A DNA stretch of 64,000 bases, taken from assembly GCF_017939745.1 (NCBI RefSeq), contig NZ_JAGKQQ010000001.1, positions 2,542,001 to 2,606,000 on the forward strand, read 5' to 3'. The first letter of the stretch is position 1. Every line of letters starts with the position of its first letter. Positions 1 to 64,000 of this stretch are shown here, piece after piece. Origin of the DNA: Gemmata palustris (GTDB taxonomy: Bacteria; Planctomycetota; Planctomycetia; Gemmatales; Gemmataceae). The notes beneath the pieces were generated by a model. It saw nothing but the letters and a program-made list of their open reading frames with translations, was not told where the DNA came from and did not search any database. The position numbers were made by a program, and so were the translations under genes.

Positions 1-1
1 G

Positions 2-1165
2 CAGAACCCGTTCGATGAGTCGCTGTTGCTGCCGCTCCAACAGTCCGCCGGGCGCGACACGCCCGAAGCGATCATGATGTGGAACCCGCCGTGGTCGCTC
101 CCCGCGGTGCTGCCGCTCGGTCTGTTGCCCGCGCGCGAAGCTCAACTGCTGTGGCTCCTCGTTCACCTCATCGTCACCGGCTTCTGTGCGGACCGGGCGT
201 GGCTCCTGCTCGGTGGGGCGCGCGAGCGGCGGTGGATCGGCTGGGCGGTCGCGTTCACGTTCATGCCGACCGTGTTCGCCCTTTCTATCGGGCAAATCAG
301 CATGTTCCTCGTGCTCGGTGCGGTGCTGTTCCTCGAATGCGAGCGCCGGGCCGTCAAAAACCGCTCGTGGGAATACTGCGCGGGCGCGGCGACCGTACTC
401 GTGGCGATAAAACCGCATCTCGCGTACCTGTTGTGGGCCGGTATCGTGGTGGACGCAGTCGTTCGCGGCCGGTGGCGCGTGCTCGCGGGCGGCGCGGTGA
501 TGGGGCTGGCATGTGCCCTGCTCCCGCTGGCATTTAACCCGCAGGTGTGGCACCAGTACGCGGACGCGATGGGGAACCGCCCGCCGGCTCAGTGGATCTC
601 GCCCACGCTCGGTTCGGTGCTGCGAATGGCGTTCGGAGAACAGCTTTTCCGACTTCAGTTCGTTTCCGTCGGAATCGGAGTGATTTGGTTCGTATGGTAC
701 CGGTGGGCAAAACGGAACACATGGGACTGGACGGAGCAGCTCCCGCTGCTGCTGCTCGTGTCGTTCGTCACCGCGCCGTATGGCGCGTGGCCGTTCGACA
801 TGGTATTGTTGCTCCCGGCAGTATTCGCGATGGTGATTGGGGAGAACCTACCCCCAGCCCCCCTCCCTGAAGGGAAGGGGGACCGAACTTCCGCGCTCAA
901 GTGTTACCTCCCCAACCACAGAGGTGCACGCGCCGGCTCCCCCTTCACTTCAGGGAGGGGGGCTGGGGGGGTAGGTTCTCCCCCAATCCTTGCTGGTCTT
1001 CTCGCCGTGAATTTGGGTTGCCTCGTGATAAACCTGCTCCAACTCGGCTCGTTCTGGTTCCTGTGGGTGTCGCCCGCCGTGCTTCTCCTGTATGTGGTTC
1101 ACACGCAGCGCCCCCACGAAGCGCGAGCCAATCTCGCACCCCGAACCGCCGCGGTGACGGCATGA
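2..1165 (+). CDS. GT87/DUF2029-like integral membrane glycosyltransferase, 5' end outside window
   Basis: The reading frame is open back to the window edge, so the N-terminus is missing. The visible part has many hydrophobic segments (for example LLWLLVHLIVTGF and LPLLLLVSFVTAPYGAWPF) and the MMWNPPW motif, which is common in polyprenol-phosphate-sugar-dependent mannosyltransferases of the DUF2029/GT87 group. The likely role is sugar transfer at the cytoplasmic membrane; donor and acceptor cannot be read from the sequence. About 47 residues near the C-terminus are encoded by a GC-rich inverted repeat inserted in frame between two membrane segments. The stop codon overlaps the start of the next gene as ATGA, so the two are probably translationally coupled. 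Family assignment is by motif only. Confidence 0.75.
   Translation, partial: QNPFDESLLLPLQQSAGRDTPEAIMMWNPPWSLPAVLPLGLLPAREAQLLWLLVHLIVTGFCADRAWLLLGGARERRWIGWAVAFTFMPTVFALSIGQISMFLVLGAVLFLECERRAVKNRSWEYCAGAATVLVAIKPHLAYLLWAGIVVDAVVRGRWRVLAGGAVMGLACALLPLAFNPQVWHQYADAMGNRPPAQWISPTLGSVLRMAFGEQLFRLQFVSVGIGVIWFVWYRWAKRNTWDWTEQLPLLLLVSFVTAPYGAWPFDMVLLLPAVFAMVIGENLPPAPLPEGKGDRTSALKCYLPNHRGARAGSPFTSGRGAGGVGSPPILAGLLAVNLGCLVINLLQLGSFWFLWVSPAVLLLYVVHTQRPHEARANLAPRTAAVTA
841..981. repeat. GC-rich inverted-repeat element inserted in frame in the GT87-like gene
   Basis: The arms 841-884 and 935-981 are near-perfect reverse complements of over 40 bases with a spacer of about 50 bases. The arms start with GGAGAACCTACCCCC and contain CTCCCTGAAG. 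The element keeps the host frame open and encodes a Pro/Gly-rich peptide (APLPEGKGD and so on). Positions 936-957 match 22-base stretches at 47633-47654 and 56558-56579 with one difference. Confidence 0.85.
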
Positions 1166-2685
1166 AGTTCCCGCGCTGGCTCGGACCGGGTGCGGTCGCG
1201 TTCCTTCTCATCTGGTTGATTCTGCTCGGGGCCGGGCGCTCGGCGTTCTTCCGAGACCCCGGCACGTTCTGGCACACCACAACCGGAGAACTCGTCCTCA
1301 AAGAGGGCTTCATTCGCGCGGACCCGTACACGTTCACGTTCGGCGGTCAGTGGTGGGTGCCGTACCAGTGGCTCGGCGAAGTCGGCATGGCGCTGGCGCA
1401 CCGGGCGGGCGGTTTCGATACGCAGTTACTCGCCGCGGTCACGCTGATCGCCGCGGTGTTCGCGTGGCTCACCGTAAGGCTGCTGCGCACCGGGTTACAC
1501 CCGATCGTCGTGTACGTCACCATTGCACTGGCTCTGGCCGCGGCCGGCTCGCACTTCCACGTCCGCCCGCACCTGTTCACGCTCGCGTGTATGACGGTGG
1601 TCGCGCTCGCGCTCGCGGACGCCGACGTCGCCCGTCCGCGGCTCAAGCGCCTCTTCTGGCTCATTCCCGTGTGCGTCGTTTGGACGAACGTCCACGGCGG
1701 CGTGCTAGGCGGCATCGGCACACTCTGCATCGCGTTCGCGGGCTGGTTGGTCTTCTGGAAGCTGAAGCGCCCGTCGCCGATACGATCCTGGCGCGACGTC
1801 GGGTTGCTCGCTCTCGTCGCGTGCGGGTGCGGGCTCAGCGTGCTCGCGAGTCCTTACGGGGTGGACATGGTGAGGACGTGGCACGTCATCATGGACGCGC
1901 CCGAACTGCGTGACATCATCTCCGAGCACCGGCCGCTCGATGTGAAGGCCCCTTATGCGTGGCCCGTGCTCGCGCTCGCTGCGGTGTATCTGCTCGTACT
2001 GTACGGCGTGAAGCGCATCGCGATTCGAGTGACGTGGTTGCTCCCGCTCGTGTGGCTGGCACTCGCGTTCAGTCGGTGCCGACACGTATCGCTCTTTGCG
2101 GTCGTTACGATCGTCGCCATCACTGCGATGTGGAAGCACACGCGCTGGGCGCTGTGGCTCGCGGCGTACCGCCCGGATCTGTACCAGCCCGGCAGCGCAG
2201 AATCGCGCCCGTGGTGGGCACATATGTGGCTACCGGCAGCGGTGGTGGGCACGGCCCTCGCCCTACAAGTCACACACACACCACTGCCGCTCATCGGTTC
2301 CGGGTGGGCCACACACGACCCGGCCGCTTGGCCGGTGGACGTGTTAGATGTGCTCAAGGAACACGAGCCGAAGCCGGGTGAACCGAACCACTTATTCAAC
2401 GGCGGGTACATTGATGGCGGCTTCGTAATTTATCACGCGCCGGGTTACAAAGTGTTCGTTGACGACCGCTGTGAATTGATGGGTGGCCCGTGGCTCGTGA
2501 AGTTTGATGAGAAATCAAGAACCCCGGGCACCGCGATCGATGATTGGCAGGAAGAGTACGGGCGCTTCGACTTCGCCCTCACGCGGACCGACACTCCGTT
2601 CGACGAGTGGTTCGCCAAATCACCGGCGTGGGAGGTCGTGAAAGTCACCCCAACCGCTACCTTCTACAAGCGCCGCGCGCCCTGA
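1162..2685 (+). CDS. Polytopic membrane protein with C-terminal soluble domain, function unknown
   Basis: This is a 507-residue protein with about ten predicted membrane segments over its first 400 residues, followed by a soluble stretch of about 120 residues containing FNGGYIDGGFVIYHAPGYKV and FVDDRCELMGG. The start is the ATG that overlaps the stop of the upstream gene (ATGA), which also gives an N-terminal hydrophobic helix directly. The architecture (many helices, then an extramembrane tail) resembles uncharacterised membrane proteins found beside glycosyltransferases in planctomycetes. Coupling to the GT87-like gene suggests a joint role in envelope glycan or lipid-linked sugar metabolism, but that is inference. 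I do not recognise a named family. Confidence 0.8.
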   Translation: MKFPRWLGPGAVAFLLIWLILLGAGRSAFFRDPGTFWHTTTGELVLKEGFIRADPYTFTFGGQWWVPYQWLGEVGMALAHRAGGFDTQLLAAVTLIAAVFAWLTVRLLRTGLHPIVVYVTIALALAAAGSHFHVRPHLFTLACMTVVALALADADVARPRLKRLFWLIPVCVVWTNVHGGVLGGIGTLCIAFAGWLVFWKLKRPSPIRSWRDVGLLALVACGCGLSVLASPYGVDMVRTWHVIMDAPELRDIISEHRPLDVKAPYAWPVLALAAVYLLVLYGVKRIAIRVTWLLPLVWLALAFSRCRHVSLFAVVTIVAITAMWKHTRWALWLAAYRPDLYQPGSAESRPWWAHMWLPAAVVGTALALQVTHTPLPLIGSGWATHDPAAWPVDVLDVLKEHEPKPGEPNHLFNGGYIDGGFVIYHAPGYKVFVDDRCELMGGPWLVKFDEKSRTPGTAIDDWQEEYGRFDFALTRTDTPFDEWFAKSPAWEVVKVTPTATFYKRRAP

Positions 2686-2780
2686 CCGCGACACAACCGC
2701 TCTTTCATGCCCCCGCGCGCAGTGGTACGTTGGTTCTCGCGGCGAATTTCACAGCGCGAACCGTAGCGAGGGGCACCAAC

Positions 2781-3446
2781 TTGAACCACTTGCGCCAGAA
2801 ATTCGGCACCGCTCACGTGCGCCCGTTCACCCAGCGCCCCGGCAACGCAGCGCTCCCGCTCGCGTTGCACTCACGCGCGGAACCGGTGGAACAAGCCGCG
2901 CATGATCCGCACGCACGCGACGGGAAGCTCGCCCGACTCGAAGCGGTACTCATGATCGCCGATGAACCGCTGCCCGCGCGCAAACTCGCGGACGTGGCCG
3001 GACTCGCGGACACCGCCGAAGCCCGCACACTCATCGCGCGCTTACAGGCCCTTTACGACAGTGATGGGTCCGCGTTCCAGGTCGAAGAGATCGCGGGCGG
3101 TTATCAACTACTCACGCGAACGCAGTATCACACGTGGTTGGCGCGATTAAAACGCACCGGGCACGAATTACGACTCACGCCCGCTACGATCGAAACACTG
3201 GCCGTAATCGCTTACAGGCAGCCTATCATGCGCGCGGAAGTGGAGAAGGTGCGCGGCGTCGCGTGCGGCGAAGTGGTGCGTCAATTGATGGAAAAAGGAT
3301 TGGTGCGCGTCGCCGGGCGGCACGATTCGCTGGGGCGCCCACAGGTATACGGCACGACCAAAAAATTCCTCCAGGCGTTCGGTCTCAACACGCTCAAAGA
3401 CCTGCCCGAAGTAGAATCGCTCCGTCTCAGCGGTCAACCGACGTGA
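2781..3446 (+). CDS. scpB: SMC-ScpA-ScpB complex subunit ScpB
   Basis: ScpB is a dimeric winged-helix subunit of the bacterial condensin SMC-ScpAB, which compacts and segregates chromosomes. The sequence has the typical opening helix LARLEAVLMIADEPL, then a first winged helix, then the conserved core LTPATIETLAVIAYRQPI followed by EVEKVRGV and GRPQVYGTTKKFL. The total of about 221 residues fits the family (180-250). The start chosen is TTG at 2781, preceded by a GAGGGG-type ribosome binding site. The ATG at 2952 would cut into the first conserved helix. The roughly 50-residue N-terminal leader is unusual and the exact start is uncertain. ScpA is not in this window. Confidence 0.9.
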   Translation: MNHLRQKFGTAHVRPFTQRPGNAALPLALHSRAEPVEQAAHDPHARDGKLARLEAVLMIADEPLPARKLADVAGLADTAEARTLIARLQALYDSDGSAFQVEEIAGGYQLLTRTQYHTWLARLKRTGHELRLTPATIETLAVIAYRQPIMRAEVEKVRGVACGEVVRQLMEKGLVRVAGRHDSLGRPQVYGTTKKFLQAFGLNTLKDLPEVESLRLSGQPT

Positions 3447-3521
3447 GCTATCAGTCAATACGCCAATCACCATTGTGAACAAACGAGGCGCCGGCCAGCC
3501 GTTCGGCTATATACTAACGGC

Positions 3522-4538
3522 ATGAACCGCCGCCAATTCATCGCCGCGTCGTCATTCGCCGGGTTATCCACGCTCAGTGGATGCTCGGGGCCGGATTACG
3601 ACGTCGAACTCCTCAACGTCTCCTACGACCCGACGCGCGAACTGTACCGCAAGATGAACCGCCTGTTCGCGGACCACTACCTCGCACTCACCGGCGCGCG
3701 CGTCCGCGTGCGGCAATCGCACGGCGGGTCCGGGAGCCAGGCGCGGTCCGTGATCGACGGCATCCCGGCCGATGTGGTCACGCTCGCGATGTGGGCCGAT
3801 ATCGATAACATCCGGTCCAAGAAACTGATCGCGAACGGCTGGGAGGAGCGCTTGCCGGACCGCTCACTGCCGTACCACTCGACCATCGTGTTCGTGGTGC
3901 GGAAGGGGAACCCGTTCGGAATCAAGGACTGGGAGGATCTGCTCCAACCGAACCTGAAGGTCATCACCGCGAACCCGAAAACCGGGGGCGGCGCGAAGCT
4001 GAACCTGCTCGGCGCGTGGATCGCAATGCGCGCCGCAAAGAGATCGGCGAAGGACGCGCGGGACTTCATCACCGAGATGTACCGGCGCGTCCCGGTACTC
4101 GATACGGGCGCACGCGGGGCCACGGTCACGTTCGCGCGCAAGAACATCGGCGACGTTCACCTGACCTGGGAAAACGAAGCGTGGTTGGAGAAGCGCGAGC
4201 TCAAGGACGCGGTGGAGATCGTGTACCCGAAGGTGAGCGTTCGAGCCGAACCGCACGTCGCGCTGGTGGACGCGAACGCCGACCGCAAGGGCACCCGGGC
4301 CGCAGCCGAAGAGTACCTCAAGTTCCTCTACACGCCTGCTGCGCAGGAGCTGATCGCCGAAACCTTCTTCCGCCCCGGGCACCCGGAAGTCGCGAAGAAG
4401 AACGAGAGCCGGTTCCCGCCGATCAAGCTGTTCCGCGCGACCGACCCGTTAATGGAACTGGGCGACTGGACCAAGATCCAAACCGACTTCTTCTCCGAGG
4501 GCGGGATCTTCGATCAAATCTATCAGTCCGGTCGTTAA
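3522..4538 (+). CDS. Sulfate/thiosulfate ABC transporter substrate-binding lipoprotein
   Basis: This is a 338-residue periplasmic solute-binding protein of the Sbp/CysP type. The N-terminus is a lipoprotein signal peptide with lipobox LSGC (Cys21), after an NRRQFIAASS stretch that may use the Tat route. Family hallmarks are LLNVSYDPTREL near the N-terminus, the SHGGSGSQARSV ligand-loop region and NPKTGGGAKLNLLGAWIA. Sbp/CysP proteins bind sulfate or thiosulfate and deliver it to a CysTWA permease. No permease or ATPase gene follows here: the next gene is a small unrelated protein. The receptor must therefore use a transporter encoded elsewhere or have another role. Confidence 0.88.
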   Translation: MNRRQFIAASSFAGLSTLSGCSGPDYDVELLNVSYDPTRELYRKMNRLFADHYLALTGARVRVRQSHGGSGSQARSVIDGIPADVVTLAMWADIDNIRSKKLIANGWEERLPDRSLPYHSTIVFVVRKGNPFGIKDWEDLLQPNLKVITANPKTGGGAKLNLLGAWIAMRAAKRSAKDARDFITEMYRRVPVLDTGARGATVTFARKNIGDVHLTWENEAWLEKRELKDAVEIVYPKVSVRAEPHVALVDANADRKGTRAAAEEYLKFLYTPAAQELIAETFFRPGHPEVAKKNESRFPPIKLFRATDPLMELGDWTKIQTDFFSEGGIFDQIYQSGR

Positions 4539-4682
4539 CGGCCGTTCGTGATGTGTGCCCGCATCACGATTCGTGAAAAAACTACACATCCGTCTTCACA
4601 TCGCGCATACTAAATACTACATCAAGTTCGTTGAGATGTAATCATCTCGAACACCACCACACATTTTCACCGGAGCACCACC

Positions 4683-5003
4683 GTGGCGAAGGCCAAACAA
4701 GAGGGGAAGACCACCCAGAAGGCGATGGTCCAGGCCGCGCTCGACGACAAGGGCTGGAAGGTCGGTCCGCAAGAGTTGCAGGCGTTCATCAAGGAACAGT
4801 ACGACACCGAACTCGCGACCAACATCATCTCGAACTACAAGTCGGTAATCAAGCGCGAGACCGGCAAGGGCGGGGCCAAAACCGGCGCCCGTAAGAGCGG
4901 CGGGGCACAGTTCTCGGACCTCCAGGCCGTTCAGAGCCTCGTGAACCGCCTCGGCGCCGACCAGGTCAAGAAGCTCGTGGACGTCGCCGAAATGTTCGCG
5001 TGA
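4683..5003 (+). CDS. Small conserved basic protein, function unknown
   Basis: This is a 106-residue lysine/alanine-rich protein. Residues 1-55 suggest a compact helical domain (QKAMVQAALDDKGW, then GPQELQAFIKEQY and NIISNYKSVIKRE), followed by a flexible basic linker (TGKGGAKTGARKSGG) and a C-terminal amphipathic helix (LQAVQSLVNRLGADQVKKLV). The first domain looks like a helix-turn-helix or winged-helix fold, and with the basic linker this would fit a DNA- or RNA-binding protein. That is inference. It starts with ATG after a CACCGGAGCACCACC leader containing a GGAG site. It lies directly upstream of the tRNA-Leu gene, with the tRNA promoter in the gap. I do not recognise a named family. Confidence 0.75.
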   Translation: MAKAKQEGKTTQKAMVQAALDDKGWKVGPQELQAFIKEQYDTELATNIISNYKSVIKRETGKGGAKTGARKSGGAQFSDLQAVQSLVNRLGADQVKKLVDVAEMFA

Positions 5004-5011
5004 CACTCGCC

Positions 5012-5040
5012 TTGTCAGCGGCGCGGCCGTCTGCAATGAT
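5012..5040 (+). promoter_or_regulatory. Probable sigma70-type promoter of the tRNA-Leu gene
   Basis: TTGTCA (5012-5017, five of six matches to TTGACA) is separated by 17 bases from AATGAT (5035-5040, four of six matches to TATAAT). Transcription would start about 6-8 bases later, a few bases before the mature tRNA 5' end. Spacing and position support the call; the -10 box is weak. Confidence 0.4.
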
Positions 5041-5051
5041 TGGGCCGTTCC

Positions 5052-5384
5052 GGGTGAGTGGTGGAATGGCAGACACAGGGGACTTAAAAAGAAATTGAGC
5101 CACGGGAGGGGAAACCGCCCGTGGGATGCTGTCAAATTCGGTGGAGCCCCTGCTCCGGCGAGGTAACACCGAGCTAAGTTTGTTCTTCACACGTGTCGCG
5201 CCCCGTTGGTACGCGAAGAACAAGAAAGTGTAGAGACTAGACGGCAGCGACCTACGGCGGGCGCCCACGGTCAAGGTATAGTCCAGACCACGAACCCGAA
5301 TACGAACGGGGCGGCGAAAGCCGAAGTGGTACGAAAATCCCCCGTTCCGTGAGGAGCATGCGGGTTCGAGTCCCGCCTCACCCA
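5052..5384 (+). tRNA. tRNA-Leu(UAA) interrupted by a group I intron
   Basis: Exon 1 is 5052-5085 and exon 2 is 5334-5384, giving an 85-nt tRNA after splicing. The acceptor stem GGGTGAG (5052-5058) pairs with CTCACCC (5377-5383), followed by discriminator A. The D-stem is GTG/CAC. The anticodon stem GGGGA (5078-5082) pairs with TCCCC (5338-5342). The anticodon loop is C-U-[U-A-A]-A-A, with the intron after U34. A long class II variable arm (GTTCCGTGAGGAGC) is present, as expected for leucine. The T-arm is GCGGG/CCCGC with loop TTCGAGT. CCA is not encoded. A strong terminator follows 22 bases downstream. Confidence 0.95.
5086..5333 (+). ncRNA. Group I self-splicing intron (IC3-like) in the tRNA-Leu(UAA) anticodon loop
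   Basis: This is a 248-nt intron between U34 and A35. The upstream exon ends in U and the intron ends in G (5333), as group I splicing requires. A P2-like stem is seen at CCACGGG (5100-5106)/CCCGTGG (5118-5124). The P7 core pairs GACTA (5235-5239) with TAGTC (5279-5283), within the conserved strings AGACTAGACGG and AAGGTATAGTCC. A P9 hairpin has a GAAA tetraloop (CGGC GAAA GCCG, 5312-5323). The stretch GATGCTGTCAAATTCGG and the P7 strings closely resemble the small IC3 introns of cyanobacterial tRNA-Leu and Azoarcus tRNA-Ile as I remember them. There is no open reading frame for a homing endonuclease. Confidence 0.93.
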
Positions 5385-5406
5385 CTGAAGTACACGGCTA
5401 CAGTAC

Positions 5407-5434
5407 ACGGCGGGCGCGTCCCGCCGTTTGTTTT
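5407..5434 (+). terminator. Rho-independent terminator of tRNA-Leu
   Basis: An 8-bp perfect stem ACGGCGGG/CCCGCCGT with a 5-nt loop is followed by TTGTTTT. It lies 22 bases after the tRNA 3' end. Confidence 0.85.
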
Positions 5435-5525
5435 GAGAGTACGTTGTCTCATTACGCTCCACAATTCAAACTCATTCGATATCAATAAACGCCCAATACC
5501 AACATTCACTTTCCCATCATTCGCA

Positions 5526-5963
5526 TCAATTGAGACCGCGCCGGTCCGGCCGAGTTCGGCGCCACAGCCACACAATTCCCGCTGCCCCAGCAACGTGAAC
5601 GGCCATCCCGAATAGATCAATTGCGAAGTGTTTGTACGCCCCGTTGGGGTCGGCATCCGGACCGTGCAACTCGAAATAAGAGCGGCGAATCACAGTTAAC
5701 GCGAGAGCCGTGAGCGCGGCCATTGTTCCGAGCAGAGTCGCGCCGTAAGCGCCGTACCGACGGGTCCGCCAGTACCGGGGAATCAGGACGAAGTGATTGA
5801 CATCAACGGCTACTGCAAAGGCCGCGACCAACGAGGCGGTAACAATGGTCGCCAGTCCCGCCGTCGGGTGAAAATCACGAGTCGTGAAGTACCAGAACAG
5901 CCCGACGCCCACCCACACCAGGTGCCGCCAGCCGATCCACCGCGTTGCACACACGGTACCCAT
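5526..5963 (-). CDS. Small integral membrane protein, function unknown
   Basis: This is a 145-residue protein with four likely membrane helices: about 14-26 (VWVGVGLFWYF), 35-58 (AGLATIVTASLVAAFAVAVDV), 74-95 (GATLLGTMAALTALALTVI) and 118-136 (DLFGMAVHVAGAAGIVWLW). It ends in a basic tail (RRTRPDRRGLN), which puts the C-terminus in the cytoplasm by the positive-inside rule. The loop between helices 3 and 4 contains HGPDADPNGAYKHFAIDL. No enzyme or transporter motif is visible. It is encoded convergently with the tRNA-Leu gene and divergently from the small gene at 6159. I do not recognise the family. Confidence 0.7.
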   Translation of the reverse strand: MGTVCATRWIGWRHLVWVGVGLFWYFTTRDFHPTAGLATIVTASLVAAFAVAVDVNHFVLIPRYWRTRRYGAYGATLLGTMAALTALALTVIRRSYFELHGPDADPNGAYKHFAIDLFGMAVHVAGAAGIVWLWRRTRPDRRGLN

Positions 5964-6158
5964 CTGTGCCTCGCATTCCGCTGCAAAACGACGACCCGCT
6001 GCCCCGCAACACCTGCTCCGGTTCCGCAGCGACCCTCTCCTACTTCGCGAAATCGACTTGCCGCTTAAAATTTTCGACCAAATACTGAACGTTGCCGGAC
6101 GAATTGCAGAGATGGGGCAACGCGGCTCGGAAGAAGAACCAACACAACGGGGTGCGGT

Positions 6159-6428
6159 ATGAGCGATGTGATTTCCGGCATGACCGGACCACAGTTGATC
6201 GGACTCGTGGCCGTGTTCGGTGGGATCGTCTGTGCGACGGTGATTGCCGTAACCGGAATCGTCGTCCCCTTCTTCACGGCAGCCCGGCGGGTCGAAGCTC
6301 TCAGCCAGTTGAAGCGGGATCTGGTTGGCGCGGGGTTTTCGGCCGAAGAAATCGAGCGAATCGTCCAGGCCGACTCACCGAGCCAACTAACAGTTTCACA
6401 GCGATCAACGGAACGCTGCCGAAGGTGA
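6159..6428 (+). CDS. Small single-pass membrane protein, function unknown
   Basis: This is an 89-residue protein with one membrane helix at about residues 10-40 (LIGLVAVFGGIVCATVIAVT, then GIVVPFF), followed by a short cytoplasmic domain AARRVEALSQLKRDLVGAGF. The segment SAEEIERIVQADS looks like a short helical protein-interaction motif. The start ATG follows a weak GGGGTGCGGT site. It is isolated from its neighbours: a divergent gene lies upstream, and a strong hairpin terminator separates it from the convergent heme dehydrogenase gene. The composition is coherent, with a clear transmembrane signature, so I take it as real. Function unknown. Confidence 0.65.
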   Translation: MSDVISGMTGPQLIGLVAVFGGIVCATVIAVTGIVVPFFTAARRVEALSQLKRDLVGAGFSAEEIERIVQADSPSQLTVSQRSTERCRR

Positions 6429-6450
6429 GCCTGAACCAACGTCATCAATG

Positions 6451-6496
6451 AAACGGGTCGGCTCCACGCCACAAGAGACGTGGGACCGACCCGTTT
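6451..6496. terminator. Bidirectional hairpin terminator between convergent genes
   Basis: The 18-position arms AAACGGGTCGG..CCACG (6451-6468) and CGTGG..CCGACCCGTTT (6479-6496) pair with one 2x2 internal mismatch and a loop of about 10 nt. The outer A-T pairs supply a short U-run in either direction. Confidence 0.8.
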
Positions 6497-6513
6497 AACC
6501 GAACCAAATCACA

Positions 6514-9093
6514 TCACTTCTTGAACATCGCGCTGTTGCGATCACCGCGCGACAGCACATACGCCATCAGGTCCAATACTTCGTCTTCCTTAAACGTGTC
6601 CAGCAAACCGGTCGGCATCATCGAAATCTTCGACGGGCGCATGCTCTCGATCAACTTGCGGTCCACATTCACCGCCGACCCGGGATCGAGCATGTTGGTG
6701 TTCACCATCACGGTGTCGGCGTTCAGATTCACGATGCGCCCGGAGATGACGCGCTCGTCGGTAGTGCGGATCTCGACCGCGGCGTACTGGTCGCTGACTT
6801 CCTTGCTCGGATCGAGGATGGATTCCAACAAGTCGCGCGGGCTGAACCGGCCGGCGACGCCGGTCAGGTCCGGGGCGTTGCTCCCGCCCTCGTTGTCGAA
6901 CCGGTGGCACGCGAAGCACTTCCCGGCCGCGAACAGCTTGCGCCCGCGGTCGTAGTCGCGGCCCGACTTCATGCCCTTATCGAGTGCGTCGGTCAGGTCC
7001 GCGATCTTGTACGCCTTCACGAACGGCCGGGCCGGTTCGGGCGGCAGTTTCACTGTCGCGGGGTCCGCGTTGATGAGATCCTTGAGCGCCACCTTCTCCG
7101 CCGGCGCGAGCGTGACAATCGCGTCGTCGCGGATGAGCTTCAGGAACTTACCGAAGCTGCTCCCGCCCTTGTACGCGGCCGCCTTCACGAACCACTCGAA
7201 GTACCCCGTCCGCAGTTCCGGGGTCCAACCGGTCTTGAGCATCCGCAGCGCGCGCGCGTACTCGATCTGTTCTTCCTGCGTGGGGGCGTCCTTCAGTAAC
7301 TTCACCCCGATCGGCGCGGCCCTCTCGTCTTGGAGGTACACGAAGACCGGCAGCAGTTCGCCGTTCACGAACCGGTTCTTGTCCGGGAACGCGGGGGTGA
7401 ACTTCGCCAGCCACGCCTTCCGCTCGTCCGCGGTCGGCGGGCCGAAGCGGTTGAAGAGGACGTGGTACACGCGAACAACATCGAGCTTTTGTTCGTCGGT
7501 GAGTTTCGCGAAATCGAAGCGCGCGAGTGCCTCAAGAACCTTCGCCCGCAGAGCGGGATCGGGTTTCGGATCGCCCGGCTTCGCGTGCAACGGGCACGGG
7601 GCCGACACGCGCACCAGTGCCAGCAGTGCCTGCGTCGCGACGTCGGGATTCTGCGCACCGAGCGCGAGGTCGCGCCAGTCGCCCTTCGGGTGCAGTTCGA
7701 GCGCCGCGCGCCCCTGCATGCGACCGAACCGGTCGGCCCCTTCCATCGTTTCAAAGATCTTCTTGAACGACGGCGCCTTCACCTCACCAGCTTCGGCCAG
7801 ATCCTTGCGCAGTTGTTGAAGCTTGCTCTCCTGGGCGCCGAGCGGTTGCGCCTTGCTCGGCTCTGTCGATTCGGTGCCCACATACGTCACGCGGTAGAGA
7901 CCACTCTTGGTCTTCCGACCTCCGATGGCGAAGTACATCGCGCCGTCGACCGGATTGATGACAAGGTCCGTGAGCGGGAGGGGCGTGCCGGTCACGAACT
8001 CTTCCAGTTCGGCTTTGTAGGTGCTACCGTTCGGAACGAGGTGGGTGGCGTAGAGCTTCCCGTAGCTCCAGTCGCAGATGAAGAATGCGTCCTGGTACTT
8101 GGCGGGGAACTTCGCACCGTACCCGAAGCACACGCCGGTCGGTGACCCGGGGCCGACGTTCACCACGGGCGGGAGCGTGTCTGGGTAGTGGACGGGGTAC
8201 TTGCCCGCACCGTTGCGCCAACCGAACTCGCTACCGGGGGGCACGAAACACACGCGGGTGGGCCGGTACCACGGCGTGTTGAAGTCCCACTCCATGTCGG
8301 CGTCGTAGGTGAACAGGTCGCCCGCCTTATTGTAAGCGGCGTCGTACTGGTTGCGGAACCCGACGCTGAACAGTTCCCAGTTCTTGCCGTCCGGCGACAC
8401 GTTGTAGATCGCGCCGCCCGGCCCCATCACGCCCTTCATAAAGCCGTTGCCGTCCGGGACGCGCGGGAGCAAGTGGTCCTCGCCCCACACCGGTGCGACC
8501 TTCGTGGTGTTGAATTTCGTGATCTTGGTTTGGTTCCCACAAACGACCGTGAGGCGCTTGCCGTCCGGGTTCATCAGCACCGCGTGCGGACCGTGCTCGG
8601 CTCCACCACCCTCAAGGGCGCGGAGCAGTTCCACCGTGTCGAGCGTGTCGTCCTTCTTGGACGACGTGACCCGGTACAGGCCGCTCTTGTTGGATGCGTT
8701 CACCACGACGTAAAGCGCGTCGAACGCCCACAGCAGCCCCTGCGCCGAGCCGATCGCCGCGGGGATCTTCTCGATCGCCGGTGCGCCCGGCGCGCCGGGC
8801 GGGGCGACCGTGACGCGGTACAGCGCGCCGTACTGGTCCGAGACGATGAGCCGCCCCTTCGGGTCGACGCACATGCTCACCCACGAGCCCATCGATTTTT
8901 CGGGATCTGAAGATTTGGGAACGGAGAAAATCAGTTCGACCTTGAACCCCTTGGCGACCTTCATGGTTGCCGGGTCGGTCGCGGGCGGGTCGACGAGTTT
9001 CTTGGCCGGCTGAGCGCCCGTACCCACGGGACCGAGTGCGAATAGTACGGCGGACAGCGCGAACCCGGTCGCGCAGTGGCGGAAACGAGGCAT
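6514..9093 (-). CDS. PVC-type secreted heme-binding dehydrogenase-like protein with C-terminal cytochrome c domain
   Basis: This is an 859-residue secreted protein. Residues 1-28 are a signal peptide (FALSAVLFALGPVGTGAQ). Residues about 45-410 form a PQQ-sugar-dehydrogenase-like beta-propeller (WVSMCVDPKGRLIVSDQYGA, then GNGFMKGVMGPGGAIYNVSPDG and FGWRNGAGKYP). A helical repeat region follows to about 690. A cytochrome c domain comes last, with heme motif CFACH (C726, C729, H730) and a possible distal methionine in the SKISMMPTGLLD stretch. Proteins of this layout are abundant in planctomycetes and verrucomicrobia and are thought to oxidise sugars or other polyols in the periplasm, passing electrons through the heme. 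The substrate is not deducible. It is monocistronic, followed by a strong terminator. Confidence 0.87.
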   Translation of the reverse strand: MPRFRHCATGFALSAVLFALGPVGTGAQPAKKLVDPPATDPATMKVAKGFKVELIFSVPKSSDPEKSMGSWVSMCVDPKGRLIVSDQYGALYRVTVAPPGAPGAPAIEKIPAAIGSAQGLLWAFDALYVVVNASNKSGLYRVTSSKKDDTLDTVELLRALEGGGAEHGPHAVLMNPDGKRLTVVCGNQTKITKFNTTKVAPVWGEDHLLPRVPDGNGFMKGVMGPGGAIYNVSPDGKNWELFSVGFRNQYDAAYNKAGDLFTYDADMEWDFNTPWYRPTRVCFVPPGSEFGWRNGAGKYPVHYPDTLPPVVNVGPGSPTGVCFGYGAKFPAKYQDAFFICDWSYGKLYATHLVPNGSTYKAELEEFVTGTPLPLTDLVINPVDGAMYFAIGGRKTKSGLYRVTYVGTESTEPSKAQPLGAQESKLQQLRKDLAEAGEVKAPSFKKIFETMEGADRFGRMQGRAALELHPKGDWRDLALGAQNPDVATQALLALVRVSAPCPLHAKPGDPKPDPALRAKVLEALARFDFAKLTDEQKLDVVRVYHVLFNRFGPPTADERKAWLAKFTPAFPDKNRFVNGELLPVFVYLQDERAAPIGVKLLKDAPTQEEQIEYARALRMLKTGWTPELRTGYFEWFVKAAAYKGGSSFGKFLKLIRDDAIVTLAPAEKVALKDLINADPATVKLPPEPARPFVKAYKIADLTDALDKGMKSGRDYDRGRKLFAAGKCFACHRFDNEGGSNAPDLTGVAGRFSPRDLLESILDPSKEVSDQYAAVEIRTTDERVISGRIVNLNADTVMVNTNMLDPGSAVNVDRKLIESMRPSKISMMPTGLLDTFKEDEVLDLMAYVLSRGDRNSAMFKK

Positions 9094-9176
9094 GAGAGGA
9101 GTTCTCCGGCGGGAAAGTTCGAGGAGAGTATACCCGACCGAGGCGGAAATGGTATTAAGCGGTTTCTTTCGGTTTC

Positions 9177-9206
9177 TTGGGCGCGGGTCCGTGAACCCGC
9201 GCCCAA
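9177..9206. other. Strong intergenic hairpin
   Basis: A 12-bp perfect stem TTGGGCGCGGGT/ACCCGCGCCCAA with a 6-nt loop lies between the NYN gene (upstream on the minus strand) and the heme dehydrogenase gene. It may stop or stabilise the NYN transcript, though no clear U-run follows it on the minus strand. Confidence 0.55.
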
Positions 9207-9236
9207 AAAGCGAGCACCAAACACACGATCAAGTGG

Positions 9237-10787
9237 TCACAGCCCGGCGCCGAACTCGTCGTCGTCACTGACCGGCGGGAGCGGTTTCGGAGCGGGCTTC
9301 GGCTCCGCCCGGCGCGGGGCCTTCGCGGGCGGTGGTTCTTTCGCAGCCGGGGGTTCTTTCGCGACAACGGGTTCCTTCACGGGCGGCTTGGCCGCGGGCC
9401 GTGCGGGTTCTTTTGGCGCCGATTTCACTGCCGGTTCTTTGGCTTTTGCCGCGGGCTTCGCGGGTTCCTTGGCTGCAGCGGGCTTGGCCGCGGAACGGGC
9501 CGCGGGCTTCGCCGGGGCCGGCTTCGCGGGAACTGCGGGCTTCAACGGTGCGGCCGGTTTCGCTTCCACTTTTTTCGGCCCGTAGCTCGGGATCTCGTCG
9601 AACGGCTCGTCATCGAGCGCATCGAAATCGTCCACGAGTTCGCGCCCGAGCGGCCGGTCGTCGTCCCGCTCCTCGCGCCGGTCCACGGGCTTCGGCGGGG
9701 CGGCCGGCCGCGCGGGTGCGACGGGCTTCAGCGGCGGGGCGGCCGGCTTTGCCGGTGCGACCGGGAGCGTCACGATGCGCTTTTCCACAAGGGGGGCAAC
9801 GGGGAGCGCGACCACCCGCTTCTCGGCGAGCGGAACCGGCTTCGGCGGCTCCACGACCCGGCGCCCCTCGCCGGCCCGCGCGGGGGGCGGGTCGACCACG
9901 CGCTTCGGTTCGTTCCCGTTGCGCGGGGGGAGTTCGAGCACCTTGCGTGGCTCGCCGCCGTTCTTGGGCGGGAGCGGAATCGCGCGCGCGACCGGCGGCG
10001 GGAGCGCGCCGGACTTCAGTTCCAGCCCGAACCGCGTGATGACGTACATCCCGCTGGTCCGGTGCTTGTCCAGTTCGAGCAGCCCCTCGCGCTGGGCGTC
10101 TTCGAGCAGCTCGCTGAACGTGCGGTAGCCGTAATAATCTTCGTTGAACGACGGCTTCTTCCGCTTGATCGTGTCCTTCAGCATCGACGAATAAATGACT
10201 TCTTTGTTCTCGCGCCGCAGCGCGAGGAGCGAATCGAGGAGAATCGCGAACACCTTCCGTTTCTTCTCCGGGATCTGCTCGTTCACCGCGATCGGGATGA
10301 TCGGCGCGCGGTCCAGGTCCTCGTAGTAGATGAACTCGTCGCAGTTGTCCCGGAGGAGGTCGGACGTCGCGTCCGAGAGCCCCAGCCCGATGACGTGCTT
10401 GCCGAGTTCCTTCAGTTTGGACACGAGCGGCGAAAAGTCGCTGTCGCCGGAGACGATCACGAACGTGTCGATGTGGTCCTTGGAGTACGCGAGGTCGATC
10501 GCGTCCACGACGAGCCGGATGTCGGCGGAGTTCTTGCCGCTCATCCCGCGGCGCGGGATCTCGATGAGCTCGATGGCGGCCTCGTGCAGCCCGCCGGTGT
10601 ACATCCCGAACCGGCTCCAGTCGGCATACGCCTTCTTACAAACGATCTTGCCCTTCTCGACCAGGCGCTCGAGTACCTTGGTGATCTCGAACCGGTCGCG
10701 GCGGTTGTTGAAGCCCAGGCCCATGTTCTCGAAGTCGATGAACACGGCCAGCGACCGTTCGCCGTCGCCCGCGCGGTGTGCTTTCAT
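9237..10787 (-). CDS. NYN-domain (LabA/DUF88) RNase-like protein with OST-HTH domain and Ala/Lys/Pro-rich tail
   Basis: This is a 516-residue protein. Residues 12-160 form a NYN/PIN-like nuclease domain with acidic residues D18 (FIDFEN), D89 (SADIRLVVDAI), D115 and D117 (VSGDSDFSPLV), the usual metal-binding set. Residues about 175-255 fit an OST-HTH/LOTUS RNA-binding winged helix (DYYGYRTFSELLEDAQREGL). Residues 260-516 are a long disordered tail with many KPA/KEPA/AKP repeats plus an acidic patch (EERDDD, DDFDALDDEPFDE) and a final DDDEFGAGL. NYN proteins cleave structured or modified RNA. The tail resembles histone H1-like bacterial tails and suggests extra nucleic-acid binding (inference). 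The start is the ATG at the NYN domain; upstream codons do not look like protein. Confidence 0.88.
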   Translation of the reverse strand: MKAHRAGDGERSLAVFIDFENMGLGFNNRRDRFEITKVLERLVEKGKIVCKKAYADWSRFGMYTGGLHEAAIELIEIPRRGMSGKNSADIRLVVDAIDLAYSKDHIDTFVIVSGDSDFSPLVSKLKELGKHVIGLGLSDATSDLLRDNCDEFIYYEDLDRAPIIPIAVNEQIPEKKRKVFAILLDSLLALRRENKEVIYSSMLKDTIKRKKPSFNEDYYGYRTFSELLEDAQREGLLELDKHRTSGMYVITRFGLELKSGALPPPVARAIPLPPKNGGEPRKVLELPPRNGNEPKRVVDPPPARAGEGRRVVEPPKPVPLAEKRVVALPVAPLVEKRIVTLPVAPAKPAAPPLKPVAPARPAAPPKPVDRREERDDDRPLGRELVDDFDALDDEPFDEIPSYGPKKVEAKPAAPLKPAVPAKPAPAKPAARSAAKPAAAKEPAKPAAKAKEPAVKSAPKEPARPAAKPPVKEPVVAKEPPAAKEPPPAKAPRRAEPKPAPKPLPPVSDDDEFGAGL

Positions 10788-10930
10788 CCCGTTCCTGCCG
10801 TTCCGGTTGCGAGTGCGCCCCTTCTTTCGGACGCCGCTATTGTGCGAAACCTGTGCGGGCGGGGGAAGGCCAGACCGAGATGAGATGAAAAGACCCCGCC
10901 CCGGCCCCCGCTCCAACCCAACCCCAAACG

Positions 10931-11002
10931 GAGAAAGGAGAAAACCCGGCCCCGTGCGCCCCCTGCTTTTTGAAGGAGGGCGCGGAAGGGGGTTCTCCTC
11001 CG
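10931..11002. repeat. Degenerate GC-rich inverted-repeat element
   Basis: An imperfect inverted repeat: GGAGAAAACCC on the left against GGGGGTTCTCC on the right, with an inner hairpin GCGCCC/GGGCGC (10956-10983). It resembles the elements at 841-981 and 47557-47680 in layout (outer GGAGAA/TTCTCC ends, CCCCCT..AGG core), but is too diverged for certainty. Confidence 0.5.
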
Positions 11003-11057
11003 CGGTCGCGCGTCTACAACGTACCCATCCGTAAATGATTCTCCCTAAAGGTGCGAC

Positions 11058-11816
11058 GTGTCCACGAACTTTTTCCGAATGGATGGCAAGGTCGCGGTGG
11101 TGACCGGCGGCGGTCAGGGCATCGGCGAAGCGATCTGCCGGCGCCTCGCCGGCGCCGGCGCCAAAGTCGGCGTCTTCGACATGAACGCGGACAGCGCGAA
11201 CCGCGTCGCGCGCGAAATCGGCGGAGTCCCGCTCGTGGGCGACCTGACGAAAGAAGCGGACCTGGACCGCGTGTTCGGCGAGATCGCGGCGCAGGCCGGC
11301 CCGGTCGACGTGCTCGTGAACAACGCCGGGGTCGCGAGCCGCAAGGGGCGCGACGTGCCCATCTGGGAGAGCGTGCGCGAGGACTGGGAGTTCGTGCTCG
11401 GGATCAACGTGACCGGGCTCGTGCTGTGCTGCAAGGCCGTGCTGCCCTCGATGATCGAGCGCAAGTACGGGCGCATCGTGAACATCGCGAGCATCGCGGG
11501 GAAAGAGGGCAACCCGAAGATGGCCCCCTACTCCGCGAGCAAGGCGGCCGTCATCGCGCTCACGAAGTCGCTGTCGAAGGAGCTCGTCGGCAAGGGCGAC
11601 ATCTGCGTGAACAGCGTGGCCCCGGCCGTGATCCAGACGCCGATCCTGGACCAACTCGACCAGTCGCAAATCAACATGATGTTGAGCAAGATCCCGCTGG
11701 GCCGCACCGGGAAGCCGGACGAGGTCGCGGCGCTGGTCCACTTCCTGAGCAGCTCCGATTGCAGCTTCACCACCGGGTTCTGCTTCGACATCAGTGGCGG
11801 CCGCGCGACGTATTGA
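11058..11816 (+). CDS. Short-chain dehydrogenase/reductase (SDR), 3-oxoacyl-ACP reductase-like
   Basis: This is a 252-residue classical SDR. The Rossmann NAD(P) motif is TGGGQGIGEA (residues 16-25), followed by VFDMNADS, where D41 after beta-2 favours NAD over NADP. NNAG (89-92) is intact, and the catalytic Tyr-Lys pair lies in YSASK, with the serine in NIASIAGKEG. The C-terminus SFTTGFCFDISGGRATY matches the usual substrate-side end with TG..xDISGG. It is likely a cytosolic oxidoreductase on a sugar, polyol or ketone; the substrate cannot be read. The start is GTG at 11058, with a short AAAGGTG site upstream. It is monocistronic. Confidence 0.9.
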   Translation: MSTNFFRMDGKVAVVTGGGQGIGEAICRRLAGAGAKVGVFDMNADSANRVAREIGGVPLVGDLTKEADLDRVFGEIAAQAGPVDVLVNNAGVASRKGRDVPIWESVREDWEFVLGINVTGLVLCCKAVLPSMIERKYGRIVNIASIAGKEGNPKMAPYSASKAAVIALTKSLSKELVGKGDICVNSVAPAVIQTPILDQLDQSQINMMLSKIPLGRTGKPDEVAALVHFLSSSDCSFTTGFCFDISGGRATY

Positions 11817-11841
11817 GGACCGCGGCGCTGTGTTTTTTGTA

Positions 11842-11872
11842 GGGTGGGTCCGGGCTCGGCGCAGACCCACCC
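11842..11872 (+). terminator. Hairpin after the SDR gene
   Basis: A 9-bp perfect stem GGGTGGGTC/GACCCACCC begins 26 bases past the SDR stop, preceded by a TTTTTTG run. It likely terminates transcription, though the U-run is on the wrong side for the plus strand. Confidence 0.5.
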
Positions 11873-11987
11873 GCCGAGCTTCGGCGACAAATCACCCAGG
11901 CGGCACCGAGCGCACCGATTGCATTAGCGCTCGCGTTGAGCAATTGCAGGATACAGGAGCGGGGCCGCCCCGCCCCCGATTAAGCGA

Positions 11988-13412
11988 TCAGGCCAACACG
12001 CTCTTCACCACGGTGCCGTGTACGTCGGTGAGCCGGTAGTGCCGGCCCTGGTGTTTGTAGGTCAATTTCTCGTGGTCGATACCGAGTTGGTGCAGGAGCG
12101 TCGCCTGAAGGTCGTGGACACTGACCGCGTCGTTCGCCACGTTGTAGCCGAGTTCGTCGGTGGCCCCGAAAGTCGTCCCGCGCTTCACCCCACCGCCGGC
12201 CATCCAGACCGTAAAACACCGCGGATGGTGATCGCGCCCGTAGTCCGTGGCCGTCAGCTTGCCCTGCGAATAGTTGGTGCGCCCGAACTCGCCGCCCCAC
12301 ACCACCAGCGTGTCGTCGAGCATCCCCTTGCGTTTGAGGTCCGTGAGCAACCCGTAGCACGCCTGATCCACGTCCTTGCACTGTCGGCGGATCGCCCCGG
12401 GCAGGTTACCGTGCTGGTCCCAGCCGGGGTGATAGAGCTGGATGAACCGCACGTTCCGCTCCGCGAGCCGGCGGGCCAGTAGGCAGTTCGCCGCGAACGT
12501 GCCGGGCGTCTTCGCGTCCTCGCCGTACAGCTCGAACGTCTCCTTCGGTTCTTTGCGCGTGTCGATCACGTCGGGCACGCTCGTCTGCATCCGGAACGCC
12601 ATTTCGTACTGCGCGATGCGCCCGGATACTTCCGGATCGCCGAGATCGTCGGCTTGAAGTTGCTGGAGTTCGGCCAAGCGGTCGAGGGCGAGCTTTCGCC
12701 CTCCCTCTGTGACGCCCGGCGGGTTGTCGAGGTACAGCACCGGCGCGCCGCCGCTGCGGAACTGCACACCCGCGTGGGCACTCGGCAAGAACCCGTTGCC
12801 CCACAAGCGCGAGTACAGGGGCTGGTCGATGCGGTCCTTCGAGATGAGCACCACGAACGCGGGCAGGTTCGCGTTCGCGCTGCCCAGGCCGTAACTGAGC
12901 CACGAACCCATGCTCGGCCGGCCCGCGAGCTGGTGCCCCGTCTGGAAGAACGTGATCGCGGGGTCGTGGTTGATGTGCTCCGTGTGAACCGACTTGATGA
13001 AGCACAACTCGTCGGCGACCTTCGCGGTCCACGGCAGCAATTCGCTCACGGGCGCTCCGCTCTGGCCGTGCTTCGCGAACTTGAAGACCGAGCCGGCCAT
13101 CGGCAACGTGGCCTGGTGCGCGGTCATCCCGGTAACGCGCTGGCCGCCGCGAACCGAATCGGGCAAGTCCTGACCGTTAAGCTCGTTGAGTTTCGGTTTG
13201 TGGTCAAACAGATCGAGCTGGCTCGGCCCGCCGCTCATGAACAGGTAGATGATGCGCTTGGCCTTCGGCGCGTGGTGCGGCTTATCGAGGACGCCCGCGA
13301 AGGGGTCGGGCTTCTGCGCGTCCGCGGCGCGGAGCAACTCGGCGAGCGCGACGCCGCCCAAGCCCAGTGCGGACCGCGTGAGGAAGGACCGACGGTCGGA
13401 AAGAGAAAACAT
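11988..13412 (-). CDS. DUF1501 family protein, Tat-exported (sulfatase-fold)
   Basis: This is a 474-residue DUF1501 protein, distantly related to alkaline phosphatase/sulfatase-fold enzymes. The N-terminus DRRSFLTRSALGLGG carries the twin-arginine pair R7-R8, so export is folded and Tat-dependent. Typical family strings are IIYLFMSGGPSQLDLFDHKP, CFIKSVHTEHINHDPA, DTLVVWGGEFGRT and GRDHHPRCFTVWMAGGG. The H/D-rich motifs fit a metal site, but activity is unproven in this family. It lies 29 bp downstream of a PSD1 gene on the same strand, the usual planctomycete pairing, and is the last gene of a four-gene run. Confidence 0.9.
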   Translation of the reverse strand: MFSLSDRRSFLTRSALGLGGVALAELLRAADAQKPDPFAGVLDKPHHAPKAKRIIYLFMSGGPSQLDLFDHKPKLNELNGQDLPDSVRGGQRVTGMTAHQATLPMAGSVFKFAKHGQSGAPVSELLPWTAKVADELCFIKSVHTEHINHDPAITFFQTGHQLAGRPSMGSWLSYGLGSANANLPAFVVLISKDRIDQPLYSRLWGNGFLPSAHAGVQFRSGGAPVLYLDNPPGVTEGGRKLALDRLAELQQLQADDLGDPEVSGRIAQYEMAFRMQTSVPDVIDTRKEPKETFELYGEDAKTPGTFAANCLLARRLAERNVRFIQLYHPGWDQHGNLPGAIRRQCKDVDQACYGLLTDLKRKGMLDDTLVVWGGEFGRTNYSQGKLTATDYGRDHHPRCFTVWMAGGGVKRGTTFGATDELGYNVANDAVSVHDLQATLLHQLGIDHEKLTYKHQGRHYRLTDVHGTVVKSVLA

Positions 13413-13441
13413 GATCGGCTCCCGGTACCGCTTGTGTCTTG

Positions 13442-16400
13442 TTACCGCCGCATCACGGCTTCGTCGTGGTTGAACAGCACGTTCGCCAGTACCGTGGCGG
13501 CTGCGAGGTCCGCAACGGGTAGCATCATGTCAACGGGCTTTTCCCCGACGCCGAGTAGCTTCTTCGCTGCGGCCGGGTCTTTCTCGAAGAGCGCCTTCTG
13601 CTCCGCGAACAGTTTCGCCAGAACCGCGCGCTCCTTGTCGCTCGGCGTGCGGCCCGTCACGAGGCGGAACGTCCACGCCGCGCGCCCCTCGGCGGCCGCC
13701 CCGCCCTCCTTCAGTGCCCGCTGACCGACGAACCGCGCGGCTTCCACGAACTGGACGTCGTTGAGCAGCACGAGCGCCTGGAGCGGCGTACTCGTACTCT
13801 GCCGCTTCACGGAACAGACGCTCCGGTCCGCGGCGTCGAACGTCGTCATGGACGGAGGGGGAACGGTGCGCTTCCAGAACGTGTACAGGCTGCGGCGGTA
13901 CAGGTCGTCCCCCCTACTCTGCTCGTACCGCGGCCGACCCATGGCAATTTCTTCCCACAACCCCGCGGGTTGGTACGGTCGCACGCTCGGACCGCCGAGC
14001 TTCTCCACGAGCAGCCCGCTCGACGCGAGCGCCTGATCGCGGAGCATTTCGGCCGTGAGCCGCTTCACCGGTCCGCGGGCGAGCAACTCGTTGTGCGGGT
14101 CGCGTGCCAGAACGTCGGGCGCGGCTTTTGACGACTGGCAGTACGTGGCCGACAGCGCAATCGTTTTGAGGAGCCGCTTCTGGTCCCAACCGGTGCGGAC
14201 GAACTCGCGGGCCAGCCAGTCGAGCAGTTCGGGGTGCGTGGGGCGGGCACCCTGGGTGCCGAAGTTGTCCGCGGTTTCGACCAGCCCGCGCCCGAACATC
14301 TGTTGCCACGCGCGGTTCACCGTGACGCGGGCCATGAGCGGGTTTTCGGGGTCCGTGAGCCACTGCGCGAGGCCGAGGCGGTTCCGCGGCGCACCTTTGG
14401 GAAACGGCGGTAGCGCCTTCGGTGTGCCCGCGGCCACCTTTTCGCCGAGGGAGTCGTAAACCCCACGCTTGAGGACGTGTGCGGGCTTCGGCACCGGCAT
14501 CTCGTCCATCACCATGATTTCGGCGATCGGGTTGACGAGCCCGGTGTACGCTTTCCGCGCCGCGCGAAGGTCTTCCGCGGCCTTCTTCGACGGCTCGTGA
14601 ATCGCGGAAGCGAAATACTCGAAGAGGGCCTCGTCACCCGGTTCGCTGACGATCTCGGCGACCGTCAGAGCACGGTTGTAAACGCGGAACTCGTCGACCA
14701 GACCGCCCTTGAAGCCGTTGTCGCGGAAGCGGTAGCCGACCGCGAGGTTCGGTTCGCCGCCGTAGGTGATGTCCTTGGTCAGTTTGTCGCGGATTACGTC
14801 CACTTCGAGCGGTTTGCCGTCGAGGTACAGCTTCACACCAGCCGCGGTACTGGACCCGTCGTAGGTCGCGGTGAGGTGTACCCACGCGCTCGCGGGGACG
14901 GCGGTCTTGCTCCGTACTTTCAGCGAGTTACCGGGCCACATGTGGTGCAGCCCGAACGCGACCTTCCCGTCTTCCAACAAGAGTTCGTACCCGCGGCTAC
15001 CGGCGTCGATCGGCGCCTGACTGTGGTGAACCAGCACCGCGCGCGGGACCGGGGCCGGAGACTTCACCCAGAGGCTCAAGGTGAACGGGTCGTCGCGGGT
15101 GAAGTGACCAACGCCGGGAAACGTGAACCCATTTTCGCCGGTGAGTTCGACCGCCCGGCCGAGCTTTCCGGGCACCAGTTTCGGGCCTTCGACGGCGCTG
15201 CCCGGTGTCTTCTCGTCGGCACCGTTCGCGACCTTACCAGCCTTGATGTCGTCGAACGAGTACGACCCGACCAATCCTGACACATCGAGCTTAGTGGGAC
15301 GTTTCCACTTCGCGAACTCGGCCCGTGCGGTCCCGCGGGCCTTCGCCAGCGCGTCCCGTTTCGTCCCGACTGCGGCACGCAATTCGGCCAGTTTCGCGTC
15401 CTGGGCATCGGTGGAGAGCAGGAGGGCCGGCACCGGCGTGGCCGCGGTGAAGTAGCTCGTCTGGCCGCTCTCGTCAATGTTCTGGAAGAACGCGAACAGC
15501 GAGTAATAGTCCTTTTGCGAAACGGGATCAAACTTGTGATCGTGGCACCGGCTGCACTCGAGCGTCAGTCCGAGGAACGCGGTTCCGAACGTGGTCGTGC
15601 GGTCGTTCACGTAGGCCACGCGGAACTCTTCTTCGACGATCCCGCCCTCCTCGTTCTGCATGTGCAACCGGTTGAACGCGGTCGCCAGGCGCTGGTCCTT
15701 GGTGGCGCGGGGGAGCAGGTCGCCGGCGAGTTGCCAGGTGGCGAAGTCGTTGAACGGCAGGTTGCGGTTGTACGCGGAGATGACCCAGTCACGGTACGGC
15801 CACACGGGGCGCGCGCGATCCATCTGGTAGCCGTGCGTGTCGGCGAAGCGAGCGATATCGAGCCACTCGCCGGCCATCCGCTCGCCGTACCGAGGGGAGG
15901 CCAGGAGTCGGTCCACGACCTTCTCGTAAGCGTTCGGCGCGTCGTCCTTCAGAAAGGCGTCGATCTCCGCGATGGTCGGGGGTAATCCGGTGAGATCGAA
16001 GGTGACACGGCGCAGTAACCGCTCTCTGTCCGCCGGGGGCGCGGGGCTCAGGCCCTCGCGCGTGAGCCGGGACTGCACGAAGGCGTCGATCGGATTCGCG
16101 ACCCGCTGCTGGTTCTTCAGCTCCGTCGGGACTTCCGGCTTCGTCACCGGGTCGAAGGCCCAGTGCGTGGACCACTTCGCGCCCTGTTCCACCCAGCGCG
16201 TGAGCGCGTCGATCTGCTGGGCCGAGAGCTTGCGCTTCAGGCTCGGGGGCGGCATCACCGAGTCGGGGTCGGTGCTCGTGATGCGCTCGACGAGAGCACT
16301 CTCCTTCGGCTTGCCGGGAACGACGACCCCGCGCCCCTCGAGCGCAGTTTTGTCGTCGAGGCGGAGCTTCGCCTTGCGCGAGTTCGCGTCCGGGCCGTGG

Positions 16401-16525
16401 CACTGGAAGCAGTAGTCCGAGAGCACCGGGAGCACGTCGCGGCTGAAATCGACCGGTGTCGGCTCGGCCGCCCGGGCACCAGGAGCGAGTGCGAGCACCA
16501 GCACGAGACACGCGATTCGGAGCAT
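13442..16525 (-). CDS. PSD1 domain cytochrome c protein (DUF1549/DUF1553) with LamG insert
   Basis: This is about 1,027 residues. The start chosen (16525) gives a clean signal peptide (MLRIACLVLVLALAPGARA); an upstream in-frame ATG at 16561 adds 12 residues with no ribosome site. Next comes a planctomycete cytochrome c domain with CFQCH (C39, C42, H43). DUF1549 follows (RVTFDLTGLPPT and GERMAGEWLDIARFADTHGY), then a LamG/concanavalin-like insert (about residues 420-630, DPFTLSLWVKSPAP and DGSSTAAGVKLYLDGKPLE), then DUF1553 (NPLMARVTVNRAWQQMFGRG). The family is exported and paired with DUF1501. A role in polysaccharide use at the cell surface is often proposed but unproven. The LamG domain supports glycan binding. 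Confidence 0.9.
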   Translation of the reverse strand: MLRIACLVLVLALAPGARAAEPTPVDFSRDVLPVLSDYCFQCHGPDANSRKAKLRLDDKTALEGRGVVVPGKPKESALVERITSTDPDSVMPPPSLKRKLSAQQIDALTRWVEQGAKWSTHWAFDPVTKPEVPTELKNQQRVANPIDAFVQSRLTREGLSPAPPADRERLLRRVTFDLTGLPPTIAEIDAFLKDDAPNAYEKVVDRLLASPRYGERMAGEWLDIARFADTHGYQMDRARPVWPYRDWVISAYNRNLPFNDFATWQLAGDLLPRATKDQRLATAFNRLHMQNEEGGIVEEEFRVAYVNDRTTTFGTAFLGLTLECSRCHDHKFDPVSQKDYYSLFAFFQNIDESGQTSYFTAATPVPALLLSTDAQDAKLAELRAAVGTKRDALAKARGTARAEFAKWKRPTKLDVSGLVGSYSFDDIKAGKVANGADEKTPGSAVEGPKLVPGKLGRAVELTGENGFTFPGVGHFTRDDPFTLSLWVKSPAPVPRAVLVHHSQAPIDAGSRGYELLLEDGKVAFGLHHMWPGNSLKVRSKTAVPASAWVHLTATYDGSSTAAGVKLYLDGKPLEVDVIRDKLTKDITYGGEPNLAVGYRFRDNGFKGGLVDEFRVYNRALTVAEIVSEPGDEALFEYFASAIHEPSKKAAEDLRAARKAYTGLVNPIAEIMVMDEMPVPKPAHVLKRGVYDSLGEKVAAGTPKALPPFPKGAPRNRLGLAQWLTDPENPLMARVTVNRAWQQMFGRGLVETADNFGTQGARPTHPELLDWLAREFVRTGWDQKRLLKTIALSATYCQSSKAAPDVLARDPHNELLARGPVKRLTAEMLRDQALASSGLLVEKLGGPSVRPYQPAGLWEEIAMGRPRYEQSRGDDLYRRSLYTFWKRTVPPPSMTTFDAADRSVCSVKRQSTSTPLQALVLLNDVQFVEAARFVGQRALKEGGAAAEGRAAWTFRLVTGRTPSDKERAVLAKLFAEQKALFEKDPAAAKKLLGVGEKPVDMMLPVADLAAATVLANVLFNHDEAVMRR

Positions 16526-16610
16526 GGGGCATCTCGACGGCGCAGTATGAGGGAGCGACATTAGAATGTGGGCGTGGGACGCGGGCCGGGTGGAGCCGGT
16601 CCGCGCCCGG

Positions 16611-18011
16611 TCAGGCGAGGATCTGGCTGACGACTTCGCCGTGAACGTCCGTCAGGCGGAAGTCGCGCCCCGCGTGGCGGTAGGTGAGGCGCGTGTGGTC
16701 CAGACCCAGCAAGTGAAGGATGGTGGCGTGCAGGTCGTGGACGTGGACCTTGTCCTCTGCGGCGAAGTAGCCGTAGTCGTCGGTCGCGCCGTGCGAGAAC
16801 CCGGCCTTCACGCCGCCGCCCGCGAGGAACATCGTGAACCCGTGCGGGTTGTGGTCGCGCCCGTCTTTTCCTTGCGCGACCGGGGTACGCCCGAACTCGC
16901 CGCCCCACACCACCAGCGTGTCCTTCAGAAGCCCGCGGCGCTTGAGGTCGGTGAGCAGCCCCGCGATCGGCTTGTCCACCTCGCGGGCGTTGGTCGTGTG
17001 GTCCTTCTTGAGGTTCTCGTGCTGGTCCCACTTGTAGCTGTGGGTACACTGCACGAACCGCACCCCGGCCTCCGCGAACCGGCGGGCCATCAAACACTGC
17101 CGGCCGAAGTTCTCCGTCACCTTATCGTCGATGCCGTACAGTTTGTGCGTTTCCGCGGACTCTTTTGACAGATCCTGCACCGCGGGAACCGTGTTCTGCA
17201 TTCGGAACGCCATCTCGAACGACTGAATGCGCCCCTCCGTGGCCGCGTCCGCCCCGGTCGCGCGCTCGCGGTCGAGGTCCGCGAGCAGATCGAGTTCCAA
17301 CCGCTGTTGCGCGGGCGCCGTGGTGCCCCTCACGAACGGCACCGTCACCTGGCTCGCCGCGGTGCTGGCGTTCCCGAGCGGGGTGGCCTGGTACGCGGCC
17401 GGTAGGAACGCGGACGAGTAGTTGTTCACCCCGCCATGCGTGAGGGTGGGACAAATCGTGACGTAGCCGGGCAGGTCGCGGTTCTCGGTGCCGAGACCGT
17501 AGGTGACCCAGGAACCCATGCTCGGCCGCACGAAGGTGTCCGAGCCGGTGTGCAGTTCGAGCAGCGCCCCGCCGTGCCGCGAGTTCGACCCGTGCATCGA
17601 TTTGATGAAGCACAGGTCGTCCGCGCGCCCGGCGACGTGCGGGAACAGTTCCGACGCCCACGCCCCGCTCTGCCCGTACTGCTTGAACGCGAACGGCGAT
17701 TTCAGCAGGTTCCCGGTCGCACTCGACACGACCCGCGGTTTGGCGAACGGGAGCGGCTTGCCGTCGTCGGCCGCCAGCTTCGGTTTGTAGTCGAAGGTGT
17801 CGATCTGCGACGGGCCGCCGTGCATGAACAGGAAGATCACGCGCTTCGCCCGGGCCGCGAAGTGCGGAGCGCGGGGCGCGAGCGGATCGCGCGGCCCCAC
17901 CGCGCGCGGCGGGGGCGCCAGTTCGGAAGCCGCGAGCAGGTCGGTCAGCGCGAGCCACCCGAACCCGAGCGCGCTGGTCCGCAGAAACTCGCGGCGGTTC
18001 TGTCGGAACAT
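16611..18011 (-). CDS. DUF1501 family protein, Tat-exported, second copy
   Basis: This is a 466-residue paralogue of the DUF1501 protein at 11988. The Tat signal is NRREFLRTSALGFGWLAL. Shared strings include VIFLFMHGGPSQIDTFDYKP, CFIKSMHGSNSRHGGA, DTLVVWGGEFGRTP and HNPHGFTMFLAGGGVKAGFS. The start is taken at ATG 18011. A GTG at 18020 overlaps the stop of the upstream PSD1 gene as GTGA and would add three residues, and either fits tight coupling. The two DUF1501 copies differ enough (for example, the middle loop VNNYSSAFLPAAYQ occurs only here) that they probably serve different PSD1 partners. Confidence 0.9.
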   Translation of the reverse strand: MFRQNRREFLRTSALGFGWLALTDLLAASELAPPPRAVGPRDPLAPRAPHFAARAKRVIFLFMHGGPSQIDTFDYKPKLAADDGKPLPFAKPRVVSSATGNLLKSPFAFKQYGQSGAWASELFPHVAGRADDLCFIKSMHGSNSRHGGALLELHTGSDTFVRPSMGSWVTYGLGTENRDLPGYVTICPTLTHGGVNNYSSAFLPAAYQATPLGNASTAASQVTVPFVRGTTAPAQQRLELDLLADLDRERATGADAATEGRIQSFEMAFRMQNTVPAVQDLSKESAETHKLYGIDDKVTENFGRQCLMARRFAEAGVRFVQCTHSYKWDQHENLKKDHTTNAREVDKPIAGLLTDLKRRGLLKDTLVVWGGEFGRTPVAQGKDGRDHNPHGFTMFLAGGGVKAGFSHGATDDYGYFAAEDKVHVHDLHATILHLLGLDHTRLTYRHAGRDFRLTDVHGEVVSQILA

Positions 18012-18016
18012 CACGG

Positions 18017-21000
18017 TCACTCCACGAACACGAACTCGTTGGACGCCAGTAGGACGCGGCACAGCCCGCGCCACACCCGGAGCTGGCTCCCTTCAGTGGC
18101 TGGGCCGGCTGTTTCTTCCGATTTTTGGAGGTACGCGACCACCCGCGCCTCTTCTCGAGTGGTCGGGGGGCGACCGTATACCCGGCGGTAAGCCTCGTGA
18201 ACGCGGTCCGCGTCGGTGCCCCGAACCGCCAGAACTGCTTTCGCGAACGCTTCGGCGGCCTGGTCCGCCAGCGCGCTGTTGAGCATGAACAGCGATTGTG
18301 TCGGGATCGTGGTCGCGGTCCGCTGGCCGTTAGGCACCGACGGATCGGGGAAGTCCAGCGTCTGGAACACATCGTAGACAGCGCTGCGGACGACCGGCAG
18401 GTACACGGAGCGCCGAGTGTGCGCGTAACCCTCGTAGTTGCGGTTCCCGGTGCCGGTGATGTATTGCCGCGGGGTCGCCTTCAGGAGCGTACCGCCCACC
18501 GTCCGGTCGAGCAACCCGGAGACGGCGAGCATCCCGTCGCGCACTTCTTCCGCGTCCAGCCGGCGGCGGGTGAAGTGCGAGAGCAACTTGTTGTCGGGGT
18601 CTTTCTGGAGTGCTGCGGGTTCCGCTTGGGAACTCATTCGGTACGCGGCCGAGGTGACGATGAGCCGGTGCATGTGCTTGACGGACCACTTCGCCCCGAC
18701 GAATTCCGCCGCGAGCCAGTCGAGCAGTTCGGGGTGCGTGGGGCGGTCGCCGAGCCGACCGAAGTTGTCCGTCGAGCGCACCAGCCCGGCCCCGAAGTGC
18801 CCGGCCCAAATGCGATTCACCATGACCCGCGCGGTGAGCGGGTGGTCGGGCCTCGTGAGCCACTCCGCGAACTCCCGGCGCCCGCTCCGGTCGGCCCCGA
18901 GTGGCAACGGAGCGCTCCCGGCCATGATTTGGGGGAACCGACGCGGGGCGTCCGCACCGAGTGTGGTGTGGTTCCCTCGAAGGTGGACCCGCAGGTTCTC
19001 GCCCTTCGCGTCCTCGACGGCCATGACCTCGTCCACCGGCGGCTTCGCCTTTTCGGTGGCGGTGAGCTTCTCCCGGAGGCGCTTGAGTTCGTCCGCGTGC
19101 GCGCCTTGGGTGTCCGCGTCCAGTTCGGGCGAGTCCCGGAACGGTCCGTCGGCAGACGTGACGAGCGCGTCGAGGTCCGCCCCGGTCGGCGGCTTGCCCT
19201 CGCGTTTCGCGATCACGTCCACCCACTCGCGCAGGAGCGACGTTAACAGTTTCCGGTCCGCAGCAGCGCGCTCCACAGGCAGCGGGGCGACCGCCACCTG
19301 TTCGGCCGTCATGGGGAGCAGGGCGAACTTGTCCAGGTGCGGAACCGGGCCGTTCCGCTCGAACCGGACGACCGCTTTGCCGGCGGGGAGCGCGACGACC
19401 GCTTCGGCCGCCCACGTCTGCGCGTCGGGGTTCCACGAGCCGGTCTTCGCCCCACACGCCTCGCCCGCGGCGAGCCGGCCGTTGACTAAAATTCGCACCG
19501 GTCGGCGGTCCGCGGCGGCGTAGCGAACCGCGAACTGATACGTCCCTTCCTTCGGAACGTCGAGATCGTACTCCGCGTAGTTCGGGAGCGGTCCGGCGTT
19601 GATGATGACGCCGATGCCCGCGCCGTACCCGTCCGTCAGCTTGAGGACGTTCCCGCGCGTGAACGCTTCCGACTCGACCAGCAGGGCGCCCGCGGGCGGG
19701 TTCTTGCTGGGGTCGGGCGCGACGAGCTTCAGCGCCCCGCGCCGGCGGTAGACCTCGACTGCTGCGGCCGCGTACTCGGCCGCGCGCTTTTTCTCCTCCG
19801 CCAGTCGCGCGGCGGTTGTGGCCCGGGCGCGGGCCTCTGCCGCGCTCACTTTGGCGCGGGCCTCTGTCACCGCCTTCTCGTGGGCGGCCAGTGCCGCAAT
19901 GGAACTGGCGGTGCCGATCGGGCGCTCGTTCCACGCGGCCACCACCGTGTGGTTCCGCATCGTCTTCGTCGAGTAGAAGAACCCCGCCAGACCGTAGTAG
20001 TCGCTCGCGGTGACCGGGTCGAACTTGTGGTCGTGGCACCGGGCACAGCCGAGCGTGAGGCCCATGAACGCCTGGCCGAGCGTGTCGAGTTGCTCGTCGA
20101 TGATGTCCATCCGCATCTTGGCCGGGTCGTCCTCGGCGAGCATCTTCGGCCCGATGACGAGGAACCCGGTGGCGGTGAGCCGGTCGGCACGGTCGGCGTC
20201 GGTCCCGCCGGGGATCAGGTCGCCGGCAATCTGATCGCGGACGAACTGGTCATACGGTTTGTCAGTGTTGAAGCTCTTGATGACCCAGTCGCGGTACCGC
20301 CAGGCGTTCACATACGCGAGGTTCTCGTCCATCCCGTTGCTGTCCGCGTACCGGGCCACGTCGAGCCACCGGCGCCCCCACTTCTCGCCGTAAGCCGGCG
20401 ACGCGAGCAGGCGCGTGACCACCTTCTCGTAAGCATCGGGCGCGGCATCCTTCAGGAACGTGTCCACTTCTTCCGGGGTCGGCGGTAGCCCGGTCAGGTC
20501 GAACGTGACGCGCCGGAGCAGGACGCGCCTGTCGACGGGCGGCGCGAACGACAGCCCGGTGCCGCTCAACTTCGCGAGCAAGAATCGGTCGATATCGTTT
20601 CGGACCTCGGATTTCGGATCTCGGATTTCCGGCGCGGCGGGCCGGCGCACGGGCTGGAACGCCCAGAACGCCTTCTCCTCCGGTGTGAAGATCCGCTCCG
20701 TAGCTTTGGGGGCCACGGTGAGAGCCCCGGAATCGGGCCACGGCGCCCCCGCCTGGACCCACTCCTTGATCGCGGCGATTTCGGCCGCGGGAAGCTTCGT
20801 CTTCGGCGGCATCTTCAGTTCGCCGTCGTGCGCGAGCGTGCGGAGGAGCAACCCCTCGTCGGGTTTCCCGGGCACGAGGGCCGCGCCGCGCTCGCCGCCG
20901 GCGAGGAGCGCCGCGCGCGAATCGACCCGCAGCCCGCCCTTTTGCTTCTCCGGGCCGTGGCACGAAACACACTTCTCGATCAGTACCGGCCGCACTTTCT

Positions 21001-21091
21001 TCTCGAAGTGCGCGTCCGGCGGCGCGGCGAGCCCGGTCGTGCCAGAGCCGGCCAGGACGAAAGCCACGAACGCAAAGCGAAGCGTGGACAA
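18017..21091 (-). CDS. PSD1 domain cytochrome c protein (DUF1549/DUF1553), second copy
   Basis: This is 1,024 residues. A signal peptide (FAFVAFVLAGSGTTGLAAPP) is followed by a cytochrome c domain with CVSCH (in VLIEKCVSCHGPEKQKGG). Then come DUF1549 (RVTFDLTGLPPTPEEVDTF and WLDVARYADSNGMDENLAY), an Ala/Arg/Glu-rich coiled-coil stretch near residue 400-440 (TEARAKVSAAEARARATTA), a beta-rich carbohydrate-binding-like section (YDLDVPKEGTYQFAVRYAAA) and DUF1553 (HPLTARVMVNRIWAGHFGAG). Unlike the first copy it lacks LamG, so the two systems probably recognise different ligands. It is the first gene of the minus-strand PSD1-DUF1501-PSD1-DUF1501 run. Confidence 0.9.
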   Translation of the reverse strand: MSTLRFAFVAFVLAGSGTTGLAAPPDAHFEKKVRPVLIEKCVSCHGPEKQKGGLRVDSRAALLAGGERGAALVPGKPDEGLLLRTLAHDGELKMPPKTKLPAAEIAAIKEWVQAGAPWPDSGALTVAPKATERIFTPEEKAFWAFQPVRRPAAPEIRDPKSEVRNDIDRFLLAKLSGTGLSFAPPVDRRVLLRRVTFDLTGLPPTPEEVDTFLKDAAPDAYEKVVTRLLASPAYGEKWGRRWLDVARYADSNGMDENLAYVNAWRYRDWVIKSFNTDKPYDQFVRDQIAGDLIPGGTDADRADRLTATGFLVIGPKMLAEDDPAKMRMDIIDEQLDTLGQAFMGLTLGCARCHDHKFDPVTASDYYGLAGFFYSTKTMRNHTVVAAWNERPIGTASSIAALAAHEKAVTEARAKVSAAEARARATTAARLAEEKKRAAEYAAAAVEVYRRRGALKLVAPDPSKNPPAGALLVESEAFTRGNVLKLTDGYGAGIGVIINAGPLPNYAEYDLDVPKEGTYQFAVRYAAADRRPVRILVNGRLAAGEACGAKTGSWNPDAQTWAAEAVVALPAGKAVVRFERNGPVPHLDKFALLPMTAEQVAVAPLPVERAAADRKLLTSLLREWVDVIAKREGKPPTGADLDALVTSADGPFRDSPELDADTQGAHADELKRLREKLTATEKAKPPVDEVMAVEDAKGENLRVHLRGNHTTLGADAPRRFPQIMAGSAPLPLGADRSGRREFAEWLTRPDHPLTARVMVNRIWAGHFGAGLVRSTDNFGRLGDRPTHPELLDWLAAEFVGAKWSVKHMHRLIVTSAAYRMSSQAEPAALQKDPDNKLLSHFTRRRLDAEEVRDGMLAVSGLLDRTVGGTLLKATPRQYITGTGNRNYEGYAHTRRSVYLPVVRSAVYDVFQTLDFPDPSVPNGQRTATTIPTQSLFMLNSALADQAAEAFAKAVLAVRGTDADRVHEAYRRVYGRPPTTREEARVVAYLQKSEETAGPATEGSQLRVWRGLCRVLLASNEFVFVE

Positions 21092-21641
21092 GGGCCGTCT
21101 CCGAGCAGGTGGGGGTGGCGGGTGGGCGAGCGAGCAGTGGAATCAGTCTACCCGCGGGCGCGCCCGTTCAAAAGCCCCTACTCCGTAGTTCCTCGCGTTT
21201 GCCCTTACGGTGGTATCGAGGGGCGGGGCCGAGGTGGTGCGCTCGTTCCGCGAGATCAGGACCGTACCACCTTTCGAGCCCCGACCGGCCACCATCCGGG
21301 CCGGAACTGGGACCGCGCACATCAAGCGCCGCGGACTCACACCGAAGCCGCAATGCGCCCGATTCGTTCGTAACCCCGACGGTTCTCGAAGTGCCCGAGG
21401 AATCACATCGGCGCAACCGCATTAGCGCAGCCACTCGTTCTCTCCAAACTCCGGGTGCGGGTCGCGTGCGAGAACCATCTCACGGAAAACGGGGCCACGA
21501 ACCTGCGGTCCGCACCGAAATTACCGAATTTGCGGACTTTAGGCATCCGCGGGGGCACCAACTGCGGGCGCGGTTCCCGCAGAAAACTGTACTTGTGTGA
21601 CTCACCTTCACCCGGCCGCGGGGCGGGCGTACTATTGCGGT
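21092..21641. other. Intergenic region, about 550 bp, nothing recognised
   Basis: This is the divergent spacer between the PSD1 run (minus) and recN (plus), so it should hold promoters for both. I found no convincing -35/-10 pair, RNA gene or conserved hairpin. Open frames here lack a start context and protein-like composition. Confidence 0.5.
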
Positions 21642-23351
21642 ATGCTCCGCGAATTGTCCGTACAAAATCTCGCGCTGATCGAAGACGTGCGAGTCGAATT
21701 GCACTCGGGGTTCTGCGCCTGGACCGGGGAAACCGGGGCCGGGAAGTCTCTGCTCCTCGGCGCCCTCGGTCTGCTGCTCGGCGAGCGCGGCAGCGCCGAA
21801 CTGATCCGCGCCGGCGCGGACGAACTTCGGGTCACGGGCCGGTTCGAGCTGTCCCGCCCCGAACAGCGCGCGGCGGCCGCCGAACTTCTGCAAACCGAGT
21901 TCGAGGAAGACGACCTGATTCTGACGCGCCGGCTGTCCCGGTCCGGGCGCAGTTCCGCCCTCGTAAACGACGTACCCGTTGCGGTGTCCACGCTCCGGCG
22001 CATTGGCGAAATGCTCGTGGACGTTCACGGTCAGCGAGAAAGCTACTCGCTCCTCCAGCCCGCGTACCAGCTCGAACTGCTCGACGCTTTCGGCAAGCTC
22101 ACCGACCTCCGCAAGAAATACACCGAGAAGGCCGACCGGGTGCGCGAGCTGCGCGCGCAATTTAAGGGGCTTTCCGAGGTGAAACAGGCGCGCCAGCGGG
22201 AACTCGCCCTCGTCCGTTTTGAACGCGAAGACCTGGACAACGCGAAACTCACCCCGAACGAGCTGCCGTCCCTCGTCAAAGAGCGCGAGCGGCTCATTCA
22301 CGCCCAGAGCCTCGCGAAGTTCACCAGCGGCGTCGCCGCGCGCCTCTCCGACGACGACGGCGCGGTGGCCGAAGTGCTCGGCCGGCTCCTCAAGGAGTCC
22401 CTCAAGTGGTCGTCGTTCGACCCGAAGCTCGCCGAAGTGAGTCAGCGCCTTGACGCGCTGCGCCCAGAAATCGAAGACCTGGCGGACACGTGCCGCGACC
22501 TCGCGGAGCGCTTCGAGGCCGACCCGGACCGGCTCGAGGAAGTCGAAAAGCGCATCGCGCTCTTGAAGAAGCTCCAAGCTCGTTACGGCAAAACGCCGGA
22601 CGAACTGCTCGCCTACCGCGACACGCTCGACGCGAAGGAAACCGAACTTCAGAAGCAGGAAGACGACCTCAGCGGTATCGACACCCGGTTGCGCAGCGCC
22701 TACGCGGAAATGAAGGACGCGGCCGTCACGTTGAGCAAGGGGCGCGCGAAAGTGGCGAAAAGGCTCGCCGCCGACGCGCAAAAACACCTCGCCGACCTGG
22801 GGATGCCGAAGGCAAAGCTCGATGCGGCCATCGAACTGATTACGCTCCCCGAAGATCCGATGGCCGAAGACGTGCCCGCGACCGGCATCGACCAACTCGA
22901 ACTGATCCTCACCGCCAACCCCGGCGAACCGGCCCGCCCGCTGCGCAAGGTCGCGAGCGGCGGGGAATTGTCGCGCACCATGCTCGCGCTGAAGACCGTT
23001 CTCGCGGCCCACGACCCGGTTCGCACACTCGTTGTGTTCGATGAAATCGATGCGAACGTGGGCGGGCGCCTCGGCGACGTGCTCGGCCAGAAGCTCTCGA
23101 CCCTCGGCCAATCGCACCAGGTGCTGTGCGTCACACACTTACCGCAGGTCGCGAGCTACGCGACGTACCAGTGGACGATCCGCAAGGAATCGACGACGAA
23201 ACGCACCGCAACGACCATCACCCAACTGTTGACGGAAGAGGCCCGCGTCGAGGAACTCGCGATGATGCTGCGGGGCGAGTCGCGTTCCGAGACGACCCGC
23301 AAGGAAGCCGCCGAAATGCTGCGCGCGGCCGAACTGCAACGCGCGGGGTGA
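21642..23351 (+). CDS. recN: DNA repair ATPase RecN
   Basis: RecN is an SMC-like ATPase that acts at double-strand breaks during recombination repair. This 569-residue protein fits the family length. The N-terminal head has LRELSVQNLALIEDV and Walker A GETGAGKS (residues 29-36), then LVDVHGQRE, a hallmark of RecN. Residues about 150-370 are a charged coiled coil (RELRAQFKGLSEVKQ and so on). The C-terminal head has the signature VASGGELSRTMLALK, Walker B TLVVFDEIDANVGG and VTHLPQVASYA with the switch histidine. The start ATG at 21642 puts LRELSVQNLAL at the usual position. The gene is alone on its strand. Confidence 0.95.
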   Translation: MLRELSVQNLALIEDVRVELHSGFCAWTGETGAGKSLLLGALGLLLGERGSAELIRAGADELRVTGRFELSRPEQRAAAAELLQTEFEEDDLILTRRLSRSGRSSALVNDVPVAVSTLRRIGEMLVDVHGQRESYSLLQPAYQLELLDAFGKLTDLRKKYTEKADRVRELRAQFKGLSEVKQARQRELALVRFEREDLDNAKLTPNELPSLVKERERLIHAQSLAKFTSGVAARLSDDDGAVAEVLGRLLKESLKWSSFDPKLAEVSQRLDALRPEIEDLADTCRDLAERFEADPDRLEEVEKRIALLKKLQARYGKTPDELLAYRDTLDAKETELQKQEDDLSGIDTRLRSAYAEMKDAAVTLSKGRAKVAKRLAADAQKHLADLGMPKAKLDAAIELITLPEDPMAEDVPATGIDQLELILTANPGEPARPLRKVASGGELSRTMLALKTVLAAHDPVRTLVVFDEIDANVGGRLGDVLGQKLSTLGQSHQVLCVTHLPQVASYATYQWTIRKESTTKRTATTITQLLTEEARVEELAMMLRGESRSETTRKEAAEMLRAAELQRAG

Positions 23352-23488
23352 GGCCAGAATGCAAATTCGCCGCGGATAAACGCAGATAACACGGATCAGG
23401 CCAAGCGGACCGAACAGTTCTCTGGTCCGTACCGCGAAACACAAAGGCCAAACGTACCGTTCAACATCGCGTAGCACGGCAGGTCATT

Positions 23489-25405
23489 TTACTCAATCCG
23501 CGTGACCACTTTTTCGCGCTCCAGTTGTTCGGTTAATTCTTGTGCCTCCCCTCGCGTTAAGCCGTCGCGGAGTACGAACGGCACCGCCGCCATCGTCGCG
23601 CTGGCTTCTTCGACCGTGCAGCCGCGCTGGAGCCGGACGTGCGTGGCCAGCACCCCCGTGGCCGTCGGGGGGAACGCATCGACCACAACGCGACTCGCGG
23701 TGACGGGCTGTTGGAGCCGCAGGAGGCGCTCGTAGTCGGGCAACTCGGCCACAACGGTGAGTTTGTCGCCCACCTTCAGCCGATAGCCGCGCGTGTCGCT
23801 CAGGTCGCGGCCCGAAAGGGCAACGGGCAGCAGCGCGTAATCGAGCACGATCGCTCGCAGCGATTTGCCGTTCAGGGGGTCATCGGCGTCGTTCACGAGC
23901 AGGTCGATGACGACCAGTGTGTGCCCGACGGCGGACACGAGTGTTTGCACGCTGTCGCCGTAGAGTGCGGACGCGAACGCCGGGGCCGCGAGCGCGGGGA
24001 CCGACATCGCGTTTCGGATCTCGGCCGCCTCGCGCACGGCCTCCGCGAACTCCGGCTCGCTGAGGCGCACCACGACCCGCTGCTTCGGATTCATCTCGCG
24101 CACCAGGAGCGCGATTTCAATGTTGCCGAGTTCGCTCGACGTGGCCGCGATCACGGCTTTCGCGGAGTCCGCCCGGACCTGGCGCAGCACCTCCGGCACG
24201 GTCGCGTCGCCGACGAACACGGGAACACCCATGCGCCGAACGGTCTCGAAGAACGGCCCATCGTTCTCCTTGTCGATGGCCACGATGCGCTCGCCCATCG
24301 TGGTGAGTTCCTGTACCAGCCGGTAACCGACGTTCCCCAGACCGCACACAACGACGTGCCCCCCGTCCGGCACCCGGCGCACTTCGAGCGCACCGCCCAG
24401 GCGCGCGCGAATGAGGTAGTTCGTGAGAATGGCGGTGAACCCCGCGATGAGTGCGGCGCCGGCCAGTTTCAAGATGCTAATGAACACCTTCACCCATTCC
24501 GGCTTGTTCTCGCCGTGCAGTTCGCCGCCGGTCGCGATGATGCTGACCGTCTGGTACAACCCGTCGCCCCACGCGGTGCCGACGCCGTAACGGAAGATCA
24601 GTGTACTCATGAACAGTGTGGTAAACAGCACCGGCGTGATGATCTTCACCGAGAGATCGACTTCGAGGAGCGTGCGCCGGGCGGTACGGACCCACCGGCG
24701 GAGCGCGCTCGCCCACTGTACCCCGGCGAGCAGGTCGCCGCGGAGCCGCTCCAGCAGTTTTTGGAGCGCGAGCGGCGGCCCGCAGACAATGAGTCGGTCG
24801 CCGGGCGACAAGGTGGCGTCGCTATTGACCGCTAGAAGAAATTGCGGGGCGCCGTGAGCCGGTACGAACGCGAGCGGAACGAAGTTGTGTTCGGCCGCGA
24901 GGTCCGCGACGCGCTTCCCGATCAGCTCCGAGTCCGCGGCCGCGACGAGTTCGGAAATTTGCCGCGGGCCGTCATCGAGTTTGAACGCCCCGAGGGTATC
25001 GCCGGTCACCGCGGTGAGCGCCATGACCGGCGCGATGAGTGCGGACACGCTGAGCGCAACCGTGTTCTTCACCGCGCCGCCGAACCGCGCGATCAGGTTC
25101 TGGTTGAACATGCGGACCACCACGCGGGCGGTCGGGTTCAGTTTGCGCGCGAGCAGAGCGGTGGAGATGTTGACCAGATCATCGGACGTGACGATCACGA
25201 CCCCGCGCGCGTCTTTGATGCCGGCCTGTTCGAGCAGTTCGTGCCGCCGGCAGTCGCCTTTGAACGCGGTGACCCCGGCCAGGCGCGGGTCACCGGGATC
25301 GACCTTGATGTCGATCACAACGACCGGCAGCCCGGCGGCCCGGAGCGAATCGAGCACGCGCCAGCCGACGCGCCCCAGCCCGCACAGCAGCACCGGCCGT
25401 TCCAT
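23489..25405 (-). CDS. Potassium-channel-like protein: RCK domain, two-helix pore, second RCK domain
   Basis: This is a 638-residue protein. Residues 1-135 are a TrkA-N/RCK Rossmann domain (GLGRVG 9-14, acidic VVVIDIK after beta-2), followed by a TrkA-C-like part to about 225. Residues 253-272 are a membrane helix, 281-294 a pore-loop-like segment (DGLYQTVSIIATGG), and 306-332 a second helix. Residues 350-480 are a second RCK (GLGNVG 355-360, IVAIDKE), and a C-terminal TrkA-C-like region follows. Cytosolic RCK pairs gate K+ channels through nucleotide or ion binding. An RCK before the pore is unusual, and the filter is ATGGEL rather than TVGYGD, so ion selectivity is uncertain; CASTOR/POLLUX-type channels are the nearest concept. 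It is convergent with recN. Confidence 0.82.
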   Translation of the reverse strand: MERPVLLCGLGRVGWRVLDSLRAAGLPVVVIDIKVDPGDPRLAGVTAFKGDCRRHELLEQAGIKDARGVVIVTSDDLVNISTALLARKLNPTARVVVRMFNQNLIARFGGAVKNTVALSVSALIAPVMALTAVTGDTLGAFKLDDGPRQISELVAAADSELIGKRVADLAAEHNFVPLAFVPAHGAPQFLLAVNSDATLSPGDRLIVCGPPLALQKLLERLRGDLLAGVQWASALRRWVRTARRTLLEVDLSVKIITPVLFTTLFMSTLIFRYGVGTAWGDGLYQTVSIIATGGELHGENKPEWVKVFISILKLAGAALIAGFTAILTNYLIRARLGGALEVRRVPDGGHVVVCGLGNVGYRLVQELTTMGERIVAIDKENDGPFFETVRRMGVPVFVGDATVPEVLRQVRADSAKAVIAATSSELGNIEIALLVREMNPKQRVVVRLSEPEFAEAVREAAEIRNAMSVPALAAPAFASALYGDSVQTLVSAVGHTLVVIDLLVNDADDPLNGKSLRAIVLDYALLPVALSGRDLSDTRGYRLKVGDKLTVVAELPDYERLLRLQQPVTASRVVVDAFPPTATGVLATHVRLQRGCTVEEASATMAAVPFVLRDGLTRGEAQELTEQLEREKVVTRIE

Positions 25406-25496
25406 GAGATCACGCTTTCCGTTGCAGTTCGGGCTTCACACAGCGGATAATAGAGCAGACGCAGCACCCCGACACCCAGCTATTCGGACGGCGCGA

Positions 25497-25838
25497 ATGA
25501 ATCTGGACGATAAAGTTTGTTACTGCTTTCACGTGTCGCGCCGGAAGCTGGTGAACTGGGTGCGGCACAACGCGCCGAAGGTACCGAGCCAGCTCTCGAT
25601 GTGCGGCGGGGCGGGCACCGGCTGCGGGTGGTGCATCCCGTTCTTGAAGCAGATTTTCAAGCAGGGAACCGGACCGGGCGCCGGCTGTGCATCGTGTGTC
25701 GCGACCCCGGATGACGCGATCGATGCGCTCACGCCGGAGGAGTACGCAGCGCTCCGTGCGGAATACGTGAAGGCCGGCAACGGTACGCCCCCGCCGGGTG
25801 CGGAGCCGTTACCGGAAGTGAACAGTGAGGGGCCGTGA
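25497..25838 (+). CDS. BFD-like [2Fe-2S]-binding protein
   Basis: This is a 113-residue protein. Cysteines C8, C10, C43 and C46 (VCYCF and GCGWCIPF) match the C-x-C-x(about 32)-C-x-x-C pattern of bacterioferritin-associated ferredoxin-like domains, which bind one [2Fe-2S] cluster through a helix-turn-helix fold. An extra cysteine (C36) and the GAGCASC pair further on could be redox-active or structural. The C-terminal 40 residues are acidic and proline-rich and look disordered. BFD proteins release iron from ferritins or serve as electron-transfer modules; no bacterioferritin gene is nearby. The start ATG is the first in frame before the conserved CYC motif. Confidence 0.85.
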   Translation: MNLDDKVCYCFHVSRRKLVNWVRHNAPKVPSQLSMCGGAGTGCGWCIPFLKQIFKQGTGPGAGCASCVATPDDAIDALTPEEYAALRAEYVKAGNGTPPPGAEPLPEVNSEGP

Positions 25839-25961
25839 ATCTCGGCGACAGCAAGGCTCACCCTTCAGTATTCCGGCGCCCCTGACGGCGGATCAGACAC
25901 CGACCGATTTTCGCCGCGGACCAAAACACATCGCAGCAGACTCGATTCCGATCGCGTGACT

Positions 25962-25988
25962 CGGAACGCCAAACGGCTCGGCGTTCCG
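25962..25988 (+). other. Hairpin downstream of the BFD-like gene
   Basis: A 9-bp perfect stem CGGAACGCC/GGCGTTCCG with a 9-nt loop lies in the 285-bp gap between the BFD-like gene and the ECF sigma gene. It is a candidate terminator without a clear U-run. I see nothing else in that gap. Confidence 0.4.
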
Positions 25989-26123
25989 ATGTTCCATAAC
26001 TCCAGCGCGCTTTTCCCGCTCCGACCCGCGAACCCGGGTTGTCGAGAATTCAGAAAAATGGAATGAAGGAATCGCCGGAACGCGGATCTTTACGAGCGAG
26101 GACACTGGGTCAGGGACGGAATC

Positions 26124-27422
26124 ATGCCGAGAGAGGAACCGACGCTTCTGGCTGCCCACATCCGCAGGGTGTTCGCGCCCGAGATCGAGGTACTAACGGA
26201 TGCGGAACTCATCGGGCGGTTCGCCGAGCACCGGAACGCGACCGCGTTCGAGGCGCTGGTGTGGCGCCACGGGCCGATGGTTTGGGCCACGTGCCGCCGC
26301 GTCCTCCGGCACCAGCACGACGTCGAGGACGCTTTCCAGGCTACCTTTCTCGCCCTCGCTCGGGCCGCAAAGTCGATCGGCACCCGGCCGGTCGTTGGTG
26401 GGTGGCTGCACCGGGTCGCGACGAATGCCGCTCTGAAGCTGAAAGCGGGTCGAAGGGCGGCCGAGTTGACAGCCGACGTTCCCGCGCGACTCGAATCCGA
26501 TTCCGGGAACCTGGCCGGGATCGTGGACGAGGAGCTGGGTCGACTCCCGGAGCGGATGAGAGCGGCATTCGTCTTGTGCTGTCTGGAGGGCATGACCAGC
26601 GCGGAGGCGGCCCGCGAACTCGGGTGCCCGGTCGGGACGGTCGATTCGCGCCTACACGCGGCTCGCGCCCGGCTCCGAGACCGACTGACCCGCCGCGGCT
26701 TCGGCCCCGGGGCAATGGCCGGACTTGTACTGGTTGCCGCTCCTCCGGCGACCAGTGTGGCAACCGCCATCGGTACCGGAACCGGTGCCCCACCCCGCCC
26801 CACAGTGGATGCGTTGGCGAATCACGTGAGCCGAATTATGACGAGTGGAGTGAGAACCATGAAAAGAGTGATAGCAGCAACGCTGGTCGGCGTGTTCACC
26901 AGCGCGGTCTGGGCGTTCGGCGGTTTTGGGGACGTCCCAACTCCCGCGCCAAAAGCGGAACCGCCGAGCGTTCCGGCCGCTCGGCCCCCTGTCGTGCCCG
27001 CCGTCCCGGGCGGCGCGCCGGTGGCGGCCCGGCCGCGTCAGCCCGGTGGCGTCCTCGGGGACCGGCTGGGAGAATATCTGACCATTGAGGGGGCTGGTGT
27101 AGAGGGCGGGAAAGTCGAGACCGGATCACTGGTGGTGGACACGGTGAACGGCAAGAAACTAGACAAGCCGGTCACGGTCTTGGTTCGCGGCCTCGACTAC
27201 CCGGCCATGACGACACGATCGATCAACCTTCCGGCCAAGCAGCGGTACGTTCTGAAGGGGTACGAGTCCGGGGAGATGATCGGAACCCCGTCCGGGCTCC
27301 TGGACGCCGCGAAGGAGCAAGGGCGAACGGACGTGCTCCTGAGTCAAGCCGTGTGGCGGTGGCGCCCCTATTTCGTCGCCCGCATCGCGGTCGAGCCGAA
27401 GGGACTGGAACTTCCCAAGTAA
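26124..27422 (+). CDS. ECF RNA polymerase sigma factor with membrane-anchored C-terminal extension
   Basis: This is a 432-residue protein, more than twice a normal ECF sigma. Region sigma2 is at about 30-105 (DVEDAFQATFLALARAA, then GGWLHRVATNAALK), and sigma4 at about 135-190 (LPERMRAAFVLCCLEGMTSA, then GCPVGTVDSRLHAARARLRD). A linker leads to a hydrophobic segment at about 249-266 (VIAATLVGVFTSAVWAF), a proline-rich stretch, and a C-terminal beta-rich domain of about 120 residues (GDRLGEYLTIEGAG to the end). The extension presumably lies across the membrane and could sense an envelope signal without a separate anti-sigma factor. That is inference from planctomycete relatives. No anti-sigma gene is adjacent. 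Confidence 0.88.
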   Translation: MPREEPTLLAAHIRRVFAPEIEVLTDAELIGRFAEHRNATAFEALVWRHGPMVWATCRRVLRHQHDVEDAFQATFLALARAAKSIGTRPVVGGWLHRVATNAALKLKAGRRAAELTADVPARLESDSGNLAGIVDEELGRLPERMRAAFVLCCLEGMTSAEAARELGCPVGTVDSRLHAARARLRDRLTRRGFGPGAMAGLVLVAAPPATSVATAIGTGTGAPPRPTVDALANHVSRIMTSGVRTMKRVIAATLVGVFTSAVWAFGGFGDVPTPAPKAEPPSVPAARPPVVPAVPGGAPVAARPRQPGGVLGDRLGEYLTIEGAGVEGGKVETGSLVVDTVNGKKLDKPVTVLVRGLDYPAMTTRSINLPAKQRYVLKGYESGEMIGTPSGLLDAAKEQGRTDVLLSQAVWRWRPYFVARIAVEPKGLELPK

Positions 27423-27437
27423 TCTGGAACTCCTTAC

Positions 27438-28304
27438 TCACCAGTGGTTCGGCAACTTCTCGCTCCGCAGCCACGCGGTGTACCACAGGTCCAGCGTGAG
27501 TTGCGCCCCGGCCCGGACCCGGGCCAGGATGAACGCGCGGCTCTCAGCGGTCGGCTTGTCGAATTCGCCGGCGGCGTCGAAGGCGTAGCACTTCGGGATG
27601 TGGGTGTGCGATTCCTCAATGAACTTGTTGACGTGTACCCACACGTCGTCGATCTTCTTCGCCTCCAGTCCGCGGCACACCTCTTCCGGCGTGATCTTGT
27701 TCTTCTCGGGGAACCCGTCGATCTTCGCGTGAATGCCCTTTTGTTTCACAGTGCCATCGGGCTGGTTCAGGCCGTCGTAGTCGCGGGTGGTGTGCAACGG
27801 CATCGCGGCGTCGCCCGTGTAGTGCGCGAGTGTGCCGCCGTGGACCAAACACTTCATCGGGATCGAGGTGTTCGTCGGGGCCTTGCGGTAGTCGTAAAAC
27901 CCGACTACCAGTTTCTCGTAATACTCCACGATCGCGTAGGGCAGCATCCCGACCTTGTTGGGTTCCTTTTTCAGCTCCGTGTAGATCATTTTCAGCGCGT
28001 CGTAGCGGTGCGTGGCGGGGAGCTTTTTGTTGTCGAGATCTTCCAAGTCGAGGAAGTGGTTACCCTCTTCTTCGCGCCGGAGGAAGCTCATCTCGCGGTT
28101 CTTCCAGCGGTCCGGGTCCGAGGCGAAGTGCGCGAGGTGCTTGCCGCCGTTGCGGTAGAACGCGGGCACGTCGTCCGGCAAACGCGCCGCGGCCGCTTCC
28201 GCGACCGTCTCGTGTCCGCCGGACCACCAAGCCCGGGCAAAGCTGCCCAGCACCCCCGCCACAACGACCACCGCGGACAACAGAACGACCGTGCGCCGAT
28301 TCAT
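27438..28304 (-). CDS. Secreted phospholipase C/P1-nuclease-like zinc protein
   Basis: This is a 288-residue protein. The start at 28304 gives a signal peptide (TVVLLSAVVVVAGVLGSFA) followed by WWSGGHETVAEAAAARLPDD; the mature protein thus begins with the W/H arrangement typical of the phospholipase C/P1 nuclease fold, where the N-terminal amine and nearby His bind zinc. Further likely ligands sit in GNHFLDLEDL, GTLAHYTGDAAMPLHTTRDY and VNKFIEESHTHIP. P1-type enzymes cleave single-stranded nucleic acid, and zinc phospholipases cleave phosphatidyl lipids; the substrate here is unknown. It lies convergently, 15 bp from the sigma-factor gene end. Assignment rests on motif order, not alignment. 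Confidence 0.75.
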   Translation of the reverse strand: MNRRTVVLLSAVVVVAGVLGSFARAWWSGGHETVAEAAAARLPDDVPAFYRNGGKHLAHFASDPDRWKNREMSFLRREEEGNHFLDLEDLDNKKLPATHRYDALKMIYTELKKEPNKVGMLPYAIVEYYEKLVVGFYDYRKAPTNTSIPMKCLVHGGTLAHYTGDAAMPLHTTRDYDGLNQPDGTVKQKGIHAKIDGFPEKNKITPEEVCRGLEAKKIDDVWVHVNKFIEESHTHIPKCYAFDAAGEFDKPTAESRAFILARVRAGAQLTLDLWYTAWLRSEKLPNHW

Positions 28305-28541
28305 AGTGCGTGCCCCGCTCACCAAAGGAGGTTCCCCAACCCGGTTACAGCCCCGGGTTTACCCGGTCAAACGCGATTTCTCGACGAAGTGCTCAACCGG
28401 GCTACGTGTACCAGCCGATTGTAAAGGATACCCGGCAGGATGTCGGGTGAAACGAAGGCAGTGCAAAGTGAAGATTTGAAGACCGATGTGCGCCCGCGTG
28501 TAGGATTTTTCGTTTTGCATTGCCTGGCAGGGAGGCCGGAC

Positions 28542-29903
28542 ATGCCTCGTGGGGTGTGGGTAGCGCTGGCGTTGTTGGCGACCGGGATCGCGAGCCCGGC
28601 CGTCGCGCAACAGCTCGGCCCGCTCGAACCGACGGGCGGCCCGCCCGTTTCGTTGGACTCGACCCCGGTTCAGTCCACCAGAGATCCGTCGCGCCCGCCG
28701 CCGATTCTCGGCGCACCGGTCGCGATTGTGGACCGCCCCTCACAACCGAACGTTGCACCCGCCGGATTCGTGGACGCACCCGCTGAGCGCAAACCCCAGC
28801 GCGGCGCCGCGTTCGGGGCGCCCAGTGCGGCCGCATCGTTCGGCACACCCGCGCCGAACGAGCCCGCAACGCCGGTGCCCACTGCGGTCGTGGATTCGGC
28901 CCTCGCGCGCACCGCGTACACCCCGCCCGCAGTGGACCCGGTCAACGAGTTCCTCACCAAGCGGTCGGAACTCAAGGACGATAAGGCGCCGAGCGAGCCC
29001 AAAAAACCGAAGCCCGAATTCGCGTCCCGCAAGTTCGGCGACTCGTTCGAGAAGATTTTCGGCGACCACAACGGCGGGTGGTTCCGCAGCGACCACATGT
29101 TTGATGGGTTCATTTCTCCCGTGAGCAACCCCTTCCTCGCGGAAGACCCCCGGTCGCTCACCGAAGTGCGCCCGATCTTCATTTACCAGAAGGTGCCGAA
29201 CGACCAGCGCGATTTCCGCGGCGGAAACGTTTCGTTCTTCGGGGCACAGGCGCGCGTGGCGATTACCGACCGCTGGTCGGTGGTGTTCAACAAAATCGGC
29301 GGCATTTCGGTGAACACGGGGAGCGGGTCGCCGTTCGCCGACGACACCGGGTTCGCGGAACTGTGGCTCGGGCCGAAGTACACGTTCTACCGCGGCGAGG
29401 ATAACGGCGCGATCGTCGCGGCCGGGTTGCAGTTCCAACTTCCGGTCGGGTCGAAGGCGACGTTCCAGGACACGGGAACGCTCTCGCTCGTACCGTATGT
29501 GACCTACGGCCAGAACTTCCTCCGCGACTTCCGGCTCGGGAGCTTCAACAGCATCATCGCGTCGGGGTACTCGTTCAGCACGGACAACCAGCGGAGCGAT
29601 TACTACTGGCTGTCGGCCCACCTAGACTTCGACGCGGGCAACCTACACCGGTTCTACCCGCTCGCGGAACTGAACTGGTTCCTGTACACGTCGAGCGGCA
29701 AGGCCATGCCGATCGGGAGCGAGGGGCGCGACCTGATTAACTTCGGCGGGCAGGCCAAGAACGGGCTGCTCACGGGGACGCTCGGCGGGCGCGTGAAGAT
29801 CACCGAAAGCGCGCAGTTCGGTGCGGGTTTTGAAGTGCCGCTCGCGGGGCCGAAGGACATCTTCCGCTACCGCTTCACGCTGGACTTCATCCTGCGGTAT
29901 TGA
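28542..29903 (+). CDS. Putative outer-membrane beta-barrel protein
   Basis: This is a 453-residue protein. Start ATG 28542 has a strong GGGAGG ribosome site and opens a signal peptide (WVALALLATGIASPAVAQQ). Residues 20-175 are Pro/Ala/Ser-rich and look disordered. Residues about 180-453 alternate polar and aromatic residues in the manner of membrane beta-strands (LWLGPKYTFYRGEDNGAIVA and RSDYYWLSAHLDFDAGN), ending in YRFTLDFILRY with a C-terminal aromatic residue, the usual Bam recognition signature. This fits a transporter-like or phenol-degradation-pathway-type barrel. Gemmata is diderm, and BamD-like and LptE-like genes occur in this same window. The substrate is unknown. An in-frame upstream start at 28440 would disrupt the signal peptide. 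Confidence 0.72.
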   Translation: MPRGVWVALALLATGIASPAVAQQLGPLEPTGGPPVSLDSTPVQSTRDPSRPPPILGAPVAIVDRPSQPNVAPAGFVDAPAERKPQRGAAFGAPSAAASFGTPAPNEPATPVPTAVVDSALARTAYTPPAVDPVNEFLTKRSELKDDKAPSEPKKPKPEFASRKFGDSFEKIFGDHNGGWFRSDHMFDGFISPVSNPFLAEDPRSLTEVRPIFIYQKVPNDQRDFRGGNVSFFGAQARVAITDRWSVVFNKIGGISVNTGSGSPFADDTGFAELWLGPKYTFYRGEDNGAIVAAGLQFQLPVGSKATFQDTGTLSLVPYVTYGQNFLRDFRLGSFNSIIASGYSFSTDNQRSDYYWLSAHLDFDAGNLHRFYPLAELNWFLYTSSGKAMPIGSEGRDLINFGGQAKNGLLTGTLGGRVKITESAQFGAGFEVPLAGPKDIFRYRFTLDFILRY

Positions 29904-29919
29904 GCGACTGGGTGGCGAA

Positions 29920-29939
29920 CAGCCGGTGTGAGCCGGCTG
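29920..29939 (+). other. Hairpin after the barrel gene
   Basis: A 7-bp stem CAGCCGG/CCGGCTG with loop TGTGAG starts 17 bases after the stop codon. It lies between convergent genes and may end transcription in both directions; no U-run. Confidence 0.4.
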
Positions 29940-30006
29940 GTAAGAGTGGCATGGAGTCCGTGGGCACGAGAAGTCCTCACCGGCCGTTCGCCCACAATCA
30001 AGGCCG

Positions 30007-30858
30007 TTATTTGGCGACTGCCGCCTCGGTCTGCTTCTTCTTGCGCTCGGCGATCTCGTCGGCGAACAGTTCGCGCACCTTCTTCTTCGAGAAGAAGTCC
30101 ACGATCCACGGCGCAAACCGGTTCACCATAACCAGCATTTTCCCCTTGAGAGTGAGCGTTACGTCCAGGCTCCCACGCTCGATGGCCTTCAGCGTTGCGC
30201 CCGCGACCTCTTCGCTCGTCATGCCGCGCAGGTGGTCGAGCTGCATCTTCGCTTTTTGTTCCAGCATGTTCTTCGAGAAGTTCGTCTGCGTGAGGCCGGG
30301 CGAGACGACCAGCACATCGATACCGTCTTTCGCGAGTTCGGCGCGGATGGCCTCGCTGAAACCCATCACCGCGAACTTGCTCGCCGAGTACAGCGACCGC
30401 GCTGGCAGCGCCCGCTTGCCCACGACCGACGAGATGTTCACGATCGCGGGCGTCGCACCTTGCTTCAGCAGCGGAAGGAACGCGCGCGTGGTTTCTGTTA
30501 GTCCGAAGAAGTTCGTCTCGAAGATTTGACGTAGCACTTCCGGTTCAGAGTCCATGAAGTGCCCGGTGGCACCGATACCGGCGTTGTTGACGAGCACGTC
30601 CATGCCGCCGAAGTGCTGCGTCGCGGCGGCCACCATCGCGACCCGGTCCTCGGGCTTCGTCACGTCCGCGACCACCGTCTGAACGACACCGTTGGTCTTG
30701 CGCACTTCGGCCGCGAGTTCGTCCAACAGGGGTTGCGAGCGCGCTGCGGCCAGCACCTTACACCCGCGCTTCGCGGCTTCCAGTACGAGCGCCCGGCCGA
30801 TGCCCTGCGACGCACCCGTAACCAGCACCCGCAACCCACTCAGATTTCGCCGCGCCAT
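30007..30858 (-). CDS. Short-chain dehydrogenase/reductase, lipid-type SDR
   Basis: This is a 283-residue classical SDR. TGASQGIGRA is the cofactor motif, with A-A-R-S following beta-2 (an Arg there favours NADP). NNAG is intact, and the catalytic residues lie in NISSVVGKRALPARSLYSASK (Ser, Tyr, Lys). The C-terminal 60 residues (LTLKGKMLVMVNRFAPWIVD, then FFSKKKVRELF) are amphipathic and end in a basic tail, as in membrane-associated SDRs acting on lipids or steroids. The likely reaction is NADPH-linked reduction of a lipid ketone or aldehyde; this is inference. It is not closely related to the SDR at 11058, which has an NAD-type signature. Confidence 0.88.
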   Translation of the reverse strand: MARRNLSGLRVLVTGASQGIGRALVLEAAKRGCKVLAAARSQPLLDELAAEVRKTNGVVQTVVADVTKPEDRVAMVAAATQHFGGMDVLVNNAGIGATGHFMDSEPEVLRQIFETNFFGLTETTRAFLPLLKQGATPAIVNISSVVGKRALPARSLYSASKFAVMGFSEAIRAELAKDGIDVLVVSPGLTQTNFSKNMLEQKAKMQLDHLRGMTSEEVAGATLKAIERGSLDVTLTLKGKMLVMVNRFAPWIVDFFSKKKVRELFADEIAERKKKQTEAAVAK

Positions 30859-30957
30859 GACTCGCCTCCGGTGATCGGTACCGTTGTTCTACAACAACAC
30901 GCCGGTCGCGTGTTGGCCCGCGGGCTAACATGAGCTGGGTAAATTTGAGGGAATGAA

Positions 30958-32142
30958 ATGGCTGTAACGGTTTTCACGAACGCGACACTCGTGCTCCCGG
31001 ACAAGCTCGTGCCGAACGCGAGTTTAGCGATCGAGCGCGGGCGCATTTTGGAAGTCGGGACCGCGACCAAAGGCACGATCGATCTCGGCGGGATGTACCT
31101 CACTCCGGGGTTCGTGGACCTGCACGTTCACGGCGGCGACGGGGCCGACTTCATGGACGGCACCGCGGAGGCGTTTCGCGCTGTTTGCCGGTGTCACGCG
31201 CGTCACGGGACCACGAGTCTCACGCCCACGAGCACCGTCGCGACCGGTCCGCAGTACGACCAGTTTCTCGCACTGTGCGGGGAACTGTACGGCGACGTCC
31301 CCGGTGGTGCGCGGATCATCGGGAGCCACTTTTACGGCCCGTACTTCGCGCGCCCGGCCCGCGGGTGCCACCCGGACCAGGAGTTCCTGGTTCCCAAACC
31401 CGAGAACGCGGACCGCTTCACGAAGCTCGCCGAACGGATGCCCCTCGTGGTGACGGTCGCGCCCGAAATCGAGAACGCGGAGTGGCTGGTACGCACCTAC
31501 GCCCCGCGCGGGGTACGGTTCAACGCGGGGCACAGCCACGGTACGTTTTCGCAGGTAGAAGCCGCGGTGTCGTGGGGCGTGCGGCACATCGACCATCTGT
31601 TCTGTGCGATGTCCGACCGCGCCCGGTTGCGGGTCTCGCAGGCGTTCCCGATGCGCGGCGGGATGCTCGAAGCGACGCTGTATTTTGACGAACTCACGAC
31701 GGAAGTCATTGCGGATGGTAAGCACCTGTCGCCGGACTTGTTGCGGCTCGCGTACAAGGTAAAGGGACCGGACCGGCTCGCGCTGGTGACCGATTCGATG
31801 CGCGCGGTAGACCAGCCCGACGGCGAATACTGGTTCGGCGCGAGCGGCAGCGGGGAGCGCGTGCTGAAGAAGGACGGCGTGGGCGTCACGCTCGATGGGA
31901 CCGCACTCGCATCGTGCGTAATGGGAATGGACCACTGCTTGCGGACGATGCACTTCTCGGCCGGTGTGCCGCTGCCCGAAGCGGTGCGGATGGCATCACT
32001 CACGCCCGCTCGCATCCTCGGCGTGGAAAAAGACGTGGGCAGCCTGGAAGTCGGGAAGAGCGCGGATTTGGTCGTGCTCGATCGCACACTGCACGTGCAA
32101 CAGGTGTTCGTCGGTGGCGAACGTGTGAACGGGGTTGCGTAG
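30958..32142 (+). CDS. nagA: N-acetylglucosamine-6-phosphate deacetylase
   Basis: This is a 394-residue amidohydrolase-superfamily enzyme. NagA removes acetate from GlcNAc-6-phosphate in amino-sugar and cell-wall recycling. The metal site starts with VDLHVHGGDGADFMDG after the beta-strand GGMYLTPGF. GHSHGTF and HLFCAMSD supply later histidines, VTDSMRAV supplies the catalytic aspartate, and SLTPARILGVEKDVGSLEVG with KSADLVVLD is the usual C-terminal sandwich return. The start ATG at 30958 has a GAGGG site; another ATG five bases upstream is out of frame. No nagB or transporter is adjacent. It is followed by a very strong terminator. Confidence 0.9.
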   Translation: MAVTVFTNATLVLPDKLVPNASLAIERGRILEVGTATKGTIDLGGMYLTPGFVDLHVHGGDGADFMDGTAEAFRAVCRCHARHGTTSLTPTSTVATGPQYDQFLALCGELYGDVPGGARIIGSHFYGPYFARPARGCHPDQEFLVPKPENADRFTKLAERMPLVVTVAPEIENAEWLVRTYAPRGVRFNAGHSHGTFSQVEAAVSWGVRHIDHLFCAMSDRARLRVSQAFPMRGGMLEATLYFDELTTEVIADGKHLSPDLLRLAYKVKGPDRLALVTDSMRAVDQPDGEYWFGASGSGERVLKKDGVGVTLDGTALASCVMGMDHCLRTMHFSAGVPLPEAVRMASLTPARILGVEKDVGSLEVGKSADLVVLDRTLHVQQVFVGGERVNGVA

Positions 32143-32160
32143 GTCACCGTGATTGCGCAA

Positions 32161-32196
32161 CGAACGGCCCGCAAGCGAAAGCTCGCGGGCCGTTCG
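32161..32196. terminator. Bidirectional terminator after nagA
   Basis: A 12-bp perfect stem CGAACGGCCCGC/GCGGGCCGTTCG is extended past one A-C mismatch by AGC/GCT closed with a GAAA tetraloop. It separates convergent nagA and the DUF4139 gene. Confidence 0.85.
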
Positions 32197-32209
32197 TCGG
32201 TTCTTCATC

Positions 32210-34396
32210 TCAGTCAGAGATGTTGGCGAGGTAGTCTTCGTACTTCTTGCGCGCCTGGAACTCGTCGGCCACGAGCCCCTTCTGCTTGGCCGTGAGCGCG
32301 TCGATCTCCTTCTCTTGGTCCGAGAGCTTCTTCAGGTACGTCGCGTACACCTCGGATTCCTTCGGGGTCTCGCGCAGGTTCTTCCGAATCCGGTCCTGGT
32401 CCGTCGTGAACCGCTGGAGGTCCGCGTTCACCTGATTCAGTTCGCGCGCGGTGTGGTCCCAGGTGCCCTTGATCTTGAGCGCCTCGTTGAGCTTCTGTTT
32501 GAGACTCGCACTGATTTCGTTCAGGGCCACGAAGTACCGGATCTGGTCTTCCGCGCCGTTGGTCAGCGCGATCGTGCTCACGTCGTCGCGTTCTTCTTTG
32601 ATTGTGTGCGACTTGGTTTCACCGGCCTTGACCTGGATCTGGAACCGGAGCACCTCGGGCGTGTCCTCGGCCGGCTTGTCGGTGTCCACCAACTTGAACT
32701 GCTGACTCGTCCGGTTCGGGTGCTCGATCAACAGCGCGCGGTCCGTCTGTGAGCGGTTGATCGCCTTGTACGTCGTCTCTTCTGTGACCTTCGTGGTGGT
32801 CGTCACGATGCCTTTCACGGCCTTGACGCTGGTGATCTTCTGCTTCCCCGCGCCCGCCTTGGGATCGACCTCGGTGCCCAGGTCGATCGCGTAGGAGAGT
32901 AAGCGTTCTTCGTTGGGTTGAACATCGAGTACGCGGGTGTCCCCGGCGTAAGTGCTCCCCTCGAACACCGTGATCGGTCCCTGGTTCAAGTGCGCGCCGC
33001 TCGTGTTCTTGAGACGCAGCCCGAGCAACGGGTGCTTGGCTTGCACGCCCGCGTTGTAGATACTCACCCGCGTGCCTTCGATTTCCTTCCCGACGATGGG
33101 AAGCAGCGCGCTCTTCTGCCGGACCAGCGTGACCGGGTGGTCGATCGTGTACTGGAAGAAGTCCCCCAGCGCCCCAGCCGTCGCCGCGTTGCCGACCGTG
33201 CCGGTGTTCAGGCGCCGGGCCAAATCCGCGGCTGTGTCTTTCGCATACCTGCCGTCGTTTTTATGATCCGCTTCAGCAAGGCTTAAGGGCACGGGCGCTG
33301 CGGCGCCCTTTGGCATCGCGCCCCAGCGCGCTCCGAAGCCTTTGCCCCCCATACCTCCGGGTTTGGCTTCGTCGAACTTCGCGCTTTCTCCCGGTGGCCC
33401 ATCGACTGGCCCGTTGTGATTACTCTTGAACCCGCCCGAGTAGGTGACAGGTCGGAGCGAGGCGAAGAGTTCGGGTTCGACGGTGGGTCGGTTGATGTAG
33501 AGCGGGTTGTACAGGTCCATCTTGAAGCTGATCGGGCGCCCGGACACGAGCGCCATTTTGACCGTGGACCAGTCCTCGTCGGTCGGGTTCTCGACCATCG
33601 CCCAGCCCTGCAGGTACGGCTTCTCCTTCTCATTCATCAGTAGGCGGTACGAGGTCTTCCAGATCGGGGCATCGATCACGTAGCCGACCTGGACCTTGCG
33701 CTTGCCCTCACCCGCGAAGTGCAACTGTACCGCCTTCTTCTGAGAATCGTGGCTCAGCGCCAGCACTTCTAGGGCGCGACGGAACTCGCTCTCGATCACC
33801 GGGTTCGAGAACCGCAGTGACTGGATGTCGGCCATCTTGATGGCGCGCATCCCCTCCGCGCACCACATATTGAGCACTTCGGCGTCGATGGTCTGCGCCC
33901 CGGCCGGGACTTTCTGCTTCTCGACACCGACGATGGTGCCGTTGAGCTTACCGGGTTGGTTCGCTGCGGTCGCGCTGACCGCAACCTCGATGCGCTCGCC
34001 GCGCAACTGGCCGATGATTCCCGCGAACGTCGGGTTGTTGTTTAAGTTGATCGCGAACGAGCTGAGCGTGCGTGCGATGGGCTCGCGGGAGTCGTAGGAG
34101 ACGGCGCTGATGCGACCGTTTCCGAAATCCTCGAGGACCATGCTCTTGAGCAGGTCGTTCACGTCCGATTCTGGGAACGTGAGGTCCACCCGCGCTTCGC
34201 CCTCGACTTCGCCCGAGCGCGAGAAGTACCCGACGCCACTGTTGAACAGCACCACGCGGGTGATCGGGAGCGTGGTCGCGGGTTTCAGGTCTTGTTTCGC
34301 TTCGCCCGCCGCGCTGAGCCATTGATCGACGCCCACACCCAACCCGACCGCGCCCGCGACCGGAACGCCCCACAGCAGCCACTTCGCGCGAAACAT
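32210..34396 (-). CDS. DUF4139-like protein, membrane-anchored, function unknown
   Basis: This is a 728-residue protein. Start ATG 34396 gives an N-terminal hydrophobic anchor (WLLWGVPVAGAVGLGVGV). The front part has ITRVVLFNSGVGYFSRSGEV, and the middle has VGYVIDAPIWKTSYRLLM and GWAMVENPTDEDWSTVKMAL, the usual signature of DUF4139/mucoidy-inhibitor-like proteins: beta-sandwich units assembled around a helical region. A glycine-rich loop (GGMGGKGFGARWGAM) follows. The C-terminal 120 residues form a coiled coil (DRIRKNLRETPKESEVYATY and KYEDYLANISD). It probably stands in the periplasm. No activity is known for the family and no catalytic motif is visible. A GTG at 34459 is a less likely start. 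Confidence 0.8.
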   Translation of the reverse strand: MFRAKWLLWGVPVAGAVGLGVGVDQWLSAAGEAKQDLKPATTLPITRVVLFNSGVGYFSRSGEVEGEARVDLTFPESDVNDLLKSMVLEDFGNGRISAVSYDSREPIARTLSSFAINLNNNPTFAGIIGQLRGERIEVAVSATAANQPGKLNGTIVGVEKQKVPAGAQTIDAEVLNMWCAEGMRAIKMADIQSLRFSNPVIESEFRRALEVLALSHDSQKKAVQLHFAGEGKRKVQVGYVIDAPIWKTSYRLLMNEKEKPYLQGWAMVENPTDEDWSTVKMALVSGRPISFKMDLYNPLYINRPTVEPELFASLRPVTYSGGFKSNHNGPVDGPPGESAKFDEAKPGGMGGKGFGARWGAMPKGAAAPVPLSLAEADHKNDGRYAKDTAADLARRLNTGTVGNAATAGALGDFFQYTIDHPVTLVRQKSALLPIVGKEIEGTRVSIYNAGVQAKHPLLGLRLKNTSGAHLNQGPITVFEGSTYAGDTRVLDVQPNEERLLSYAIDLGTEVDPKAGAGKQKITSVKAVKGIVTTTTKVTEETTYKAINRSQTDRALLIEHPNRTSQQFKLVDTDKPAEDTPEVLRFQIQVKAGETKSHTIKEERDDVSTIALTNGAEDQIRYFVALNEISASLKQKLNEALKIKGTWDHTARELNQVNADLQRFTTDQDRIRKNLRETPKESEVYATYLKKLSDQEKEIDALTAKQKGLVADEFQARKKYEDYLANISD

Positions 34397-34559
34397 GGCG
34401 AGGAACCTCGATTTGAGGAAACGAGCCGTCCCTCGGAGCGAGGCGACGGGGAGAGTCACCCTACTTGACGAGCGACGCGGCGCGATCGCTTGGACGAAAG
34501 GCGAAAGTTACAGTCGCGTGACGTTCTGGAACGCGATTGAAGCGAAAACGTGCAACTGG

Positions 34560-35816
34560 TTAGGCCTCGACCAGAGCCGGTTTGCGTGCGACCGCGGTCC
34601 ACACGCTATCGAGCCGTTCGGCGAGCAGTTCCCAGGAATAGCGAGCCAGAACCTGGCGCCGGCCGCGTTCGGCGGTGTCTTGCAGTTCTTCCGGGCGCCG
34701 GATCGCGTCGAGCGTGAGTTTCACCATTTCGTCGAGCGTGTTCGCAACGAGCAAATCGCGATCCGGGGTCAGCTCCAACCCCTCGGCCCCAACCCGCGTG
34801 CTGACGACCGGCGTTTCGGCCGCGAGTGCTTCGAGGATCTTCAGCCGGGAACCGCCGCCGATGCGGAGCGGTACCGTGAGGAACCCGCAGCGCGCGAGGA
34901 AGGGCCGCACGTCTGGCACATCGGCGTGAAGTTCCGCGCCGGGCGTTGCCGCGGCGAGTGAGCGCAACCACTCGGGCGGTCGGCGCCCCACCAGAACGGC
35001 CGTCGCGTGCGGAACCTGGGCACGCACGCGGGGCAGAACTTCGTTGAGGAGTTGCTCCGCGGCGTCCTGGTTCGGGCGCCAGTCGAGGCTGCCCATGAAG
35101 AGCATTTGGGCCGGGTCGCGTTCGACGTCGCGTTGCGGGCGGAAGTAATCGACGTCCACCCCGTTATCAACGACTTTGACGCGGGTCGCGCCGAATTCCG
35201 TGCGCATGAGCGCGGCGTCCTCGCGACTCACTGCGATGGACGCGGTCGCGGAGGAATAGGCCCAGCGCTCGAATCGCTCAAATTTCTGCAACTGTTTGCG
35301 GATGTACCACCGCTTCATCGAGTTGTCGGCCGTCTCGACGTAGCGCCGCCAGATGAGCGATTCAACATTGTGCGCCATCACGCTCCACGCGGTGGAGTGG
35401 ATTTGCTCCCCCAGTGCGTCCAGGAGCACCTGGGCATAGGGGGTCCACTCACAGTGCCACACGTCGACCGCGTTCTCGTTCGCGAACGTGCGGACCGCCT
35501 CGGAGAGTTCGGGGCTGGCGTGCGTGCTGACCGAGTACGGCAGAGGGGAAAGCAGGTTCCCCGCTAGGCGCGCGTAAAAGCCGGCACCGGATTTCGATGG
35601 CACCGCGCGATCCACGACGATCGTGTCGATGCCGGCCACACGAAATGCGTCCTCGGCGTCCAGGGCTTCGGTGCGGTCCGGGTTCCGGTGGCAGAGCACC
35701 GTCACTTTGTGCCGCGTCGCGAGGCGCCGGAGCAAATTGAAGGTGCGGATTCGCTTTCCAGACGTCAGCGGAAACGGCAACTCTTCGTCCAGAACCGCAA
35801 TGTTGAGTACGCGCAT
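34560..35816 (-). CDS. Glycosyltransferase, GT4/GT1 family (GT-B fold)
   Basis: This is a 418-residue GT-B enzyme. The N-terminal acceptor domain has FPLTSGKRIRTFNLLRRLA, a form seen in the sugar-transferase/PEP-CTERM group of family 4 enzymes. The C-terminal donor domain has VVDNGVDVDYF, LFMGSLDWRPNQDAAEQLL, PLRIGGGSRLKILEALA and the EGLEL acidic motif that contacts nucleotide-sugar. It probably transfers a hexose from a nucleotide sugar during exopolysaccharide or envelope glycan synthesis at the inner face of the membrane. It stands alone between two unrelated genes; the specific donor cannot be told. Confidence 0.9.
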   Translation of the reverse strand: MRVLNIAVLDEELPFPLTSGKRIRTFNLLRRLATRHKVTVLCHRNPDRTEALDAEDAFRVAGIDTIVVDRAVPSKSGAGFYARLAGNLLSPLPYSVSTHASPELSEAVRTFANENAVDVWHCEWTPYAQVLLDALGEQIHSTAWSVMAHNVESLIWRRYVETADNSMKRWYIRKQLQKFERFERWAYSSATASIAVSREDAALMRTEFGATRVKVVDNGVDVDYFRPQRDVERDPAQMLFMGSLDWRPNQDAAEQLLNEVLPRVRAQVPHATAVLVGRRPPEWLRSLAAATPGAELHADVPDVRPFLARCGFLTVPLRIGGGSRLKILEALAAETPVVSTRVGAEGLELTPDRDLLVANTLDEMVKLTLDAIRRPEELQDTAERGRRQVLARYSWELLAERLDSVWTAVARKPALVEA

Positions 35817-35952
35817 GGGAATTCCCCTCCCGGCATTTAGGGCGGGGGATTCTCTCTAAAGTTTTGGATGGGAGCAACCGCAGTTTTCCGCGTGCAATTC
35901 GCCACGCGGTGTGGTTCGATAACTCCGCCCAAATTCTCAAGGAGACTGACCC

Positions 35953-36363
35953 ATGTTTCGTGCGTTGCTAATCACCGCTCCTCTTGCGCTGCTTGTTGTT
36001 GCTACCCCAACCCCTGCGGCCGATGAGAACCCGGTCGTCGCGCTCATTAAGTCGAAGGTCAAGGACGAGAAGAAGCCGTTCGCGCTCCTGGTCACGTTCA
36101 AGGTGAAAGCGGGTAACGAGAAGAAATTCGAGGAAGCGTTCGCACCGGCGCTAGTCGCCACGCGGAAGGAACCGGGGTGCGTCGCGTACTTCCTCAACCG
36201 CGACCCGGACGAACCCACCACTTACGTGATGTACGAGCACTTCAAGGGCATCGCCGCGCTCGAAGCTCACATGAAGGAAAAACACACCGGGACGCTGCTC
36301 GGGACCGTGGTTCCGATGTGTGAGGGCGACCCGAAGATCAAGGTTCTGGCCGTCCCGGAGTAA
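35953..36363 (+). CDS. Exported antibiotic-biosynthesis-monooxygenase (ABM) domain protein
   Basis: This is a 136-residue protein. A signal peptide (FRALLITAPLALLVVATPTP, then AADE) is followed by a single ABM dimeric alpha-beta barrel domain (PFALLVTFKVKAGNEKKFEE, then REPGC-like KEPGCVAYFLNRDPDEPTTY and YEHFKGIAALEAHMKEKHTG). ABM domains occur in quinol monooxygenases (YgiN type) and in heme or small-molecule-degrading enzymes; they need no metal or cofactor. An exported copy is less common and suggests a periplasmic or extracytoplasmic substrate. The start ATG follows a good AAGGAG site. It is monocistronic. Confidence 0.87.
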   Translation: MFRALLITAPLALLVVATPTPAADENPVVALIKSKVKDEKKPFALLVTFKVKAGNEKKFEEAFAPALVATRKEPGCVAYFLNRDPDEPTTYVMYEHFKGIAALEAHMKEKHTGTLLGTVVPMCEGDPKIKVLAVPE

Positions 36364-36415
36364 CGCCAGTCGGCAAACAATCGGTGACGAATGAGGTAAA
36401 CGAAAAGGGGGAGAG

Positions 36416-36733
36416 TTGGACCCAATTGCTGAAAGGACGCTGGTGTGCCTCTATCCAGATGGGGCAAGCGTACCTGTCCAACTTCTCATCGGGCAGCCAC
36501 GTCCTCATCCAAAAGGCGATTGGTGCTGTGAAGTGTCCGGCGAAGGAATGCGCCTGTGGACGGGCACAAGCACCATCGTCGGTATTGACTCCTGGCAAGC
36601 CCTGCTGCTTAGTTTACGTTTTCTCCGAGCGATGCTTGAGGCTGAGGTGGAACGAGGAGCACTTCTCCACGGGCCAGACGGTATCACTGTCATCAGCCCC
36701 GAAGAACTCTTTGGGGAAACAGGTCAGAGTTAG
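36416..36733 (+). CDS. Small conserved protein, DUF6968-like, function unknown
   Basis: This is a 105-residue protein starting at TTG, immediately after a strong GGGGGAGAG ribosome site. It reads as a compact beta-rich front half (VCLYPDGASVPVQLLIGQP and DWCCEVSGEGMRLWTGTST), then an amphipathic helix (DSWQALLLSLRFLRAMLEAE) and a short end (GITVISPEELFG). The arrangement of a polar beta part followed by an S-x-Q-AL-x-SL-x-FL helix resembles the DUF6968 group of small, often strain-variable proteins. No catalytic residue is apparent. It lies 52 bp after the ABM gene, possibly cotranscribed. Confidence 0.55.
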   Translation: MDPIAERTLVCLYPDGASVPVQLLIGQPRPHPKGDWCCEVSGEGMRLWTGTSTIVGIDSWQALLLSLRFLRAMLEAEVERGALLHGPDGITVISPEELFGETGQS

Positions 36734-37154
36734 GAGGTTATCAGATTAATAGTCCGGTAATCGACACGCGACTGAGTTCGGCGCGCTAAACAAGTACCGA
36801 ACGAGGAACACTGCCTGTTTCTGCGATTTTCGCGTGGTTCAGGGCCGTGTCCCGCCCCCTTGCGGTCGCGGCTCGTCCTCTCGTTTCGAGGCTAACATTG
36901 GCTAACATTTTCGGCCCCGCCGATTGTTAGCCAATTGCCACAATCACCTACTCGGCCAGTTGTTGCGATCGGCAAATTGGGGCAGGACTTCTCGCTTTCT
37001 GGACCAGCGCGGCGCTACTCGTCGATACCCAACGTTGGAGCGCACCACCCCAGATGGCGGCACCATCTGCATAGTATACACAATACCACACCGAGCAGTG
37101 CGAAGAATCGGGACAAATTATCCAAGAAGTGCCGCGTTCAACACCGCACATGCT
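36734..37154. other. Intergenic region with short repeats and a hairpin
   Basis: This is a 421-bp gap without a convincing gene. Positions 36857-36877 are a 21-base exact match to one arm of the inverted repeat at 54629-54684. A hairpin GGCTAACA (36900-36907)/TGTTAGCC (36925-36932) with inner CGGC/GCCG follows, and its left arm is duplicated 10 bases upstream (GGCTAACATT twice). It probably holds the terminator region between convergent genes. Confidence 0.5.
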
Positions 37155-38096
37155 CTACAGAAATTTCTTGGCCACCGCGCCGAGCAGCAGTTTCACCTTC
37201 GCCAGTTTGGTCACTTCGGGGCGCTGTGTCCACACGTCGTAATCCCGGCGCTCGATGGCGCTGAGAATCGCTTCACCGCCGCGGATGAACAGTTCCACAT
37301 CCACGCGCGCCTCGCGTGGCAAAAGTGGGAGTAGCGCCGCACCGCGAGCGAAGTATTCACGAGCGCGTTGAACTTCAAAACGCATGAGCGAACGGAACGC
37401 GGGCGTACACCGGCGCGCGTCCAAGTCGTCATCGGTGCAGCCGTACTTCTGGCGGTCTTCAGCAGGGAGGTAAACGCGACCGATATCGAGATCGCGCGAC
37501 ACGTCCTGCCAGAAGTTCGCGATCTGCAGCCCGATACAAACCTCGTCCGATAGCCCTGCGCGTTCCTCGTCGAAGCACTCGAACAGGTACAGCACCAACC
37601 GCCCGACCGGGTTGGCGGAGTTGCGGCAGTATCCGAGAAGTTGGTCGAAGGTGTCGTACCGCTTCACCCGCTGGTCCTGCTCGAACGCGACGAGCAGGTC
37701 GAGGAACGGTTCCGGCGGAATGTTGAAGCGTCGAATCGTTTCGCGAAGGGCGACCATGACCGGGTGACGTGGGACGAACGCACCCGCCCTGCTCACCGAT
37801 GAGTAGCACTCACGGAGTTGCTCGCGCCACCACCCGATGAGGTCGAGCGCGCGCTGCCCGCCGCCGGTTTCGTCCGCGAGGTCATCCGACCAGCGGCAGT
37901 AAGCGTAGACCGCGTGGAAGTGCCGAATCAGCCGGCGCGGGAGGAGCAGCGAGACGACCGTGAAGTTCTCGTAGTGCGACTTCGCGACGCGCGCGCAGTA
38001 CGCGCGTGCGTCGCTCAACGAAACGGGGGGCTCGTGCCCCCCGCTCGTCCGAGACGGTCCCCATGTCTCCAACTCGCGCGCGAAGTCCCAACCCAT
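37155..38096 (-). CDS. hpnC: Squalene synthase HpnC-like (squalene/phytoene synthase family)
   Basis: This is a 313-residue trans-isoprenyl diphosphate synthase-fold enzyme. The first aspartate motif is SDDLADE (D71, D72, D75) in YAYCRWSDDLADE, and the second is QDVSRDLDIGRVYLP (D198, D202). The family binds farnesyl diphosphate through Mg2+ ions. HpnC forms hydroxysqualene from presqualene diphosphate in the HpnCDE route, which feeds hopanoid or sterol synthesis. Gemmata makes sterols and hopanoid-related lipids. HpnD and HpnE are not in the window. The start ATG overlaps the stop of the upstream gene by one base (TAATG), so translation is coupled. The HpnC label over HpnD rests on overall resemblance. 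Confidence 0.85.
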   Translation of the reverse strand: MGWDFARELETWGPSRTSGGHEPPVSLSDARAYCARVAKSHYENFTVVSLLLPRRLIRHFHAVYAYCRWSDDLADETGGGQRALDLIGWWREQLRECYSSVSRAGAFVPRHPVMVALRETIRRFNIPPEPFLDLLVAFEQDQRVKRYDTFDQLLGYCRNSANPVGRLVLYLFECFDEERAGLSDEVCIGLQIANFWQDVSRDLDIGRVYLPAEDRQKYGCTDDDLDARRCTPAFRSLMRFEVQRAREYFARGAALLPLLPREARVDVELFIRGGEAILSAIERRDYDVWTQRPEVTKLAKVKLLLGAVAKKFL

Positions 38097-39424
38097 TACT
38101 TCTTTGCTTCCAAAATGCGGAGCTGCGTGCAGAGGTTGAACTTCAGCCCGTCGAGTTCGTACTCGATTTCGGCGTAGAACGCCCGGAACCCCTTCTCCGG
38201 GGCGCGGACCGTAACGGGGAATTTCGCGCTGTTGTCCTCGACCCACCGCACCTTGCGGAAGTCGCGCGTGTCGGATTCCGCCGTCCACACGTGCGTCCCG
38301 GTCGTCTTGGCCGCGGACGTGACTTCCAGGCGGCACACGCCCGCCTTCTCGTCGCACGCCCACGACATCCCGGGCATCGGCTTATCGAAGATCTGGCAGT
38401 AGCAGAACGCCGCGAGCGTGTTCACCGCGCGGGCCGGGAGCAGTTCCTTCTTCCCCTCCTTGTCCATCTCGCGGAGGTCGTGCCCGGCGTTGGGCACGTA
38501 CAGCACCCACTTCTCGCCCTTCAGGTCGTCCCAGTACGTGTTGAGCGCGTCGAGCGGCCAGTACGGGTCGTTCGCCCCGTTGAGAATCATCTTGGGTACC
38601 GTGATCTTGTCGCGGTACACCCACGGGTCGACCATCTGCCACAGTTTCTTCCCGTCGGCCGTGTCCGGGATCGGCACCAGTTTGCGCTCGGTGTAGTCGT
38701 GGATCATTTCGCTCGGCTTCCCGAACGCGGCCACCTGGTTCTTCATTTGAACCGGCATGTTGAGCGTGTCGATCACGAGCGGCGCGATGGCCTTCACGCG
38801 CTTGTCACCGGTCGCGGCGGTCAACCACGAGGTCCACCCGCGCTTCGAGGCGCCGGTGATCACGAACGACTTCACCTCGAACTTCCATTCCTCTTTCGCG
38901 AACGCCTGGAGCGCGTCCATCGCCTTCACCACGCTCTTGACCATCGGGAACAGGAGCGGCCACGAACCGTCCTTCGTTTCGAGGTACCGGACGAACGTCT
39001 CGGCGATGAGCGTGTCTTCCTTCTTGCCGCCGAACAGCGGCTGTTTCGGCACCCCGTACAGGAACGCGATCGGCGCCTTGATCCGCTCCGCGAGCGCCAG
39101 CCCCAGGAGCCCGGACGTGGGGTTGGGCGTGCCCCCCTGGTTCCACAGCACCATCGTCGCCCGCGGCTTCGCGCCCTTCGGCACGATCACCTGGAGCTTG
39201 TGGTCCCACACGATCTCGTGCCACGTCTGCGAGACGAGATCGATGTCGTAGATCGTTCCCTTGTCCGTCTCCTGTTTGCCCGCGAGCTTCCACGAGAAGG
39301 AATCGTCCTTCTTGGTGACGTAGTCCACCAGGTCGGTCGGTAGAGCGGGGGGAGCTTCTGGGGCGGAACGGGCCAGGGCCGGCAGCGCCACGAGCGCGGC
39401 GAGGGCGAGGGTGAAGAAGCGCAA
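38096..39424 (-). CDS. PhoPQ-activated pathogenicity-related protein (PqaA-like alpha/beta hydrolase)
   Basis: This is a 442-residue exported protein. A signal peptide (FFTLALAALVALPALARS) is followed by the PhoPQ-related domain. Recognised strings are YDIDLVSQTWHEIVWDHKLQ, FVITGASKRGWTSWLTAA with the Ser nucleophile in the G-A-S-K-R-G elbow, DPWVYRDKITVPKMILNGAN with the acid, and PNAGHDLR with the His. The catalytic triad thus appears complete. The name comes from a Salmonella PhoP-regulated gene; the enzyme activity is not known. In planctomycetes these proteins are frequent and unrelated to virulence. It sits between an alpha/beta hydrolase gene and hpnC in one minus-strand operon. Confidence 0.9.
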   Translation of the reverse strand: MRFFTLALAALVALPALARSAPEAPPALPTDLVDYVTKKDDSFSWKLAGKQETDKGTIYDIDLVSQTWHEIVWDHKLQVIVPKGAKPRATMVLWNQGGTPNPTSGLLGLALAERIKAPIAFLYGVPKQPLFGGKKEDTLIAETFVRYLETKDGSWPLLFPMVKSVVKAMDALQAFAKEEWKFEVKSFVITGASKRGWTSWLTAATGDKRVKAIAPLVIDTLNMPVQMKNQVAAFGKPSEMIHDYTERKLVPIPDTADGKKLWQMVDPWVYRDKITVPKMILNGANDPYWPLDALNTYWDDLKGEKWVLYVPNAGHDLREMDKEGKKELLPARAVNTLAAFCYCQIFDKPMPGMSWACDEKAGVCRLEVTSAAKTTGTHVWTAESDTRDFRKVRWVEDNSAKFPVTVRAPEKGFRAFYAEIEYELDGLKFNLCTQLRILEAKK

Positions 39425-39447
39425 GACAAGGTCTCCGGGGAGGGGAA

Positions 39448-40215
39448 TCAGGTCCCAACGAGATTCGCGAAGAACGCACCGGTGGCACCCGCGATCGCGC
39501 CTTTATACGCGGTCAGCCGGTGGTCACCGTCTTTCAATAGACGCAGTTCTACATGAGGGTACTCGACGCGGCGCGCGAAGAACAGACTATCACTGTCGGG
39601 AACGACGTCATCGGCGAGGCCGTGAAAGAGCAGTGAAGGCGTGCGCCACCCGCGTACCAGGTCTTCCGGCCGGAACCGGTCGCGCTCTTCGATCAGCCCG
39701 ATACCGATTTCGACGCTCACCCACTCGTTTTTGACGAGGCGCCGACCTGTTCGTACCCAGGCGATCTGCTCTTCGGGAGTGAGGGTGTTCCACCGGCGCT
39801 CCAGGAACCCGAACGCGGGCGCGAGGAACACGGAGCCAACAACACACTCCGGGTTACGTTTCGCGAACCACGCGGACGCGAACCCGCCCATACTGGAGCC
39901 GACCAAGCCCAGGCGCGTGTGCCCGCGCGCTCGCAGCCAGGCGCTCGCCGCCGTGAGGTCTTCGAGCAGCCGACTCGCGCGCAAGTCGTGCATGGTTCCG
40001 CTCGAAGTGCCGTGCCCGCGGAAGTCGAACGCGGCGAACGCCCACCCGCGCCGGGTACACTCGGCGCGCACGGTTTCCGCCTTCTCGCCGCCCCGGTGGC
40101 TCCCGAACCCGTGGACCCACAGCACCGCAAAATCCGGCCGGTCGGTGGCGGCGTGATAGGTGCCGGTGAGGTGACCGCTATCGGATAGAGGGACGGTCAC
40201 GGGGTCAGTGAGCAT
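39448..40215 (-). CDS. Alpha/beta hydrolase (serine esterase/aminopeptidase-like)
   Basis: This is a 255-residue cytosolic hydrolase. The oxyanion strand is VLWVHGFGSHRGG and FDFRGHGTSSG follows. The nucleophile elbow is GSSMGG (Ser108), the acid lies in FHGLADDVVPD, and the His in LLKDGDHRLTAYK. It is a monoacylglycerol lipase/esterase-type member; the substrate is unknown. The start at 40215 is the first in-frame methionine before conserved sequence; more upstream codons look like non-coding DNA. The next gene (PhoPQ-related) begins 23 bp downstream, so the three genes hydrolase, PhoPQ-related and hpnC form an operon. Confidence 0.88.
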   Translation of the reverse strand: MLTDPVTVPLSDSGHLTGTYHAATDRPDFAVLWVHGFGSHRGGEKAETVRAECTRRGWAFAAFDFRGHGTSSGTMHDLRASRLLEDLTAASAWLRARGHTRLGLVGSSMGGFASAWFAKRNPECVVGSVFLAPAFGFLERRWNTLTPEEQIAWVRTGRRLVKNEWVSVEIGIGLIEERDRFRPEDLVRGWRTPSLLFHGLADDVVPDSDSLFFARRVEYPHVELRLLKDGDHRLTAYKGAIAGATGAFFANLVGT

Positions 40216-40535
40216 GGGTTTTCCGGCCGGTGATTTTACAGTTCTCTTGTGCGGCCCGCGGGCGCGGGTATTATGGTGATGTTGGTGTAACCGACGACCG
40301 ATCCCGACGCCAGGACCGGCCTCTTCAATATCGCCGTGCTCGGCTCCGAGCCGCACCCGGCATCCGACCGCCGCCTTTCCGACGACGGCCGCTTTGACAA
40401 CCGCGCTGCGCGGCACCACTCGACCGCCGCGGGGCACCTTCACTAAGACGCACTTTCGGGCGCGCTCACGCGCCCGGCCCGACCGACGGCCCAGAACCCG
40501 TCGCCCTTTTTTCTGTCCGTTTTGAGGATCGAGCT
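40216..40535. other. Divergent promoter/leader region of the E1-E2 operon
   Basis: This is a 320-bp spacer between divergent operons. A hairpin GGGCGCG/CGCGCCC is followed by a CCCTTTTTTCTG run (about 40506-40520), just before the GAGGA ribosome site of the first plus-strand gene. That layout could be an attenuator or a processed leader end. No known riboswitch core is recognised. Confidence 0.4.
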
Positions 40536-40718
40536 ATGGACTTTCGACCCCTCGCCGAAACCGAGCGCCGCCAGCTCCTCACGGCCCTACGCGGCCACGC
40601 GGATCGTGGCCTCGCGCTGCTCATCGACCCCAAAGACACCGGCTTCGCCGGTACCGCCGAAGAAGTGCCCGACGAGCAGGTGATCGCCGCTGTGAAATCG
40701 GTCCCGGTCCACTATTGA
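40536..40718 (+). CDS. 60-residue protein at the head of the E1-E2-like operon
   Basis: This is a small acidic protein with a good GAGGA site. Residues 5-25 form an amphipathic helix (LAETERRQLLTALRGHADRG), followed by LALLIDPKDTGFAGTAEEVP and DEQVIAAVKSVPVHY, which looks like a short strand, a loop and a helix. It lacks the beta-grasp pattern and the C-terminal Gly-Gly of a ubiquitin-like modifier, so I do not call it one. Being the first gene of a cluster with E2-like and E1-like enzymes, it might be a substrate, an adaptor or a carrier. The start codon, Shine-Dalgarno site and compositional coherence support a real gene; function unknown. Confidence 0.6.
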   Translation: MDFRPLAETERRQLLTALRGHADRGLALLIDPKDTGFAGTAEEVPDEQVIAAVKSVPVHY

Positions 40719-40826
40719 GTGCAGGGGTCTGAGTGCGGTGCGCGGGGGGTCGGGTCCGCCGAGCGAACCGCTGGCCCCTCACGACTGTTTCTCGCGCCTG
40801 TGACCCTGCGCGCCTCACCCTCAGCA

Positions 40827-41252
40827 ATGGGCCTTCTCGACACCGAACCCGGCAAACGACGGCTCTTGTCCGTCGAGGTGCCGGCCGTTGAGCGCTACAA
40901 CGCCGATCGCGACCCGGACTACCGCATTACGGTATCGCGGGCCGGCGGGGGGTTGACGCTCTCGTATTGCCTGAAGCCGTGCCACAACGTGTACCGGCTC
41001 GAAACGCGGCTGCTCTCCAGTTACCCGATCATGGCGCCCGAAACGCGGGTGCTGACCCCTCTGAAGCACTGCCCGCACCTGCTCGAAGGGCAGACGATCT
41101 GCTTGTGGCGCCAGGGGTCCACGCGCGCGTCGAGCCGCTGGGACGCGGGCCAGTTCACCTGTGTGTTCGCCGTCGTCGCGGCGTGGCGCTGGCTACTGTG
41201 CTACGAGCTCTGGCACGAAACCGGCGAGTGGCCGTTGCCCGAAGCCAAGTAG
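40827..41252 (+). CDS. E2-like ubiquitin-conjugating enzyme fold (UBC) protein
   Basis: This is a 141-residue protein whose order of elements fits a bacterial UBC domain. It has an N-terminal helix (GKRRLLSVEVPAVERYNAD), meander strands (YRITVSRAGGGLTLSYCL and NVYRLETRLLSSYPIMAPET, with the E2 YP..P turn), then HCPHLLEGQTICLW, which places histidines (81, 84) a few residues before Cys92. This matches the E2 active-site pattern HP-x(n)-C. C-terminal helices follow (FTCVFAVVAAWRWLLCYELW). E2 enzymes carry a modifier as a thioester on that cysteine. The start ATG at 40827 opens the first helix; an in-frame GTG at 40719 would add 36 residues of unlikely sequence. The E1-like gene follows 48 bp later. 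Confidence 0.8.
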   Translation: MGLLDTEPGKRRLLSVEVPAVERYNADRDPDYRITVSRAGGGLTLSYCLKPCHNVYRLETRLLSSYPIMAPETRVLTPLKHCPHLLEGQTICLWRQGSTRASSRWDAGQFTCVFAVVAAWRWLLCYELWHETGEWPLPEAK

Positions 41253-41300
41253 CTCCGCGTCGAAGGTTTCGCCACAACTCTCGGTTCCCGGCGTGAGCCC

Positions 41301-42233
41301 ATGCACCTGTTCCAAATCGGCGCGGGCAGCGGCGGAATGGCCGTACTCGATCTCCTCGCCCGCGACCCGGGAGTCAGCCGCGTCACGCTCGTCGAACCCG
41401 ACATCTACGCCCCACACAACGTCTACCGGCACCTGTTCCCGCCCTCCTCCGTTGGGCGCCTTAAGGCCGAACTCGCGCGCGAGTGGGTGTGCGCGATCCG
41501 CCCCGACATCGCGTTCGAGGCGCGCATCGAAGACATCACCGATCCCGCGCGCCAAGCCGAGTTCGCGCGAATCGCGGCGGAGTGTGATCTGGGCGTGTGC
41601 GCCGCGGACAACGAAGCTGCGAAGTTCGCGTTCGACGCACTCATGCGTGGCGCGGGGAAGCCGTGGACGCTCGGCGAGGTGCTGAGCGGGGGCATCGGCG
41701 GGTGGGTGCATCGCTTCGCGCCGGGCGCTGCGTGCTACGGTTGCGTCGCGAGCTACCTGAAGCGCGAAGTGATCGAACAGCCGAACGGCCCCCCGCCGGA
41801 CTACAGCAACCCGACCGCCGCGCAGCCCGAAACGACCGTCCCCGCGAGCAAAGCGAGCATCGCGGTGATCGCCGGAATGCACGCACTGGTGACGCTGGAG
41901 ATGCAAAGGCAACCTAACCCCCTAACCCCCTTCCCTAAAAAGGAAGGGGGAACAGAACCCAAAACAACCGACATCACACTGCCCGAGATGGTTTTAAGCC
42001 CCTCTCCCCTTGGGGGAGGGGTTGGGGAGGGGTTTCAGACAGAGCCCGCCCTCAGCCTCCTTTTCTCACTCCAAGTGGTGCCGGGGGTGTTCGACACCGC
42101 GTTCCGCACGCACCGGTTGCGTATCCCGCGCTCCCCTACCTGTTTAGTCTGTGGCACGACCGCCCCCGTACCGACCGGAGACCAACTCGATGCCGCAGTG
42201 GACGACGCCCTGGCTCGCCTGGGCGCGCGATAA
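41301..42233 (+). CDS. E1/ThiF-like adenylyltransferase
   Basis: This is a 310-residue protein. The Rossmann ATP-binding loop is IGAGSGG (residues 6-12), with D34 after beta-2 and the N-x-x-R pair N40/R43 (APHNVYRHLF), as in ThiF/MoeB/E1 enzymes that adenylate a C-terminal glycine. The CAADNE stretch equals the family's DATDN region. Zinc would be held by C145/C148 (CYGC) and C281/C284 (CLVC). Residues about 203-248 are encoded by a GC-rich repeat element and are low complexity, replacing a loop before the last strand. It shares an operon with the E2-like gene and overlaps the next gene by 44 bp. It has no rhodanese or JAB domain. Confidence 0.88.
   Translation: MHLFQIGAGSGGMAVLDLLARDPGVSRVTLVEPDIYAPHNVYRHLFPPSSVGRLKAELAREWVCAIRPDIAFEARIEDITDPARQAEFARIAAECDLGVCAADNEAAKFAFDALMRGAGKPWTLGEVLSGGIGGWVHRFAPGAACYGCVASYLKREVIEQPNGPPPDYSNPTAAQPETTVPASKASIAVIAGMHALVTLEMQRQPNPLTPFPKKEGGTEPKTTDITLPEMVLSPSPLGGGVGEGFQTEPALSLLFSLQVVPGVFDTAFRTHRLRIPRSPTCLVCGTTAPVPTGDQLDAAVDDALARLGAR
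41916..42041. repeat. GC-rich repeat element inserted in frame in the E1-like gene
   Basis: Two hairpins make it up: CCCCCTTCC/GGAAGGGGG (41926-41950), and CCCCTCTCCCC at 41999-42009 pairing with the GGGGGAGGGG that follows, continuing into TTGGGGAGGGG. The reading frame stays open through it, encoding PLTPFPKKEGG and SPSPLGGGVGEG-type peptide. It resembles the Pro/Gly peptide of the elements in the GT87-like gene and recO. Confidence 0.75.
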
Positions 42234-43392
42234 CTTGTTCCGGCGCGCCCGCCCTCGGGCGGTAGCCGCGTCCGTGGGCTTCGAGCGCGCGGGGGTCACG
42301 CGCTGGGAATCCCCCGTGCCGTGGACCGCGGACGCGGCCGTGCTCGACGTCCTGCTCAGGCTCCCGCTCTCGGCCCGGCGCAAAACGGACTTCGCGCTCC
42401 GGCTTCCCAATGCCACGTTCTCGGCCGACGCCCTCAAGCCCGATTCCGACGACCGGTTCCGGGTGTCGTTCCGGTTCCCGGTTCCGGCCGACACGGTTCA
42501 CGGGGATGTGTTGTGGAACGGCCGCGTCCTCGCGACGGTCCCCGTTCACGTCCTCACACCGGACCGCTTCCTCACGAGCCTGAGCCTCACGAGCGCGACC
42601 GTTACCGCACGGTTCGGGGCCGGAACGGTCGCCGCGACCGCACTCGTTCCCGACCGCTGCGACGGGTTACTGGCGACGGCCGTTCTACGGTGCCCCACGG
42701 CGCTCGCGCCGCTCGCGGAACTCGGGCTGCGCGTCGTGTTCCATGACGCACTCAGCGGACACGATTTCGTCGCACCCGTGTCACTGGGCGCGGCCCAGCT
42801 CGCGCGAACGGAAGCGGTGGTCGCGGCCGTGTGCCCCGGTGCGCCGCGCCACGCCAGCGCGTGGTGGGTGACGTGGGTGGCGGGGGAGCGCACGCTCACG
42901 TCGCAGCGCATCCACGCGATCGCGGCGAGCCGGTTCGACGCGGGCGTTCGGGTGCTCGAAACGCGGTTCGCGCTTCTGGACGCGACCGGCGCGGTGCGCA
43001 CAACGAAGGTGCCGGTTCTGGGCGGCGCGGAGCGCGTGGGGCCGTGCTTCGTGCTGTGCGGGAGCGAGCCGGGCGCGGCCGCGCTGTGCCGGTTCGAGAT
43101 CACGGGAATGGTGAACGGGCTCCCCGACCCCGCGACCCGGCGCGAGGCGGACGCGATTGTGACCGACGGCCCGACGGTGTTCGTTCCCGCGCTGTTCGAC
43201 GTGGGCGAGTTAACGGGCGTGAGCGGCTTCGAGTTGCACCTGAACGGCCGACTGCTCGGGTCGGCGTCGCTGCGCCCGGTACCCGCCGCGCGACTCACGG
43301 GCGAGGGCGGTTTCGCCCCGCCGCCGGAATTCGCGTGGTCCGCAGCTGCGGACCACGAACTCGCCGACCGACTGAAGCGCCTTTCGGGGTGA
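42190..43392 (+). CDS. Unknown 400-residue protein in the E1-E2-like operon
   Basis: The start ATG at 42190 lies inside the end of the E1-like gene (44-bp overlap), which implies coupled expression. The sequence is beta-rich throughout. Repeating short strands such as KTDFALRLPNATF, RFRVSFRFPVPADTVHGDVL and GVRVLETRFALLDATG suggest two or three stacked beta-sandwich domains, with few helices until the last 20 residues (WSAAADHELADRLKRL). No signal peptide, membrane helix, JAB (EXn-HxH) or protease motif was found. It could be the modified target, a scaffold or a regulatory subunit of the conjugation system; this is inference from position only. No family was recognised. Confidence 0.75.
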   Translation: MPQWTTPWLAWARDNLFRRARPRAVAASVGFERAGVTRWESPVPWTADAAVLDVLLRLPLSARRKTDFALRLPNATFSADALKPDSDDRFRVSFRFPVPADTVHGDVLWNGRVLATVPVHVLTPDRFLTSLSLTSATVTARFGAGTVAATALVPDRCDGLLATAVLRCPTALAPLAELGLRVVFHDALSGHDFVAPVSLGAAQLARTEAVVAAVCPGAPRHASAWWVTWVAGERTLTSQRIHAIAASRFDAGVRVLETRFALLDATGAVRTTKVPVLGGAERVGPCFVLCGSEPGAAALCRFEITGMVNGLPDPATRREADAIVTDGPTVFVPALFDVGELTGVSGFELHLNGRLLGSASLRPVPAARLTGEGGFAPPPEFAWSAAADHELADRLKRLSG

Positions 43393-43437
43393 AGAGCGGG
43401 ACAGGTGCAAAACCTCACTCACGGTGTCCTCAACCTT

Positions 43438-44214
43438 CTAGCGCTCCCACGGGAGTCGATCGTCCCAATGGGTATCTCCCCAAGTGATGCGGCCGAGTTC
43501 CTGGTAGTTCTGATACGCGAAGTAGCCGAACAGAATCGCGGTAAACACAGTACCTGGTGGAAACCACCACGGTAACTGGGTTGTGAAACCGGCCCCCGCG
43601 CCACGCGCGTCCATCGCGCAGAACAGCGAGTACGCGACCATCAGCAGCGCGCAGCCGAACGATAGTCTTAGCGATACCCGCTTACCTCGGGTGCCCCAGA
43701 ACCACCCACACACCTCACGGCTCACGTGCCCACCGTCGAGCGGGAATACTGGTAAGAGGTTCATAAGGCCCCAAAGCAGGTTGACCAAGAACAGTGCGCG
43801 ATAGAGGTACCAAACTAAGGGCGGCGCGTCATCACCGGCCCAGCCCAGTATCGCGTTCGAGCCGTACACGAGCCCACACAGCAAGAAACCCGCGAACGGT
43901 CCTGCAAGGGAGATGGTGATGCGCCGCCCGCGGCCGAACACTTCGTGCGTCGGTATTGCCAATCCATAAAAGGCGAACAGGACAATATGTGCGCCCGAGC
44001 CGTACCACCGGAACGCGAGCGCGTGGCCAAGTTCGTGGACCAACAGTGCCACAAACACAACCGCGATCCACGCGAGGAAGAATTCGGGTCCGGCGTCGAG
44101 CACCCGCGATCCCATGAGCGCGGTGCCGATCCAGAACCACGGGTGGACACGCACCGGGAACCGCAGCACGCGGAACCGGAGGTCGTATGCTGTTCGTTCC
44201 GGTTCCACCAGCAC
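43438..44214 (-). CDS. Site-2 protease-type M50 membrane metalloprotease
   Basis: This is a 258-residue polytopic protein. The zinc motif HELGH (residues 60-64) lies in helix VVFVALLVHELGHALAF, and the second ligand is in NLLPVFPLDGGH (N152-D160), the arrangement of S2P/RseP-like intramembrane proteases. About five or six membrane helices are seen. It has no PDZ domain, so it is the minimal S2P type. Such enzymes cut membrane-tethered regulators such as anti-sigma factors. The start is taken at GTG 44214, behind a GGGGGA ribosome site; codons upstream read as non-coding. The gene is divergent from the aminotransferase gene. Confidence 0.85.
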   Translation of the reverse strand: MLVEPERTAYDLRFRVLRFPVRVHPWFWIGTALMGSRVLDAGPEFFLAWIAVVFVALLVHELGHALAFRWYGSGAHIVLFAFYGLAIPTHEVFGRGRRITISLAGPFAGFLLCGLVYGSNAILGWAGDDAPPLVWYLYRALFLVNLLWGLMNLLPVFPLDGGHVSREVCGWFWGTRGKRVSLRLSFGCALLMVAYSLFCAMDARGAGAGFTTQLPWWFPPGTVFTAILFGYFAYQNYQELGRITWGDTHWDDRLPWER

Positions 44215-44317
44215 GGTGCGTCCCCCGCAAAGAAATCGGCACGTAAACGTAACAGTTTTGGATTGTATGCGCGGCGCGCGTGAGCCACAATCGCCGCGCG
44301 AGTGTGAGGTACTCAAT

Positions 44318-45439
44318 ATGGATTGGTCCGCGTTCCGCTCACAGTTCCCCGTTACTTCCACGTGGGCGTTCCTCGATCACGCCGCGGTCGCGCCGCTGCC
44401 CGCGCCGGCGGTCGCGGCCCTGCACGACTACGCCCGGAGCCTCGCGACCAACGGCATCACCGCGTACCGCGAGTGGTTCCACCGGCTCACGCACGTTCGC
44501 GCGCTCGCCGCGAAGCTCATCAACGCGCCGCACGCGGACGACGTGTATTTTGTGCCGAACACGACGCACGGGATCGGTGTCGTTGCCGAAGGGTTCCCGT
44601 GGAAGCCCGGTGATAACGTGGTGCTCGCGGCCGAAGAGTACCCGTCGAACCAGTACCCGTGGATGAACCTCGCGCACCGCGGGGTCGAAGTGCGTGTGGT
44701 CCCGAGTCGCGGGAACCGCATCGCAATCGACGACGTTCGGGCCGCGATGACCGACCGCACCCGGGTGCTCACGGTGTCCGCGGTCGAGTTCGCCAGCGGG
44801 TTCCGGCACGATCTCGACGCGCTCGGCACACTCTGCCGCGAACGGGACGTGTTCTTCTTCGTGGATGCGATCCAGGCGCTCGGCGTCTTCCCGATCGATG
44901 TGCAGCGCACGCCCATTGATGCACTCGCAGCGGACGGTCACAAGTGGCTACTCGGCCCCGAAGGGGCGGGCATCGGGTTCGTGCGCCGCGAGTGGGTCGA
45001 GCGCCTACACCCTATCAGTGTGGGTGCGAACAGCGTGGTGAACCCGTGGGCGTTCACCACGATCGACTTCCGGCTGAAGCCGCACGCCGGGCGCTGGGAG
45101 GGCGGCGCGTACAACATGCCCGGGATCACCGCGTTCGGCGCGAGTCTGGAACTGCTCCTGAACGCGGGCACCGAGAACGTCCGGCGCCGCGTGATCGAAC
45201 TAACAGATTACCTGTGCGAGCGGGCCGCGGCCCTCGGCTGGACCGTGTTCAGTTCGCGCGAAGATAACGAGAAATCCGGCATCGTGTCACTTACGCACCC
45301 GACGCTTCCGTCGGACGACGTGTTGAACCGGTGCCGCGCCGCCGGAATTGTGGTAAACAGCCGCGCCGGGCGCGTCCGCGTCAGCCCCCACGCTTACAAC
45401 ACCGAAGACGAGATCGACCGGTTCCTGGCCGTGGCCTGA
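44318..45439 (+). CDS. Class V aminotransferase (PLP-dependent, cysteine-desulfurase-like)
   Basis: This is a 373-residue fold-type I PLP enzyme. DGHKWLLGPEG holds the PLP lysine K209 after H208. FFVDAIQALGV supplies D183 under the pyridine ring, and NTTHGIGVVAEGF binds phosphate. The front part (FLDHAAVAPLP) is typical of the class V/NifS superfamily. It lacks the SufS/IscS active-site cysteine loop (no C before the C-terminal third in the right context), so a desulfurase role is uncertain; serine-pyruvate-type or isopenicillin-epimerase-like chemistry is possible. The start ATG 44318 has a GTGAGG site. coaD follows 12 bp downstream. Confidence 0.87.
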   Translation: MDWSAFRSQFPVTSTWAFLDHAAVAPLPAPAVAALHDYARSLATNGITAYREWFHRLTHVRALAAKLINAPHADDVYFVPNTTHGIGVVAEGFPWKPGDNVVLAAEEYPSNQYPWMNLAHRGVEVRVVPSRGNRIAIDDVRAAMTDRTRVLTVSAVEFASGFRHDLDALGTLCRERDVFFFVDAIQALGVFPIDVQRTPIDALAADGHKWLLGPEGAGIGFVRREWVERLHPISVGANSVVNPWAFTTIDFRLKPHAGRWEGGAYNMPGITAFGASLELLLNAGTENVRRRVIELTDYLCERAAALGWTVFSSREDNEKSGIVSLTHPTLPSDDVLNRCRAAGIVVNSRAGRVRVSPHAYNTEDEIDRFLAVA

Positions 45440-45451
45440 AATGGAGGAAAC

Positions 45452-45973
45452 ATGCCCGACAGTACCCTCAGCCCGCGCGTGGCGGTCTACACCGGCACGT
45501 TCGACCCGGTCCACTACGGGCACCTGGACATCATCCGGCGCGGCAGTCGGCTGTTCGACAAACTCATCGTCGGCGTGGGCATCAATCCCGACAAGAAAAC
45601 GCTGTTCAACATCGAGGAGCGGGTACAACTCATTCGCGACGTGACCAGCGGAAAGGGCGACAAAGCGGAGCCGCTGTCGAACGTCGAGGTGCTGTCGTTC
45701 GAGGGCCTCGCGGTGCGGTTCGTCCGCGATTGCGGCGCCCGCATCATGCTCCGCGGTCTGCGCACGCTCTCCGACATGGAGTACGAGTTCACCATGTCGC
45801 TCATGAACCTCGCCCAGGACCCGCAAATCGAAACGCTGTTCCTGATGGCGAAGGAAGAGTTTTCGCACGTCAGTTCGTCGCTCTTGCGGCAAATCGCGGC
45901 CCTTGATGGCAACCTGTCGAAGTTCCTCCCGGAACCGGTGCGGACCGCGCTCGCCGAACGCGCGCGGCGGTAG
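45452..45973 (+). CDS. coaD: Phosphopantetheine adenylyltransferase
   Basis: This is a 173-residue enzyme that adenylates 4'-phosphopantetheine to dephospho-CoA, the penultimate step of coenzyme A synthesis. The nucleotidyltransferase motif TGTFDPVHYGHLDII (H21..H24) and the later VSSSLLRQIA (the family's ISST-x-x-R loop) are intact. RGLRTLSDMEYEFTMSLMNL is the substrate pocket helix found in all CoaD proteins. A strong GGAGG site precedes ATG. It is expressed with the class V aminotransferase gene; no other CoA gene is nearby. The size matches the family (about 160-170). Confidence 0.95.
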   Translation: MPDSTLSPRVAVYTGTFDPVHYGHLDIIRRGSRLFDKLIVGVGINPDKKTLFNIEERVQLIRDVTSGKGDKAEPLSNVEVLSFEGLAVRFVRDCGARIMLRGLRTLSDMEYEFTMSLMNLAQDPQIETLFLMAKEEFSHVSSSLLRQIAALDGNLSKFLPEPVRTALAERARR

Positions 45974-46021
45974 CAGAGAAGGGGTGTAAGTAGGAGCGGG
46001 TGAAGGGGTGATTTGGACATT

Positions 46022-46049
46022 ACCCACCGCCCTTGCGGGCGGGGTTCAC
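46022..46049. repeat. Short palindromic repeat, copy 1
   Basis: This is a 28-base unit with stem CCGCCC/GGGCGG, repeated exactly at 63804-63831. It lies between convergent coaD and the beta-propeller gene. Confidence 0.75.
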
Positions 46050-46185
46050 CCGCGCTGGTGGCAGCCCTCACCCCAGCGCGTTCCACGTGTGTGGTCTGTA
46101 CCCCGAAGGGGTTAGATTCCTCAGCCCAGGGTCGCGGCGCAGACGCGCACCCTGGGAACAAACCGCGACCGCACCTTCTCTTCAA

Positions 46186-47484
46186 TCACTTCGCCGGTAT
46201 CAGTTCGAGCGCGATCAGCTTTTCCTTCCCGCGCACATACAGCAAGCCGTTGCTCACAACGGGCGCGGCCCAACACGGGTACTCCAGCCCCGGCACCTCG
46301 TATTTCGACACTTCTTCGTACTTGGTCGCGTTGACTTTGATAAGCGCGAGGTCACCGTACTCCGACAGGCTGATCAAGTGCCCGTCCACGAGCGTCAGAC
46401 TGCACCGCTTCGTGCGCCGCTGCCGCCACTTCACGTCGCCGGTCGCGAGTTCGACGCACCGGATGTCGGAGTCTTCCGTGTGGCGCCCGCTGCTGCCGTA
46501 TACGAAGCCGTTCACGTGAATCGGCGTGTTCCAGTGGCACATCAGCGACTGATCGCCCGCGTCCTTCTCCTTATCGGTCCAGACTTCTTTCGGTTTGCCG
46601 CCCTTCAGGTCGATGAGCGCGCTGCCCACGCCGTAGCACTCGGTGAGCAGTACCTTGTCACCGACCACGACGGGGTTGCTCGCGTTCACGCTCTCCTCGA
46701 GCCGCGCGCGCCACGGGTAGTAGAACTCGCTCTTGCCCGTTTGCGGGTCGAAGCCCATTAACCCACCGCGCCCGAAGTACAGCCCCGTTTTCTTGCCGTT
46801 GAGCGTGGTGATGACCGGGCTGGAATAACTGGCGAGTTCGTCGCCCGTCGCGTACTTCTCGGCACCGGTCTTCTTGTCGAAGGCGACTAACCCCGTGCCG
46901 TTCGGCTTCACCATGCGGAAGTCCACCGGGCGCGGGCCTTTCACGCTCCCGCCGACGGGCAGAATGAGCAGATCGCCGTCGATCACGGGCACGCTGCCGG
47001 CGCCGAAGAAGTTCTGGTGGAAGAAGTATTTCGCCCTCGTCTCGACCTTCCACACCTCTTTCCCGGTGGCAACGTTGAGGCAGCAGAGCACGCCATCGGG
47101 ACCGTACAGGTACACGCGATCCCCATCGACCACCGGGCACGCGCGCGGACCCGGGTCATAGCCGTAAATGTCCTTGTATTCGGTGGGGTATTCGTACTTC
47201 CAGAGAGGTTTGCCCGTCGCGGCTTCGCGCGCGGTGAGGCGAACGTTATCGCCGAAACGGTCCGCGTGGAACAGTCGCCCGTCGGCGGTGACCGGCGGCG
47301 CGAAGCCGATACCGAGTTCGCACTCCCAGACCTTCTTCAGCCCCTTCGCGGGCCACGGGGTGATGATGCCCTTCTCTGTGGAAACGCCGTCGCGCGTCGG
47401 GCCGAGAAACGTGGGCCAGTCGGCCGCGTGCAGTGGGAGCGCGACGCTGAGAACGAGGGCAACGACCGCGAGAAATCGCGACAT
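46186..47484 (-). CDS. Exported PQQ-like beta-propeller protein
   Basis: This is a 432-residue protein. The start ATG at 47484 opens a signal peptide (SRFLAVVALVLSVALPLHAA). The mature part is a repeated beta-propeller of the PQQ/BamB-like type: ADWPTFLGPTRDGVSTEKGI opens the ring, and blades recur with D-G-x-x-x-x and W-K-x-x-T patterns (GKPLWKYEYPTEYKDIYGYD, DVKWRQRRTKRCSLTLVDGH). Such proteins are very common in planctomycetes; few bind PQQ, and many are thought to be structural or substrate-binding. No catalytic residue is identifiable here. Genes on both sides are unrelated, so its partner is unknown. Confidence 0.85.
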   Translation of the reverse strand: MSRFLAVVALVLSVALPLHAADWPTFLGPTRDGVSTEKGIITPWPAKGLKKVWECELGIGFAPPVTADGRLFHADRFGDNVRLTAREAATGKPLWKYEYPTEYKDIYGYDPGPRACPVVDGDRVYLYGPDGVLCCLNVATGKEVWKVETRAKYFFHQNFFGAGSVPVIDGDLLILPVGGSVKGPRPVDFRMVKPNGTGLVAFDKKTGAEKYATGDELASYSSPVITTLNGKKTGLYFGRGGLMGFDPQTGKSEFYYPWRARLEESVNASNPVVVGDKVLLTECYGVGSALIDLKGGKPKEVWTDKEKDAGDQSLMCHWNTPIHVNGFVYGSSGRHTEDSDIRCVELATGDVKWRQRRTKRCSLTLVDGHLISLSEYGDLALIKVNATKYEEVSKYEVPGLEYPCWAAPVVSNGLLYVRGKEKLIALELIPAK

Positions 47485-47556
47485 GGGATCGGCTCCGGTG
47501 GGAAGGATTTGAGCGTACACCGGCGCGCACAAAACAGCAACACCCCGTGCGCAGAC

Positions 47557-47680
47557 CGCCCCCTCCCTGAAGGGAAGGCAGACACTTCACGGTCGGTCGA
47601 CTTAGCACTAATCTCAGCGATGTCGTGTGTCAGCTCCCCCTTCCCTTCAGGGAGGGGGGACGGGGGGGTAGGTCTCCGCG
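47557..47680. repeat. GC-rich inverted-repeat element, intergenic copy
   Basis: The left arm contains CCCCCTCCCTGAAGGGAAGG and the right arm at about 47633 shares a 22-base stretch with 56558-56579 exactly, and with 936-957 with one difference. The outer GGTAGGTCTCC parallels GGTAGGTTCTCC of the element in the GT87-like gene. The element ends one base before the stop codon of the next gene on the minus strand. Confidence 0.8.
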
Positions 47681-47681
47681 A

Positions 47682-49460
47682 TTAGCGCCCGCCCACGCTC
47701 AGCGGGCCATCGAAGCCAACGAACGGCACGATCTCGGCGAGCGGCGCCTTCACGCGACCGGTGTCGAAGATGCGCAACGGGCTGTTCTTCAGTCCGGCGC
47801 CGGGGCCGGTTACCACGCGGTTGCGGGCGGTCATCGCGACCCGAACGCCCCCGCGGAATCGCTCGTCGTAGGCCAGCCATTCGACCAGCATCTTGCCCTT
47901 CAGATCGAACACGCGCACCAGCGGAACCGCGCCCGCATCGAGACCGATGATCGCGTTCGCGATGTTGTCACCGGTTACGTCGCCCGCGACGATGTACGCG
48001 CCCCCGCGATACTTGTTGTCCAACACCGGGAACTCGCCGAGCACGTCGCGGTTCTTCCCGTTGAACACCTTCACTGTGGTGACCGCGTTGCCGGGGCCGT
48101 TCACGGTGAACAGGTCCGGGATTCCGTCGCCGTTCGCGTCCCCCCACCCGATCCGCACGCCACCGGTCACCTTCTGGTCGTGGGCGAAGAAGCTATCGAT
48201 TTCCTTCCCCTGCGCGAGATCGAAGATCTTGATGTGCTGCGTGCCCTCGGCGGTCACGGCGATGAGCGCGCGGCCGTCTTTCGTTAGATCGGTGCCAGAA
48301 ACCTGAACCCCGCCCCTCCAGTTGGGGAACGGTACGAACTCGACGAGCAGGTTCAGGTCGCGCCCGTCGTACACGCGCACGGGTAACGGCGCGCCCGGTC
48401 CCCGAACCGGGCCGGGGGCCACAACCAAATCCGGCACGCGGTCGCCGTTGAGGTCCGACATGTCCACGCGGACGCCGCCGTCGAAAGACTTGTCGTAAGC
48501 GAAGAAGTTGTACGCGACCGTGCCCCTTTCATCCGCGAACACGGTGACGCGCGGTTGCCCGCCCGTATCTGCCCCCACCGCGAACGAGAACCGTTTGACG
48601 TCCGGCGCGCCCGGCGGCGGGAGCGGTGCCCCGGGGCCGGGCGGCAGGTTCAGCACACCGCCGAGGCGCCGGTGCAGGTTGTCCACGCGCCCGGACTGCG
48701 CCTGGACCGCAGCCGGCAATCCGCGCACGCGACCAAGCAACCCGAGCACCTCGCCCCAATGCTCGCCCATCGCGAGGTACGCTTGTTTGACCTGGTTCGC
48801 GTCGGCGTCGTCGCGCACTCGGCGCGCCAACACGCGCACGTCCCGCGCGTACTGACCGAGGGCACGATCGAGTTGCCGCTCGTTCGGCAGCGCTTCCGCG
48901 CTGATGGTTCGCAGTTCTTCGGTGTTGTCATCGATCGAGTCCGCGAGCCGGAGCAACCGGCGCTTGGTGCGGTCCGGGCTGTTGTCACCGGCGCCGATCG
49001 CTGCCGCGAGCTGGTGGTACGCGCTGTCCGCGCGGGCGAGTGACGCCGCGGTCGCTTGCTTCGCGATCGGGTTCTGGTTGGTGGCCGCCGCCAGCGCGTT
49101 CAACGACTTCTCCACGTCCGCGAACGCCGCGAACACCTTGTCACGCGGTACGCCCTTGCGCACGAGTTGATCGAGTTCGAGGGTCTGCAGGATCGCGTTT
49201 TCGATCTGGGTGTTAATCCCGGCGCGCACGACCGGTGCGAGCTTCGCGTTCGCGATTTCGCCCTTGATCGTTTCCAGGTCGAGCGACAGTTGCCCGGTCC
49301 ACCGGAGCACGGACGACTGCCAGAACTGCTCGGGCGTGGACCCGAACTGTTTGAACGGGACCGCGGCCGGTGGCGCCTTGCCGGGTTGGGCCGATGCGGT
49401 CGAGACCGTGCCGAAGAGGAGAGCGAGCCCGAGCCCCACCCCGAACCGAGGATGCGTCAT
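47682..49460 (-). CDS. Exported FG-GAP/VCBS-repeat-like beta-propeller protein
   Basis: This is a 592-residue protein. A signal peptide (FGVGLGLALLFGTVSTASAQ) is followed by a long helical region, residues 35-265, with many Leu/Ala/Arg heptads (RRLLRLADSIDDNTEELRTI). A proline-rich linker follows (PPGPGAPLPPPGAPD). Residues about 290-590 hold about five propeller-like repeats with Asp-rich FG-GAP/VCBS calcium loops (DMSDLNGDRVPDLVVAPGPV, WGDANGDGIPDLFTVNGPGN, AGDVTGDNIANAIIGLD). Such folds bind calcium and often carbohydrate or protein ligands outside the cell. The helical front part may dimerise or bind the cell surface. The stop codon abuts a repeat element. Confidence 0.82.
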   Translation of the reverse strand: MTHPRFGVGLGLALLFGTVSTASAQPGKAPPAAVPFKQFGSTPEQFWQSSVLRWTGQLSLDLETIKGEIANAKLAPVVRAGINTQIENAILQTLELDQLVRKGVPRDKVFAAFADVEKSLNALAAATNQNPIAKQATAASLARADSAYHQLAAAIGAGDNSPDRTKRRLLRLADSIDDNTEELRTISAEALPNERQLDRALGQYARDVRVLARRVRDDADANQVKQAYLAMGEHWGEVLGLLGRVRGLPAAVQAQSGRVDNLHRRLGGVLNLPPGPGAPLPPPGAPDVKRFSFAVGADTGGQPRVTVFADERGTVAYNFFAYDKSFDGGVRVDMSDLNGDRVPDLVVAPGPVRGPGAPLPVRVYDGRDLNLLVEFVPFPNWRGGVQVSGTDLTKDGRALIAVTAEGTQHIKIFDLAQGKEIDSFFAHDQKVTGGVRIGWGDANGDGIPDLFTVNGPGNAVTTVKVFNGKNRDVLGEFPVLDNKYRGGAYIVAGDVTGDNIANAIIGLDAGAVPLVRVFDLKGKMLVEWLAYDERFRGGVRVAMTARNRVVTGPGAGLKNSPLRIFDTGRVKAPLAEIVPFVGFDGPLSVGGR

Positions 49461-49577
49461 GATGCACCTTCAACCTGTGTCGCGAGTCCCTGGCGCAATC
49501 CGCGCCCACCGAGACGATTGTATCGCTACCAGAACTACTCCGCGGAACTCGCTTGCGCGAAAAGGGCCGGGAATGCT

Positions 49578-49645
49578 CACCCGCTCGTTGGCACGCGCGG
49601 TTCGTCAAGGGGCCAAGGCGAACCGCGCGTGCCAACGGGCGGGTG
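49578..49645. repeat. 27-bp inverted repeat (hairpin) in a divergent promoter region
   Basis: The arms 49578-49604 and 49619-49645 are reverse complements of 27 bases with one T/C difference; the 14-nt loop is TCAAGGGGCCAAGG. It lies between divergent genes, so it is not simply a terminator. Confidence 0.75.
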
Positions 49646-49724
49646 AATCTCGATGCCTCGCCCGCTAACCGATCCCCTCGCTCCCATCTACAATTCGTCA
49701 CATCACCAACTTCCGAGGTTCCAA

Positions 49725-50759
49725 ATGGTTCGTGCCAGGCAAGCCGTCATTACCGAGCCGTTCAAAACGACCGTGCGCGAGGTCGAAATCCCCGATCCCG
49801 CCCCGAACCAGATCCTCATCGGGGCCGAATACTCGGCGATCAGCGCCGGCACCGAACTGGCCGTGTACACGGGCACGCACCAGTGGCTCAAAGACCCCGC
49901 GATGCCGGACTGGAAGTTCCCGTTCCGCTCGGGTTACTCCGCCGCAGGCCGCGTGCTGAAGGTCGGCAAGGACTTCCCAGGCGGCTTCGCGGAAGGCGAC
50001 CGCGTGAGCTTCCCCGGTAACCACGCTTCGGCGGAACTCCTCACGGTGGGCCACGAGCGCTGCCGCGTGTGGAAGATCCCCGATAATCTCGGGTTCGACA
50101 AGGCCTCTATCGCGTGCATCTCGCGCTACGGGATGGGCGTTTCCGTGCGCGCAGGGCTAACGGTGGGCCGCAGCGCCGCGGTGCTGGGGCTGGGAATCAT
50201 CGGGCAGTTTTCGCTGCGGTGCTTGCTCGCCGCGGGCGCGGGACCGGTCGTCGGTATCGACGCGGTGAAGATGCGGCGCGACGCGGCACTCGCAGCCGGC
50301 GCCGACCACGTCATCGATCCCACCGCGGGCGACATCAAGCAGCAACTGAACGCCTTCCTGGGGACGAAGGGCGCGGAGATCGTCGGCGACGCGACCGGCG
50401 TGCCCGATGCGATCCCGACCGCGATGAGCCTCGCGTGCGACGCGGGCCAGGTAGTCGTGGTCGGTAGCCCGCGCGGGAAAGCGAAGGAAGTGAACTTCTA
50501 CGACGACCTGCACCGCCGTTACATCGAGGTGACCGGCGCGCACGGGAACATGCTGTTCGAGCCGGCGCACACGCGGCTCGCGGGCGCCTGGGACATCGAC
50601 AAGGCGCAGAAGTGGCTCATTCGCCAGCTCGCCGCCGGACGCCTGAGCCTCGCGGGGCTGGTGACGCACACCATCACCCCGGAGCAACTCGGCGACGCCT
50701 ACGAGGGGCTGTTGAAGGACAAGGACAACTACCTCGGCGTCCTGATGAAATGGGTGTGA
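49725..50759 (+). CDS. Medium-chain (MDR) zinc-type alcohol dehydrogenase-like oxidoreductase
   Basis: This is a 344-residue MDR protein. The start ATG 49725 follows a GAGG site and opens VRARQAVITEPFKTTVREVE, the usual start of bacterial chlorophyllide/threonine-dehydrogenase-like MDRs. The cofactor-domain loop is GLGIIGQF, with G-x-D after beta-2 (VVGIDAVKMRR) pointing to NAD. The central EYSAISAGTELAVY, in place of the C-G-x-D zinc motif, means the catalytic zinc cysteine is absent, so the enzyme may be zinc-independent, like some sorbitol- or chlorophyllide-type relatives. Its partner and substrate are unknown. It ends 12 bp before a convergent DUF433 gene. Confidence 0.85.
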   Translation: MVRARQAVITEPFKTTVREVEIPDPAPNQILIGAEYSAISAGTELAVYTGTHQWLKDPAMPDWKFPFRSGYSAAGRVLKVGKDFPGGFAEGDRVSFPGNHASAELLTVGHERCRVWKIPDNLGFDKASIACISRYGMGVSVRAGLTVGRSAAVLGLGIIGQFSLRCLLAAGAGPVVGIDAVKMRRDAALAAGADHVIDPTAGDIKQQLNAFLGTKGAEIVGDATGVPDAIPTAMSLACDAGQVVVVGSPRGKAKEVNFYDDLHRRYIEVTGAHGNMLFEPAHTRLAGAWDIDKAQKWLIRQLAAGRLSLAGLVTHTITPEQLGDAYEGLLKDKDNYLGVLMKWV

Positions 50760-50771
50760 TATGTTCTGAGG

Positions 50772-51212
50772 TCAGCGCGATCCGCCTGACCGCATCTCTT
50801 GTACCGTGACCGCGCCGGTGAAGCGCCGTGGGTTGCCGCACAGCGAGCATGAGCACGGCGTGCGGTCCGCGGTGTACCGTGCGATCTGTTTGTCGGTGAT
50901 GTCCTGCGGGCCGAATAGCCAACGAAGGTAGCGGAACGCCCGCCCCTTCGCCCGCTGCAATTGGTGCCGCCGGTACGCCAGCCCACGCATGCCGCGGCCC
51001 TCCTCGGTTCGGTGCCCGCAGTCGGCCGCGAACGCCAGACACGCCCGAATATCCTCTTCGGTCAGATCCGGGAAGTCAGTCAGAATCTCTTCGACTGCCA
51101 TACCCCCCGCGAGGTACCCGAGGACGTCACGAACGGTGATCCGCAGTCCGCGAATGCACGGCTGCCCGCTCCGCTTGTCCGGCTTGATCGTGATGAGGTG
51201 CGTGTAATCCAT
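50772..51212 (-). CDS. DUF433 antitoxin-like protein fused to a CSCxxCGNPR-type domain
   Basis: This is a 146-residue protein. Residues 1-65 are a DUF433 winged-helix unit (ITIKPDKRSGQPCIRGLRIT, then VLGYLAGGMAVEEILTDFPD and LTEEDIRACLAFAA), the family of VapB-like antitoxins in many bacteria. Residues 75-146 form a second, basic unit with CSCSLCGNPRRFTG (C120, C122, C125) and VTVQEMR, a pattern I know from short stand-alone proteins of unknown function. Fusion of the two is unusual. A toxin gene (PIN domain, DUF5615-like) would be expected near a DUF433 antitoxin; none is adjacent. The ribosome site and continuous frame argue against a sequencing artefact. Confidence 0.75.
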   Translation of the reverse strand: MDYTHLITIKPDKRSGQPCIRGLRITVRDVLGYLAGGMAVEEILTDFPDLTEEDIRACLAFAADCGHRTEEGRGMRGLAYRRHQLQRAKGRAFRYLRWLFGPQDITDKQIARYTADRTPCSCSLCGNPRRFTGAVTVQEMRSGGSR

Positions 51213-51323
51213 ACCCGAAGCCTACCCGTCTGATATCGAACGGTCAGCGAGTGCTACGTCACGCGACATACTGTCGCAAACAACCTCTCACGTCGAGACC
51301 ACGAGCGCCGCACAGGGCTTTGT

Positions 51324-51845
51324 CTACCTCTTGATACTATCCCACAAGTCTCGCTCGTGATCACGAGCCCCCTTGTCCGGCACAGCGTGCCATTGAGAAT
51401 CCTCGCCGGTCAGAACTCCGTCCAACTTCTTGGCGAACTGAACGATCGAGTCTGGAAAACGATTGTTGAAGTACACGGCTTTCTCCCACTCACCCTGACG
51501 AACCCAGAGCACCCACTGGGTGCCGTCGTGCATGCGGGAGTGGTAAGCCTTGCTCAGTTCCAGCAGGCGATTCTCGGCGACCGCGTCGAGTATCTTGGCG
51601 ACCTTTTCCGGCGAAAGAACGACGGTGGTTGTTTCCCAAGAATCAACGGTTACATCTCCCCGCAACTCAGATTTCCTACGGTGTAGGATCGCCTTACCAT
51701 TCTGATTGAGTTTGATGGTATCCAACCCTTCCAAACCACTTCCTCGACCGAATTCGATCTGCCACGGTTTACTTGGATCGAGCCGCGGGGCGGGTTGGCA
51801 CCCATAGAGGAATAGCGGCCCGACGAAGCAAAATAACCGCCACAT
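51324..51845 (-). CDS. Putative lipoprotein, function unknown
   Basis: This is a 173-residue protein. The N-terminus [20 protein letters not shown] is a short lipoprotein signal with Cys16 in LYGC. After it the mature part is mixed alpha-beta: [20 protein letters not shown], then [20 protein letters not shown] and [20 protein letters not shown]. The S-P-E-K-V-A-x-I-L motif and polar strands are reminiscent of small secreted domains of unknown function found in planctomycetes. No catalytic pattern is visible. It stands alone between the DUF433 gene and the divergent EF-Tu-like gene. Confidence 0.7.
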
Positions 51846-52097
51846 CGAGTAGCCTCCTCCGCACCACCGCTTCAGAATTCGATGCTACCCCTTTCCTTCG
51901 CACACAGCAACGGCCCTCACGTCCCGCGCCCTGAACCCTTCACCCATCTTCTGTGTCTAACTGTCGCCAAGTGGCACTTTGCCGGACCGACCTGCCCTGG
52001 ATTCGCTCGTCGCGAAAAAAAGACCGTATCCACGGTCGGGCGCGGAAGACCGGCCAAACCCGCGATCGCTCGGCGCGATCTGGGAGACTCGATCCCC

Positions 52098-53273
52098 ATG
52101 CACAAGGTTCACGTCAACGTCGGCACCATCGGCCACATCGACCACGGCAAGACAACCCTGACGGCCGCCATCCTCGCGGTCCAGGCCCAAAAGGGTCTGG
52201 CCGAGGCGAAGCGCTACGACGCCATCGCCAAGGGCGGCACCAAGCGCGACGAGACCAAGACGGTCACCATTAATTCGGCGCACGTCCATTACGAGACGGC
52301 CGCGCGGCACTACGCCCACACCGACTGTCCCGGCCACGCGGATTATGTGAAGAACATGATTACGGGGGCGGCGCAGATGGACGGCGCGGTGCTGCTGATC
52401 TCCGCCGTGGACGGCCCCATGCCACAGACGCGCGAGCACGTGCTGCTCGCACGGCAAGTGGGCGTGCCGCACCTGGTGGTGTTCATCAACAAGGTGGACC
52501 TCGTGTCCGATCCGGAACTGCTCGACCTCATCGAACTCGAAACGCGCGACCTGCTCACGCGCTACGGGTTCGACGGGGACACGGTGCCGTTCGTTCGCGG
52601 CAACGCGAAGGGCGCGCTCGATCACCCCGGCGACCCGGAGTTCGCCGGGTGCATCGACAACCTGCTCGCGGCGCTCGACGCGCACGTCCCGGCCCCAGTG
52701 CGGAAGGTGGACAAGCCCTTCCTCCTCGCGGTCGAAGGCGTGTACTCGATCGAGGGTTTGGGCACGGTCGTCACGGGCCTGATCGAGCAGGGTCGGGTCG
52801 CCACGGGCGATAAGGTGGAAGTGCTCGGCTACGGCGAGGCCATCGAGTCGGTTGTCACCGGGGTCGAGGCGTTCCACGAGCCGCTCGCGGTGGGCGTCGC
52901 GGGGCAGAACGTCGGCGTGCGGCTGCGCGGCGTGAAGGCCGATCAGGTGCAGCGCGGGCAAGTGCTCGTCGCGCCGAAGTCGATCCGCCCGCGTGCGCGG
53001 TTCCGGGCCGAGGTGTACGCGCTGCGCAAGGACGAGGGCGGGCGCCACACGCCGTTCTTCAACGGGTACAAACCTCAGTTCTACGTCCGCACCACGGACG
53101 TAACCGGGGTGGTGACTGTGCCGGAGGACGTCGAAATGGTGATGCCGGGCGACAACGCCCGCATCGAAGTGAACCTCGACCGGCCGATCGTGCTGGAGGC
53201 GGGGAGCCGGTTCGCGATCCGCGAGGGCGGGAAGACCGTCGGCTCGGGGGTCGTGAGTGAGGTTCTGGAGTAA
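52098..53273 (+). CDS. Divergent EF-Tu paralogue
   Basis: This is a 391-residue protein homologous to EF-Tu over its full length. G1 is GHIDHGKT (12-19), G3 DCPGH (76-80), G4 NKVD (131-134), and domains 2 and 3 are present ([26 protein letters not shown]). EF-Tu delivers aminoacyl-tRNA to the ribosome. Differences from normal EF-Tu: switch I reads [15 protein letters not shown] instead of the usual PEE(K/R)ARGITIN, so the conserved Arg-Gly before Thr57 is lost; the G5 stretch is GNAKGAL instead of GSALKAL; and domain 2 is [14 protein letters not shown] instead of EGRGTVVTGRVERG. It is not in an str operon or near tRNA/rpl genes and is probably a second, specialised copy. Confidence 0.85.
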
Positions 53274-53279
53274 CACTTC

Positions 53280-53309
53280 GCGGGACCGAGAGCGCGCTCT
53301 CGGTCCCGC
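53280..53309. terminator. Perfect 30-bp palindrome after the EF-Tu gene
   Basis: GCGGGACCGAGAGCG and its exact reverse complement meet without a spacer, seven bases after the stop codon. The transcript would fold as a long stem; this is the likely terminator. Confidence 0.75.
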
Positions 53310-53848
53310 ATCAATTCACTTTTAGAACGTGTTGTGACCGGTCTTTTACGGTCGCGTTTAGGCAATTCACCTCGCGCGCCTCAGAAACCGATTGGCGATG
53401 AGGACATGGTTTCGGGTGCCGCCACCTCGCTACGAACACGTCGTCGAGTGGTATCTCCCAAACTTCTCCGCTACTAACGAGAACGCGATGAACGAACATC
53501 CCGAACGGCGCCCAAACCTCATCGATTACGTCGTAACGCCAGAGACACGGTCCCTTCTGCTCTGACCACTCCGGAACAGGACGTTGCGAAGGCGTGGTGC
53601 CACCGTTTGAAACACGACGGCAGCGATGTGGTGCGCGCGCAGTTGCAGGGGATGTGTTGGGGCGAAGCCGGCGCGGGTACCGTGTGCCGTGTGCCAGCTC
53701 TGCGCCTTGTTCCGAAGCGAGAAGGCACAGTGGGATGACGACCGGACCTTACTCGCTGCTTGAAACCTAACGGCGCGGAAAACGCTCACGCATTCGCAGT
53801 GCCATTCGAGCCGACTCGAATGATGTGGGTCGTCGTGCGGTCGGCGGG
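53310..53848. other. Intergenic region, about 540 bp, no supported gene
   Basis: Short open frames exist on both strands (for example a 56-codon plus-strand frame from 53398), but start contexts and composition do not support any. It lies between convergent genes and may hold gene remnants. Confidence 0.45.
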
Positions 53849-54538
53849 TCACTTCTTGTCCGCGTTTTCCGTGCGCTCCCACTTCCGTTCCATCATAGAT
53901 ACGATTTGTACCGCGATCTGTTCCTGGATGCGCTTCGTGGCCGAGGCGTTGGTTTCGCCCAGTTCCGGGAGCAGGCGCCCGGTCGCGAGGATGGGGGCGG
54001 GCCGCAGGTCTTCGCGCTCCTTCACTTGGGGGGGCACCGGAACGTTCGGGTCGAACGGGATCGGCGGCCCGTCGAGTTGCGGGTTGAGCTCGCCGGCGCG
54101 CGGGGTGCGGCGCGGGTTCGAGAGAATGGTGCCGTCGCGCAGGTCGCGCCACACCACGTCCACGCTCACCGCGATCTCGCCCTCGCGGATCTGGTTCTGC
54201 TGGTTCCGGTTGAGCAGCGTTTTCGAGATCGAGACGATGTTGCCGAGCAGTTCGGTATCGGCCTTGTTCACGTCGGACGTGACGCGGAACGGCGTCGTCT
54301 TGCCGATCTCGCGGATCACCGCTTGCGTCACATCGACCTCGAACCCGCGGTACGGGGTCGTTTGGAACGCCCGGTTGTTAAACGTCGGGACGTACACAGT
54401 TTTGATGTTCGGGTCGTAGAGCGCGTCCGCGCCGGCGCGGTAGCCGAAGATCTTGAACCCGTTCTGGCACCCGGTCGCGAGCGCGGCGAGCGCGGCTGCA
54501 CCGAACGCGAGGAACTGGCGGCGACTGGTACGGGCCAT
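53849..54538 (-). CDS. LptE-like LPS-assembly lipoprotein
   Basis: This is a 229-residue lipoprotein. ARTSRRQFLAFGAAALAALA then TGC is a signal peptide with lipobox Cys24. The mature domain DPNIKTVYVPTFNNRAFQTT, PYRGFEVDVTQAVIREIGKT and DVNKADTELLGNIVSISKTL has the strand-helix pattern of LptE (DUF, secretin-and-TonB-like fold), the partner that plugs the LptD barrel in lipopolysaccharide export. A C-terminal acidic/basic helix follows (SATKRIQEQIAVQIVSMMER). Finding it beside a BamD-like gene supports an outer-membrane biogenesis cluster. The assignment is by pattern, not alignment. Confidence 0.75.
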   Translation of the reverse strand: MARTSRRQFLAFGAAALAALATGCQNGFKIFGYRAGADALYDPNIKTVYVPTFNNRAFQTTPYRGFEVDVTQAVIREIGKTTPFRVTSDVNKADTELLGNIVSISKTLLNRNQQNQIREGEIAVSVDVVWRDLRDGTILSNPRRTPRAGELNPQLDGPPIPFDPNVPVPPQVKEREDLRPAPILATGRLLPELGETNASATKRIQEQIAVQIVSMMERKWERTENADKK

Positions 54539-54628
54539 TCGTGTCCGGGGGGTTGAGTTTGGTGTTCGGAGTTAGCGGTCCGGGACCGCGCCGCGCTCGA
54601 CGCTAGGCCGGTTTCAGGCTCCCTGTAG

Positions 54629-54684
54629 CGAGCCGCGACCGCAAGGGAGCGGAGGCGCTCCCGCTCCCTTGCGGTCGCGGCTCG
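54629..54684. repeat. 24-bp perfect inverted repeat
   Basis: The arms (54629-54652 and 54661-54684) are exact reverse complements with an 8-nt loop. One arm shares a 21-base match (54666-54686) with 36857-36877. It lies between the BamD-like and LptE-like genes on the minus strand and would fold in that transcript. Confidence 0.8.
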
Positions 54685-54715
54685 TCCGACCCGCTGTGAC
54701 GAGCCCGAAACGAGA

Positions 54716-55960
54716 CTAGGGCCGCGTGTTACCCGTGCCGTCCGTCGGGGGCGTTCCGCCCGCGGGCACCAGGCCGGGGTCGACGCGCGCGCGGTCCTTT
54801 TCATCGGTCACGGACTGGGGCTTGCCGAACACCTCGTTCCACTTCGCCTTGGCGATCGCGAACGGGTCGTTACCCGGTTCCGGGCGCCCGTCCTGCATGA
54901 GCCGGACCAGGCGCTCTTTCTTCTCGGTGGCGAGGTCGGAGTACCGCGTGCCCGCGTACCTCCGGCGGACGAGTTCGTAGTAGAAGACCGCGGAGCCCGG
55001 GTGCCCGGTGCGCTCGTAGTATTCGGCCGTCAAGAAGTCCTTCTCGGCCTGCTGCGAGCGGATGGCGAACTTGGCCCGCGTCAGCTTCTCGGCCATCGCC
55101 GGGTCGTTCACCAGTTCCGGCACCGTGGCCTCGGCGACCTGGACCAGGTGCAGCGCTTCGGCGCACTTGCGGCCGTCGTAGCTCGCGCCGCCGGTCGCGT
55201 TGTTCTTCGCCTGGATCGCGAACGCGAGGGCCTGCGGGCGGAGCGGGCTGTCGGAGTGCAGTTCGACCAGTTGGCTGAAGAACTGGTCGGCCTCGCTGAA
55301 GTTCCCGCGAATGAAGTTCACGTACCCGCACCAGAAGATCGCCTTGTCCGCGGTCGGGCCGGTGATGTCGTGCGTGTGGACGCGCTCGAGCGCCTCCAGC
55401 GTGCGCCCCTCCTGGTCGATCGCGGGGCGGCTGCGGTCCAGCGGCTTGGACCAACTCGGGTGCCAGCGGAGCACGCCCTTTTCGCCCGCGGCGACGCGCC
55501 GGTCCTTCTCCGCGCGGAAGTCGTCGAGCCAGTAGTCGCAGATCGCGAAGATCCGGGCGCAGCAGTCGCGCCGGTAGGTGCCCGTCGGGAAGTCGAGGAG
55601 CACCTTGTGGTAGGTGTCGGCGGCCTCCGGGTACTGGCCGAGCATGTACCGGCACTCGGCCTGCATGAACCGGGCGCGCTCCGCGAGGACCGCGGGGTTG
55701 CTCTGGTTGTCCGCGAGCGTGCGGAACTCGCCGCGGGCCTTCTCGTAATCTTTGGCCTGGTAGAGCTGTTCGGCCGCGTCCAGTTTCTCTTGGGCCCGCG
55801 GGTCGTCGTAGTGCGAATTGAAGAGCGGCCCGGTCGCGCTGACGACGCGCTCCTTGAAGTTGCGCGCGGTGTGGCACCCCGGGGCGCACAGCAACACGGC
55901 TGCCGCGACCAGCGCACCGGTGCGACCCGGTCGGAACCCCCTGTCGGCTGGCTTCGGCAT
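54716..55960 (-). CDS. BamD-like outer-membrane assembly lipoprotein (TPR)
   Basis: This is a 414-residue lipoprotein. The start at 55960 gives a signal peptide ending in LLCAPGC (Cys29). Residues about 55-210 hold tetratricopeptide-type helices (LDAAEQLYQAKDYEKARGEF, then ECRYMLGQYPEAADTYHKVL and LDFPTGTYRRDCCARIF), the BamD/YfiO pattern; further TPR-like helices follow (FFSQLVELHSDSPLRPQALA, TAEYYERTGHPGSAVFYYEL). BamD helps insert barrel proteins into the outer membrane. A Pro/Gly/Thr-rich tail ends the protein. The extra 170 residues make it longer than E. coli BamD. It is cotranscribed with the LptE-like gene. Confidence 0.8.
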   Translation of the reverse strand: MPKPADRGFRPGRTGALVAAAVLLCAPGCHTARNFKERVVSATGPLFNSHYDDPRAQEKLDAAEQLYQAKDYEKARGEFRTLADNQSNPAVLAERARFMQAECRYMLGQYPEAADTYHKVLLDFPTGTYRRDCCARIFAICDYWLDDFRAEKDRRVAAGEKGVLRWHPSWSKPLDRSRPAIDQEGRTLEALERVHTHDITGPTADKAIFWCGYVNFIRGNFSEADQFFSQLVELHSDSPLRPQALAFAIQAKNNATGGASYDGRKCAEALHLVQVAEATVPELVNDPAMAEKLTRAKFAIRSQQAEKDFLTAEYYERTGHPGSAVFYYELVRRRYAGTRYSDLATEKKERLVRLMQDGRPEPGNDPFAIAKAKWNEVFGKPQSVTDEKDRARVDPGLVPAGGTPPTDGTGNTRP

Positions 55961-56024
55961 CCTAACGTTCCCCTTCGTCCCCACTCCCGAACCCCTACAC
56001 CTACCACCAACCGTCAACCGTTCG

Positions 56025-56984
56025 TCAGCGCCCGTCCACGAAACTGAGCAGGCGCGGGCGCCGGCCCAGTACGCAGCTCACCGCGTACCCCAGAACGTGT
56101 CTCACTTCGGCCCGCGCCCCCGGCGGAAGTTCCGGCGCCGCGCCCCCGGCACTCGTGACGCTCAGGGCGCGAAGGGCTTCGAGCGATTCCCCCGAAACCA
56201 TGCGCCGGTCCGCGACCTGCGGCCCGCACTCCGGGCACAGGACCCCTCCGGCGGTGGGGCTAAAGAACGCCCGCGCCGTTGGGTTCAGCCGCTCTCGTCC
56301 ACAAGTGGCACACGCTTCGAGTCGCGGGCTATATCCCAGCTCGTGGAGCCAAACAAGCTCAAACGCGGACACGCTCGCCGCGAGCGCCGCGGAGCCCGCG
56401 CCCCCGACCCGGGACGAGCCCATCCCCCCAGCGCCTTTCTCTAACAAGGAAGAGCGATCGGCGGTCGCGGGGAGACCGCCCCCGCTCCCTGAGAGGAATG
56501 GGGGGGAACCCAGAAACTCGTCGGCGCGCGTATTGTGTTCGAGCCCACCGCCAGTCTGCTCCCCCTTCCCTTCAGGGAGCGGGGACAGAGGGGGCGGTTG
56601 CTTTTCTTTCCCCAACGAGCGCAGCGTTTGGATCGCGGCGTCGAAGAGCGGGGCGTGCGGGTCGTAGTCCTGGGTGCCGTCGGCGAGGAGCTCGGCGATG
56701 TAGTACCCCGCGTACAGTGCCGGGAGGTTTTGCCGCAGCGCCGGGAACTGCTCGTTCATCCGCGCTTCGGTGAGGAGGTCCAGTCCGCTCGCTTTGCGAA
56801 TGAACACGATCTCGCACACGGTGAGCAGGTCGAACGCGACGTCGAAGTTCGACTTGAGCCGGCGCCCGCCCTTCGCCAGAGCGCGCACCTTGCCGAACTC
56901 GCGCGTGAACAGCGTGGCGATGCGACTGGTCTCGCTCCAGTCGGTACCGCGGACCACGATCGCGAGCGCTTTCTCGGCTGGCAT
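56025..56984 (-). CDS. recO: DNA repair protein RecO with repeat-derived insert
   Basis: This is a 319-residue protein. RecO anneals and loads RecA onto SSB-coated DNA. The N-terminal OB fold (MPAEKALAIVVRGTDWSETS, then FGKVRALAKGGRR) and the helical domain (NLPALYAGYYIAELLADGTQ) are typical. The zinc site is C225/C228 (CATC) and C250/C253 (CPEC). Residues about 126-196 do not resemble RecO and are encoded by a GC-rich repeat element (SPLPEGKGEQ and so on), enlarging a loop between helices. Without that insert the length would be about 250, the family norm. Upstream of the BamD-like gene in the same operon. Confidence 0.92.
   Translation of the reverse strand: MPAEKALAIVVRGTDWSETSRIATLFTREFGKVRALAKGGRRLKSNFDVAFDLLTVCEIVFIRKASGLDLLTEARMNEQFPALRQNLPALYAGYYIAELLADGTQDYDPHAPLFDAAIQTLRSLGKEKQPPPLSPLPEGKGEQTGGGLEHNTRADEFLGSPPFLSGSGGGLPATADRSSLLEKGAGGMGSSRVGGAGSAALAASVSAFELVWLHELGYSPRLEACATCGRERLNPTARAFFSPTAGGVLCPECGPQVADRRMVSGESLEALRALSVTSAGGAAPELPPGARAEVRHVLGYAVSCVLGRRPRLLSFVDGR
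56425..56610. repeat. GC-rich repeat element inserted in frame in recO
   Basis: The element contains the 22-base stretch 56558-56579 that is exactly shared with 47633-47654, and other C-runs/G-runs pairing as hairpins (CGCTCCCTGA..AATGGGGGGG). It keeps the frame open across about 186 bases. Confidence 0.8.
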
Positions 56985-57644
56985 GTGAGGGCATCTGCGA
57001 ATTAAGGGGCTTTTCGAGCGCGGTTCCTACCCAGTGACGGGCCGCGAATCCGGTGCCGGACGCCCGGGTGCAGTGAATAGCGTCGCCGGAGTATCCGGCA
57101 ATGGCAAGACGCAGTAGCGGCCCGTGGTTCCGTGCGGGCACCGGTTCATGGTACGCGCCCGCCGACGAGAAATCCGTTCCGCTCGGCGGGCGCGGGCGCG
57201 ACAACGACGCGGCAGTAATCGTTTGAGGATCGCGCGGCCCCAGGCGGGTTGAACCCGACCAACAGTGCCCTCATCGTAGCCGAGACCGGCCGGTCCGGGC
57301 GCGTGACCAGCCGCGGGACGTGGCACAGGGTCTTCTCGGCCGTGCCCGAGCCACTCCGGTAGCGCCGGCCGATCTCCGCGTGTGTTGAGAGGGGAACAAC
57401 AGCCGGTCGCGTCACGGCAAACCCTCACCACATTGGAGCGGGTTACGGATCAATCGGATTCGGCATCAGAGGCGATCTTGAACCTGAAAACCGTAATCGA
57501 TCGGGTGTATTACGACGGCGGCCGGTACGGTAACTACATTTACTCGGGACCGCCGGAACCGCGCCCGGCGCCCGATGATGATGCGTGGGCCGCCGCGTTC
57601 TTACCAGCGCCCTGATCGGCCTTACGAATTTGAGGGACCATTTC
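56985..57644. other. Intergenic region, 660 bp, with one weak small frame
   Basis: This divergent spacer lies between recO (minus) and the aminomutase-like gene (plus). One weak small plus-strand frame is listed separately. A minus-strand frame of 89 codons (57146-57415) is not well supported. No RNA gene or clear hairpin was found. Confidence 0.4.
57433..57615 (+). CDS. Possible 60-residue protein upstream of the aminomutase-like gene
   Basis: A TTG start at 57433 would give about 60 residues: ERVTDQSDSASEAILNLKTV, IDRVYYDGGRYGNYIYSGPP and a Pro/Ala/Asp-rich tail. The stop lies 29 bp before the next start. The composition of the middle (YYDGGRYGNYIYSG) looks protein-like, but the start context is weak and I know no relative. 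It may be a leader peptide or a chance frame. Confidence 0.3.
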   Translation: MERVTDQSDSASEAILNLKTVIDRVYYDGGRYGNYIYSGPPEPRPAPDDDAWAAAFLPAP

Positions 57645-59018
57645 ATGCCCGCGACCGCGACACGAACTCTCGCCGACCGGTACACCGCGGCGTTCGCCGG
57701 ATCGAAACAGCGGTTCGAGACCGCGAAAGGCGTTTTCCCCACCGGCGTGACGCACGACGCCCGCATGATGGACCCGTTCCCGGTCTACATCACGCACGCG
57801 AAGGGCGCCCACAAGTGGGACGTGGACGGCCACCAGCTCACCGATTACTTCGTCGGGCACGGCTCGCACCTGCTCGGCCACGGCCCGGCCGATGTGGTGA
57901 AGGCGGTGCAGGACCAGATGGCACTCGGTACGCACCACGGCGCCTGCCACGATGCGGAAATCGAGTGGGGGCAGCTCGTCCGCAAGTTGGTCCCCAGCGC
58001 GGAGCGCGTGCGGTTCACCGGAAGTGGAACCGAAGCGACCCTGATGGCGCTGCGGCTGTCGCGCCTCTACACGGGAAAAGGTAAGTTCCTCAAGTTCCAC
58101 GGGCACTTCCACGGGTGGCACGATTACGTCACCGTTTCGGCCGATTTCCCCTACGACGCGCCCGGCGTGCCGGGGGTGCCGGACGACGTCGCGGCGCACT
58201 GCGTCGCGGTACCGCCGAACGATCTCAATCGGGTGGAAGACGCGCTCAAGGCCGATCCGCAAATCGGCGCGGTGATTTTGGAACCGACCGGCGGGCACTG
58301 GGGCGCGGTGCCGATTCGCGGGGAGTTCCTGAAGGGGCTGCGCGAGGTCTGCACGCGACACAATCGGCTCCTGATCTTCGACGAAGTGATTACCGGCTTC
58401 CGCGTATCCCCGGGCGGGGCGCAAGCGTTCTACGGCGTCACGCCCGATCTCACGGCGCTGGCGAAGATCCTCGCGGGCGGGTTGCCGGGCGGGTGCGTGG
58501 GCGGGCGCGCGGACGTGCTGGCGTACATCGAGCCGCGCGCGGGCAAACCCAAGATGAAGCACCCCGGCACCTACAACGCGAACCCGCTCTCGGCGGCCGC
58601 GGGAATTGCCGCGCTGAAGCGCGTCGCGACGGGTGAGCCGACCGAACGGGCCAACCGCGCCGCGACCCGGCTCCGCAACAAGCTCAACGAACTGTTCGCG
58701 GCCCGCGAGTGGCCGTGGGTCGCGTATGGGGACTTCAGCATGGTCCGCGTGGTGCCGGGGTACACCGGCCCGCGCCCGAGCACGGCGGCCGGTGTCAACG
58801 ACGGGTTCGTGCCGTTCGGTGGTGACGTGAACGCGCTCGACGGCCCGAAGAACATGAAGCTGTACCACGCGATGCGCCAGGCCATGTTGCTCAACGGCGT
58901 GGACTGGTGGGGCTTCGCGGGCATGACGTGCTGCGACCACACCGACGCGGTCGTCGACCACACCCTGACCGCGTTCGAGGCGAGCCTGGAGGCGCTGACC
59001 GCCGAGGGAATGGCGTAG
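57645..59018 (+). CDS. Class III aminotransferase, glutamate-1-semialdehyde 2,1-aminomutase-like
   Basis: This is a 457-residue PLP enzyme. D246 (LIFDEVITGFR) and K274 (ALAKILAGGLPGG) form the class III cofactor site. FTGSGTEATLMALRLSRLYT and KFHGHFHGWHDY are close to HemL-type aminomutases, which make 5-aminolevulinate. Compared with true HemL, the N-terminal part and the C-terminal 80 residues (PKNMKLYHAMRQAMLLNGVD) differ, as in the aminomutase-like aminotransferase subgroup of unclear substrate. The start ATG 57645 has a GAGGG site. No heme-pathway gene is adjacent, so a role outside tetrapyrrole synthesis is possible. Confidence 0.85.
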   Translation: MPATATRTLADRYTAAFAGSKQRFETAKGVFPTGVTHDARMMDPFPVYITHAKGAHKWDVDGHQLTDYFVGHGSHLLGHGPADVVKAVQDQMALGTHHGACHDAEIEWGQLVRKLVPSAERVRFTGSGTEATLMALRLSRLYTGKGKFLKFHGHFHGWHDYVTVSADFPYDAPGVPGVPDDVAAHCVAVPPNDLNRVEDALKADPQIGAVILEPTGGHWGAVPIRGEFLKGLREVCTRHNRLLIFDEVITGFRVSPGGAQAFYGVTPDLTALAKILAGGLPGGCVGGRADVLAYIEPRAGKPKMKHPGTYNANPLSAAAGIAALKRVATGEPTERANRAATRLRNKLNELFAAREWPWVAYGDFSMVRVVPGYTGPRPSTAAGVNDGFVPFGGDVNALDGPKNMKLYHAMRQAMLLNGVDWWGFAGMTCCDHTDAVVDHTLTAFEASLEALTAEGMA

Positions 59019-59583
59019 GAGCCGTGCCGGGGGCAAGGGCCACGGATCACGCGGATAAACGGGTAGTGGCCCTACGGTCGGGAGTGGTTGTACAGTCGGA
59101 TGAAGTACCACAAGGCCCCGAGGTGATTCCTGGGGCACGTGGAGAACGTCCGGGTCTCACAGACGAAGCGCGCATCGCGGTCTCAGCGTGAAGCCCGAAG
59201 CGCTCGGTCCGGGTCCGCACGTTCGCGGGTGCGGGGTCGTGGGCCTGATGTTGGGCAAGGAGTAGCGCGGGACCGCGGGGCGGCCCGCACCCAGGGAATT
59301 GCACTTCCGCCTGCCCCCGGTTCCGGCGCCCTCATGCGCGCAACGATATAATATTCAATTTTTAGACGAAAATTATTTCCATTAGGCTCGATAATAATAT
59401 CGGTATTGCACCCTCGACCGAGCGACTCCGGCGTGCGCGGCACGCGCGGGCGGTCGGCGGGCGCCCGCGCGTAGCACGTTCGGACCCGGCCCCACGAATC
59501 TACCAGTCGTGCGCCCGGGTCGGACCGAGCGCCGACGCGGGAACCCGTCTCCTCGGCCCCGTCGGTACCATTGGAGCGCGTTT
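59019..59583. other. Intergenic region with an AT-rich patch
   Basis: This is a 565-bp gap before cheW. Bases 59342-59402 are strikingly AT-rich for this genome and include CGATA/TATCG around an ATAA loop; this may be the promoter region of cheW. No gene is supported elsewhere in the gap. Confidence 0.45.
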
Positions 59584-60069
59584 GTGAGTGCATCCGATAA
59601 GCACCCCCCGGCCGACCTCGCGGCCCACGAGAACCAGTTCCTGACGTTCCTGCTACAGGACGAAGAGTACGGGCTGGAGATCCTGCGCGTGCAGGAAATC
59701 AGGGGGTACTCGAAGATCACCCCGCTGCCCAATTCGCCCCGGGAAGTGAAGGGCGTGATGAACCTGCGCGGGACCGTGGTCCCGATCATCGACCTGCGCG
59801 TCCGATTGGGGTTGCGCGAGGCCGAGTACACCCGGTTCACCGTCATCATCGTGGTCACCGTGGGCGCCAAGATCGTCGGGCTCGTCGTGGACGCGGTGTC
59901 CGACGTGCTCAACGTCGAGGCCAAAGAAATGGTCCCGACCCCGGACCTGGGCGCGGGCGTGGACACCTCGTTCCTCAACGGCATCGCGCGCACCGGCGAG
60001 CGCCTCGTGTCCCTCCTCAACGTGGACCGGCTCGTTGGCAACACCGGAACCCCGGCACTCACCGCGTAA
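59584..60069 (+). CDS. cheW: CheW-like chemotaxis coupling protein
   Basis: This is a 161-residue single CheW domain. CheW links receptors to the histidine kinase CheA. Recognised parts are ENQFLTFLLQDEEYGLEILR, VQEIRGYSKITPLPNSPREV, KGVMNLRGTVVPIIDLRVRL (the conserved N-L-R-G) and VGLVVDAVSDVLNVEAKEM. The start GTG at 59584 has a GGAG site upstream; codons before it do not look like protein. No CheA, receptor or CheY gene is in the window, so it is either an orphan or serves a cluster elsewhere. Confidence 0.9.
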   Translation: MSASDKHPPADLAAHENQFLTFLLQDEEYGLEILRVQEIRGYSKITPLPNSPREVKGVMNLRGTVVPIIDLRVRLGLREAEYTRFTVIIVVTVGAKIVGLVVDAVSDVLNVEAKEMVPTPDLGAGVDTSFLNGIARTGERLVSLLNVDRLVGNTGTPALTA

Positions 60070-60253
60070 CCCGGGCACCACTTCCTCAACTCTCGGGCGC
60101 TCTCACTCCAGGGGCAGGATCACGCGCGAACCGCGGGCGCGACCGCGCAGGGGCGAACTATCGAAATGAGTCGCCCGTGGGGCTCTCGTCGTTGGCTCCC
60201 GCGGCCCCGCGGCACTACACTGAACCCGGTGCCGCCGCGCTGACCACGGCCGG

Positions 60254-61486
60254 ATGTCCGTTGCGTATCAGAGCCCGCCCGCCCGCCCCGGAGTTCCCGT
60301 GAGCGACCCCGTCCCGCCCCCCGCGCCGCGCGCGGCCGCGCCGAGCGCCGACCTGGAAATCAAGGACGCGCACCTCATCTTCTCGGCGGTCTGGGCCGAC
60401 CTCCTGGAGCGCCACCCGGGGGACGTGCGGTTCCCGAACGAGTTCATCTGGCTCGGCGGCGCCCCCGGGGCCGGCAAGGGCACCAACACCCCGTTCATCG
60501 CCCGGGCGCGCGACATCACCGCCCCGCCCATCGTTATCAGCGACCTGCTCACCGCCCCGCAAGCGGTCGCGCTCAAGAACGCGGGCCAGATGGTCGGGGA
60601 CCGGGAGGTCATCGGCCTGCTGCTCGAGGAGCTGCTCGACCCACGGTACCGGGACGGGGTCGTCATCGACGGGTTCCCGCGCACCAAGGTCCAGGTCGAG
60701 TTCCTGAAGCTCTTCTACCACGCGATGCTCGGCGCCGGGGCCCGGGGCGCGCACAAGCCCATGTTCCGCATCGCCCTGCTGTTCGTCACCGAGGAGGTGA
60801 GCGTCGCGCGCCAGTTGAAGCGCGGCCGGGTGATCCGGGAGCACAACGCCCAGGTGCGCGAGTCCGGGATCGGGGAGCTCCTCGAGGAGCGCGTCACCGA
60901 CCTGGACCCGGGCCTGTGCCGGAAGCGGTACAAGGGGTTCAAGGACACCACCTTCGACGCGCTCCAGTCGCTGCGCCAGATCTTCCACTTCCACTTCATC
61001 GACGCGGAGGGCGACCTGCCCGAGGTGCAGCGCAACATCGTTCGGGAGTTCGCGTACCAGAGCTCGCTGGAGCTGAGTCCCGAGGTGTTCGCGCTGATCC
61101 AGAACATCCCGATCGCCACCGAGCTCTCCCGGCACGCGCGGCAGGAACTGGTGCGCCGGTTGGAGCAGTACGAGCGGGACGCCCCGGACGTGTTCCGGGG
61201 CGTGGTGGCGCTGATCGAGTCGAAGCTGCTCCCGATCGTCCAGGCGCACGCCATGTCCGGGCACACACAAATCAACAGCGAAGAGGCGCTGCTCGACGAT
61301 CCGGTGGCGCTGCGGATGATGATCGACGTGTTCTCGGAGCGCGGGTTCCACGTGACCGTGGACCTCCACCGGGTGGAGATCCCCGCGCGCGTCGACCCGC
61401 AGACGTGGGAGATCACGTGCCGGACGAAGAAGGTGTTCCGGATCGAGATCCGGTACCCGCCGTCGGACATCCGCCGCGGGCACTAA
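60254..61486 (+). CDS. Atypical adenylate kinase/nucleoside-monophosphate-kinase-like protein with C-terminal extension
   Basis: This is a 410-residue protein. After a Pro-rich N-terminus comes P-loop GGAPGAGKGT (68-77), SDLL for the NMP-binding segment and VVIDGFPRTKVQVEF (the adenylate-kinase DGFPR signature). VTEEVSVARQLKRGRVIRE resembles the LID-side arginine helix. Normal adenylate kinases end near residue 215 of their own; here about 150 additional residues follow (FAYQSSLELSPEVFALIQNI to the end), including VDLHRVEIPARVDPQTWEIT, an unknown domain. The substrate nucleotide is not certain. Similar extended forms occur in planctomycetes. The canonical adk is presumably elsewhere. Confidence 0.82.
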   Translation: MSVAYQSPPARPGVPVSDPVPPPAPRAAAPSADLEIKDAHLIFSAVWADLLERHPGDVRFPNEFIWLGGAPGAGKGTNTPFIARARDITAPPIVISDLLTAPQAVALKNAGQMVGDREVIGLLLEELLDPRYRDGVVIDGFPRTKVQVEFLKLFYHAMLGAGARGAHKPMFRIALLFVTEEVSVARQLKRGRVIREHNAQVRESGIGELLEERVTDLDPGLCRKRYKGFKDTTFDALQSLRQIFHFHFIDAEGDLPEVQRNIVREFAYQSSLELSPEVFALIQNIPIATELSRHARQELVRRLEQYERDAPDVFRGVVALIESKLLPIVQAHAMSGHTQINSEEALLDDPVALRMMIDVFSERGFHVTVDLHRVEIPARVDPQTWEITCRTKKVFRIEIRYPPSDIRRGH

Positions 61487-61487
61487 C

Positions 61488-61522
61488 GCGCGCCCCTCCG
61501 CGGGCGGCGACAGAGGGCGCGC
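61488..61522 (+). terminator. Hairpin after the adenylate-kinase-like gene
   Basis: An 8-bp stem GCGCGCCC/GGGCGCGC encloses a 19-nt loop right after the stop codon. No U-run follows. Confidence 0.45.
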
Positions 61523-61602
61523 CACGGACCGTCGCGTTCACCGCGACGGGAACGGCTCCTCAAGCGCCCGAGACCATTGCGCAAAGGGAAATAGGAAGTG
61601 CA

Positions 61603-61642
61603 AGACCGCTCAGCCGCGCGAGTTACGCGCGGCGAGAGGTCT
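61603..61642. terminator. Bidirectional terminator hairpin
   Basis: The stem AGACC-CTC-GCCGCGCG pairs with CGCGCGGC-GAG-GGTCT, with single-base bulges and loop AGTTA. It lies between convergent genes. Confidence 0.75.
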
Positions 61643-61657
61643 AAAATCCGTTTCGGC

Positions 61658-63643
61658 TCAGTAAGAGTAGTAATACCCGGACGAATTTGAGCCCGTTGAG
61701 CCATTATAGGAGTACGACGGCGGGGGCGATGCGGGAGGCGAAGTCGGCGGCGATTGCGATGGCGGGGGTGATGCGGGCGGTGATTGCGACGGCGGGGGGG
61801 GCGACGCCGGCGGCGCAGCGCTCGTCGGCGGGGTGGCCGTGCTCGTCGCATACGGCCCGACGCCCTCGCTCAACTGGGTCATGAACAGCCCGTACCCGGT
61901 CGCGGAGGAATTCGTCTTCGCACCCGCGTACTTCACAGTGTAAGTACCGGCCTTCAGATACTGGCTAGACGTAACCGGCGGGCGACCCGCGACCGAGGTC
62001 AGCGTGAACACGACGTTGCCGTCCCCGTCGTAAACCGTCATCGTGACCGAATCGCCCGCTTTCTGCCCCTGTGCGCCGAGCGCGAACTGGTACACGCCGG
62101 CTTCGCTGAGTGAGACCGTATCGGCCGTCGTGGTCTTACCCGCGGCCACGGTTCCGTTCGCGACGTTGTCGAACACGAGCGGCGCGATCTGGTTGAAGTC
62201 GGCCGCGAAGAAGTAGCCGCCGGTCGCCTTCGTCGCGCCCTCGCGGGCGGAAACCTGCACGTAGTAGTCCTTACCCGAAACCGCGTTCAGCACCTGCACG
62301 CTGAACAGCCCGCGGTCGTTCGAGAGCACCTGGAACGCGACCGCGGTGCCATTCGCGTCGAACACCCGCACGCGGGCGTCCACCGGGTTCGCGTCCAGCC
62401 CCCACACCATCACGTTCAGGGTGACCGACGTGCCGGGAGCGTACCGGTCCGTCCGCACGCGGTAGCTGTCCACGTCGTAGGAGTCTTCGAGTACCCCGCG
62501 GTAAACGGCGTCGAACCGGGCGTCGGTGCCCGTGTTCGTCTGAACGCCGAGCGCGGTCGCGAGGATATCGTCCGTGTGGCCGTCGAGAACGCCGGTCAGC
62601 GTCGTCGTGATCGGGCTGAGCAGCCCGGTGACCGAGAGGAAATCCACCGCGAGTTTGTACCCGCCGATGTCGAACACGTCGTTGCGCGCCCCCTCGACCT
62701 TGATCGTGTAGTTCCCGCCGAACAGACCCGGCTTGAAGGTGAGCACGAGGTCGTTGTTCAGCGGGTCGGCGCTCGCGCCGCTCGCGACCACGCGCCCGGC
62801 GGAGTCGTACACGGTCACGCGCGCGGTGAGGAGGCTCAGGCCCTCGGTCTTCAGCCGCACGGTCACGTTGCTGAGCATCGCCGTGATCGCGGGCGCGGTG
62901 AATTTGTAGTAATCGACGTCGGACATCGTCGTGAGGTCGCCGCTCACGAGGAGCTGCGTGACCGAGTTGCGCGGCATCGCACTGGCCCGCGCGACGGTGT
63001 CATTCCCGCCGGCCAGGTCGTAGGCGTCCGCGCGCCGCGCGCCGTAGAGCGCCTGCAGGTGCGCGATGTCGCTCGCGCTCAGGCCCGTCTGGTACTCGTA
63101 CCCCGAGTGGATCGCCGAAGCCTCGTCGTGATCGTGATCGTGGTCCAGGCCGAATGCGTGCCCGGCCTCGTGGAGCGCGACCGAGTACAGGTCGTAGGCG
63201 GAGCCGATCCCGAACGGGGCGCTGGCGTTCAGCACCATGTCCCCGCTCAGGGTGGTGCCGGTCCAACTGAACGGGGACGTGCTCGCCAGCACGTCCGGCG
63301 AGAGCCCGACCGCGGCGACCCGGATGTCGCCGAAGCGCGCGTCGCCCTGCACCGCGCCGACCGCGCCGAGCACCTGCCCGCCGTCGGTCACGAGGCCGAT
63401 GTTGATGTTCGCGTTCACCGCCCACGTCTGGAACGCGCGGAGGATCTCGAGCTTCCACTGCGCGCTCGTGCCGGCGGAGTTGAGAACTTGGCTGAGGCTA
63501 CTGGTCCCGAGCGGCGTTTGCGTGCCGTCGGCAACGAAGCTAAAAGTCAGGTGTTCCGGGTCGGCCCACGGCACACCGAACGTGGTCGGCAGGCTGCGAT
63601 CTTCGAGAGCTTCAAAAGCGGAACCGAGGCGGGCGAACTTCAT
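61658..63643 (-). CDS. Secreted matrixin-like zinc metalloprotease with PPC-type repeats
   Basis: This is a 661-residue protein. The N-terminus FARLGSAFEALEDRSLPTTF has the LEDR-type motif of the planctomycete export/sorting signal rather than a normal signal peptide. Residues about 30-190 are the protease domain: HEAGHAFGLDHDHDHDEAS (H158, E159, H162, H168), the HExxHxxGxxH zinc site of matrixins. Then come several beta-sandwich repeats of the PPC type (YYKFTAPAITAMLSNVTVRL; VYQFALGAQGQKAGDSVTMT), and a Pro/Ser-rich tail (PPASPPPPSQSPP-type repeats) ending in Tyr/Ser-rich SSGYYYSY. The tail may hold the enzyme at the surface. The substrate is unknown. Confidence 0.88.
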   Translation of the reverse strand: MKFARLGSAFEALEDRSLPTTFGVPWADPEHLTFSFVADGTQTPLGTSSLSQVLNSAGTSAQWKLEILRAFQTWAVNANINIGLVTDGGQVLGAVGAVQGDARFGDIRVAAVGLSPDVLASTSPFSWTGTTLSGDMVLNASAPFGIGSAYDLYSVALHEAGHAFGLDHDHDHDEASAIHSGYEYQTGLSASDIAHLQALYGARRADAYDLAGGNDTVARASAMPRNSVTQLLVSGDLTTMSDVDYYKFTAPAITAMLSNVTVRLKTEGLSLLTARVTVYDSAGRVVASGASADPLNNDLVLTFKPGLFGGNYTIKVEGARNDVFDIGGYKLAVDFLSVTGLLSPITTTLTGVLDGHTDDILATALGVQTNTGTDARFDAVYRGVLEDSYDVDSYRVRTDRYAPGTSVTLNVMVWGLDANPVDARVRVFDANGTAVAFQVLSNDRGLFSVQVLNAVSGKDYYVQVSAREGATKATGGYFFAADFNQIAPLVFDNVANGTVAAGKTTTADTVSLSEAGVYQFALGAQGQKAGDSVTMTVYDGDGNVVFTLTSVAGRPPVTSSQYLKAGTYTVKYAGAKTNSSATGYGLFMTQLSEGVGPYATSTATPPTSAAPPASPPPPSQSPPASPPPSQSPPTSPPASPPPSYSYNGSTGSNSSGYYYSY

Positions 63644-63803
63644 CGGGATCTCACTATGGGCGGTTCAGCGGGCGAACAGTTTAATGGGCGATCTTGTGGC
63701 AGGACGAACTCGGCGTACTCGGAGAAAGTTGATAGGCGGGTCCGACCCGCCACGCTTTGTCGTTTTTTTCACGAAGCACCCCGACGGGCGCCTTTTGTGT
63801 GAC

Positions 63804-63831
63804 ACCCACCGCCCTTGCGGGCGGGGTTCAC
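63804..63831. repeat. Short palindromic repeat, copy 2
   Basis: Exact 28-base copy of 46022-46049, with the same CCGCCC/GGGCGG stem. It lies upstream of the metalloprotease gene, just after the end of the next minus-strand gene. Confidence 0.75.
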
Positions 63832-63839
63832 TGGCCGGG

Positions 63840-64000
63840 CTACTTTTTCTCGGACCGGGGCGCGTTGAGAGCCTTTGCGTCCCGCACCGCGTTCTTGAAA
63901 TCCGGGTCGTTCCGGAGCGCGTCGAGGTCCGCATCGGTGTCCACGATGTCGAGTGCGAATCCGGTCTTGAGGCCGTCCCAGATCAAGTTCAGTGCGGCGC
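63840..64000 (-). CDS. C-terminal end of a TPR-type protein, rest outside window
   Basis: On the minus strand an open frame enters from the right edge and stops at TAG (63840-63842). The visible 52 residues include WDGLKTGFALDIVDTDADLD and ALRNDPDFKNAVRDAKALNA, with tail PRSEKK. The D-L-D-A-L-R-N-D-P-D-F motif is typical of the end of planctomycete tetratricopeptide proteins, including many serine/threonine kinases with TPR tails. Nothing more can be said of the gene from this window. Confidence 0.65.
   Translation of the reverse strand, partial: AALNLIWDGLKTGFALDIVDTDADLDALRNDPDFKNAVRDAKALNAPRSEKK

Follow-up and report, generated by a model that had tools for sequence, protein, structure and literature searches.

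The group I intron of tRNA-Leu(UAA) has long been argued to indicate an ancient cyanobacterial origin, and an intron in the same tRNA is known from a deep-subsurface gammaproteobacterium; in betaproteobacteria, the Azoarcus-type intron interrupts tRNA-Ile(CAU). By group I rules, the 5′ splice site is marked by a U.G pair and the intron ends in G, and subgroup IC3 is marked by a tRNA host, a short P5 without P5abc, and GNRA-capped P2 and P9. The presence of tRNA-Leu(UAA) introns in cyanobacteria and plastids is well established (PMC4476775), and such introns are also reported in Thiomargarita and BOGUAY (PMC4853749). A review assigns bacterial group I introns mainly to structural RNA genes, and its available text does not contain the word "planctomycet" (PMC3984707); the tRNAscan-SE 2.0 paper states that some fMet and Ile2 genes are missed owing to group I introns (PMC8450103). 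The window analyzed here, a stretch of 64,000 nt from the planctomycete Gemmata palustris, contains at positions 5052-5384 of the + strand a tRNA-Leu(UAA) gene that is split by a 248-nt group I intron. The original prediction knew of no description in this lineage, and the titles and abstract starts of the open-access literature likewise yielded none for a planctomycete tRNA-Leu(UAA) intron. This is a known kind of intron in a host group for which we found no report.

The cyanobacterial tRNA-Leu(UAA) introns share with the window's intron the tRNA, the U34/A35 site, the order of the P1-P9 core, and a similar size (216–297 nt in five introns); the position agrees with the prediction, and the size falls within this range. 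They differ in sequence, being only 54.6–58.0% identical to the window's intron over the core columns, in P7, where they have C-G at the last step and the window has A-U, and in forming a starred clade of their own (five rows) in the intron tree. Identity was counted over 206 core columns in 84 rows. The six introns from the same genus were 86–98% identical to that of the window, and the closest introns outside the genus among the rows compared were betaproteobacterial tRNA-Leu(UAA) introns (73.6%); three Chloroflexi introns were 69–72% and tRNA-Ile introns of the same family 61–65% identical to it. The gamma- and betaproteobacterial tRNA-Leu(UAA) introns have the same tRNA, site, and anatomy as the window's and differ in host phylum, in host tRNA sequence, and in that CCA is mostly encoded, whereas the window's gene does not encode it. 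Several internal strings had been described as closer to the proteobacterial tRNA-Ile intron, which the comparison does not support: the Azonexus tRNA-Ile(CAU) intron (L222, 291 nt), the one betaproteobacterial tRNA-Ile intron compared and distinct from that of Azoarcus, was the lowest of the 84 rows (48.5%). It is a group I intron in an anticodon loop and has the GACTA strand of P7, as in the window, but by our reading of its exons it lies in another tRNA and at another loop position. A second lineage of tRNA-Leu(UAA) introns within the family (genera g15, g26, g34, and g36) has the same tRNA and site as the window's but is about 69% identical to it and lies between different host tRNA exons.

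In its default mode, ARAGORN reported no tRNAs in the whole window; with introns allowed, it reported tRNA-Leu (taa) i(35,248), which agrees with the predicted coordinates and insertion site and with the prediction that the tRNA is complete only without the 248 nt. The joined exons form an 85-nt tRNA-Leu(UAA) cloverleaf with the acceptor strands GGGTGAG/CTCACCC, a variable arm, and the anticodon loop CUUAAAA. Since AAAA begins the intron as well as the 3′ exon, the sequence by itself would permit the splice sites to shift by up to 4 nt; their position is set by the U.G pair of the 5′ splice site and by the G that ends the intron. The core strings quoted earlier are present (AGACTAGACGG at 5234-5244 and AAGGTATAGTCC at 5273-5284), as are the predicted P7 pairing, GAAA-capped P9b hairpin, and terminal G. 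Downstream, at 6514-9093, lies a gene for a protein with a PVC-type heme-binding domain, which scored above the cut-off of TIGR02603 and below that of TIGR02604; it is the single feature of the sequence found to point to a planctomycete-type genome.

Table 1. Parts of the interrupted tRNA-Leu(UAA) gene and helices of its intron, in window coordinates (A1, the 51-row intron alignment)
Feature	Position	Strand	Evidence
tRNA-Leu(UAA) 5′ exon, ends at U34	5052-5085 (34 nt)	+	ARAGORN; intron-free orthologues in same-genus genomes
Group I intron	5086-5333 (248 nt)	+	Rfam RF00028, E=5e-8 (under gathering score); 51-row structure count
P1, 5′ splice-site helix with U34.G wobble	5083-5087/5095-5099	+	First four pairs (CG, UA, UG, AU) the same in 51/51 rows
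P2, GAAA cap 5111-5114	5100-5124	+	5/6 outer pairs change on both sides
P3	5128-5133, partner 5240-5245	+	All six pairs form in the window; 72.2% of cells paired, 51 rows
P4	5138-5143/5167-5172	+	99.3% paired
P5	5147-5150/5160-5163	+	72.4% paired
P6	5173-5174/5228-5229	+	Within 5173-5229
P6a/b, long hairpin	5179-5188/5215-5224	+	Within 5173-5229
P7, guanosine-binding helix, GACTA/TAGTC	5235-5239/5279-5283	+	99.2% of cells paired, 51 rows
P8	5249-5252/5269-5272	+	96.6% paired
P9	5287-5291/5326-5330	+	92.5% paired
P9a	5295-5298/5307-5310	+	79.2% paired
P9b with GAAA loop	5312-5315/5320-5323	+	93.1% paired
Terminal guanosine of intron	5333	+	G before 3′ exon in 51/51 A1 rows; the pattern used to pick rows requires that G
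tRNA-Leu(UAA) 3′ exon, A35 to discriminator A	5334-5384 (51 nt)	+	ARAGORN

The group I reading was borne out by a model match, by helix support across 51 rows, and by strong covariation in P7. The Rfam model Intron_gpI (RF00028) matched positions 5076-5306 over its full length with E=5e-8 in a 5-kb stretch, and in a search of the whole genome (9.23 Mb, three contigs) this was the sole match at E <= 0.001 (E=2.2e-8). The covariance search that had been proposed as a check gave a match, but its score of 40.6 bits is below the gathering score of the family (50). The intron had a folding z-score of -3.56, and none of 200 shuffled sequences folded equally well. We aligned 51 tRNA-Leu introns out of 59 dereplicated ones, with introns longer than 340 nt left out beforehand (A1); a second alignment (A2) holds 41 rows of 49 offered. 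Over the 53 named pairs of A1, 90.2% of the cells are paired and 32 pairs change on both sides; the paired percentage leans toward the named structure, since that structure was named from the window and from known anatomy, and the covariation counts lean less. The covariation measure was 0.400, compared with an average of 0.154 for shuffles and at most 0.166 for slid structures. The most telling helix is P7, in which three of the five pairs change on both sides and UA, AU, CG, and GC pairs all occur. P1 is 99.6% paired with little variation, and the U.G at the 5′ splice site is found in all 51 rows. P3 and P5 are weaker, perhaps from alignment shifts at bulges, which the aligner may not track. 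Two named consensus pairs, one in P2 and one in P5, are non-standard in the window.

The anatomy fits subgroup IC3 as described above, to which the intron probably belongs. No ORF of the size of a homing endonuclease, the mark of a mobile intron, is present on its sense strand, where the ORFs that overlap it encode 32–48 amino acids; the antisense ORFs over it (172, 139, 63, and 35 amino acids) are taken as mechanical. Two other identities for the insert were ruled out: an archaeal-type bulge-helix-bulge intron, because the group I core of the insert is complete, and a broken protein gene, because no sense ORF exceeds 48 amino acids. A beta_tmRNA match at 5360-5423 was also rejected, as it scored 20.1 bits against a gathering score of 84 and begins in the T-arm of the tRNA-Leu(UAA).

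A search of the whole genome with a tRNA model gave 83 hits, and ARAGORN, run at every one, labeled 79. There was no second taa among the labeled places, where the other Leu anticodons were caa, tag, cag, and gag; additional Leu genes (gag, cag, cag, and caa) lie in a tRNA array of the same genome. Four hits had no label (C1:4524537, 5737547, 5816187, and 4041334), and by eye three of these lack TTAA and the fourth is not Leu(UAA). The joined exons, used as a query against the same genome, found their two halves at the locus (E 6e-20 and 8e-13) and no contiguous copy; the next match was a Leu(CAA) gene (5.5e-5). We are confident that the intron is a ribozyme of the bacterial tRNA-type group I class. 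It sits in the single tRNA-Leu(UAA) gene detected in the genome, a gene that a tRNA finder run without introns misses, and because no other such gene was found, splicing should be needed to read UUA. In two arrays elsewhere in this genome (C1:4524537-4526870 and 7843124-7844334), most of the tRNA genes are low scoring; ARAGORN reported 18 tRNAs in the former and 12 in the latter cluster, which have the look of an odd second tRNA set, and two Leu genes of the former are only 75–76 nt long.

By its anatomy and by established group I chemistry, P1 would form between the internal guide UUGAG and the last nucleotides of the 5′ exon, a guanosine docked in P7 would attack after U34, and the freed exon end would then attack after the terminal G at 5333, joining the exons into a functional tRNA. 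By the count of tRNA genes, a failure of splicing would leave the bacterium with no tRNA that reads UUA. The locus could instead be a dead, unspliced pseudogene, with a different tRNA reading UUA, but this is highly improbable: no further Leu(UAA) gene was found in the genome, the ribozyme helices are kept by compensatory changes across relatives, and a complete tRNA can still be folded from the exons. The intron is real and, judged from the sequence, very probably functional.

We then compared the locus among 19 genomes of the same genus by means of the joined-exon query. The gene was split in seven (G000, which is the window's own genome, and G009, G010, G018, G019, G022, and G024), contiguous in 11, and without data in one (G017, 82% complete). 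ARAGORN called all 11 contiguous genes Leu(taa) without an intron, and in two of these genomes (G021 and G023) a 5′ exon identical to that of the window continues directly into AAAATCCCC. The gene upstream of the tRNA (window positions 4683-5003) lies beside it at five intron-bearing loci (G000, G009, G010, G019, and G024) and at five intron-free loci (G011, G012, G021, G023, and G025), which indicates that the intron-bearing and intron-free genes occupy one orthologous place. Intron-bearing and intron-free orthologues thus coexist at the same place within one genus, which makes ribozyme gain and loss directly testable in a tRNA gene for which no second copy was detected.

A tree of RpoB from 18 members of the genus, 17 of them of known state, requires at least five changes in the presence of the intron, a count that does not separate gains from losses. 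Starred forks of this tree join the intron-bearing G024 to G025, which lacks the intron, and the intron-bearing G018 to the likewise intron-free G015; the position of G019 is not settled, and RpoB is a single gene. The intron tree groups G000, G009, G010, and G024 (95/84), and G018, G019, and G022 (98/90), and a tree of the upstream gene did not resolve the branching order. As the intron tree broadly follows the order of the RpoB host tree, the favored history is one in which the genus has had the intron for long and has repeatedly lost it by precise removal. We consider it more likely than not that an early ancestor of the genus members carried the intron, that it descended vertically, and that it was precisely removed on several occasions, for which recombination with an intron-free allele may have been the route.

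At the level of the family, we searched with a covariance model of the 5′ exon and P1-P5. Eighteen of 95 genomes contain a tRNA-Leu intron that scores at least 91 bits (the best of the remaining matches reached 49 bits), 48 contain an uninterrupted gene by a strict pattern, 29 match neither search, and no genome among the 95 has both forms. Presence is also mixed in genus g15, where G037 and G038 have the intron and G036 and G039 lack it. Among 392 genomes drawn evenly from the phylum, only that of the window exceeded 90 bits. The phylum-wide counts scored at most five or eight candidates per genome (eight in the 392-genome count), so that weak matches can be missed; controls were detected in two of 14 named genomes in the five-candidate count, compared with four in a whole-genome search. 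The second-best genome of the 392 (G172, 66 bits) has its match in a tRNA-Arg(UCU) by our reading of the exons, and ARAGORN labels it differently.

A DNA pattern scan of genome records gave at least 118 stretches, of which at least 55 of those listed match the complete exon-intron-exon pattern of tRNA-Leu(UAA) with the same split site; the spread over phyla that it gives is to be read as a minimum and does not estimate frequency. By the titles of the records, the hosts of these are mostly gamma- and betaproteobacteria, and the matches listed also include Clostridia, Chloroflexi, Acidobacteria (Pyrinomonadaceae and Blastocatellia), one Phycisphaerales bin, and one Poribacteria bin; to these we added the tRNA-Leu introns of five cyanobacterial genomes. 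The window's intron is not a unique find, and the range of the textbook intron now takes in a planctomycete family as well as records from several further phyla; the value of the locus lies in mixed presence within one genus and in a wide, patchy spread at the same site rather than in a new mechanism. The intron of one Chloroflexi bin (L134) hardly differs from the one in an Oxalobacteraceae bin (L151), by recent transfer or contamination. Both the Chloroflexi bin and the Phycisphaerales bin (L180) have a tRNA and intron like those of proteobacteria and may reflect contamination.

The original prediction had proposed a tree of bacterial IC3 introns with host tRNA as a check, and had seen the intron as bearing on the question of an ancient origin or of movement between phyla. 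Our tree has 82 rows, with duplicate places left out (of 74 loci, five, L223-L226 and L230, are second copies). A starred branch (96/97) divides it in two. On one side are 34 rows, among which are the window's lineage, betaproteobacteria, Clostridia, and the tRNA-Ile introns; the 48 rows on the other side include the second lineage of the family, the cyanobacteria, and most gammaproteobacteria. This split suggests two separate arrivals in the family. It is tempered by the weak direct placement of the window's lineage (a fork at 79/93, with long branches present) and by AU tests, which reject neither a grouping of the two family lineages (p 0.115) nor one of the window's lineage with cyanobacteria (p 0.391). 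The question of age or movement is answered only in part: vertical descent is favored within the genus, but the deeper branches give no answer.

A horizontal arrival from betaproteobacteria or another phylum, with repeated moves into the conserved anticodon loop from one species of the genus to another, would account for the 73.6% match to betaproteobacterial tRNA-Leu introns, the best outside the genus among the rows compared, for the side of the 96/97 branch on which the window's lineage falls while the other family lineage joins Chloroflexi introns (94/84), and for the patchy presence inside genera g1 and g15. We nevertheless think it doubtful, because the union of both family lineages stays unrejected, the window's lineage is not joined directly to betaproteobacteria, intron and host trees broadly agree in the genus, and a sense-strand endonuclease ORF is absent. 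Descent from a single ancient tRNA-Leu(UAA) intron of a bacterial ancestor, with loss in most lines, fits the sharing of site, P1, and core by records from about seven phyla (as judged by titles, with several of the phyla represented here by metagenome bins alone), yet it appears unlikely: the intron is rare in the phylum (one of 392 genomes above 90 bits, with up to eight candidates scored in each), and some intron clades cross phyla, as with the Chloroflexi bin inside proteobacteria, a pattern that contamination of bins could mimic. A wider proposal, which we put forward only tentatively, is that planctomycetes acquired tRNA-Leu(UAA) introns from different phyla on at least two occasions, once near betaproteobacteria and once near Chloroflexi, and that endonuclease-free, precise gain and loss at the level of species would make the genus a natural system for the turnover of an intron in an essential tRNA.

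Other group I introns were seen in relatives. Six loci of the same family (L197, L198, L202, L206, L211, and L212) have such introns in an apparent tRNA-Ile(CAU), with varying ARAGORN labels; their exons read GGGGACT(T) / CATAATCCC, and the loop position is apparently unlike that in Azonexus. Two further introns, L189 (in G001, 73.8 bits) and L213 (in G019, 67.7 bits), lie in the anticodon loop of an apparent tRNA-Asn(GUU); ARAGORN labels the former Asn and the latter Thr or Ser, and we know of no tRNA-Asn group I intron. L200 and L201 of the same family are, by our reading, intron-bearing fMet-like tRNAs, L203 of the family has a group I intron in an Arg(CCU) tRNA, and L234 of the same phylum has one in what we read as Arg(UCU); the ARAGORN labels are inconsistent among them. 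Group I introns also occur in rRNA genes of the family, in 23S at L187, L188, L191, L199, and L214 and in 16S at L190.
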